Of a stretch of DNA of 26,750 nt, positions 1-26,750 are shown in pieces (the first letter of the stretch is position 1; each line of letters opens with the position of its first letter). Source of the stretch: a virus; IMG/VR virus record IMGVR_UViG_3300025466_000152, positions 1 to 26,750 of that record, one strand, 5' to 3'. A program made the position numbers and the translations under genes. A model generated the notes under the pieces. The model did no database searches and was not told where the DNA came from. It worked only from the letters and a program-made list of their open reading frames with translations.

Positions 1-1436
1 CATTTGCTCTACAAAGCCTAGTTGGATCAAACGGAAATAATGTAGCAGTTGGTGGCAGTTGTCTAACTGGTTTAACCACGGGATCTAATAACGTCGCCGT
101 AGGTGCTGGAGTTGGTAGTGGATTTTTTGGTCTTGGTACTGGTTCATATAATGTGCTTATTGGTAACTCAGCAGCAACTTCATATTCTGGATCAGAATCA
201 AGCAATATTTTGATCAATAATGGGGGTAGTAATGGTGAAAATAATACGCTCCGTATCGGTGCCGGAACTGGTTCCGGTAATCAGCAATTAGCATCATCTT
301 ATATTTCAGGAATTAATGGCGTCAACGTCTCTTCGTCAACTCAAACAGTAGTAACCATGACTTCTGGATCTGATCAACTTGGTACTGCAGTCTTGACTTC
401 TGGAAGTGGAATTAGCATAACTCCCGGAGCAAACACGATTACGATTGCAGCAACTGGCGGTGGCGGAGCTGGAACTATTACAGGCAATACTGGTGGAGCT
501 ATATCGCAATCAGCTGGCAATTGGAATCTAGTAACTGCTAATACTAATATTGGCGTAGTGGGATCTGGATCTACCTTAACCATGGATTGGACTGGTGATG
601 CAAACTCAAATATTCTAGTAGGCGCTACAGGGGCTATTACTACTGGGGAAAATAATACTGGATTTGGGAATCTTGCTCTTGATTCTATTGTATCTGGCTC
701 AAATAACACTGCTGTTGGAGAATATGCTCTTGGTGTATGTATAGGTGGCAACAATAATACTGCAATTGGTAGCTTAGCTCTCTCTGGCATCGGAGGCGGT
801 GCCGGCACTGATAGTGGCAACACTGCAATAGGATATAATGCACTAACTACTTTGGCAGCTGGTGGAGCGAATACCGGCAATACCGCAATAGGATATAATG
901 CCGGACAGAATGCAGAGGAATCTTCATATTTAACGCTATTGGGATATCAAGCTGGTATTAATTATGATACCACTGAAGCTAATAATATTCTTATTAATAG
1001 TAATGGTGTTGTTTCTGAATCTAATGTACTTCGTATTTGCGACGCTGCAAATACTTCTACTGGAACGGGATTATCTGCTTCTTATATCGGTGGTATTACT
1101 GGAGTTTCAGTAACAGGCGCAGCAGTTATTGTTTCAACCGGTGATCAACTGGGCGTTACGGTATCTTCACGTAAATTCAAAGACAATATTGAAGATATGG
1201 GATCAGCGAGTGAAGCAATCTATAATCTCAGGCCGACTACATTTACCTACAAAGGATCAACTGAGACACGCTATGGACTCATTGCCGAAGAAGTAGCTGA
1301 AGTTATGCCGAATCTTGTCGTATATGACAAATCTGGTGATCCTCAGACTGTTATGTATCATGAATTGCCTGCATTGTTATTGAATGAGATTCAAAAATTG
1401 AGAAAAGAGATTGATGAACTTAAGAAAGGGAAGTAA
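1..1436 (+). CDS. Tail fibre/spike with S74 chaperone, 5' partial
   Basis: The frame is open from base 3, so the gene begins before the window. The first in-frame ATG at 153 is internal, because the same Gly/Asn-rich repeat runs upstream of it. The shaft has YadA-head-like repeats of about 15 residues (GSNNTAVGEYAL, GNNNTAIGSLAL, GNTAIGYNAL), which in this family form trimeric beta-solenoids. The last ~95 residues are a Peptidase_S74 intramolecular chaperone: the motif SSRKFKDNI gives a Ser and a Lys five residues later, the family's autocleavage pair, followed by RYGLIAEEV and a C-terminal coiled coil. The chaperone trimerises the fibre and then cuts itself off. The stop overlaps the next start (TAATG), so translation is probably coupled. 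The host receptor cannot be read from the sequence. Confidence 0.9.
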   Translation, partial: FALQSLVGSNGNNVAVGGSCLTGLTTGSNNVAVGAGVGSGFFGLGTGSYNVLIGNSAATSYSGSESSNILINNGGSNGENNTLRIGAGTGSGNQQLASSYISGINGVNVSSSTQTVVTMTSGSDQLGTAVLTSGSGISITPGANTITIAATGGGGAGTITGNTGGAISQSAGNWNLVTANTNIGVVGSGSTLTMDWTGDANSNILVGATGAITTGENNTGFGNLALDSIVSGSNNTAVGEYALGVCIGGNNNTAIGSLALSGIGGGAGTDSGNTAIGYNALTTLAAGGANTGNTAIGYNAGQNAEESSYLTLLGYQAGINYDTTEANNILINSNGVVSESNVLRICDAANTSTGTGLSASYIGGITGVSVTGAAVIVSTGDQLGVTVSSRKFKDNIEDMGSASEAIYNLRPTTFTYKGSTETRYGLIAEEVAEVMPNLVVYDKSGDPQTVMYHELPALLLNEIQKLRKEIDELKKGK

Positions 1437-2854
1437 TGAGCAATGGATTATCAAGCATTGGCGCATTAGCCTATCAAGGCACGAATGCTCCTACGCCTCC
1501 AAATACAGCCAGTTATAAACGAGCGCCAACGCCAAATGACTATCAAGGATTTTCAGTTGGTGATTTCTGGATATATAGAGTCTCTAAAACAGCAAACAAT
1601 AGTCTTCTTTATGTCCTTATGGGCGTAGCAGGCAATGTTGCAGATTGGGTTCTTTTAAGTAATTCCATTGGTGTGGTTACTAATCTTGAAACCGATGACG
1701 GACATATTGTAACTCCTACAGCAGGAGTGATTAATATTTTAGGAGGAACTGGCATTGCTACTACGGGCACAGTCGGACCTAATACCGTTACTATATCTAC
1801 TGCTGGCGACGTAGCTACTTCATATATAACTAACCCTGCTACTGGCACTGCGGTTCCTGTTGCTGGTGTGTTAACCTTCGCAGGTACTGGTGGAGCTGTC
1901 ATATCTGCAGCAGGATCAACGATAACAGTTAATGCTGGATCTACTGGTGACGTAACCGGATTGCACACTCAAGATGGTCATACTGTAACTCCTACAGCTG
2001 GAGTGATTAACATATCTGGTGGAAATAATTTAACCACTACTGGTACGGTTGGTCCTAATACAGCAACTATAAGCTTGTCTGGCATTACTCAGCATTCGCT
2101 TCAAGTTGGTGGAGCATCAAATGCATTAACTCAGCTTGGCGTTGCTACTAATGGGCAGTTAGCAATTGGTTCAACCGGAGCTGATCCGGTGCTTGCTACA
2201 TTGACGGCGGGAACTGGTGTGACCATAACGAATGGAGCTGGATCAATAACAATTGCTGCTTCAGGAGTTGACGCGCAATCATTTCCTACAGATTCAGGAA
2301 CAGCTACTCCATCAAGTGGTGTATTGAATGTTAATGGGAATGGTACTGGTGGAAGTATATCTACTACTGGATCTGGGAATACTATTCATATAACTGATAT
2401 TAACAAGCCAGCTTTCCTGGTGGTTCCTACCTCTTCAGCAACAAATGCAACTGGCGATGGGACTTTTTTTACCGTTCCATGGGCAACAGCACTGACTAAT
2501 GTTGGATCATATTTCAATACTGGAACTTATACTTTTACTGCTCCTGTTAATGGTTTGTATTATTTTGGATCTTCAATATCTCTTCAAAATCTTGGCGTTT
2601 CATTTACTCAAGGTGCTACATTCTTCGTTACTACTTCAATTGGTTATGAATATCTAACAGGAAATCTCGGAGTAATTCAGGATGCTAATAATCAGTATTC
2701 TATAATCAATCATGTTTTGACTCCTATGAGTGCTGGTGATACATGCTATGTACAAGTATCGGTTGCAGGAGGCACTAAAACTATAACAGTTGCCGGTGGA
2801 CATTCAGGTAATACTGGAAGTTGGTTTTATGGATATTTAGTACAAGTAACCTAA
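1436..2854 (+). CDS. Repeat-rich tail fibre with C1q/TNF-like tip
   Basis: A 472-residue Gly/Thr/Ser-rich fibre-like protein. Two near-identical modules (core TPTAGVINI, then TTGTVGPNT) lie around residues 85-120 and 177-212. A third, diverged copy precedes the C-terminal domain. From about residue 325 the chain changes to a jelly-roll-like region with TGTYTFTAPVNGLYYFG and a final GSWFYGYLVQ, the usual look of C1q-like trimeric domains, which often bind ligand at fibre tips. The gene starts on the last base of the upstream fibre stop. Role inferred: second fibre or tip subunit contacting the host surface. The shaft composition is typical, but assignment of the C1q fold is by eye. Confidence 0.8.
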   Translation: MSNGLSSIGALAYQGTNAPTPPNTASYKRAPTPNDYQGFSVGDFWIYRVSKTANNSLLYVLMGVAGNVADWVLLSNSIGVVTNLETDDGHIVTPTAGVINILGGTGIATTGTVGPNTVTISTAGDVATSYITNPATGTAVPVAGVLTFAGTGGAVISAAGSTITVNAGSTGDVTGLHTQDGHTVTPTAGVINISGGNNLTTTGTVGPNTATISLSGITQHSLQVGGASNALTQLGVATNGQLAIGSTGADPVLATLTAGTGVTITNGAGSITIAASGVDAQSFPTDSGTATPSSGVLNVNGNGTGGSISTTGSGNTIHITDINKPAFLVVPTSSATNATGDGTFFTVPWATALTNVGSYFNTGTYTFTAPVNGLYYFGSSISLQNLGVSFTQGATFFVTTSIGYEYLTGNLGVIQDANNQYSIINHVLTPMSAGDTCYVQVSVAGGTKTITVAGGHSGNTGSWFYGYLVQVT

Positions 2855-2868
2855 TATAAGGAGACTGT

Positions 2869-3045
2869 ATGTCAGATACAATGAAGATGCTCATCATTGC
2901 ATTGGCTTTAGCTGCTGTAGGAATAATTAAATATTATTACCCGGCTTATAAGGATGATAATCCCGTAGAAGTTATTGCGGAAGAGTTCATCGAATATGAG
3001 ACTGGCATACATATAGATCTCACTCCATTGTCACCAGAAAAATAG
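2869..3045 (+). CDS. Small single-pass membrane protein (58 aa)
   Basis: Starts 15 bases after the fibre stop with AAGGAG at 2858-2863. Residues ~7-21 form one hydrophobic segment, followed by Tyr/Lys residues and an acidic tail containing ETGIHIDLTPLSPEK. Small phage proteins with a membrane anchor and a tail of the ETGxxxDLTP kind occur next to fibre or lysis genes, but I know no proven function. It is the last gene of the rightward fibre operon and meets the leftward operon terminators head-on. A spanin- or holin-like role is possible but unsupported. Confidence 0.75.
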   Translation: MSDTMKMLIIALALAAVGIIKYYYPAYKDDNPVEVIAEEFIEYETGIHIDLTPLSPEK

Positions 3046-3074
3046 AAAACCCCCACGTCGCTAGAGCGTGAGGG
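3046..3074 (-). terminator. Leftward intrinsic terminator (second of two)
   Basis: CCCCCACG pairs with CGTGAGGG with one mismatch, around a short internal CGC/GCG stem. Read on the minus strand, the stem is followed by TTTTC. It lies immediately after the stop of the convergent rightward gene and backs up the stronger leftward terminator at 3141-3176. Confidence 0.55.
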
Positions 3075-3089
3075 AAAAAGGAGTTGCTC

Positions 3090-3131
3090 ATGAATGAGAA
3101 CAACCAATTTCATTATAGGGACTCTTTCTGA
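3090..3131 (+). CDS. Possible 13-residue micro-ORF
   Basis: An ATG seven bases after AAGGAG opens a 13-codon frame ending in TGA, reading MNENNQFHYRDSF. It sits between two leftward terminator hairpins. The ribosome binding site is good but the peptide is too short to judge. It could be a chance ORF. Confidence 0.2.
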   Translation: MNENNQFHYRDSF

Positions 3132-3140
3132 AATCGCAAT

Positions 3141-3176
3141 AAAAAACCCCCAACGCCTGAAGGAGGCAATTGGGGG
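3141..3176 (-). terminator. Leftward intrinsic terminator of the early operon
   Basis: CCCCCAA pairs with TTGGGGG around an inner GCCT/AGGC stem. On the minus strand the hairpin is followed by TTTTTTATT, a textbook rho-independent end. It lies 30 bases after the stop of the last leftward gene. Confidence 0.85.
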
Positions 3177-3205
3177 AGTAGATAGAAGTAAGCAGTACAC
3201 ACCAT

Positions 3206-3370
3206 CTAAGTTTTTTTTATCCCCATGAATTCCCACTGTGGATTCTCTTCATCCTTGCTGTACTGAATATATAACTGATATTCCCCTTCGCCAATATCTA
3301 CATGGCATTCAGTTCCAAACGGAGCATGATCTAATTTACTGGGAGCGCTATGACGTATTATTGGTTCCAT
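3206..3370 (-). CDS. Hypothetical acidic 54-aa protein
   Basis: Reads MEPIIRHSAPSKLDHAPFG at the start and ends QWEFMGIKKT. AGGA lies eight bases before the ATG, and the gap to the upstream gene's stop is seven bases, so it is the last cistron of the leftward operon. It has no signal peptide or membrane segment. I do not recognise a family. The YQLYIQYSKDEENPQWEF stretch suggests a small beta-rich cytoplasmic protein. Confidence 0.65.
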   Translation of the reverse strand: MEPIIRHSAPSKLDHAPFGTECHVDIGEGEYQLYIQYSKDEENPQWEFMGIKKT

Positions 3371-3377
3371 GTTATTC

Positions 3378-3815
3378 CTAGTTTAAGAGATCTAAATAAG
3401 CCATATCATATTCTAGGTCGCCGCTCACAATTTGAAACACGAGCATGAATGCCTCAGTGAATTGTGGATAACTATAAGTCCCTTCTTCAGCAAAGAACTC
3501 TAATGCACATGATTGCTCACTGCGAGATATATATGCAGCTGCATATCCTTTATCGCCATAAATGAAGTAGGTTATGATATCGCTTGATATGATCTCTGCT
3601 GATACTTCTTGATTCTCAAATCCGCATGAAAAACAAGCATGCTGCAAAGCACGTTCTATATTCATATGATTGGTGACAAATTCTGGGCAATCATGTATCT
3701 GCAATACCATGTGTAGATAGTTCTTTTGTTCTATAGTTGGTTCACTTTCTATGATGCGTACGCATCCTATAGTAAGCAGCAATAATGCAAAGCATCCCAA
3801 CAACATTTTTTTCAT
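3378..3815 (-). CDS. Secreted or lipid-anchored 145-aa protein
   Basis: Opens with MKKMLLGCFALLLLTIGC, a short basic n-region, a hydrophobic core and a Cys at residue 18. The LTIGC context is a slightly poor lipobox (Thr at -3), so it is a lipoprotein or a plain exported protein. The mature part has several Cys residues (including ACFSCGFE) and an acidic C terminus, and no recognised domain. AAGGAG lies seven bases before the ATG. It sits downstream of three tiny membrane-protein genes, so an envelope role such as lysis accessory or superinfection exclusion is plausible. Confidence 0.75.
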   Translation of the reverse strand: MKKMLLGCFALLLLTIGCVRIIESEPTIEQKNYLHMVLQIHDCPEFVTNHMNIERALQHACFSCGFENQEVSAEIISSDIITYFIYGDKGYAAAYISRSEQSCALEFFAEEGTYSYPQFTEAFMLVFQIVSGDLEYDMAYLDLLN

Positions 3816-3826
3816 TACGTCTCCTT

Positions 3827-3916
3827 TTATAACACGTATAACAATACCATGCAGATACCGATAACCATTACCATTGTTAACTTAAAGATTATAGTCAGCC
3901 AAGTATTGAGATCCAT
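3827..3916 (-). CDS. Membrane micro-protein (29 aa)
   Basis: MDLNTWLTIIFKLTMVMV then a second half ending VLLYVL is nearly all one transmembrane helix. The ATG is two bases after the stop of the 42-aa gene, and its own stop overlaps the start of the AAGGAG that serves the next gene, so spacing is operon-like. Function is unknown. Real expression is likely from context, but the length makes it uncertain. Confidence 0.45.
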   Translation of the reverse strand: MDLNTWLTIIFKLTMVMVIGICMVLLYVL

Positions 3917-3918
3917 GA

Positions 3919-4047
3919 TTACTCTTTAAACAATTTTTCAAAAATTAGATACACCAAACTAATCCCCAACCCAAATAGCAATACCACTATCCCAAGAAAG
4001 AACCATATAACAAATTCCAGCTTATCCAAAAACTCATTGAGCGGCAT
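3919..4047 (-). CDS. Membrane micro-protein (42 aa), possible holin-like
   Basis: Starts MPLNEFLDKLEFVIWFF, followed by one long hydrophobic helix with Gly spacing and a short charged tail (EKLFKE). AAAGGA lies eight bases upstream. It is the first of two adjacent tiny single-span proteins before an exported protein. The size and shape fit small phage membrane proteins such as holins or inhibitors, but no motif decides between them. Confidence 0.55.
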   Translation of the reverse strand: MPLNEFLDKLEFVIWFFLGIVVLLFGLGISLVYLIFEKLFKE

Positions 4048-4059
4048 TACTACTTTCCT

Positions 4060-4251
4060 TTATTTCATTCTTTGTTCTAACGCCAAATGAAGATCAATGT
4101 CTGGACAGAATTCTCCGGCAGGACAAATTTTACACATCCAAGGTTCCCTGGCCATCATTTTTCGTTTTTGTTTATCTTCTTTTTTCCATTGCCTCACTAA
4201 GTCATAAGAAGGCTCAAAAAAATGCCGATGTAATTTTTTAAAGAAGCTCAT
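4060..4251 (-). CDS. Small Cys-containing hypothetical protein (63 aa)
   Basis: The start chosen is MSFFKKLHRHFFEPSYDL, because AAAGGA stands seven bases before it. An upstream in-frame ATG at 4284 has no ribosome binding site and lies in sequence resembling the start of the neighbouring HNH gene. The protein is basic, then has a Cys cluster WMCKICPAGEFC (CxxC...C) that could bind metal, and a His/Glu tail. I do not recognise it. It lies seven bases past the 42-aa gene's start region, in the same leftward operon. Confidence 0.6.
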   Translation of the reverse strand: MSFFKKLHRHFFEPSYDLVRQWKKEDKQKRKMMAREPWMCKICPAGEFCPDIDLHLALEQRMK

Positions 4252-4290
4252 GTGTATTCCTTTGGTACTATTATTTGGTACCATCCCTTT

Positions 4291-4923
4291 TTATATATGT
4301 TTCCATAATTGTTTGGTAACAATTTTTTGTATTAATTCTTTTGTTACACCATATTTTTCAGCTATATCTTTATTTAATAATCCTTGATTTCTGTATTCAC
4401 GGATATCATAAATATCTTTTTCTTTTAATTTTGAACGCGGATGATTTTCGCCTTTTAATCCATGATCTTTCTTGACAGGCAATATAGTATGTATAGCATT
4501 CCAAATTGCGGAAGTATGGCAATTATATTCTTTAGCAAGATCAGTCTGTCTGGTTCCTGAAAGATATTTATTAACTATTTCAGCGCGTTTGTAAGAAGGT
4601 ATTTTATTATTCGAACGCTGTTCTGCATAAAGAGTTCTTCCCTTTCTTACCATATCATCCATATTTTCTTTGTGCGTTCCTAACCATAGATGATTTGGAT
4701 TTGCACATGCAGGATTATCGCATCGATGACATACACACATTCCTTTTGGTATATCACCTTTAAATAATGCATATGATAATCGATGAACTTTCCAAGAAGA
4801 TTTTTCTACCCAAACGTTTCCATATCCATCATCATTCAAAGATCTTTTCCAAATCCAACATTGATCTTTGTATTCAATATTATTGAGAATCTTTTGAATA
4901 TATTTTTCTTTGTTTGGGACCAT
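4291..4923 (-). CDS. Free-standing HNH homing endonuclease
   Basis: A 210-residue protein. Residues 44-51 (WKVHRLSY) and 63-83 form an HNH_3-type nuclease: CHRCDNPACANPNHLWLGT has the paired Cys (65, 68, 73), the N-x-x-H and the conserved GT/KENM continuation. The rest holds two resolvase-type helix-turn-helix repeats (SGTRQTDLAKEYNCHTSAIW near 117-136 and GLLNKDIAEKYGVTKELIQK near 180-200), as in target-binding tails of homing endonucleases. It sits between the ERF gene and a small gene in an otherwise tight operon and has only a weak GGGAA ribosome site. It is probably a mobile insertion cutting a related phage at this locus. Confidence 0.9.
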   Translation of the reverse strand: MVPNKEKYIQKILNNIEYKDQCWIWKRSLNDDGYGNVWVEKSSWKVHRLSYALFKGDIPKGMCVCHRCDNPACANPNHLWLGTHKENMDDMVRKGRTLYAEQRSNNKIPSYKRAEIVNKYLSGTRQTDLAKEYNCHTSAIWNAIHTILPVKKDHGLKGENHPRSKLKEKDIYDIREYRNQGLLNKDIAEKYGVTKELIQKIVTKQLWKHI

Positions 4924-4926
4924 AGA

Positions 4927-5664
4927 TTATTTCCCATTGCGAAGTTGTTTAATTTCTCTGATTCTTTTTATTGCAGGGAAGTATTTTGTCTTGGGAAGGT
5001 CGGCCAAATTCTGCAGTTTCAATCCATCCAATATCATCTCTGCTATATCTGGATATTCAGCGAGTTCGTAGTTTATCTCGTCAAGTTGTTCGGTTGTAAT
5101 AACTTCTGGAGTATCATCTTTTGCGTTGTACTTGGTATTGAGTGCAGTTCCTTTTGCATAGACTTCTCTACTAGTTGCTACTGCTGCTTCACCATCATCA
5201 TCTTCATCACCAACAACCACACCAACCAACGAAACATAACATACGCGCTTCATATATGTAATTGTTGAAGAGATTGATTGTACGTCATTTTTAGCAGGTA
5301 CAATGCGCACTTTAGATTGAACCCATTCTCCTGATGTATGCATCATCTTGGTGATCAACCATTTACCATCATCAGCATCGATAATCATCTGCATGACTGA
5401 TAAACCATTCTTGGTTAATGCTGGACGTGAAGCTTGCACTACTGACATAAGATCAGCATAAGCACTCTTGAAGTATGGATTATTCTTGTTTTCACCAGCA
5501 ACTGCAAAGTCAGCCTGAGCTTTAGCTAAAGCAGTAGCAAGCTCTTTGATCTCCACCGATGAATTTGCCTCAGGTTGCACGATCTTACTCGAGTTGAGTA
5601 TGTCTATCTTCTTGGAAAGATCGTTGATCATATCCTGAATTTTAATGAGTTCCATTGTTTCCAT
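4927..5664 (-). CDS. erf: ERF-family single-strand annealing protein
   Basis: The N-terminal 25 residues may form a coiled coil (KIQDMINDLSKKIDIL). Residues ~42-170 match the ERF recombinase family: ALAKAQADFAVAGENKNNPY, FKSAYADLMSVV, RPALTKNGLSVMQ, and an SSTITYMKRVCYVSLVGV helix before an Asp-rich loop GDEDDDGE. ERF proteins anneal complementary single strands in phage recombination and genome circularisation. AGGAG lies nine bases before the ATG, which overlaps the stop of the upstream zinc-finger gene (TAATG). The C-terminal region (~185-240) looks like a helical tail. RusA on the other strand could resolve its products. Confidence 0.92.
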   Translation of the reverse strand: METMELIKIQDMINDLSKKIDILNSSKIVQPEANSSVEIKELATALAKAQADFAVAGENKNNPYFKSAYADLMSVVQASRPALTKNGLSVMQMIIDADDGKWLITKMMHTSGEWVQSKVRIVPAKNDVQSISSTITYMKRVCYVSLVGVVVGDEDDDGEAAVATSREVYAKGTALNTKYNAKDDTPEVITTEQLDEINYELAEYPDIAEMILDGLKLQNLADLPKTKYFPAIKRIREIKQLRNGK

Positions 5665-5831
5665 TACTTGTTTCTCCTATTGAATTTCATATCCTCTACA
5701 ACATCCATCAAATGTTGATCCCAACAATCTTCTGAACAGAATTGGGCGACTTCATTATTCACATGTTTAACGACTATATCGCTGACTTCATATTCTTCAA
5801 AGCACCATTCGCATCGTTTAATGTTGTCCAT
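5664..5831 (-). CDS. Mini zinc-finger protein, copy 3 (55 aa)
   Basis: The start MDNIKRCEWCFEEYEVSD is chosen over the longer frame because it parallels the neighbouring paralogue and has AGGA seven bases upstream. Cys pairs CEWC and FCSEDC give a CxxC...FCSxxC pattern like FCS or treble-clef zinc fingers. At the DNA level its first ~45 bases closely match those of the 5834-6025 gene. It overlaps the upstream stop by a few bases and is coupled to erf by TAATG. A protein- or nucleic-acid-binding role next to a recombinase is a guess. Confidence 0.75.
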   Translation of the reverse strand: MDNIKRCEWCFEEYEVSDIVVKHVNNEVAQFCSEDCWDQHLMDVVEDMKFNRRNK

Positions 5832-5833
5832 CG

Positions 5834-6025
5834 TTAATCCTGTGCAATTATGTCTACCTTCTCTAATCTTTTCAGTATTACTTTCTCCATACAATCAATT
5901 GAGCAGAATTCTAGATCTTCTTTTATTCCATCGATCTCATAGAGAAAAACATTCGGATTTTCAATATCAGATTTATCAGTGTCATATTCCTTAAAACACA
6001 ACTCGCATTGCTTAATGTTGTCCAT
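5834..6025 (-). CDS. Mini zinc-finger protein, copy 2 (63 aa)
   Basis: Begins MDNIKQCELCFKEYDTDKSD and carries CELC...FCSIDC with a longer acidic loop between the Cys pairs than copy 3. The near-identical start to copy 3 suggests a recent tandem duplication. It directly abuts copy 1 (the stop of one and the ATG of the next are adjacent). Confidence 0.75.
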   Translation of the reverse strand: MDNIKQCELCFKEYDTDKSDIENPNVFLYEIDGIKEDLEFCSIDCMEKVILKRLEKVDIIAQD

Positions 6026-6220
6026 TTATTTCCTTTTGCATGCTTCTAATTCATTAATCGTCCATTGTTCTAGGCAATATTCCGAACAAAGATAATCACT
6101 TGTTTCATAATCCTTTTCACGAGATGAAAGCTTTTTATGTTCGCTCAATTTGAAGGTGTACTTTTGTTCTTCTCCGATATCGATATTAGCCCAGCACTCT
6201 TTGCAAACTTTTTGTTCCAT
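6026..6220 (-). CDS. Mini zinc-finger protein, copy 1 (64 aa)
   Basis: MEQKVCKECWANIDIGEE with CKEC, then LCSEYC: the same CxxC...CSxxC layout as the two following genes, but more diverged. The C terminus WTINELEACKRK is helical. The ATG follows the stop of the 96-aa gene within two bases, so all belong to one transcript. Confidence 0.75.
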   Translation of the reverse strand: MEQKVCKECWANIDIGEEQKYTFKLSEHKKLSSREKDYETSDYLCSEYCLEQWTINELEACKRK

Positions 6221-6221
6221 A

Positions 6222-6512
6222 TTAATCCTCTATTTTAGCTTTCTTTCCTCTATCATCACATCCACAAGCCCAAGGACACTTTATATCGCCGTCTTTTGGT
6301 ATTGGTTTAAATCCTTTATGAACATATTGCCAGCTATGAATAGAATAAACATCATCTGACAATGCCATAAATGCGTATTGTGCCATGGTATATTTATTCA
6401 ATACATTTAACATTTCAGGCGTCATATCTTTAAAATCTATAGACGAATGCATCTTATAAATCGCTGATGCTAAATCATTAAGAGCTTTTCCCAATTGTTC
6501 TACTCGTTCCAT
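6222..6512 (-). CDS. Hypothetical 96-aa protein, first gene of leftward operon
   Basis: A mostly helical N-terminal two thirds (MERVEQLGKALNDLASAIYK) is followed by a Cys-containing end, CPWACGCDD, that may bind metal. GAAGGG lies about seven bases before the ATG. As the first cistron after the divergent control region it should be expressed early. I do not recognise a family. Confidence 0.65.
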   Translation of the reverse strand: MERVEQLGKALNDLASAIYKMHSSIDFKDMTPEMLNVLNKYTMAQYAFMALSDDVYSIHSWQYVHKGFKPIPKDGDIKCPWACGCDDRGKKAKIED

Positions 6513-6543
6513 AATTTTCCCTTCGGTTTAACTTCTATCTACT

Positions 6544-6596
6544 ATTATATTAACATATATTGTATCATTTGCAATCAAATTATAATATGTTATAAT
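6544..6596. promoter_or_regulatory. Divergent control region A with palindromic operator
   Basis: Rightward promoter: TTGCAA (6569-6574), 16-base spacer, TATAAT (6591-6596). TTGCAA is its own complement, so it also serves as -35 for a weaker leftward promoter with ATTATA (TATAAT on minus) at 6544-6549 and a long 19-base spacer. The palindrome ATTTG-CAAT-CAAAT (6567-6580) covers this shared -35. An outer pair AACATAT/ATATGTT flanks it (6552-6558, 6585-6591). It is likely bound by one of the adjacent small HTH proteins. Confidence 0.6.
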
Positions 6597-6630
6597 AGAT
6601 TCATATAGAATATTAGATTGGAGAATGATG

Positions 6631-6852
6631 ATGATTGATAAACTAGCAGAAAAAAGACAGGACTTGCTCCTGAGATTAGAGAATTTGATTGTTGATGAGC
6701 CTAAGTCAGTCAGGAGATTGGCTATAGAAATGGGGCTTCATGAGCATACTCTGAATAGCTTTATGAGGAATAATAGGGAAACTAGCATGCTAACGCTGGC
6801 TAGGATTGAGAAGTATATCTTGGGCAAGGAAAAGGGGGATAGGGATGAATAG
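6631..6852 (+). CDS. Cro-like HTH regulator A
   Basis: Three consecutive ATGs (6625, 6628, 6631) follow GGAG at 6620-6623. Only the third has a normal seven-base spacing, giving MIDKLAEKRQDLLLRLE. The helix-turn-helix is near VRRLAIEMGLHEHTLNSF with a further helix LTLARIEKYIL, as in lambda-Cro/XRE-type proteins, and the whole chain is only 73 residues, i.e. a DNA-binding domain alone. It faces away from the leftward erf operon across a palindromic operator, so it is a candidate repressor or anti-repressor of that operon. It is related in layout to the regulator at 7820. Confidence 0.75.
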   Translation: MIDKLAEKRQDLLLRLENLIVDEPKSVRRLAIEMGLHEHTLNSFMRNNRETSMLTLARIEKYILGKEKGDRDE

Positions 6853-6931
6853 GATATTTCTTTTGTTGCGTATAGGATTATTTGTCTTCCTAATGTATCG
6901 CATGATTAAAAGAGTTAGCAGAGTGTTATAA
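6845..6931 (+). CDS. Membrane micro-protein (28 aa)
   Basis: The ATG overlaps the end of the HTH gene by eight bases and is preceded by a purine-rich GGGGGATAGGG. The peptide MNRIFLLLRIGLFVFLMYRM then KRVSRVL is one hydrophobic helix with a basic tail. Its stop lies at the edge of the terminator hairpin. Coupled translation makes it credible, but it is very short. Confidence 0.4.
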   Translation: MNRIFLLLRIGLFVFLMYRMIKRVSRVL

Positions 6932-6953
6932 AGGGGGAACTTAATCCCCCTTT
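6930..6953. terminator. Bidirectional terminator between convergent genes
   Basis: AAAGGGGGA (6930-6938) pairs perfectly with TCCCCCTTT (6945-6953) around ACTTAA. The A/T runs flanking the G/C core give a short U tract in both directions, fitting its position between a rightward and a leftward transcription unit. Confidence 0.75.
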
Positions 6954-6955
6954 GC

Positions 6956-6986
6956 TAATTACGCACGTTTAACTGATGCGTAATTA
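6956..6986. repeat. Perfect 10-bp inverted repeat
   Basis: TAATTACGCA (6956-6965) and TGCGTAATTA (6977-6986) are separated by 11 bases. It lies just after the GC-rich terminator and just before the stop of the leftward 73-aa gene. It may reinforce termination or mRNA 3' ends, or be a protein-binding site. Confidence 0.55.
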
Positions 6987-6995
6987 CAAGCAATG

Positions 6996-7217
6996 CTATA
7001 TGAGATAACCCATCCATCCAATAAGTGGCATTTGGAAGTAATATCTGAGTATCGTTATGAAGCCAAACCAAACCACAACCAATATTATGAGTCCTGATGG
7101 ATCATCTTCGAATATATTGAGCTTACGTTCAGGTTGAAAGTAGCACATGATTAGATGATGTATTGCTACGAGGATTGCGAATATTACTTGTAGTTGGAAT
7201 GCTTCAATAAGAGTCAT
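6996..7217 (-). CDS. Two-helix membrane protein (73 aa)
   Basis: Two hydrophobic stretches (residues ~8-26 and ~42-60) are separated by a charged loop QPERKLNIFEDDPSG, giving a hairpin topology. It starts six bases after the upstream secreted-protein gene and shares its promoter. Size and topology are compatible with a holin or an immunity/exclusion protein. No motif settles this. Confidence 0.6.
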   Translation of the reverse strand: MTLIEAFQLQVIFAILVAIHHLIMCYFQPERKLNIFEDDPSGLIILVVVWFGFITILRYYFQMPLIGWMGYLI

Positions 7218-7223
7218 GATAGT

Positions 7224-7661
7224 TTAGGGTCCAGGAATTATGTTGCCGACAACTTCTGCGGCGATCGCAGCGCCTTCAATGGCTTGTAGTACATGCATAG
7301 TTTCTGCTGCATGTGCTGGATGAAAGAAGCAAACAACAGCCCATCCTGTAATACCACCAACTTTTGTTACCCAAAAGGCAGCTTTACCTACAATAGGTCC
7401 ACCGCCATTAAGACGGCCATCAAGATGCAAAGCATAGTCATTGCTGTCATTAAGCTTAGCAAGCTTTAATCGAGCACCTGCTGCTGCATATTGAGCAAGC
7501 TTAACGTTATCAATACCACGTAGTTCTTTATCGATGAACGCACGTTCGATTTTGGTGTTATCAACAAAGAAATCATTTCCTTTGTGAGTGAGTTGCATAG
7601 CATTCATAGATGCGCATGCAATCATAGTTAAAGCTAGAATAGCTTTACGAATTTGTAACAT
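7224..7661 (-). CDS. Secreted 145-aa protein with Gly-rich C-terminal half
   Basis: The signal peptide MLQIRKAILALTMIACASMNA is followed by Met. The mature N-terminal half is charged. The C-terminal half contains GRLNGGGPIVGKAAFWVTK and then hydrophobic Ala/Gly-rich helices that could sit in a membrane. AGGAG precedes the ATG by eight bases. It is transcribed leftward from the consensus promoter at 7771-7798. I have a vague memory of similar Gly-rich exported proteins in Dependentiae genomes but cannot confirm it. If expressed in the prophage state it could modify the host envelope. Confidence 0.65.
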   Translation of the reverse strand: MLQIRKAILALTMIACASMNAMQLTHKGNDFFVDNTKIERAFIDKELRGIDNVKLAQYAAAGARLKLAKLNDSNDYALHLDGRLNGGGPIVGKAAFWVTKVGGITGWAVVCFFHPAHAAETMHVLQAIEGAAIAAEVVGNIIPGP

Positions 7662-7762
7662 AGAGTTACTCCTAAATAATGGTTAAATACTGCTGCTATA
7701 CTGTCCCCCCTTCTTTTACGCATGTACCATAATATCCCTTCTTGGTTTAAACAGAGTAAAAG

Positions 7763-7802
7763 TTGTATTCATTATAACAATATGCTACATTGTGTCAACA
7801 AT
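7763..7802. promoter_or_regulatory. Overlapping divergent promoters B with operator
   Basis: On the minus strand TTGACA (7798-7793), 16 bases, TATAAT (7776-7771) is a full-consensus promoter for the leftward secreted-protein gene. On the plus strand TTGTAT (7763-7768), 17 bases, TACATT (7786-7791) drives HTH regulator B. The two share the same DNA, so they should compete. ATTGT-GTCA-ACAAT (7789-7802) is a 5-4-5 palindrome over the leftward -35, with a third half site ACAAT at 7777-7781. Confidence 0.65.
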
Positions 7803-7819
7803 CTTAATGAGGAAATGTT

Positions 7820-8071
7820 ATGACAATAGAAAAAATAGAAGAGATGAGACGGAAGTTAACGGAGATGTTGATCGATAGTGACTACGGATCGGTTGAGATT
7901 GCCAAGCGAATAGATATTAGTTTTATGGCATTTAATCGATTCATCATAGGTGTTAAGAAGACTAACATAAGAACGTTGCTCAAAATTGAAAAATTCCTCA
8001 ATGCGCCGCCTCCTAGGAAGATACCAGTGAGGAAAGATGGCAAAAGAAGGATGGAAAGGATAGATGAATGA
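7820..8071 (+). CDS. Cro-like HTH regulator B
   Basis: An 83-residue protein whose core (VEIAKRIDISFMAFNRFI, then TLLKIEKFL) matches regulator A in layout: an N-terminal helix, the HTH, and an IEK(F/Y) helix. It differs by a basic Pro-rich tail PPPRKIPVRKDGKRR that could contact DNA outside the operator. GAGGA lies six bases before the ATG. It is the first gene of a three-gene overlapping set and faces divergently from a secreted-protein operon. Likely an autoregulator acting at the palindrome in its own promoter. Confidence 0.75.
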   Translation: MTIEKIEEMRRKLTEMLIDSDYGSVEIAKRIDISFMAFNRFIIGVKKTNIRTLLKIEKFLNAPPPRKIPVRKDGKRRMERIDE

Positions 8072-8268
8072 ATCTAGATAAATCGTTTGATGAGATAGGA
8101 AGACTTCTTCGTCTTCAAACTTATGGTGAATTATACAATGAGTTAGTGAGCAAACAGAATAAGACTGATGGTGATCGAGCACAAATGAAAGATCTACTGG
8201 ATAAATATTCTGCTCTTGCAAAAGAATTAGGCATAAAAGTTACGATGAGCAGAGAGGATGAAGTATGA
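8068..8268 (+). CDS. Hypothetical helical protein (66 aa)
   Basis: Overlaps the HTH gene by ATGA and the next gene by ATGA, so it is translationally coupled on both sides. AAGGA precedes the start. The sequence is charged and helical (LLDKYSALAKELGIKVTMSR), with no motif that I recognise. Confidence 0.65.
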   Translation: MNLDKSFDEIGRLLRLQTYGELYNELVSKQNKTDGDRAQMKDLLDKYSALAKELGIKVTMSREDEV

Positions 8269-8558
8269 AATGGATTAGCGTTAAAGATCGCATGCCTGAG
8301 ATTCATGAGGATTGTATAATATGGATTATAGAAGATAACTGTGCCTATTTTGCTAATAGGGATAGAGATGAATGGGCAGAAGGGAAACCTTATTGGTGTG
8401 CGCCAGAACACCCAAAAGGATGGGAAGATGACGAAATATCGCATTGGATGTATTTAGATGATATTCCCAAACCAGATCTTGATATATGTGATACAACAGT
8501 ATGTATTCATTTTAAGGAAAAAATACTTGAAATATCGTTTGAATTGAAAGATAAATAA
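8265..8558 (+). CDS. DUF551-like protein, paralogue 1
   Basis: Starts MKWISVKDRMPEIHEDCIIW, the signature opening of DUF551 (W-I-S-V-x-D-x-x-P), then has HPKGWEDDEISHWMYLDDIP, the usual 'tHWmplPxPP' end of the domain. The extra ~30 residues after it are not part of the domain. DUF551 proteins are frequent in phage accessory regions and their function is not known. It is the last gene of the regulator-B set. Confidence 0.75.
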   Translation: MKWISVKDRMPEIHEDCIIWIIEDNCAYFANRDRDEWAEGKPYWCAPEHPKGWEDDEISHWMYLDDIPKPDLDICDTTVCIHFKEKILEISFELKDK

Positions 8559-8572
8559 ATCTTCCCAAACGA

Positions 8573-8858
8573 TTGACTGAACCTGCAAAACAGCTACAAT
8601 AACAGAGTTATTTTATAGATGAGATATATATCTTAATGCTAAAAATAACCAATGAAATTCCCACTTAAAGAATTAAGGCCAGCAACTGCCAGCCTTAAAA
8701 ACTTTTAGCTTGTTCCCCACCTAAGAAATTGGGATAAGCATTTGAAAAAAATAACCCAGAATTAACCGAGCTACTTTTTTGTACCAGTTAAATTTGCTGT
8801 AACACAAAATAACTACGCATAGAACGCTTTCAACATTCAAATACAAGATCAAAGATAT
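8573..8858 (+). promoter_or_regulatory. Promoter and structured leader of replication gene
   Basis: Promoter TTGACT (8573-8578), 16 bases, TACAAT (8595-8600). About 250 bases of leader follow before the next gene. GTTATTTT and AAAATAAC pair around an inner AGATATATATCT. TTAAGGC (8673-8679) pairs with GCCTTAA (8692-8698), and AAACTTTT follows, a weak terminator shape. An 18-codon frame (8652-8708, MKFPLKELRPATASLKNF) runs through that hairpin but has no ribosome site. The remainder (8710-8858) shows nothing definite. Attenuation or a small RNA is possible. Confidence 0.45.
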
Positions 8859-10076
8859 ATGAACTATACTAAATGTCAAACAAATATTTCACTAAATCCC
8901 CTGATCAGAGGGATTATGGATGAAAATAATCCTCTTAAGCTAGAGATTCTTAATCATCTTATCTATTTAAGCACTCGATTTAGAGTTGTTTTCATATCTC
9001 AAGGCACGTTAGCTGCCAAATATAATGTTACTCGTCAGTGGATTAATGAGCTTCTGCGCAGATGGAAGTCTTTGGGGGTTATTAAGTATCGCCAGCAGGA
9101 TTTCAATCGCTCTTGTGTTTATCTTATCAATCCTTTACTTGCTCAAGAGAAGAATCGTATCAAGTTTAAGCTTCCTGCAGCTGTGTTGTTATTGGTTGTT
9201 TCTTCCCTTTGTAGCGCTGTTTATGGTAGAGAGTTGACACTAAGTAATATAAGGAATTTATCTAACTATAAAATGGTAATTGTTCCCGCAGTTGATTATG
9301 GATTCTACGAACCCCGCGAAGCGGAATCAGTCATTTTTGTAAAAAATAGCAAGCAATCTATCCCGTACAATGCAATAACCTCAAAGGAGAGAGTTATGGA
9401 AGACACAATAATGCAGCTTGCTGCTGCTTTTAATTTAAATGCAGAGCAGGCAGAGCAATATTCTAATCAGTATAGCAAGTCCGTATTGCAGAAAACTCTG
9501 CAGAGTTTTCAAAAGCAGAAATCTACTAAGAAGATTACCAATCCACAAAGATGGCTTGCTTGGGTATTGGCTGACGAAGAACGCAAAGAGAGAGAGCAAG
9601 CCTCTCGATCCTCAAACGGGAAGATGGGGGGGCATTCAACAACTTCAAAGAACCCAGGCGGGCATAGTCCATCAGAAGAGCTGCCAAATTTGAACCACAT
9701 GGAGCAAATTGAATATTTGATGAAAGAGATATTGAAGTTCTCAAAAACGTATGACCCTAGCAAAGTATATTCGCGCGACGAAAAGATGAATGAGTACTTG
9801 CACAAGATAGCAAGCAATTCTATAGCCAGCATGCAGCGCGAAGTTGATAAGCTGCTTGCCCAGCTTGATGATCCTAATCATATCTGCAAACCAGGCTGCG
9901 TTGATCAATCCCTTTTCTTAAGAAAGCCAAAGCAGCAAGCAGACGTCGACTTTGCCCAACCATCAGCAGACAAAGACTATGAAGACCATCTGGATACAAT
10001 ATCAGCTGACAAATCTGATCCAACGGGGTATAAAGAACTGGTAAGAAAATATGACTATGGAAGGATAGCTAGATGA
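8859..10076 (+). CDS. Winged-helix replication-initiator-like protein
   Basis: Residues ~27-92 form a winged helix-turn-helix (SQGTLAAKYNVTRQWINELL, then LGVIKYRQQ and VYLINPLL), the HTH_36 style of phage and plasmid replication or partner proteins. Residues 105-123 are strongly hydrophobic (KLPAAVLLLVVSSLCSAVYG), unexpected in a DNA-binding protein. The C-terminal part (from ~190) is helical and Lys/Glu-rich with NPQRWLAWVLADEE. The ATG at 8859 has no clear ribosome site; ATG 8916 follows GAGGG. In-frame ATG 9396 follows AAGGAGAG at ideal spacing, so a 226-residue C-terminal product is likely made too. It overlaps rusA by ATGA. Position between regulators and rusA fits a replication role, but this is inference. 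Confidence 0.65.
   Translation: MNYTKCQTNISLNPLIRGIMDENNPLKLEILNHLIYLSTRFRVVFISQGTLAAKYNVTRQWINELLRRWKSLGVIKYRQQDFNRSCVYLINPLLAQEKNRIKFKLPAAVLLLVVSSLCSAVYGRELTLSNIRNLSNYKMVIVPAVDYGFYEPREAESVIFVKNSKQSIPYNAITSKERVMEDTIMQLAAAFNLNAEQAEQYSNQYSKSVLQKTLQSFQKQKSTKKITNPQRWLAWVLADEERKEREQASRSSNGKMGGHSTTSKNPGGHSPSEELPNLNHMEQIEYLMKEILKFSKTYDPSKVYSRDEKMNEYLHKIASNSIASMQREVDKLLAQLDDPNHICKPGCVDQSLFLRKPKQQADVDFAQPSADKDYEDHLDTISADKSDPTGYKELVRKYDYGRIAR
9301..9328. repeat. Stable mini-hairpin inside the replication gene
   Basis: CCGCGAAGCGG (9314-9324) contains GCGAAGC, known as an unusually stable single-strand DNA hairpin. An outer GATTC/GAATC pair encloses it. It lies between the two halves of the putative initiator, where lambdoid phages place their origin. 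No iterons were seen, so an origin is only a possibility. Confidence 0.3.
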
Positions 10077-10462
10077 GACAGAAAACTTATATCATCCCGT
10101 TAAAACCAATACCTTGGCGTAGAGCAGGAATCAGTCAAACCAAATTCTACGATCAACAAGTGAACGAGAAGATTGCCTATGGTCTCTATCTCCTCAAATG
10201 CCATGGCTCAGACCCCATCTTTTCAGTACCAGTAGAACTCGACGTAACTTTCTATATGACAACTGCCCAACAAAAGCAAAAGCAACTCAAAACCTACCAT
10301 CATGCAACGCCAGATCTAGACAATCTTGTCAAACTGTTGCTAGATGCTATAGTTGATACAAAAGCAATACTAACTGACGATAGAATAATCTCAGTTATGC
10401 ATGCAAAAAAGATATACGATTCTTGTCCCAGAACAGAATTTACTATTAGAGAGTTAGAGTGA
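10073..10462 (+). CDS. rusA: RusA Holliday junction resolvase
   Basis: 129 residues, the normal RusA size. The active site is present: Asp81, Asp83 and Lys87 in ATPDLDNLVKLLLDAI, and Asp102 in ILTDDRIISV. The spacing equals that of E. coli RusA Asp70/Asp72/Lys76/Asp91. RusA dimers cut four-way junctions, here probably to debranch replicated or ERF-recombined DNA before packaging. It starts with ATGA overlapping the replication gene and ends with GTGA overlapping the small-terminase candidate. Confidence 0.95.
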   Translation: MRQKTYIIPLKPIPWRRAGISQTKFYDQQVNEKIAYGLYLLKCHGSDPIFSVPVELDVTFYMTTAQQKQKQLKTYHHATPDLDNLVKLLLDAIVDTKAILTDDRIISVMHAKKIYDSCPRTEFTIRELE

Positions 10463-10980
10463 GAATAACTAAATCTAAAAAAGCCAAAGATACTAACACA
10501 GTTCCTCTTACCCTTTCAAAAAATCGTACATGGCTCGATTTCATGGAAAACGAGGCAATTTCAACATTTCCAGAAAAAGATTCTTACCGCAAAAGACTAG
10601 CTTTTACCCTTCTAGAATGGGCAGCTCAAGAAACATCTCTCGAGATAACAGAATTTGCTCTCGAAATGAAAATGAGACGTCAAACTCTTAATGATTGGGC
10701 AGCAAAGTATCCTGACTTCAAAGAAGCTTATGACTTTGCCAAACTTATGATTGGAGTGCGTAGACGCAAAGGAGCTCTGACAAGAAAGTTTGATAAAGAC
10801 GTAGTACATAGAGATGAACATGTTTATGATCCAGAGCGACACGAAGTGAACGTGTATCACAACAACCTTAAGAAAGATATCCAGAACGACAATACAACCA
10901 AAGTTATAGTGCTATCGCAGCTCGATACTGGTGAACTCGTTCCTATTGGGGGAAAGAAGGACGATGAACGTCCGCTTTAA
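10459..10980 (+). CDS. Terminase small subunit candidate
   Basis: Starts at GTG 10459, overlapping the rusA stop. Residues ~55-95 hold a helix-turn-helix (ITEFALEMKMRRQTLNDWAA, then YPDFKEAYDFAKLMIGVRR), the usual DNA-recognition arrangement of terminase small subunits, followed by a basic stretch and an extended C terminus (LSQLDTGELVPIG). The large subunit lies two small genes downstream. Small subunits bind the packaging site and load the large subunit. The family match is by pattern and context. Confidence 0.7.
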   Translation: MRITKSKKAKDTNTVPLTLSKNRTWLDFMENEAISTFPEKDSYRKRLAFTLLEWAAQETSLEITEFALEMKMRRQTLNDWAAKYPDFKEAYDFAKLMIGVRRRKGALTRKFDKDVVHRDEHVYDPERHEVNVYHNNLKKDIQNDNTTKVIVLSQLDTGELVPIGGKKDDERPL

Positions 10981-11197
10981 ATTCATTCCCATTAAAGAAG
11001 CAATGCCAAATACAGACGACAAAGTCTTATGGTTATGGAAAGATAAAGCTGGCGAGTTTGGTAAATGGCAATTCTCCACAGAAGAGCAACCTGAGGGTTC
11101 AATAGTTATGTGGGCTACATTACCAGTTGATGAGATATTGAAAGAGAAATGGCCTTATTCAGGACCGTTACGATTAGCACAACGAGGAGATCAATGA
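10964..11197 (+). CDS. DUF551-like protein, paralogue 2 (diverged)
   Basis: The ATG at 10964 (MNVRFKFIPIKEAMPNTDDK) is preferred to the GTG at 10931: AAGGA is just before it and the FIPIKEAMP stretch aligns with the WISVKDRMP opening of DUF551. The end IVMWATLPVDEI matches the domain's closing 'W..lP'. It overlaps the previous gene by 17 bases and the next by ATGA. Function unknown. Confidence 0.6.
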   Translation: MNVRFKFIPIKEAMPNTDDKVLWLWKDKAGEFGKWQFSTEEQPEGSIVMWATLPVDEILKEKWPYSGPLRLAQRGDQ

Positions 11198-11532
11198 ACT
11201 ACGAACAAATAACCAAACAAATGCTACTGCGTGGCTTTGATCATCTATCATCAATAGCACAAGCATTACAACGCATACAGAAAGAGGCTAAGGATGAAGA
11301 CGAAGCACTTAAGCAAAGTGTTACGCTATCTATGCTATTTCGTGCGATCAACGATATCCTTCATCCTGGGTTTTCAGATGCACCGAAGTTATTTCCGGAA
11401 CAGGATCTAACCGAATTCCTTGATAAGCTGAAAGCAGCACATAAAGAAGCTGTAGATAAGAAGATATTCCCACCATGTAAATGTGAAGAATGCAATGCAG
11501 CTACTTCCAGAGACACAGATAAAGCTGAATAA
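11194..11532 (+). CDS. Hypothetical helical protein (112 aa)
   Basis: Start MNYEQITKQMLLRGFDHLSS is chosen because GAGGAG stands five to six bases upstream and the ATGA couples it to the preceding gene. The protein is mostly helix (LQRIQKEAKDEDEALKQ, FLDKLKAAHKEAVDKK) with a C-terminal CKCEEC cluster that could bind metal. Its last 50 bases overlap the start of the large terminase. No family recognised. Confidence 0.65.
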   Translation: MNYEQITKQMLLRGFDHLSSIAQALQRIQKEAKDEDEALKQSVTLSMLFRAINDILHPGFSDAPKLFPEQDLTEFLDKLKAAHKEAVDKKIFPPCKCEECNAATSRDTDKAE

Positions 11533-13684
11533 ATTTCAGCCTCGTCCCTACCAACGCAATCTATGCAGAGCTTTTGAGGAAGGAAAACTCAAACGATATC
11601 TGATCATATGGCCACGACGATCTGGTAAGGATATATGTGCTGTTGCGCTCTTAGTTCGTGCAGCATTGCGCAGGGTTGGTACTTATTTCTATGTGTTTCC
11701 AGAGTTCTCATCAGGCAGACGTATTCTTTGGGATGGTATCGATATAGATGGCCATCGAATCCTACATAAATATATACCAGAAGAGATTGTAGAATCACGC
11801 AATGAGCAGCAGATGCGTATTCGTCTTATTAATGGATCACAGATTGTCGTACTGGGGTCAGATAACTTTGACTCAACTATTATTGGTACTAACGCTGTAG
11901 GCATGATCTTTTCAGAATATGCATTACAAGATTCCCGCGCATGGTCTTATGCGATCCCTATTCTCAATGCTTCGAACGGCTGGGCTTTGTTTATATCTAC
12001 TCCAAGAGGTAAGAACCATCTTTGGGAGTTATATAACGTAGCTTCAACAACGCCCGGCTGGTTTTGTGAGAAACTAACCATAGATGATACACAACATGTA
12101 CCAATAGAAGAGATCCAAAAGGAAATAGAATCAGGGCAGATGAGCCAAGATCTCGCTATGCAAGAATGGTGGACATCATTTGAGTTGGGTATTGAGGGAT
12201 CCTTTTATAGTAAGTATATAGATAATCTTCGTCACAAGGGTCAGATTTCTTATGTGCCATGGGAGCCATATCATCCTGTAAACACCGCTTGGGACTTAGG
12301 TTTTAATGACCCGACTACGATAATCTTCTTTCAGCAAATTGGAGCGGTAATTCGTATCATAGATTGCTATGAGAATACAAAGAAAGGATTAGATCATTAT
12401 GCTAAAGTGGTCAAAGAAAAGCCTTATACTTATGGCAAGCATATTGCTCCTCATGATATTGCTGTACATGATCTCGGTACTGGTATATCGCGTTGGAAGA
12501 CAATGCATGATCTCGGAATCACTTTTATCCGTTACGATACAAAACAACCTAACATAGAAGATGGCATAGAATGTGTTAGACGCAACCTTCCTAAGATGTG
12601 GTTTGATGAAAAAGCTTGCGAGCCATTACTCAAAGCACTCGAGAACTATCGCCAAGAATATGATGTAAAACGTAAGGTTTACAAGAGTCAGCCATTGCAT
12701 GATTGGTCGAGCCATTGGTGTTTTACTGGAGACACAAAAGTATTGACACGTTACGCAATGCGTCAGATAATGGATATCCAAGAAGGTGATGAAGTATTAA
12801 CATTACACGGATGGAAACCATGCACGAAGGCAATGATAACACAACGCAATGCAGAACTTGTGGAAGTCAAATTCCGAGACGGTACGACAGTGAAATGTAC
12901 GCCGGATCATACATTTCTGACGACGGATCGAAAGTGGATATCTGCAAAAGACCTGAAGAAGGGTACTGTGATCCAATCGTACTTGATGCACTTACGCGAT
13001 ACTTTGAGGGACACTTGTATAGGATATGGCCTTCAGATGTATATTTCTCAAAGGGCGGATCAAGACTGCATAGAGATGTTTGGCAAAGAGCTTTTGGAGA
13101 AATCCCAAAAGGATGTCACATACATCATAAAGATAATAACCCACTTAACAACTCCTTATACAACTTGGAATGTATTCCACGAAAAGAACATTTATCGCTT
13201 CCTAGACCAAATAACAAAGGTTTTTCAGCAGCAGCTCGATCCAAAGCATCTGAATGGCATAAATCTGAAGAAGGAAGGATATGGCATAGAAGACATGCTT
13301 TGCGTAGTGCGTCGTGGACTAAATGGAAAAGAGAAAGAAGACCTTGCTCGTACTGTAAGGAGGAATTTGAGTGTCTTATTCGAAAGAATGGGCATCAGCA
13401 AAAATTCTGCCATCCGAATTGTAAGGCCTCCAGCTATAGAAAGCGTAAACTTTCTTGAAGAAAGACAAGATGTATGGGATATAGGTGTTCCGGGAATGAA
13501 ACAGTTCTCATTATCTAATGGCGCTATTGTTCATAACTGTGACGCAATGAGATATCTTTGTGTTGGATTGCCCAAAGTTACCAATACTAATGATCCCAAA
13601 GCTCTGGAACAACGATACAATGAAGCGATGGGATACCAGGGCAATATGCCAGCAATATTCAGAACAGACTTGCCGGACTATTAA
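11483..13684 (+). CDS. Terminase large subunit, intein-containing
   Basis: Precursor of 733 residues from GTG 11483 (ATG 11495 is an alternative; neither has a strong ribosome site). ATPase domain: Walker A PRRSGKD (44-50), Walker B IFSEYA (142-147, catalytic Glu145), coupling motif ISTPRGKNH (171-179). Nuclease domain: AWDLGFNDPTT with Asp271, RIIDCYE near 292-297, and the last metal-binding motif split by the intein: HDWSSHW before it and CDAMRYL after it. Removing the 273-residue intein leaves a 460-residue enzyme, a normal size. It drives ATP-dependent DNA packaging at the portal and cuts the concatemer. A terminator at 13751 closes the unit. Confidence 0.93.
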   Translation: MKNAMQLLPETQIKLNKFQPRPYQRNLCRAFEEGKLKRYLIIWPRRSGKDICAVALLVRAALRRVGTYFYVFPEFSSGRRILWDGIDIDGHRILHKYIPEEIVESRNEQQMRIRLINGSQIVVLGSDNFDSTIIGTNAVGMIFSEYALQDSRAWSYAIPILNASNGWALFISTPRGKNHLWELYNVASTTPGWFCEKLTIDDTQHVPIEEIQKEIESGQMSQDLAMQEWWTSFELGIEGSFYSKYIDNLRHKGQISYVPWEPYHPVNTAWDLGFNDPTTIIFFQQIGAVIRIIDCYENTKKGLDHYAKVVKEKPYTYGKHIAPHDIAVHDLGTGISRWKTMHDLGITFIRYDTKQPNIEDGIECVRRNLPKMWFDEKACEPLLKALENYRQEYDVKRKVYKSQPLHDWSSHWCFTGDTKVLTRYAMRQIMDIQEGDEVLTLHGWKPCTKAMITQRNAELVEVKFRDGTTVKCTPDHTFLTTDRKWISAKDLKKGTVIQSYLMHLRDTLRDTCIGYGLQMYISQRADQDCIEMFGKELLEKSQKDVTYIIKIITHLTTPYTTWNVFHEKNIYRFLDQITKVFQQQLDPKHLNGINLKKEGYGIEDMLCVVRRGLNGKEKEDLARTVRRNLSVLFERMGISKNSAIRIVRPPAIESVNFLEERQDVWDIGVPGMKQFSLSNGAIVHNCDAMRYLCVGLPKVTNTNDPKALEQRYNEAMGYQGNMPAIFRTDLPDY
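12719..13537 (+). mobile_element. Intein in terminase nuclease motif
   Basis: Precursor residues 413-685. Block A begins with the nucleophile in CFTGDTKVLTRYA. Block B is VKCTPDHTFLTTDRKWIS with the conserved TxxH. Block F/G is VWDIGVPGMKQFSLSNG, then AIVHN with the final Asn and penultimate His. The next extein residue is Cys, as required for splicing, so all class 1 splicing residues are present. The segment between blocks B and F (about 160 residues) resembles no endonuclease in the intein's own frame; instead an HNH enzyme is encoded there in a different frame. Confidence 0.93.
12811..13458 (+). CDS. HNH endonuclease nested out of frame in the intein
   Basis: The 215-codon frame lies wholly inside the intein, in another frame. 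From about residue 57 it is a complete HNH_3-type enzyme: YRIWPSDVYF, LHRDVWQRAFGEIPKGCHIH, HKDNNPLNNSLYNLECIP, and RKEHLSL, followed by the usual C-terminal finger CSYCKEEFEC...FCHPNC. Residues 1-56 are out-of-frame reading of intein block B and look meaningless. The true start is therefore unclear: ATG 12895 or GTG 12934 are in-frame choices without ribosome sites, and a -1 shift from the intein frame would also work. It stops before block F. Probable role: spreads the intein by cutting intein-free terminase genes. Confidence 0.85.
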   Translation: METMHEGNDNTTQCRTCGSQIPRRYDSEMYAGSYISDDGSKVDICKRPEEGYCDPIVLDALTRYFEGHLYRIWPSDVYFSKGGSRLHRDVWQRAFGEIPKGCHIHHKDNNPLNNSLYNLECIPRKEHLSLPRPNNKGFSAAARSKASEWHKSEEGRIWHRRHALRSASWTKWKRERRPCSYCKEEFECLIRKNGHQQKFCHPNCKASSYRKRKLS

Positions 13685-13750
13685 AAATGGTTATGATAAG
13701 AGCAACTTATTTCCTTATTACACACGTATAGGGTTGTTGGTTACAGTTTT

Positions 13751-13777
13751 CGCCTCCAGTAATGGGGGCGTTTTATT
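13751..13777 (+). terminator. Intrinsic terminator after terminase
   Basis: CGCCTCC pairs with GGGGGCG (one T-G wobble) around AGTAAT and is followed by TTTTATT. The next gene's AGGAG begins immediately after, so read-through or partial termination is likely. Confidence 0.75.
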
Positions 13778-13786
13778 AGGAGTGAA

Positions 13787-14230
13787 ATGACACAAGATAT
13801 CATTAACGCTGAAATTATTATACAGGAAAGCGTCCAAACGCTTTATGAAGCATTAATAAAAGAGTTATCGCAAGATTGGAAGAATTATACTATTAACATT
13901 GATGGTAAGGTTTACGATTTAAATTCATCAAGTGATGAAGAAACCGTATCTGAAGTAGTTAAGATGGTTCTAAAGGATGCAATGATCGCGAAAGTAGAAT
14001 CAATAGATTGTGACGAAGATTTTTATCCTCATAGTGACGCATTTAATGTTATTAATCGCATATTGTCTGGCGCGCGCAAAGAAGATCATCAGTTTGAGAG
14101 AATCAAAACAGAGATAGTGACAAATCTAGACGAGAATGGCAATCCAATTACTGCAAAAGCTTTGAATCAAGATAGCATTTATGTACAATGGCAAGATGAG
14201 AATCGTTTTAAGTTCGAGGAGAACAAATGA
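13787..14230 (+). CDS. Hypothetical acidic protein (147 aa)
   Basis: AGGAG lies five bases before the ATG. Helical N terminus (IIQESVQTLYEALIKELSQD), then acidic segments (SSSDEETVSEVV, ESIDCDEDFYPH) and a C-terminal beta-like QDSIYVQWQDENRF. No signal peptide, membrane segment or known motif. It ends in ATGA overlapping the next gene. Confidence 0.7.
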   Translation: MTQDIINAEIIIQESVQTLYEALIKELSQDWKNYTINIDGKVYDLNSSSDEETVSEVVKMVLKDAMIAKVESIDCDEDFYPHSDAFNVINRILSGARKEDHQFERIKTEIVTNLDENGNPITAKALNQDSIYVQWQDENRFKFEENK

Positions 14231-14586
14231 ATGTTAAATATCTATCATTATTATTGTTAATGCCAAGCATGCAAGCAATGCAAAATCAAGTTACTCCCGC
14301 TCCTGCATTAACTGATGCACAGATTGTTGCTCAAGCATTGCCAGCAATAGTTAACATTTCAGAAGAGCTCATTCCTCATCTTGCTACAGCGATCAAAAGC
14401 AATCCAGAAGCAGCAGATATAACTACTGCAGTAGTTCAAGGAGCAAGCGCAGCTTTATCAGCACAGAGCAAAAATAGTGTCAGTAAAACAAATGCTGCTT
14501 ATATTGCTACTGCTGCAGGTGCATTAACTTCTATCATTACTGCACTAGCATCTGCATATGCATCATCATCTTCTTCTAAGTGTTAA
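14227..14586 (+). CDS. Exported Ala-rich membrane protein (119 aa)
   Basis: The signal peptide MNVKYLSLLLLMPSMQA is followed by Met-Gln. The mature chain is Ala/Thr/Ser-rich and helical, with a hydrophobic C-terminal helix (AAYIATAAGALTSIITALAS) and a Ser-rich end with one Cys. The layout (signal, linker, C-terminal membrane span) repeats in the unrelated protein at 20535. Role unknown; envelope-associated, possibly lysis or exclusion. Confidence 0.65.
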   Translation: MNVKYLSLLLLMPSMQAMQNQVTPAPALTDAQIVAQALPAIVNISEELIPHLATAIKSNPEAADITTAVVQGASAALSAQSKNSVSKTNAAYIATAAGALTSIITALASAYASSSSSKC

Positions 14587-14591
14587 TTATC

Positions 14592-14930
14592 ATGGAAAAA
14601 GTTATGAAGAGATTGCCAGCTAAACCGCTGAATGAAGAATCTGTGTATGTTGCATGCCAGCGTGATAGACGTTCTCATGGTGAGGTTATTAAAAAAGATC
14701 CGAATGATCCAAGAACAATGGAAGAGATCAGAGAATTGCCAATCAGGGAGTTTTTTGCAGCGACCACTCATCGAGATTATCAAACCGAAGCATGGATTCG
14801 TGGTGAAGAATATCCAATGCCTGGCAGGATTCGTATGCTCGAAGAAGGGGATACTTTATGCCAAGAATTACTAGAGCCATTTCCTAATGATGAAGCGCGT
14901 AGGTATCTTGCCGAGAACAGTAATGTTTGA
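14592..14930 (+). CDS. Hypothetical charged protein (112 aa)
   Basis: Possible starts are GTG 14580, ATG 14592 and ATG 14604 (MKRLPAKPLNEESVYV, with GGAA seven bases upstream); none has a strong site. The protein is hydrophilic with WIRGEEYPMPGRIRMLEEGD and ends PNDEARRYLAENSNV. No recognised domain. Its stop lies inside the start of the next gene (ATGTTTGA overlap). Confidence 0.6.
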   Translation: MEKVMKRLPAKPLNEESVYVACQRDRRSHGEVIKKDPNDPRTMEEIRELPIREFFAATTHRDYQTEAWIRGEEYPMPGRIRMLEEGDTLCQELLEPFPNDEARRYLAENSNV

Positions 14931-15165
14931 ATGGATTTCGTTTAAAGATCGACAACCATCTATCAGCGATTTTATTATTGCATGGGATGGATCATATTAT
15001 AGTGTCGGTGAATGGACTCAACATACATGTTCCGATGGAATAGTTGTTGGGCCATATTTATATGATCAATGTGGCGCTTGTTGTCATTCTTATTTTGATG
15101 GCGACAAAATTAAATTATGGGCATATATAACTGATCCAGAAAAGGATAATAATGTTTGAATGGAT
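14921..15165. repeat. 16-bp direct repeats flanking a DUF551-like gene
   Basis: TAATGTTTGAATGGAT occurs at 14921-14936 and again, identically, at 15150-15165. Each copy contains the stop of one gene and the first codons (MFEWI) of the next, with a period of 229 bases. Recombination between them would remove exactly one gene and leave both junctions in frame. Confidence 0.8.
14923..15159 (+). CDS. DUF551-like protein, paralogue 3
   Basis: MFEWISFKDRQPSISDFIIA is the DUF551 opening, and KLWAYITDP is a diverged end. The middle has a Cys-rich QCGACCHSY that is also echoed (NCCTSCCFS) in the paralogue at 15504. Start 14923 is chosen by that alignment and the eight-base overlap with the upstream stop. 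It lies between 16-bp direct repeats. Function unknown. Confidence 0.65.
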   Translation: MFEWISFKDRQPSISDFIIAWDGSYYSVGEWTQHTCSDGIVVGPYLYDQCGACCHSYFDGDKIKLWAYITDPEKDNNV

Positions 15166-15523
15166 AAAGAGCTTATTCTGCTTTAAAGTAAAGCCACTTC
15201 CAAAACTCAATAATCCTATTGCTCCTACTGTTCAAGAAGATCCTCGAGTTCATGAATCTATCAAAAGGACACGATCTGCATTTAAGCAGCAGCAATGTGC
15301 AATGGATATGAGAGCAATGAAAAGTCATGCAGCAGAATGCAATGATCCTTGGACTTGTGTAGCAGATCCTTGTTTTGTGAGAGAACCTGATAAAATTGTG
15401 AATAAGCAATTAGCATCGCAAGCAGAGCTTGATCGCTATAATGATATTCGCAAGAAGAATAGGACTCGTTATAAGAAGATGAATAAAGTCAGAGCTAGCA
15501 AGCATGAAGTGGATATCAGTTAA
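15152..15523 (+). CDS. Hypothetical basic protein (123 aa)
   Basis: Begins MFEWIKSLFCFKVKPLPKL; the first five residues come from the direct repeat shared with the gene before. It has many Lys/Arg residues, the Cys-containing ECNDPWTCVADPCF, and a basic C terminus (DIRKKNRTRYKKMNKVRAS) suggesting nucleic-acid or membrane-surface contact. No family recognised. It overlaps the next gene by 20 bases. Confidence 0.6.
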   Translation: MFEWIKSLFCFKVKPLPKLNNPIAPTVQEDPRVHESIKRTRSAFKQQQCAMDMRAMKSHAAECNDPWTCVADPCFVREPDKIVNKQLASQAELDRYNDIRKKNRTRYKKMNKVRASKHEVDIS

Positions 15524-15722
15524 AGATCAATTGCCTAAAAAAGGTGAATGGGTTTTATTGTTCGATGGAGAAGAATATTTAATAGGAAAAATTCCAAGCG
15601 GAAAAATCCCAAGCGGAGCTTCAAATACTAATTTTCATGAATGGTATTTAAATTGTTGCACTTCTTGCTGTTTTTCTTTTGGAGAGGTAACTCATTGGTC
15701 AAGATTTAAAGAATGTTCTTGA
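15504..15722 (+). CDS. DUF551-like protein, paralogue 4
   Basis: MKWISVKDQLPKKGEWVLLF is close to the opening of paralogue 1 (8265), followed by a core with NCCTSCCFSFGEVTHWSRF, the typical 'tHW' end. An internal 15-bp duplication gives GKIPSGKIPSG. It has no clear ribosome site and may depend on coupling to the overlapping upstream gene. Function unknown. Confidence 0.7.
   Translation: MKWISVKDQLPKKGEWVLLFDGEEYLIGKIPSGKIPSGASNTNFHEWYLNCCTSCCFSFGEVTHWSRFKECS
15585..15614 (+). repeat. In-frame tandem 15-bp duplication
   Basis: GGAAAAATTCCAAGC and GGAAAAATCCCAAGC are adjacent and differ at one base, adding five residues to the DUF551-like protein. Probably replication slippage. Confidence 0.8.
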
Positions 15723-15777
15723 TATAAGATGCGTAGCATTCTACACTGTCCCTAGAATAAAACATTAAGGAGAGTTA

Positions 15778-17850
15778 ATGCTGTTTCCAACCCTTGGGCC
15801 GCAGTACTACGATGAAAAAGACAAAGCTATTCTGCAAAGAATGGAGTCTTTTTACGCTGAAGCGATCACCATTAATCAATCGTTTTGGGGTGAAGCTGAT
15901 ACTGATAATCGATTTGAGACTGGAGACCAGACTCTCTGGACCGATCTCTATGGTAACCTTCCTGCTAATCGTCGCAGGCAATTCAATTTCAACCGAATTC
16001 GGCGTGTTATAAACATGATTGATGGCCATCAGCGTCGCAATCGTAAATCTATTATTTGTATTCCTGAGCGCAATAAAGATCAAGAGACCGCAGATCAATT
16101 CAGTAAAGCATTACTATGGTTAGATAAACAAGAAAATTATCTGCATACAGTGTCAGATGCATTTCATGGTGCTTTAGTCACCGGCCTAAACTTTCTACAA
16201 GTATGGGTTGATTATCGTTCCGATCCAGTTAATGGCTCTATTAAAGTAGATAATTGTTCTTACAATTCATTTTTAGTTGATCCTTATTTCCGTAAATCAG
16301 ATCTATCTGATTGCAATGCACTTTGGAAACGATCATTCCTTACTAAACGTGAAGCAATATCATTACTTCCAGAACATACTGAAGAAATACTCGGTTTAAC
16401 TGGACTCGATGCAGGAACTGGCCGTGATTCTAAATTTCCCTTCCTTCCAGAATCATATAATTATGGTTACAAAAATCTTCTTACCTATGATGAATTCTAT
16501 TATCGTGACTTTCGGACTCAACGTCTTCTTATAGATAGTGAGACGGGCGAGACAATGGAATGGCGTGGAAAAGATGAAGAAGCTTTAAAAGTCTTCCTGA
16601 AACAATATCCAATGGTAACTATTTTAGAACAAGAAGTTCCAACCGTGAATCTTGCTATTGTAGTTCAGGGAAAAGTAATGTATCATGGACCTAATCCAAT
16701 CGGAATAGACAAATATCCATTCATTCCAGTACTTTGTTATTACAATCCGCAAATGCCATATTTTCCATGGCGCATACAGGGCGTGGTAAGAGGATTAAGA
16801 GATGCGCAATATTTATATAATCGTCGGCGTATTATTGAGCTTGATATACTTGAGTCTCAAATCAATTCCGGCTGGGTTTATAAAGAGAATGCGCTCGTTA
16901 ATCCAAAAGATATTTTCTTGTCTGGTCAGGGCAGAGGTCTAGCGCTGAAAGATGAAGCGCAAATGACTGACGTTCAAAAGATTCCATCTCCTGGTATTGA
17001 TCCATCGATGATTCAGCTTTCTGAGCTCCTCGCTAAGGAAATTCAAGAAGTTGCGGGTGTTTCTGATGAGCTTTTAGGATTTGATAATACTGATACTCTT
17101 TCAGGATATCATGCAATGTTGAAGCAATCGGCTTCTACTACTACATTGCAAATTCTATTTGATCAACTTGATGAATCGCTCAAACTTCTTGGAAATATAT
17201 TCATCGATATTATTCAAGCTAATTGGACTCCTGGAAAGATGACTAATGTTTTAGACGGTGAAGCTCCATCACAACAATTTTATGATAAGAACTTTGGCAA
17301 ATATCATGCAGCCGTTGAAGAAGGGCTGAATACTACTACTCAACGCCAAATGCAGTTTGGTCAAATGCTTATGCTTCGTGAAGCAGGCGTTCCGATATCA
17401 CCAGCAGATCTTCTTGAAGCTTCTACATTACAGAACAAAACCAAGATTATTGAATCTACAGTCCAGCAACAACAACAAGCACAGCAAATGCAAATGCAGC
17501 AAATGCAATCGCAAATGCAAGAAGCTGCTGCTCGTACTGAGTTGGCGCATGCAAGAGCAACTGCTGATAGAGGATTAGGCCTTGAAAGGGTATCACGTGT
17601 GCAGGAAAATCAAGCTTTGGCTGTGGAGAGGAAGGCAGAAGCTGAGAAGGATCGTGAAATTGCTTTACTAAATTTTGTGAAGGCGTTAAAAGAAATGGAA
17701 GGATTGGATTTGGAACATTTAGAGAAACTCATAACTTTAAGTCATATAGTAAAGAATGAAGAGTCTCAAATGGTAGAACAGACTGCTCAAAATCAATCCC
17801 CTATGAACCAGAATCTTCAATCTCTCGGGCAAGAACAGCCCGTGCAGTAG
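15778..17850 (+). CDS. P22-like portal protein
   Basis: 690 residues, within the P22 gp1 size class, with AAGGAG before the ATG. The N terminus has ANRRRQFNFNRIRRVINMID and HQRRNRKSIICIP, and the body has DNCSYNSFLVDPYFRKSDLS, all typical of the P22-type portal family. The end (about 560-600) is Gln/Met-rich, followed by long charged helices, corresponding to the C-terminal barrel or coiled coil of P22 portal. Twelve copies form the vertex through which terminase pumps DNA and on which the connector-like proteins assemble. It opens the structural operon, closely followed by small basic proteins and the scaffold. Confidence 0.93.
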   Translation: MLFPTLGPQYYDEKDKAILQRMESFYAEAITINQSFWGEADTDNRFETGDQTLWTDLYGNLPANRRRQFNFNRIRRVINMIDGHQRRNRKSIICIPERNKDQETADQFSKALLWLDKQENYLHTVSDAFHGALVTGLNFLQVWVDYRSDPVNGSIKVDNCSYNSFLVDPYFRKSDLSDCNALWKRSFLTKREAISLLPEHTEEILGLTGLDAGTGRDSKFPFLPESYNYGYKNLLTYDEFYYRDFRTQRLLIDSETGETMEWRGKDEEALKVFLKQYPMVTILEQEVPTVNLAIVVQGKVMYHGPNPIGIDKYPFIPVLCYYNPQMPYFPWRIQGVVRGLRDAQYLYNRRRIIELDILESQINSGWVYKENALVNPKDIFLSGQGRGLALKDEAQMTDVQKIPSPGIDPSMIQLSELLAKEIQEVAGVSDELLGFDNTDTLSGYHAMLKQSASTTTLQILFDQLDESLKLLGNIFIDIIQANWTPGKMTNVLDGEAPSQQFYDKNFGKYHAAVEEGLNTTTQRQMQFGQMLMLREAGVPISPADLLEASTLQNKTKIIESTVQQQQQAQQMQMQQMQSQMQEAAARTELAHARATADRGLGLERVSRVQENQALAVERKAEAEKDREIALLNFVKALKEMEGLDLEHLEKLITLSHIVKNEESQMVEQTAQNQSPMNQNLQSLGQEQPVQ

Positions 17851-17864
17851 TTAGAGGAAAACCC

Positions 17865-17880
17865 TTGCTCTAAAGAGCAA
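17865..17880 (+). other. Short hairpin between portal and next gene
   Basis: TTGCTC-TAAA-GAGCAA is a perfect six-pair stem, followed by TTACT. There is no U run, so it is more likely an mRNA processing or stability element than a terminator. Confidence 0.45.
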
Positions 17881-17899
17881 TTACTACGAAGGAGCCATA

Positions 17900-18211
17900 A
17901 TGGCAAAACGTTATCATCAATCAGCAAAAGATCGTAAGCATGAAAGCCGCGGCATGGAACGCGCAATGCATCGCAAACATGGTATGCATGGTATGGATCC
18001 ACGACGACGTCAGGAAATGGAAGATGCAGGAATGATCAGTGAAGATCACAATGCAACTGCTAATCTCCCACAGGATGTGAAATATCATCCATGGCCAGAA
18101 GCATCTCATTATTCTGATTATGGGCTTGATGACACAATCCGCGGAATCGATCGTCAAGAAAACGAAGATGAAAGCGGCATGAAACGTCATATGCAACCTG
18201 GAAAGTACTAA
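17900..18211 (+). CDS. Small conserved-looking protein, His/Met-rich start (103 aa)
   Basis: GAAGGAG lies six bases before the ATG. The N-terminal third is rich in Arg, His and Met (MAKRYHQSAKDRKHESRGME). The middle reads ANLPQDVKYHPWPEASHYSD and the end LDDTIRGIDRQENED. It sits between portal and scaffold with other small basic proteins, so a minor virion or assembly component is likely. I cannot name a family. Confidence 0.7.
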   Translation: MAKRYHQSAKDRKHESRGMERAMHRKHGMHGMDPRRRQEMEDAGMISEDHNATANLPQDVKYHPWPEASHYSDYGLDDTIRGIDRQENEDESGMKRHMQPGKY

Positions 18212-18212
18212 G

Positions 18213-18362
18213 ATGCCAGCAGCTCCAAGAATGAAAGGTAAAGCTACTAAAATTGCATTTGCTCTTTTAGGAAAACCAGAAAACCTGGCTGCTAAAAAGA
18301 CTGAGCGTCAAAAACATATTGACCATCAGTTGCTGTACCAAGCTTCGTTTAGAGTTCGTTAA
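18213..18362 (+). CDS. Small basic protein (49 aa)
   Basis: The ATG is two bases after the upstream stop. The frame reads MPAAPRMKGKATKIAFALLG and ends HQLLYQASFRVR. Basic and without membrane segments. Its position in a string of tightly packed small late genes supports it. Function unknown. Confidence 0.6.
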   Translation: MPAAPRMKGKATKIAFALLGKPENLAAKKTERQKHIDHQLLYQASFRVR

Positions 18363-18427
18363 ATTATGGGGTGAGGGAGTGTTATGTAAATAGAAACGCT
18401 CTCCTTGCCCTATTTCTAAGGATAATT

Positions 18428-18730
18428 ATGGCTGAAAAGAAAAAGATAACCGTTGCTAAAGGCGTCAAGGTAAAACGTGGCGTTGAAGAGAAAATGCGGT
18501 CTAAAAAAGGTTCTTCCTCTGCAGGTAAATATAAAACTGTGTCGCCTAAAGAATTTGCTGGTAAGGCAGGTGGCGCATCTAAAGTATCATTTCCTATTAA
18601 TACTCTTGCCCGTGCTCGTAATGCACTGGCACGTGCTCATTATGCTCCTCATCCAGAAGGCATCAGAGCTACGGTGTATAAAAAATATCCTGAACTGAAG
18701 ATGCGACATGAAAAGAGAGAGGTTAAGTAA
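18428..18730 (+). CDS. Small basic protein with DUF6582-like helix pair (100 aa)
   Basis: Start MAEKKKITVAKGVKVKRG is chosen for AAGGA six bases upstream; a longer frame from 18371 begins in an imperfect hairpin. The C-terminal half, SFPINTLARARNALARAHYA with GIRATVYKKYPEL, resembles the 'FP...hARnAlaR' segments found in phage prohead-region proteins (DUF6582 style). A role in head assembly or DNA binding is possible. It is coupled to the next gene by TAATG. Confidence 0.65.
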   Translation: MAEKKKITVAKGVKVKRGVEEKMRSKKGSSSAGKYKTVSPKEFAGKAGGASKVSFPINTLARARNALARAHYAPHPEGIRATVYKKYPELKMRHEKREVK

Positions 18731-18936
18731 TGCCTAAATTAAAAAAGACAGCGCCAAAAAAAGTTAAGCGTGCTCGCGTAAAACTTGAAATGGAAAAGTT
18801 TAAAGAAGGAAAGTTAAGATCAGGCTCTGAGAATGGGCAGATTGTAACGAATCCCAAGCAAGCAATAGCAATTTCTCTCTCTGAATCTGGCCAATCTAAA
18901 AAGAAGGCTAAGAAAAAGAAATCAAAGAAGAAATGA
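18730..18936 (+). CDS. DUF6496-like Lys-rich protein (68 aa)
   Basis: The core MEKFKEGKLRSGSENG followed by VTNPKQAIAISLSESG matches the short DUF6496 pattern (FK.GkL.SGs...V.n.kQAiAIaLSEag), with Lys-rich ends (KKKAKKKKSKKK). Such proteins are common in phage and bacterial genomes and may bind nucleic acid; function unproven. It is the last gene before a strong terminator. Confidence 0.8.
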   Translation: MPKLKKTAPKKVKRARVKLEMEKFKEGKLRSGSENGQIVTNPKQAIAISLSESGQSKKKAKKKKSKKK

Positions 18937-18946
18937 CTCTTCCAGC

Positions 18947-18983
18947 GGGGGTGGTGCTCCCTTTTGGCCACCCCCATCTTTTG
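18947..18983 (+). terminator. Intrinsic terminator after portal operon
   Basis: GGGGGTGG (18947-18954) pairs perfectly with CCACCCCC (18968-18975), and ATCTTTTG follows. Strong rightward terminator separating the portal unit from the scaffold/capsid unit. Confidence 0.9.
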
Positions 18984-19040
18984 CATTTTCACTAAAAGTC
19001 AGTAGGCTTGAATCGAAAATACGCATCTACAAGGGAGTAT

Positions 19041-19580
19041 ATGACAAAAAAGAAAACAGTCGGCACTATAGCCTCAGAATTATCCCAAAAATCCCCTGAT
19101 TCACTCGATCCAATAGAAATTCAACGAGCAACTGAGCAAGAATATCTCGATAATCTCATTTGGTGTGTTAAGCATGCACAAAAAAAGATAGATTGTTCTA
19201 CTATTGAAGGGCATGATGCATGCAAAGATCGTCCTGCAATTGATGGGGATTTCTTTATTGCAGCTTTATTGAAGAAAGAGAAGTTATTATCTAATGTTTT
19301 GCGTAACTATTTTGTTCCTACTCTTGCTTGTCCTACTCCTCACTTCGACCAAACAGTGTTTAAATATGTCGCAGCAAAAGAAGATGTTGAATTCTTGTGG
19401 GTTGTTCCCGACCAAGAAACATGCGAGATCTTTAAAGAGAACAAAGATAAAATAGTTCCTGAAGAGAGAGCGCTTTTGAAGTATGTTCTTGAATATTACG
19501 ATGGAACTTTATTTAATATGTCTAAGAAATTAAACGGCGAGTCACACTTTGCTGGCTCTGCATTAGAAAAAGGATTATAA
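19041..19580 (+). CDS. Hypothetical late protein before scaffold (179 aa)
   Basis: The start MTKKKTVGTIASELSQKSPD follows AAGGGAG, so it is preferred to the ATG at 19008. The centre reads DGDFFIAALLKKEKLLSNVL and YFVPTLACPTPHFDQTVFKY. The second half is beta/alpha mixed (VEFLWVVPDQETCEIFKE). No family recognised. It is directly followed by the scaffold gene (one-base gap), suggesting a head-assembly or virion role. Confidence 0.7.
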   Translation: MTKKKTVGTIASELSQKSPDSLDPIEIQRATEQEYLDNLIWCVKHAQKKIDCSTIEGHDACKDRPAIDGDFFIAALLKKEKLLSNVLRNYFVPTLACPTPHFDQTVFKYVAAKEDVEFLWVVPDQETCEIFKENKDKIVPEERALLKYVLEYYDGTLFNMSKKLNGESHFAGSALEKGL

Positions 19581-20516
19581 ATGGCAGTAGGCAAATCACT
19601 CAATAAGAAAAGTTATTATGGATCTGAAGGCGCTGGCGATATTGCTATGCCACCATTAGATCAAGCACCTCCGATATCTCAAGCTGCTCCTGATCCATGG
19701 ACTCAGCAACAATCTCAACCACAAAACAATCCTTTTGGTGCAGTTCCTGATGAATTACCGCAAGAAGTAATACAAGAAATGCAATCAGAGCAAGAAGCAC
19801 CAGAATTGGAAGAAGCAGTTGAAGAAATAGTCCAAGCTCAAGAAATTGAAGAAACACAACCTTCCAAACCATCACCTAAAGAATCCTTCCGTGCCCTTAA
19901 AGAGGCAAAAGAACGTGCTGATCGAGAACGCGATGCAATGCTTTCTCAGATGCTTGAAATGCAGCGACAAATACAAAACATGCAACAACAGCAACCGCAA
20001 GTTCAAGAACAACCAGTAGAAGATTATGACTTTGATATTGAATCTGATGCATTAGCAGAAGGCAAACATCTTAAAAAGCTGATGGCAAAGCAGAAAGCAA
20101 TGGAGCAGCAGCTCAAGCGCTATCAAATGCATTCAGAAGAAGTTGCGGTAGAAACGAGAATAAGATCACAATATCCTGATTTTGAGAAAGTAGTATCAAA
20201 AGAGAATGTTGAGATTCTCAATGAACAGTTTCCAGAGATTGCTAAAACACTCAGAGATACGCCAGATATGTTCAACAAAGCAGCTGCAGCATATACAGTG
20301 ATAAAGAACTTTGGCATTCATAAAGATACGGCTAAGCATGAATCTGATCGTGTTAAGGCAGTAACAAATGCACAAAAACCAAGACCATTAGCTTCAGTTA
20401 ATCCAACGCAAGGCGATAGTCCATTATCCAAAGCAAATGCATTTGCTAATGGTATGACGGAAGAATTGAAAGAACAATTAAGAAGGGAGATGTATAACGC
20501 TCGCAAATCAATGTAA
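19581..20516 (+). CDS. Head scaffolding protein candidate
   Basis: 311 residues. The N-terminal third is Pro/Gln/Glu-rich and disordered-looking. A coiled coil follows (FRALKEAKERADRERDAMLS, and Gln-rich QMLEMQRQIQNMQQQQ), then helices with AEGKHLKKLMAKQKAMEQQL and YPDFEKVVSKENVEILNEQF. The short basic C terminus (EQLRREMYNARKSM) could bind the coat protein, as in P22-type scaffolds. Its position between portal and capsid genes fits. AAGGA precedes the ATG. Assignment rests on composition and gene order. Confidence 0.75.
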   Translation: MAVGKSLNKKSYYGSEGAGDIAMPPLDQAPPISQAAPDPWTQQQSQPQNNPFGAVPDELPQEVIQEMQSEQEAPELEEAVEEIVQAQEIEETQPSKPSPKESFRALKEAKERADRERDAMLSQMLEMQRQIQNMQQQQPQVQEQPVEDYDFDIESDALAEGKHLKKLMAKQKAMEQQLKRYQMHSEEVAVETRIRSQYPDFEKVVSKENVEILNEQFPEIAKTLRDTPDMFNKAAAAYTVIKNFGIHKDTAKHESDRVKAVTNAQKPRPLASVNPTQGDSPLSKANAFANGMTEELKEQLRREMYNARKSM

Positions 20517-20534
20517 TATTTAAACGGAGGTCAT

Positions 20535-20981
20535 ATGAAAAGATTGGCGTTGATGTTGATAAGCACCAGTTGTTTTGCAATGTTGCGTGATGCTGAGATT
20601 GGCATAGTTGATAATGAACAAACTGCAGACGAATATTTCTGCCATCTTGCTATGATTGTTTATCGTAAAAAGACCTCCATTGAATGTTCTCCAGAATTGA
20701 AGCCTTATATATTAAGAACTCTGAATTATTCTCGCCATAATGGTGATTCAGTAAAATTTGATCAAATTGATAAGGATCTAACGCGAGAAGACGAGAAATT
20801 TCTGATGTCACAAGTGAATAAAGCAGTGGCATCAGCTCTTAAAGATCAAAATAATCAGATAGAATCTCGTATTTCTAAAAAGAATGCAGCTTTATATATA
20901 GCAGTTTGCGGTTTGTGCTGCACTGTTATTACCACTGCTATTACGTTAGGATCCACACTTTCAGGAGATTGTCCAAAATGA
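20535..20981 (+). CDS. Exported protein with C-terminal membrane span (148 aa)
   Basis: GGAGGT precedes the ATG. The signal peptide MKRLALMLISTSCFA is followed by Met; the mature domain is helical and charged; residues ~118-140 (ALYIAVCGLCCTVITTAITL) form a membrane helix. It overlaps the endolysin start by ATGA, so a lysis role (holin, spanin or export partner) is suggested by position only. No recognised family. Confidence 0.65.
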   Translation: MKRLALMLISTSCFAMLRDAEIGIVDNEQTADEYFCHLAMIVYRKKTSIECSPELKPYILRTLNYSRHNGDSVKFDQIDKDLTREDEKFLMSQVNKAVASALKDQNNQIESRISKKNAALYIAVCGLCCTVITTAITLGSTLSGDCPK

Positions 20982-21316
20982 GACTTTCAGAACAGCAAGC
21001 AGCATTCGCGCGTGATGTTGCCAAACTCATTAACTGGATATTTGATAATGGATTTGCTGTTACTTTAGGAGAGGCATTTAGAACTCCAGAGCAAGCTGAG
21101 ATCTATGCTAAAGAAGGTCGAGGTATCAAGGATAGTCTTCATTGCAAGCGATTAGCAATCGATCTGTTTTTGTTTGATCATGAAGGGCATTATCTCCAAG
21201 ATAAAAAAGATTATGAAGAGTTTGGTGTTTTCTGGGAGTCTCTCAATCCACATAATCGTTGGGGAGGTAACTTTCCACGAGTTGATTGCGTACACTTTGA
21301 AAGACGTGAAGAATAA
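20978..21316 (+). CDS. M15 peptidase endolysin
   Basis: 112 residues from ATG 20978 (AGGAG upstream; longer frames are shadows of the previous gene). M15 zinc-peptidase motifs: VTLGEAFRTPEQAEIYA, SLHCKRLAIDLFLF with His55 and Asp62, and VDCVHFE with His106, giving the three zinc ligands. The compact size and fold match L-alanyl-D-glutamate/VanY-like phage endolysins that cut the peptide stem of peptidoglycan. It has no signal peptide, so it needs a holin or similar. It is coupled to the upstream membrane-protein gene. Confidence 0.93.
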   Translation: MRLSEQQAAFARDVAKLINWIFDNGFAVTLGEAFRTPEQAEIYAKEGRGIKDSLHCKRLAIDLFLFDHEGHYLQDKKDYEEFGVFWESLNPHNRWGGNFPRVDCVHFERREE

Positions 21317-21368
21317 TATATAGTATTACCAGCATTGCAGATGTCGCGAATCTAAAATGCCACCCATC

Positions 21369-21449
21369 TTAGACCCAAAAGCAAGTTAGGAATTGGTCTA
21401 GCCTACAAATTAGGACCCAAAAGCTCCTTTAGGAATTGGTCCGACCTAA
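21369..21449 (+). ncRNA. Tandem hairpin repeat upstream of capsid gene
   Basis: Two ~40-base copies (21369-21406 and 21410-21449) share ACCCAAAAGC and TTAGGAATTGGTC. Each folds: copy 1 TAGACC/GGTCTA, copy 2 GGACC/GGTCC, with an A-T to G-C compensatory change that argues for RNA structure. Together they fill the gap between endolysin and capsid. The role is unknown; a cis-regulator of capsid expression is the simplest guess. Confidence 0.6.
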
Positions 21450-21452
21450 GAC

Positions 21453-21468
21453 AATGTTAATCAACATT
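21453..21468 (+). promoter_or_regulatory. Small hairpin before capsid ribosome site
   Basis: AATGTT-AATC-AACATT is a perfect six-pair hairpin ending six bases before the AAAGGA that serves the capsid ATG at 21485. It may keep the site open or protect the mRNA 5' end. Confidence 0.4.
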
Positions 21469-21484
21469 CTCTTAAAGGAAATTC

Positions 21485-21836
21485 ATGGCAATTACTACTA
21501 CATCTGGTTTGCCTGCACCGGTACAGCAAAGCTTTAGCTATAAACTGTTATCGGTTCCAGTGCCAAACATGATTCACAAAATCCCGGCTATGCTTAAGCA
21601 AATGCCGAGAAATGGTGGTACAACTCTACGTATGCGTAGATATAACCCACTTGCAACCGCAATGGTTCCATTAGGAAACACTGGCGTTACTCCTCCAGCA
21701 CAAAATCTAACTGCTGTGGATATCGATGCTAAGATTTCTTTTTACGGTTTTATACAAGGTGCCGTAAATCTGATTTTGTCATTAAGACCTATGTCATACT
21801 CAATGAGCAAGTGACATTGCAAAATCAGGATCCCGT
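21485..21836 (+). CDS. Major capsid protein, exon 1 (with internal frame break)
   Basis: AAAGGA precedes ATG 21485. The N-terminal part (MAITTTSGLPAPVQQSFSYK, RNGGTTLRMRRYNPLATA, VPLGNTGVTPPAQ) fits the N4-gp56-like major capsid family. The frame is conserved to ISFYG (ends 21748). The next recognisable segment, TYVILNEQVTLQNQDPV (21787-21836), is in the -1 frame, so 38 bases intervene and direct reading stops at 21814. The exon ends on the T of CCCGT, the expected U of a group I 5' splice site. With the 38 bases removed, exons 1-3 total 948 bases, or 315 residues. Confidence 0.85.
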
Positions 21837-21921
21837 TAAGGTAAAAGCGGGATTAAAACCTGCCCTAATTGACTTGGAAGCCTAAGGCAAAAGCTATGGT
21901 GACAAGGGCCAAGGAAAACGA

Positions 21922-22449
21922 TTAAGAATTACGCATAGGATGAAGATGAAATCGAGAATTAAGCTTACGAATCTCCTCAAAACAGAGCTGGCGAGCATCC
22001 AGACTTTCTTTGGAAAGTTTGTTGGATCCCAGTTTTGCTGTGTAGGTCTTTCTGAATCTTATCATGATTTCGCACTGTCTTCTTTTGATAGTGAGATACG
22101 GAAGAATTTGTTCGCACAGATCAAGGAGTCTATCGCCAGTGGCGATCCAACTGAAAACTTCTCGGGTGAAAGCTTTAGTAGAAGTACTGCGAGTAGCAGC
22201 AGAATTAGTTCCACTGAAGGTTTGATTCAGCCAATCGATGAGGACATGATCCGTATTATCGATCTTAAGAAGTCCGCGGTAATGCTCAGTTACATATCCA
22301 TCTCCAGATTTTTTGGGAATGAGACCAATGTAAAAGCATCCTTCTCCATCCACAATACCAGCCATGTAAGCCAGATCAACTGGTTTGTAAACGGTTGGAA
22401 CGTAATCCTCAGATCGTCGATAGTATTTTCGTCGTTGTTTAATTTCCAT
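21922..22449 (-). CDS. LAGLIDADG homing endonuclease, antisense in intron 1
   Basis: 175 residues with one LAGLIDADG motif, LAYMAGIVDGEGCFYIG (residues 26-42, catalytic acid at Glu36), so it should act as a homodimer. Later segments KIDNTDHVLIDWLNQTF, VFSWIATGDRLLDLCEQILP and YLTIKRRQCEIMIRF are usual for this family. AGAGG lies six bases before the ATG. It is transcribed against the capsid gene from its own promoter, so it is not made from the intron RNA. It should cut intronless capsid genes. Confidence 0.92.
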   Translation of the reverse strand: MEIKQRRKYYRRSEDYVPTVYKPVDLAYMAGIVDGEGCFYIGLIPKKSGDGYVTEHYRGLLKIDNTDHVLIDWLNQTFSGTNSAATRSTSTKAFTREVFSWIATGDRLLDLCEQILPYLTIKRRQCEIMIRFRKTYTAKLGSNKLSKESLDARQLCFEEIRKLNSRFHLHPMRNS

Positions 22450-22485
22450 AGAATCCTCTGTTATTTGAAGCAGATATACTATTTA

Positions 22486-22514
22486 ATTATACACGAAGCA
22501 AAACTATTTGTCCA
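22486..22514 (-). promoter_or_regulatory. Promoter of the antisense endonuclease
   Basis: On the minus strand TGGACA (22514-22509), 17 bases, TATAAT (22491-22486), preceded by TGTG as an extended -10. The -35 lies within the conserved ribozyme core sequence CAGGCTGAAC region. The transcript would start about 30 bases before the endonuclease ATG. Confidence 0.75.
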
Positions 22515-22655
22515 GGCTGAACGACTTAGCGGGCGGGGCTCATCAACCTTACGATGGGCATGCGAAAGTCTGAACTCATATCGAAAGTATGAGAGAGAGA
22601 TCCGAAGAGGTTTCTCCGCCAAATGTAAAAGTTTGGTCATAAAAGTAACAGAGTG

Positions 22656-23124
22656 TTTAAACGAATGTGCAGCACGTCTTGGCGTGTCACTTCGTCAAAC
22701 TGAAGATCAGCTTACTCGTGATATGCTTGCAGGAACTGCAGCATTCATTAACTGTACTGCTGGTGTGAATGGTGATAACCCAACTGAACTTACTCGTTCA
22801 GATGTTGATGATGTGGTTCGTGCGTTACTTGGTAACAATGCGTACACCATTCTTGATAACATCGAAGGTGATGATAAGTTCGGTACTGCTCCGGTTCGTG
22901 ATGCATACTTTGCGTTATGTCATACTGACTTAACTAAAGATATGGACAACGTTACTGGGTTCATTCAAAAGAACCAATATCCGTCACCAATGAATGCGTT
23001 GCGTTCAGAGTGGGGTGCGATTGGAAACTTACGTTTCTTGATTTCATCTATTGGTTCACAAAGTTTGAATGCATCTTCTCTTGGCGCGAATGTGTACAAC
23101 ATATTCTGCGTTGGTATGGAGGCT
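22656..23124 (+). CDS. Major capsid protein, exon 2
   Basis: Continues LNECAARLGVSLRQTEDQLT, FINCTAGVNGDNPTELTRSD, LLGNNAYTILDNIEGDDKFG, APVRDAYFALCHTDLTKDMD and QYPSPMNALRSEWGAIGNLR, ending NVYNIFCVGMEA. This is the main body of the capsid protein and is strongly typical of the N4-gp56-like family. Both ends sit on group I splice sites. A long frame starting in the intron at 21940 runs into it by chance and would be mis-called as a separate protein. Confidence 0.92.
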
Positions 23125-23325
23125 AAAGTGTTAGGTCTCCTTAAATTTCTTCTGATTGACTTGGAAGTCCTACGGGATCACAAGGGGCAAGCGAAAGCAG
23201 CCTGAACGACTAAGTGAAGAAACGTCGAAAGACGAAGCGATAGTCTGGACTCTATGGTAACATAGAGAGGAATCTCCGAAGAGGGAATCCCGCCTGGAAA
23301 CAGGTCATAAAAGTAACAGAATTCG
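23125..23325 (+). ncRNA. Group I intron 2 in capsid gene (endonuclease-free)
   Basis: 201 bases. P1: exon GGAGGCT pairs with GGTCTCC at 23134-23140, with a U-G wobble at the splice site. Core: GCCTGAACGACTAAG, P8 GTCGAAAGAC, R side GATAGTCTG (P7 GACT/AGTC), P9 CTCTATG-GTAA-CATAGAG. It ends GTCATAAAAGTAACAGAATTCG with terminal G. Splicing joins GTGMEA to YACVEQDGYS in frame. It shares its core and 3' end with intron 1 but has no protein gene. Confidence 0.88.
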
Positions 23326-23490
23326 TACGCCTGTGTAGAGCAAGATGGTTATTCAGCTCAGTTCATATATCGTCCGCCTATTTATGATGGACCGTTAGCA
23401 TTGAATGCTTCAGTCGGTTATAAATTTGCAGAAGTTCCTCGAATCTTAAATGATTTGTGGGTTCTGAACCTTCGTTGTACTTTGGCTTAG
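23326..23490 (+). CDS. Major capsid protein, exon 3
   Basis: YACVEQDGYSAQFIYRPPIY, LALNASVGYKFAEVPRILND and WVLNLRCTLA end the capsid protein, 54 residues and a TAG. There is no ribosome site or start codon of its own; the segment makes sense only after removal of intron 2. Confidence 0.9.
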   Translation, partial: YACVEQDGYSAQFIYRPPIYDGPLALNASVGYKFAEVPRILNDLWVLNLRCTLA

Positions 23491-23499
23491 GGAGATACT

Positions 23500-24729
23500 A
23501 TGGACAATACTACAATAATTGGACAAGGTTATTTCACCGCGTCTTCAATTGGATTGGCTAATCCTGATCCAGGTAATGCTGAAGTAGGACAATCTAATCC
23601 TGCATATATTCAGATTCCGTCTAATGCTGACTGGATGACAGTGCGCAACTGGACTCAATTTGGTACTGCAGGAACTGATGCTGCATATTTGAATGGTACT
23701 GCAAATGCGTTTGTTGGTGTAGAATTCTTCTGGCAAAGAGGAATGGCTGCCGGCTCTGCAATCTGCAAATATTATACTAATACTGCTGCAGTTATTACTG
23801 GCGACACTATCATTTCTGGTGGTTTCACACTGTATGATCCAAGCGGACAATCAGTTGGTGCTCAACCATTACTTGGTAGCCCTGTAACAATCTCTGCTGT
23901 AACAAACGCTACGCGCCCGGCAGTGACTTGTTCTTCAACTGCTGGCCTTTCAGTAGGTACTGTAGTGAGATTGAGCTCGACAGCACAAACTGACGTTAAC
24001 GGCGTAGATATGGTTGTTGGTACCGTAACTAATGGAACTACGTTCACATTGCTTACTTCTACTAACGCTCTTGCTACAGCTCCAGGCGCTATTGGTGGTG
24101 CTGGTTCATTCCGTATCGTGTATAATGGCAACTCAGCGTTGTTCTATCCGCGTCTACGCTATGTAACTAACATTACTCAAGCGACTAATGCACAAGTAAG
24201 TACTTCTATTGCTCACGGCTTGACTCCTGGTCAAGAATTGCGCTTTAAGATACCTACTACTTCTGGCATGACGCAGTTGAATCCTCAACTTAACAATAAC
24301 TATTTCCCGCAAAGCTCAAGCGTTGCAGCGATAGTACAATCTGTGGTTGATGATTATAACTTCACTATCAACATCAATACTACTGGTTACACAGCATTTA
24401 CTTGGCCAACTATTGCTCAAGAGCCTACTGATTTCCCAACCGTAACTCCATTCGGTGAAGATACAGCTACAGCACTTGCAAGCAATACAGCACAAGTTCC
24501 TACAATTGCTGGCGTGCAGATCTACAATACTAACACTGGCATTCTTGCTGACTCAACCGTTAATACCGGTTATCTTGGCATGATTCTTGGTGCTGGTGGG
24601 ATTGGTACCATTGCTTCTTCTAATGCAATTCTCGGGCCATCTGGTTCTATTGCTTGGACTGCAGGTAATGCTCCAACCGGTGACCTCATGTATTGGGTTG
24701 CAGGTAAATCAACCTATGGCGGATTGTAA
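23500..24729 (+). CDS. Virion structural protein with FCCH-like repeats (409 aa)
   Basis: GGGAGATACT precedes the ATG, nine bases after the capsid stop. The N-terminal ~130 residues are beta-rich (SNADWMTVRNWTQFGTAG, FFWQRGMAAGSAICKYYT). Two small beta domains follow, VTISAVTNATRPAVTCSSTA and VTNITQATNAQVSTSIAHGL, of the FCCH-like type (ITxATNAxVtT...HGl..G..v). The end is Gly/Ala-rich. Likely a head decoration or head-tail protein; it shares its FCCH-like domain and following segment with the 121-residue protein at 25210. Confidence 0.8.
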   Translation: MDNTTIIGQGYFTASSIGLANPDPGNAEVGQSNPAYIQIPSNADWMTVRNWTQFGTAGTDAAYLNGTANAFVGVEFFWQRGMAAGSAICKYYTNTAAVITGDTIISGGFTLYDPSGQSVGAQPLLGSPVTISAVTNATRPAVTCSSTAGLSVGTVVRLSSTAQTDVNGVDMVVGTVTNGTTFTLLTSTNALATAPGAIGGAGSFRIVYNGNSALFYPRLRYVTNITQATNAQVSTSIAHGLTPGQELRFKIPTTSGMTQLNPQLNNNYFPQSSSVAAIVQSVVDDYNFTININTTGYTAFTWPTIAQEPTDFPTVTPFGEDTATALASNTAQVPTIAGVQIYNTNTGILADSTVNTGYLGMILGAGGIGTIASSNAILGPSGSIAWTAGNAPTGDLMYWVAGKSTYGGL

Positions 24730-24745
24730 AATCTGATATAGTAGT

Positions 24746-24770
24746 GGGTGCTATCTAGCGGGTAGCACCC
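24746..24770 (+). other. Stable stem-loop without U tract
   Basis: GGGTGCTA (24746-24753) pairs perfectly with TAGCACCC (24763-24770). No T run follows, so it is probably an mRNA stability or processing element rather than a terminator. Confidence 0.5.
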
Positions 24771-24792
24771 CGCTCATAAAGAAAGGAAAACA

Positions 24793-25200
24793 ATGGCTCA
24801 AATAGAAAAACGTGAATTCACAAAAGAAGAAAAAGAACAACGAGATAAAATCAAATCTCAGTTAGAATTCCAACGCAAAAAAGATCGTGAGATGGTTCGT
24901 GGTATTTTCAGATTCCATGAAGTTCCAGGCGGCCAAATGGAATTCCCTTTCAAGAAATATAAAGGCGATCCATTAGAGACATTTAAAATGAATGATGGTG
25001 AAGTTTATACCATTCCATTAGGCGTAGCTAAGCATCTTAATACTAATTGCTGGTATCCCTCTTATACATTTAAGAATGATGAAGCAGGCAGGCCAAGCGT
25101 GAGTGTTGCTGAGAAGATTCGTCGCTGCAGCTTCCAAAGCTTAGAGTTTGTGGATATTGAAGGATTAGAAAATAATCCTAAATCTGCACTGCCATCATAA
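24793..25200 (+). CDS. Hypothetical late structural-region protein (135 aa)
   Basis: AAAGGA precedes the ATG. The N terminus is a charged helix (KEEKEQRDKIKSQLEFQRKK); the middle has KYKGDPLETFKMNDGEVYTI and PLGVAKHLNTNCWYPSYTF; the C terminus has CSFQSLEFVDIEG. No named family comes to mind. Its position between capsid-associated genes makes a virion or assembly role likely. Confidence 0.75.
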   Translation: MAQIEKREFTKEEKEQRDKIKSQLEFQRKKDREMVRGIFRFHEVPGGQMEFPFKKYKGDPLETFKMNDGEVYTIPLGVAKHLNTNCWYPSYTFKNDEAGRPSVSVAEKIRRCSFQSLEFVDIEGLENNPKSALPS

Positions 25201-25209
25201 GGATGCATC

Positions 25210-25575
25210 ATGTCATATCAAGCCCAGAAGTTTCACGTTTATCAACCAGCAATGAGGATCATTTCGAACATAACGAATGCTAATCCTGCAGTAGTGACTA
25301 CTACATTTGCGCATCAATATTTGACGGGAACCATTGTGAGATTAAATTTTCCACCTGGCTATGGCATGGAGCAAGCAAATCAATTGACAGGGGAGATAGT
25401 AGTAACTTCGCCTACTACCTTCTCTATCAATATTGATACGACAACATTTGATCCTTTTATGACTCCTGCTACATTTCCTGATAATACTCAATATCCTCAA
25501 GTGGTTCCTATTGGTGAGAATGGATTAACATTAAAAGCTGCTACCGTAAATTCACTTCCCTATAGTGCAACTTAA
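25210..25575 (+). CDS. Small FCCH-like domain virion protein (121 aa)
   Basis: AAGGA precedes the ATG. The whole protein is one FCCH-like beta domain: RIISNITNANPAVVTTTFAH, GTIVRLNFPPGYGMEQANQL, then TTFSINIDTTTFDPF and PQVVPIGENGLTLKAATVNS. The last two parallel FTININTTGYTAF and TVTPFGEDTATALASNT in the 409-residue protein at 23500, so the genes share a domain by duplication. Probably a capsid decoration or tail-side component. Confidence 0.78.
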   Translation: MSYQAQKFHVYQPAMRIISNITNANPAVVTTTFAHQYLTGTIVRLNFPPGYGMEQANQLTGEIVVTSPTTFSINIDTTTFDPFMTPATFPDNTQYPQVVPIGENGLTLKAATVNSLPYSAT

Positions 25576-25611
25576 AGGTAAGATGATTCTGAAATAATCA
25601 AGGAGATTAGT

Positions 25612-26715
25612 ATGCCAATAAGTCCCGCGGATTCTACCTTAACGGCGATCCAAACTAAGGTTCGTCGACTTACTCGTAGTCCATCAGTCAATCAATTATC
25701 TGATGGTGATCTGAATCAATATATTAATACGTTTATTACGTATGATTTTCCTGAACATTTACGACTGTTCAATTTAAGAACAACTTTTACGTTCTATACT
25801 CAGCCCTATGTGGACGCTTATCCTACTAACCTATCTCCAATTTCCGATGAAGAGATTATTTATCCTCTACAGAATTTTGATAATCTTTATCTCACTATTC
25901 ATCCTCCTATTTATATAGCAGGTTATCAGGGCCTCTATCTTGAATCTCGAGAACAATTCTTTGGCATATATCCTAAGCTCAATTTCATCAACTCAATTGG
26001 TGTAACCGGCGATGGAATGACCACCTCATTTTCAGGTGTTATTAATACTCAGCAAGCAACCACGCAAGCAGGATTACAACAAACAACTGTCATTCTACAA
26101 AATCAAGTTCTATTCTCTTCTATTGATAGCAATTTTAATGGTTTAGGACTGATTGATTATCCTCTTTATCCAACCTATCAACAGCCAAATATGGGCTGCT
26201 TAGGTCTTCCCGGACAACCGCCAGAAAATCTTGAAGCGTTTGAATATGGCTTTATAAATTATGTTACCGGTGAATTTACTATTAATTTTCCCGTAGCTCC
26301 TGGAGCAGGCGAGCAAATAAACTATCAAGTCGTCCCAGTTCAGCCAGCATTGCCACAAACAATGTGCTACTATGATTCAACAATTCTATTGCGGCCAGTT
26401 CCTGATCAAGTTTATCGTGTGCAAATGGAAGTCTATGCAAGACCAACATATCTTTTAGAGACAAATCAATCACCACAACTTGAAGAATGGTGGCAGTACA
26501 TAGCTTATGGCGCCGCAAAAAAGGTTCTTGAAGATCGTATGGACATGGATACTGTTCAATTGATAATGCCAGAGTTTAAGAAACAGGAAAATTTGATACT
26601 CAGAAGAACAATTGTAGAAATGACTTCACAACGTGCTTCGACTATCTATACCCAAGACAATGGTGCCGCTGGTGCTTATGGTCCTGGGTGGTTTTCAGGC
26701 GGAGGCACTTTCTAA
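25612..26715 (+). CDS. Head-tail connector-like protein (367 aa)
   Basis: AAGGAG precedes the ATG. The N-terminal helices IQTKVRRLTRSPSVNQLSDG and LNQYINTFITYDFPEHLRLF resemble the adaptor proteins that dock on the portal. The middle is beta-rich with a Tyr/Pro-rich stretch, and PQLEEWWQYIAYGAAKKVLE with a long helix follows near 295-335. Together this is the layout of P22-like adaptor or stopper proteins in this position. Assignment by pattern and gene order; the remaining 35 bases of the window hold a TTGACA (26725-26730) that could be a -35, but no gene. Confidence 0.65.
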   Translation: MPISPADSTLTAIQTKVRRLTRSPSVNQLSDGDLNQYINTFITYDFPEHLRLFNLRTTFTFYTQPYVDAYPTNLSPISDEEIIYPLQNFDNLYLTIHPPIYIAGYQGLYLESREQFFGIYPKLNFINSIGVTGDGMTTSFSGVINTQQATTQAGLQQTTVILQNQVLFSSIDSNFNGLGLIDYPLYPTYQQPNMGCLGLPGQPPENLEAFEYGFINYVTGEFTINFPVAPGAGEQINYQVVPVQPALPQTMCYYDSTILLRPVPDQVYRVQMEVYARPTYLLETNQSPQLEEWWQYIAYGAAKKVLEDRMDMDTVQLIMPEFKKQENLILRRTIVEMTSQRASTIYTQDNGAAGAYGPGWFSGGGTF

Positions 26716-26750
26716 CGAATATTTTTGACATTCGGCCCAACGTGGAATAC

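Follow-up and report, generated by a model that had tools for sequence, protein, structure and literature searches.

The large terminase subunit gene (terL) in a 26,750 nt stretch of viral DNA (positions 1 to 26,750 of IMG/VR record IMGVR_UViG_3300025466_000152, here called the window) is interrupted by an intein, and an HNH endonuclease is encoded over the middle of that intein in another reading frame. This arrangement raises the questions of whether one piece of DNA is constrained to encode two proteins, how the nuclease would be produced and how widely the layout occurs. The original prediction, made from the sequence alone, was that the DNA encodes both a splicing-compatible linker and an active nuclease, and that the latter would need an internal start or a frameshift.

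The intein in terL

The components read in the terL frame are:

11483–13684, + strand: terL, large terminase subunit gene with intein, an open frame with N-extein 11483–12718 and C-extein 13538–13684
12719–12979, + strand: N-terminal Hint half (block A from C1; block B TPDH), defined by PF14890, TIGR01445 and AlphaFold2 (pLDDT ~95–98)
12980–13435, + strand: intein-frame linker, predicted to be disordered (pLDDT mostly ~30–50), overlapping the HNH core, with no stops and no amino acid constraint
13436–13537, + strand: C-terminal Hint half (block F/G, VHN), defined by the AlphaFold2 model and motifs and followed by the +1 Cys (13538–13540)

The N-extein matches the terminase large subunit (PHROG, E=2.8e-25), and matches to Pfam Intein_splicing (PF14890, E=6e-14) and TIGR01445 intein_Nterm (E=1e-8) both lie in the TerL frame. 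The intein runs from C1 at 12719 to an Asn ending at 13537, block B (TVKCTPDHTFL) is at 12887–12919 in the intein frame, and the 3′ end encodes FSLSNGAIVHN. The splicing blocks (C1, TPDH, VHN and the +1 Cys) are therefore complete in the host frame, as had been claimed, and in an alignment of 44 intein sequences C1, T61, H64 and N273 are invariant and H272 is nearly so. In the AlphaFold2 model both Hint halves have pLDDT ~95–98 and residues 93–210 are mostly near 30; a Foldseek search with this model matched the DnaB, gp41-1 and NrdJ-1 mini-inteins. When the middle of the intein was searched against Pfam in the intein frame there was no meaningful match, in line with the earlier view that this frame holds no recognisable nuclease. 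The Hint fold, the conserved splicing motifs, the placement in the host frame and the existence of empty alleles (see below) together identify the element as an intein.

An intein identical letter for letter is present in two further IMG/VR assemblies (L001 and L002), one of which, L001, differs from the window only at position 8845, outside the intein. Hence, assembly error is unlikely to be the source of the layout, and there was no sign of the compensating indels that had been named as a possible refutation. The genes around terL include one for a RusA-like Holliday junction resolvase (10073–10462) upstream of the terminase genes, and a portal protein and a major head protein (15778–17850 and 21940–23205), an ordinary tailed-phage packaging and head module.

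The HNH nuclease gene in the −1 frame

The −1 frame relative to the intein contains a match to HNH_3 (PF13392, E=5e-15) and the following features:

12820–13458, + strand: HNH endonuclease gene (alternative start ATG 12811), from the HNH_3 match, with the start taken from relatives with a stop directly before the ATG
12850–12864, + strand: CxxCG knuckle in the HNH frame, overlapping the Hint half, with C11 and C14 invariant (43 sequences) and fixed via synonymous choice in the intein frame
13063–13191, + strand: HNH_3 catalytic core in the HNH frame, the Pfam match covering residues 85–127 of the ORF from 12811, with H102, H103, N111 and N115 invariant
13345–13422, + strand: putative zinc finger (CxxC...CxxxC) at the HNH C-terminus, with invariant Cys residues

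Residue invariance was assessed in an alignment of 43 HNH sequences. Stops at 12787 and 12790 are followed by an open frame that begins at 12793 and is closed by the stop at 13456–13458. Thus, the original prediction correctly placed an HNH protein in a second frame, but the extent it gave (12979–13458) begins too far downstream. An AlphaFold2 model of the HNH protein has pLDDT 83 and found no significant fold match in the PDB, so that its assignment as a nuclease relies on the Pfam HNH_3 match and the conserved residues. The only PDB sequence match (6e10, E=0.005) looks spurious and was set aside.

Distribution of the nested layout

Loci were gathered from IMG/VR and GenBank phages by alignment searches in both the HNH frame and the intein frame, and 162 were processed. 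As had been proposed, this extended the search for the intein to related terminases, and in 157 loci a Hint domain precedes an HNH that lies in the same −1 frame throughout, while the Hint frame remains open beyond the HNH end. These represent 109 distinct elements at 95 % identity, which share kinship, so that counts over them are not counts of independent events. Wherever the junction could be read, the insertion is in terL beside a conserved D-A-x-R-Y motif. The HNH is in the −1 frame throughout, and none of the 109 terL elements has it in the frame of the intein itself. The five exceptions are a locus cut by the contig end, one with the HNH only (free-standing, L011), one with Hint only (at a contig end), and L157 and L160, which have a conventional in-frame HNH within an intein that interrupts a different host gene, probably that for ribonucleotide reductase. 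In-frame homologues, also named beforehand as a possible refutation, are therefore limited to these two and none is in terL.

The nested layout occurs in the named phages Tetrasphaera phage TJE1, Acinetobacter phage Highwayman and Rhodobacteraceae phage LS06-2018-MD07, and bacterial genome records with copies are those of a gammaproteobacterial MAG, a Selenomonadaceae MAG and Frankia. A genome scan returned distant copies only, and the intein sequence, used as a DNA query, matched none of the phage records searched. The terL of L005 (3002–5173) apparently has two inteins, one 5′ of the CSFDAGVEGSYYAKYID segment and the one with the nested HNH at the DALRY site. In a phage from the group to which the window belongs, L169 (4225–5391), the identical terL site is occupied by a different intein, which likewise contains an out-of-frame nested HNH.

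Selection in the two frames

Synonymous and nonsynonymous rates in both frames, a calculation that had been suggested for this locus, were obtained from 33 disjoint pairs, which lessen but do not remove the relatedness of the elements. With the first letter denoting the HNH frame and the second the intein frame, the rates over the Hint overlap (intein bases 128–275) are NN.026, NS.094, SN.127 and SS.571, and those over the HNH core are NN.022, NS.017, SN.355 and SS.172; the SS class is small, with 12 differences in the Hint overlap and 21 in the core. In the Hint overlap (~150 bases) purifying selection acts on both proteins. Over the core the HNH protein alone is constrained at the amino acid level, no amino acid constraint on the intein-frame linker was found in the 33 pairs, and the intein frame is merely kept open. 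The disordered linker in the AlphaFold2 model agrees with these rates.

To obtain the expected number of stops, the synonymous codons of each HNH core were shuffled within that sequence and the stops arising in the other frames were counted. Over the 109 distinct elements there are no intein-frame stops over the HNH core where 188 are expected, while the third frame of the same elements contains 1627 against an expected 1679. The result is the same (0 against 126) for the 72 elements that were recruited by similarity in the HNH and not in the intein frame. In the window itself, the intein frame stays free of stops in 3 % of synonymous shuffles, which bears out the earlier statement that so long an open frame is unlikely to arise by chance. 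No such deficit is seen in eight free-standing HNH relatives, where the equivalent frame contains 43 stops (42.7 expected), or in three 'fractured' copies, with 27 (22.2 expected). Hence, stop avoidance is specific to the nested state. The idea that the DNA is constrained for both products thus stands in respect of stop avoidance and the dually constrained ~150 bases, but not of the linker over the core, which has to be open and whose sequence is otherwise unconstrained.

Stop density also accounts for the constancy of the frame. Per 150 codons, 1.6 stops are expected in the frame used and 13.9 in the other relative frame. About nine times more stops would have to be removed from the alternative, which suffices to account for the invariable −1 offset.

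Expression of the nuclease

A scan of synonymous diversity along the N-intein in 79 members of the window's clade showed that codons 0–7 and most of 19–42 are free, and that 8–17, 43–47 and 50–63 are frozen. The second frozen patch fixes the HNH-frame CxxCG knuckle and the third the HNH-frame sequence around MYAGS/MHAGS. The first corresponds to TTGAC[A/G]-N17-GATAAT, present in the window as:

12743–12771, + strand: putative sigma70-like promoter in block A (TTGACA-17-GATAAT), with 11/12 consensus matches and synonymous constraint

Within the window's clade, to which the support applies, this motif is probably a promoter for the nuclease gene. Its spacing is optimal, its hexamers are near consensus, it is the best sigma70-like site in 65/82 clade loci, and its mean score in clade loci is 9.8 compared with 7.8 under synonymous resampling. 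However, conservation of the 17-base spacer equals that of the hexamers, so that another DNA-level element is possible, and no such motif was found in most other clades. In a less probable but still credible alternative, the nested intein is as described, the HNH protein is translated from the terL message, and the block A motif serves instead as an operator or as a DNA site for that protein. The spacing, the hexamers and the ranking of the site speak against this alternative. We lean slightly towards a broader proposal, namely that phage inteins overprinted with a homing endonuclease that has its own expression form a widespread class, and that in the window's clade the first ~200 intein bases may hold three overlapping messages (the Hint splicing motifs, a sigma70-type promoter and the nuclease N-terminus), making the timing of the nuclease separable from late terminase expression.

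For translation, relatives are informative. The ATG at 12820 is the start shared in the window's subclade, where L093, L095, L096 and L101 have an HNH-frame stop immediately ahead of the equivalent ATG, and in other clades the HNH ATG likewise comes just after an HNH-frame stop. A strong Shine-Dalgarno sequence is found at the HNH start of L010 (GGCGGAGGG), L087 (TAAGGAGGT) and L156 (AAAGGAGGA); that at the start in the window is weak. Conservation of the HNH-frame CxxCG and MYAGS/MHAGS sequences places the beginning of translation upstream of 12850, and conserved HNH-frame sequence such as the knuckle indicates that the HNH start is 12811 or, more likely, 12820. The ATG at 12895 and the GTG at 12934, whose equivalents are strongly conserved, were considered as starts and rejected as conserved HNH-frame sequence, including CxxCG, lies upstream of them.

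The second route allowed by the original prediction, programmed −1 ribosomal frameshifting from terL to give a TerL-IntN-HNH fusion protein, would fit an offset that is always in the direction of the common programmed shift. But canonical slippery heptamers occur in just 3/109 loci, many relatives have the HNH-frame stop just before the conserved ATG, some with a strong Shine-Dalgarno, and stop density accounts for the constant frame. We therefore regard frameshifting as very improbable, and the comparison of relatives gives good support to the other route, internal initiation.

Empty sites, mobility and related states

The terL of L171 is 97 % identical in DNA to that in the window and has no intein, the junction being HDWSSHW-ADAMRYL in L171 and HDWSSHW-intein-CDAMRYL in the window. 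Identity is near complete upstream, but only 20/30 bases match immediately before the site and ~26/30 after it. This concentration of divergence at the junction is co-conversion-like, as would be expected from co-conversion of the flanks. Together with the presence and absence of the intein in near-identical alleles, it is indirect evidence that the HNH protein may cut the empty terL site. Intein-less terL alleles are found in L163–L168, L170 and L171, and most other close terL relatives are empty too. In L168 and L173, the intein-less terL has Cys rather than Ala at the +1 position, possibly a scar of intein loss.

Homologous HNH genes are free-standing beside an intein-less terL in Pseudomonas phage PAE1, Sphaerotilus phage SN1, FBPa53, PhiSTP1, BP10, EauM-23 and Poludnitsa, and L185 has a mini-intein without an HNH. 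In Lactobacillus phage CL2, L190 and L191 the element is in pieces (IntN-stop, HNH, IntC). In L186 (1500–2900), as in L190 and L191, terL is divided into IntN-stop, an HNH gene homologous to the nested one, and IntC with the C-extein in another frame, a pattern like that of split-intein 'fractured genes'. A short HNH-like stretch in Brochothrix phage BL3 (L192, 2220–2399) extends from the end of terL as annotated (gp2) into the beginning of gp3, and is possibly a decayed nested or fractured element. In an HNH tree built by a quick method, a minimum of six changes is required among the nested, free and fractured states, three of them, for 'nested', being forced by well-supported branches. The states have therefore probably interconverted.

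A probable mobile intein with a nested nuclease gene

The best explanation, with a probability of roughly 0.88, is a mobile phage intein with an independently expressed homing endonuclease gene nested in the −1 frame. The two frames, conservation, stop avoidance, dual constraint and presence or absence between near-identical alleles were computed directly; splicing, cleavage, promoter use and homing are inferred. Translation of terL would give a precursor in which the intein consists of two Hint halves and a floppy linker of ~150 residues, and self-excision of the intein would leave an active terminase. From the internal ATG at 12820, the −1 frame of this DNA would give a separate HNH nuclease, whose gene in the window's clade is probably transcribed from the promoter buried in block A. 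A cut made by this nuclease in intein-less terL, at the conserved D-A-x-R-Y motif, would be repaired by copying the element in. Selection preserves a functional HNH core and does no more than keep stops out of the intein frame there, whereas in the Hint overlap it acts on both proteins.

Homing endonucleases often decay once fixed, and the HNH could be a decaying remnant that was once in frame and was displaced by two indels, or the product of an assembly error. We give this even less credence than frameshifting as independent assemblies are identical, the HNH core is under strong purifying selection (SN.355 compared with NN.022), the catalytic and Cys residues are invariant, and the same frame is used in 109 elements with none in frame at terL. 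Least likely of all is removal at the RNA level, with the HNH carried by a self-splicing intron, as phage HNH genes frequently are by group I introns, and the open frame incidental: there is no Rfam match (E up to 1) across 11400–13800, the protein-splicing motifs are complete and conserved, and the intein frame is kept open.

Relationship to described elements

The nearest described case is the ShiLan domain, a mobile phage insertion in DNA methylases of mycobacteriophages that includes an out-of-frame HNH, lacks splicing domains and has HNH expression that is unexplained (Arsenault, Gosselin and Gogarten 2025, PMC11855218). The terL element is likewise a phage insertion, probably mobile, that leaves the host frame open and conceals an HNH in another frame, but it has splicing domains, a candidate promoter and start, and is found in many phages. 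Inteins with an in-frame endonuclease (LAGLIDADG or HNH) also have Hint halves flanking the endonuclease and insert at a conserved active-site motif, whereas the terL nuclease is in the other frame and never in the precursor, and the intein middle is a linker. Fractured genes and split inteins with an endonuclease between the halves were reportedly described by Dassa in 2009. They resemble the terL element in having a separate endonuclease gene between IntN and IntC, where homologous HNH genes lie in CL2, L190 and L191, but in the window nothing breaks the host frame, and splicing would take place in cis. Finally, the free-standing genes of PAE1 and SN1 (cf. collaborative homing) encode a homologous HNH adjoining the same gene, but without intein, overlap or second-frame stop avoidance. 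A literature search, with subscription journals and bioRxiv largely outside its coverage, found no out-of-frame endonuclease within a genuine intein; an earlier description is possible.

The layout means that the two halves of a mobile intein can be uncoupled, as the nuclease can do without fusion to the splicing domain and must only leave the host frame open. This gives a simple route for a free-standing nuclease beside terL to become intein-borne and explains the use of one frame only. Inteins annotated as lacking an endonuclease, or as having an unexplained linker, may hide one. If the first part of the intein does hold three overlapping messages, the timing of the nuclease can be uncoupled from late terminase expression. 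More than 100 replicates, together with the free-standing controls, make these elements well suited as a natural system in which to measure what dual coding costs.
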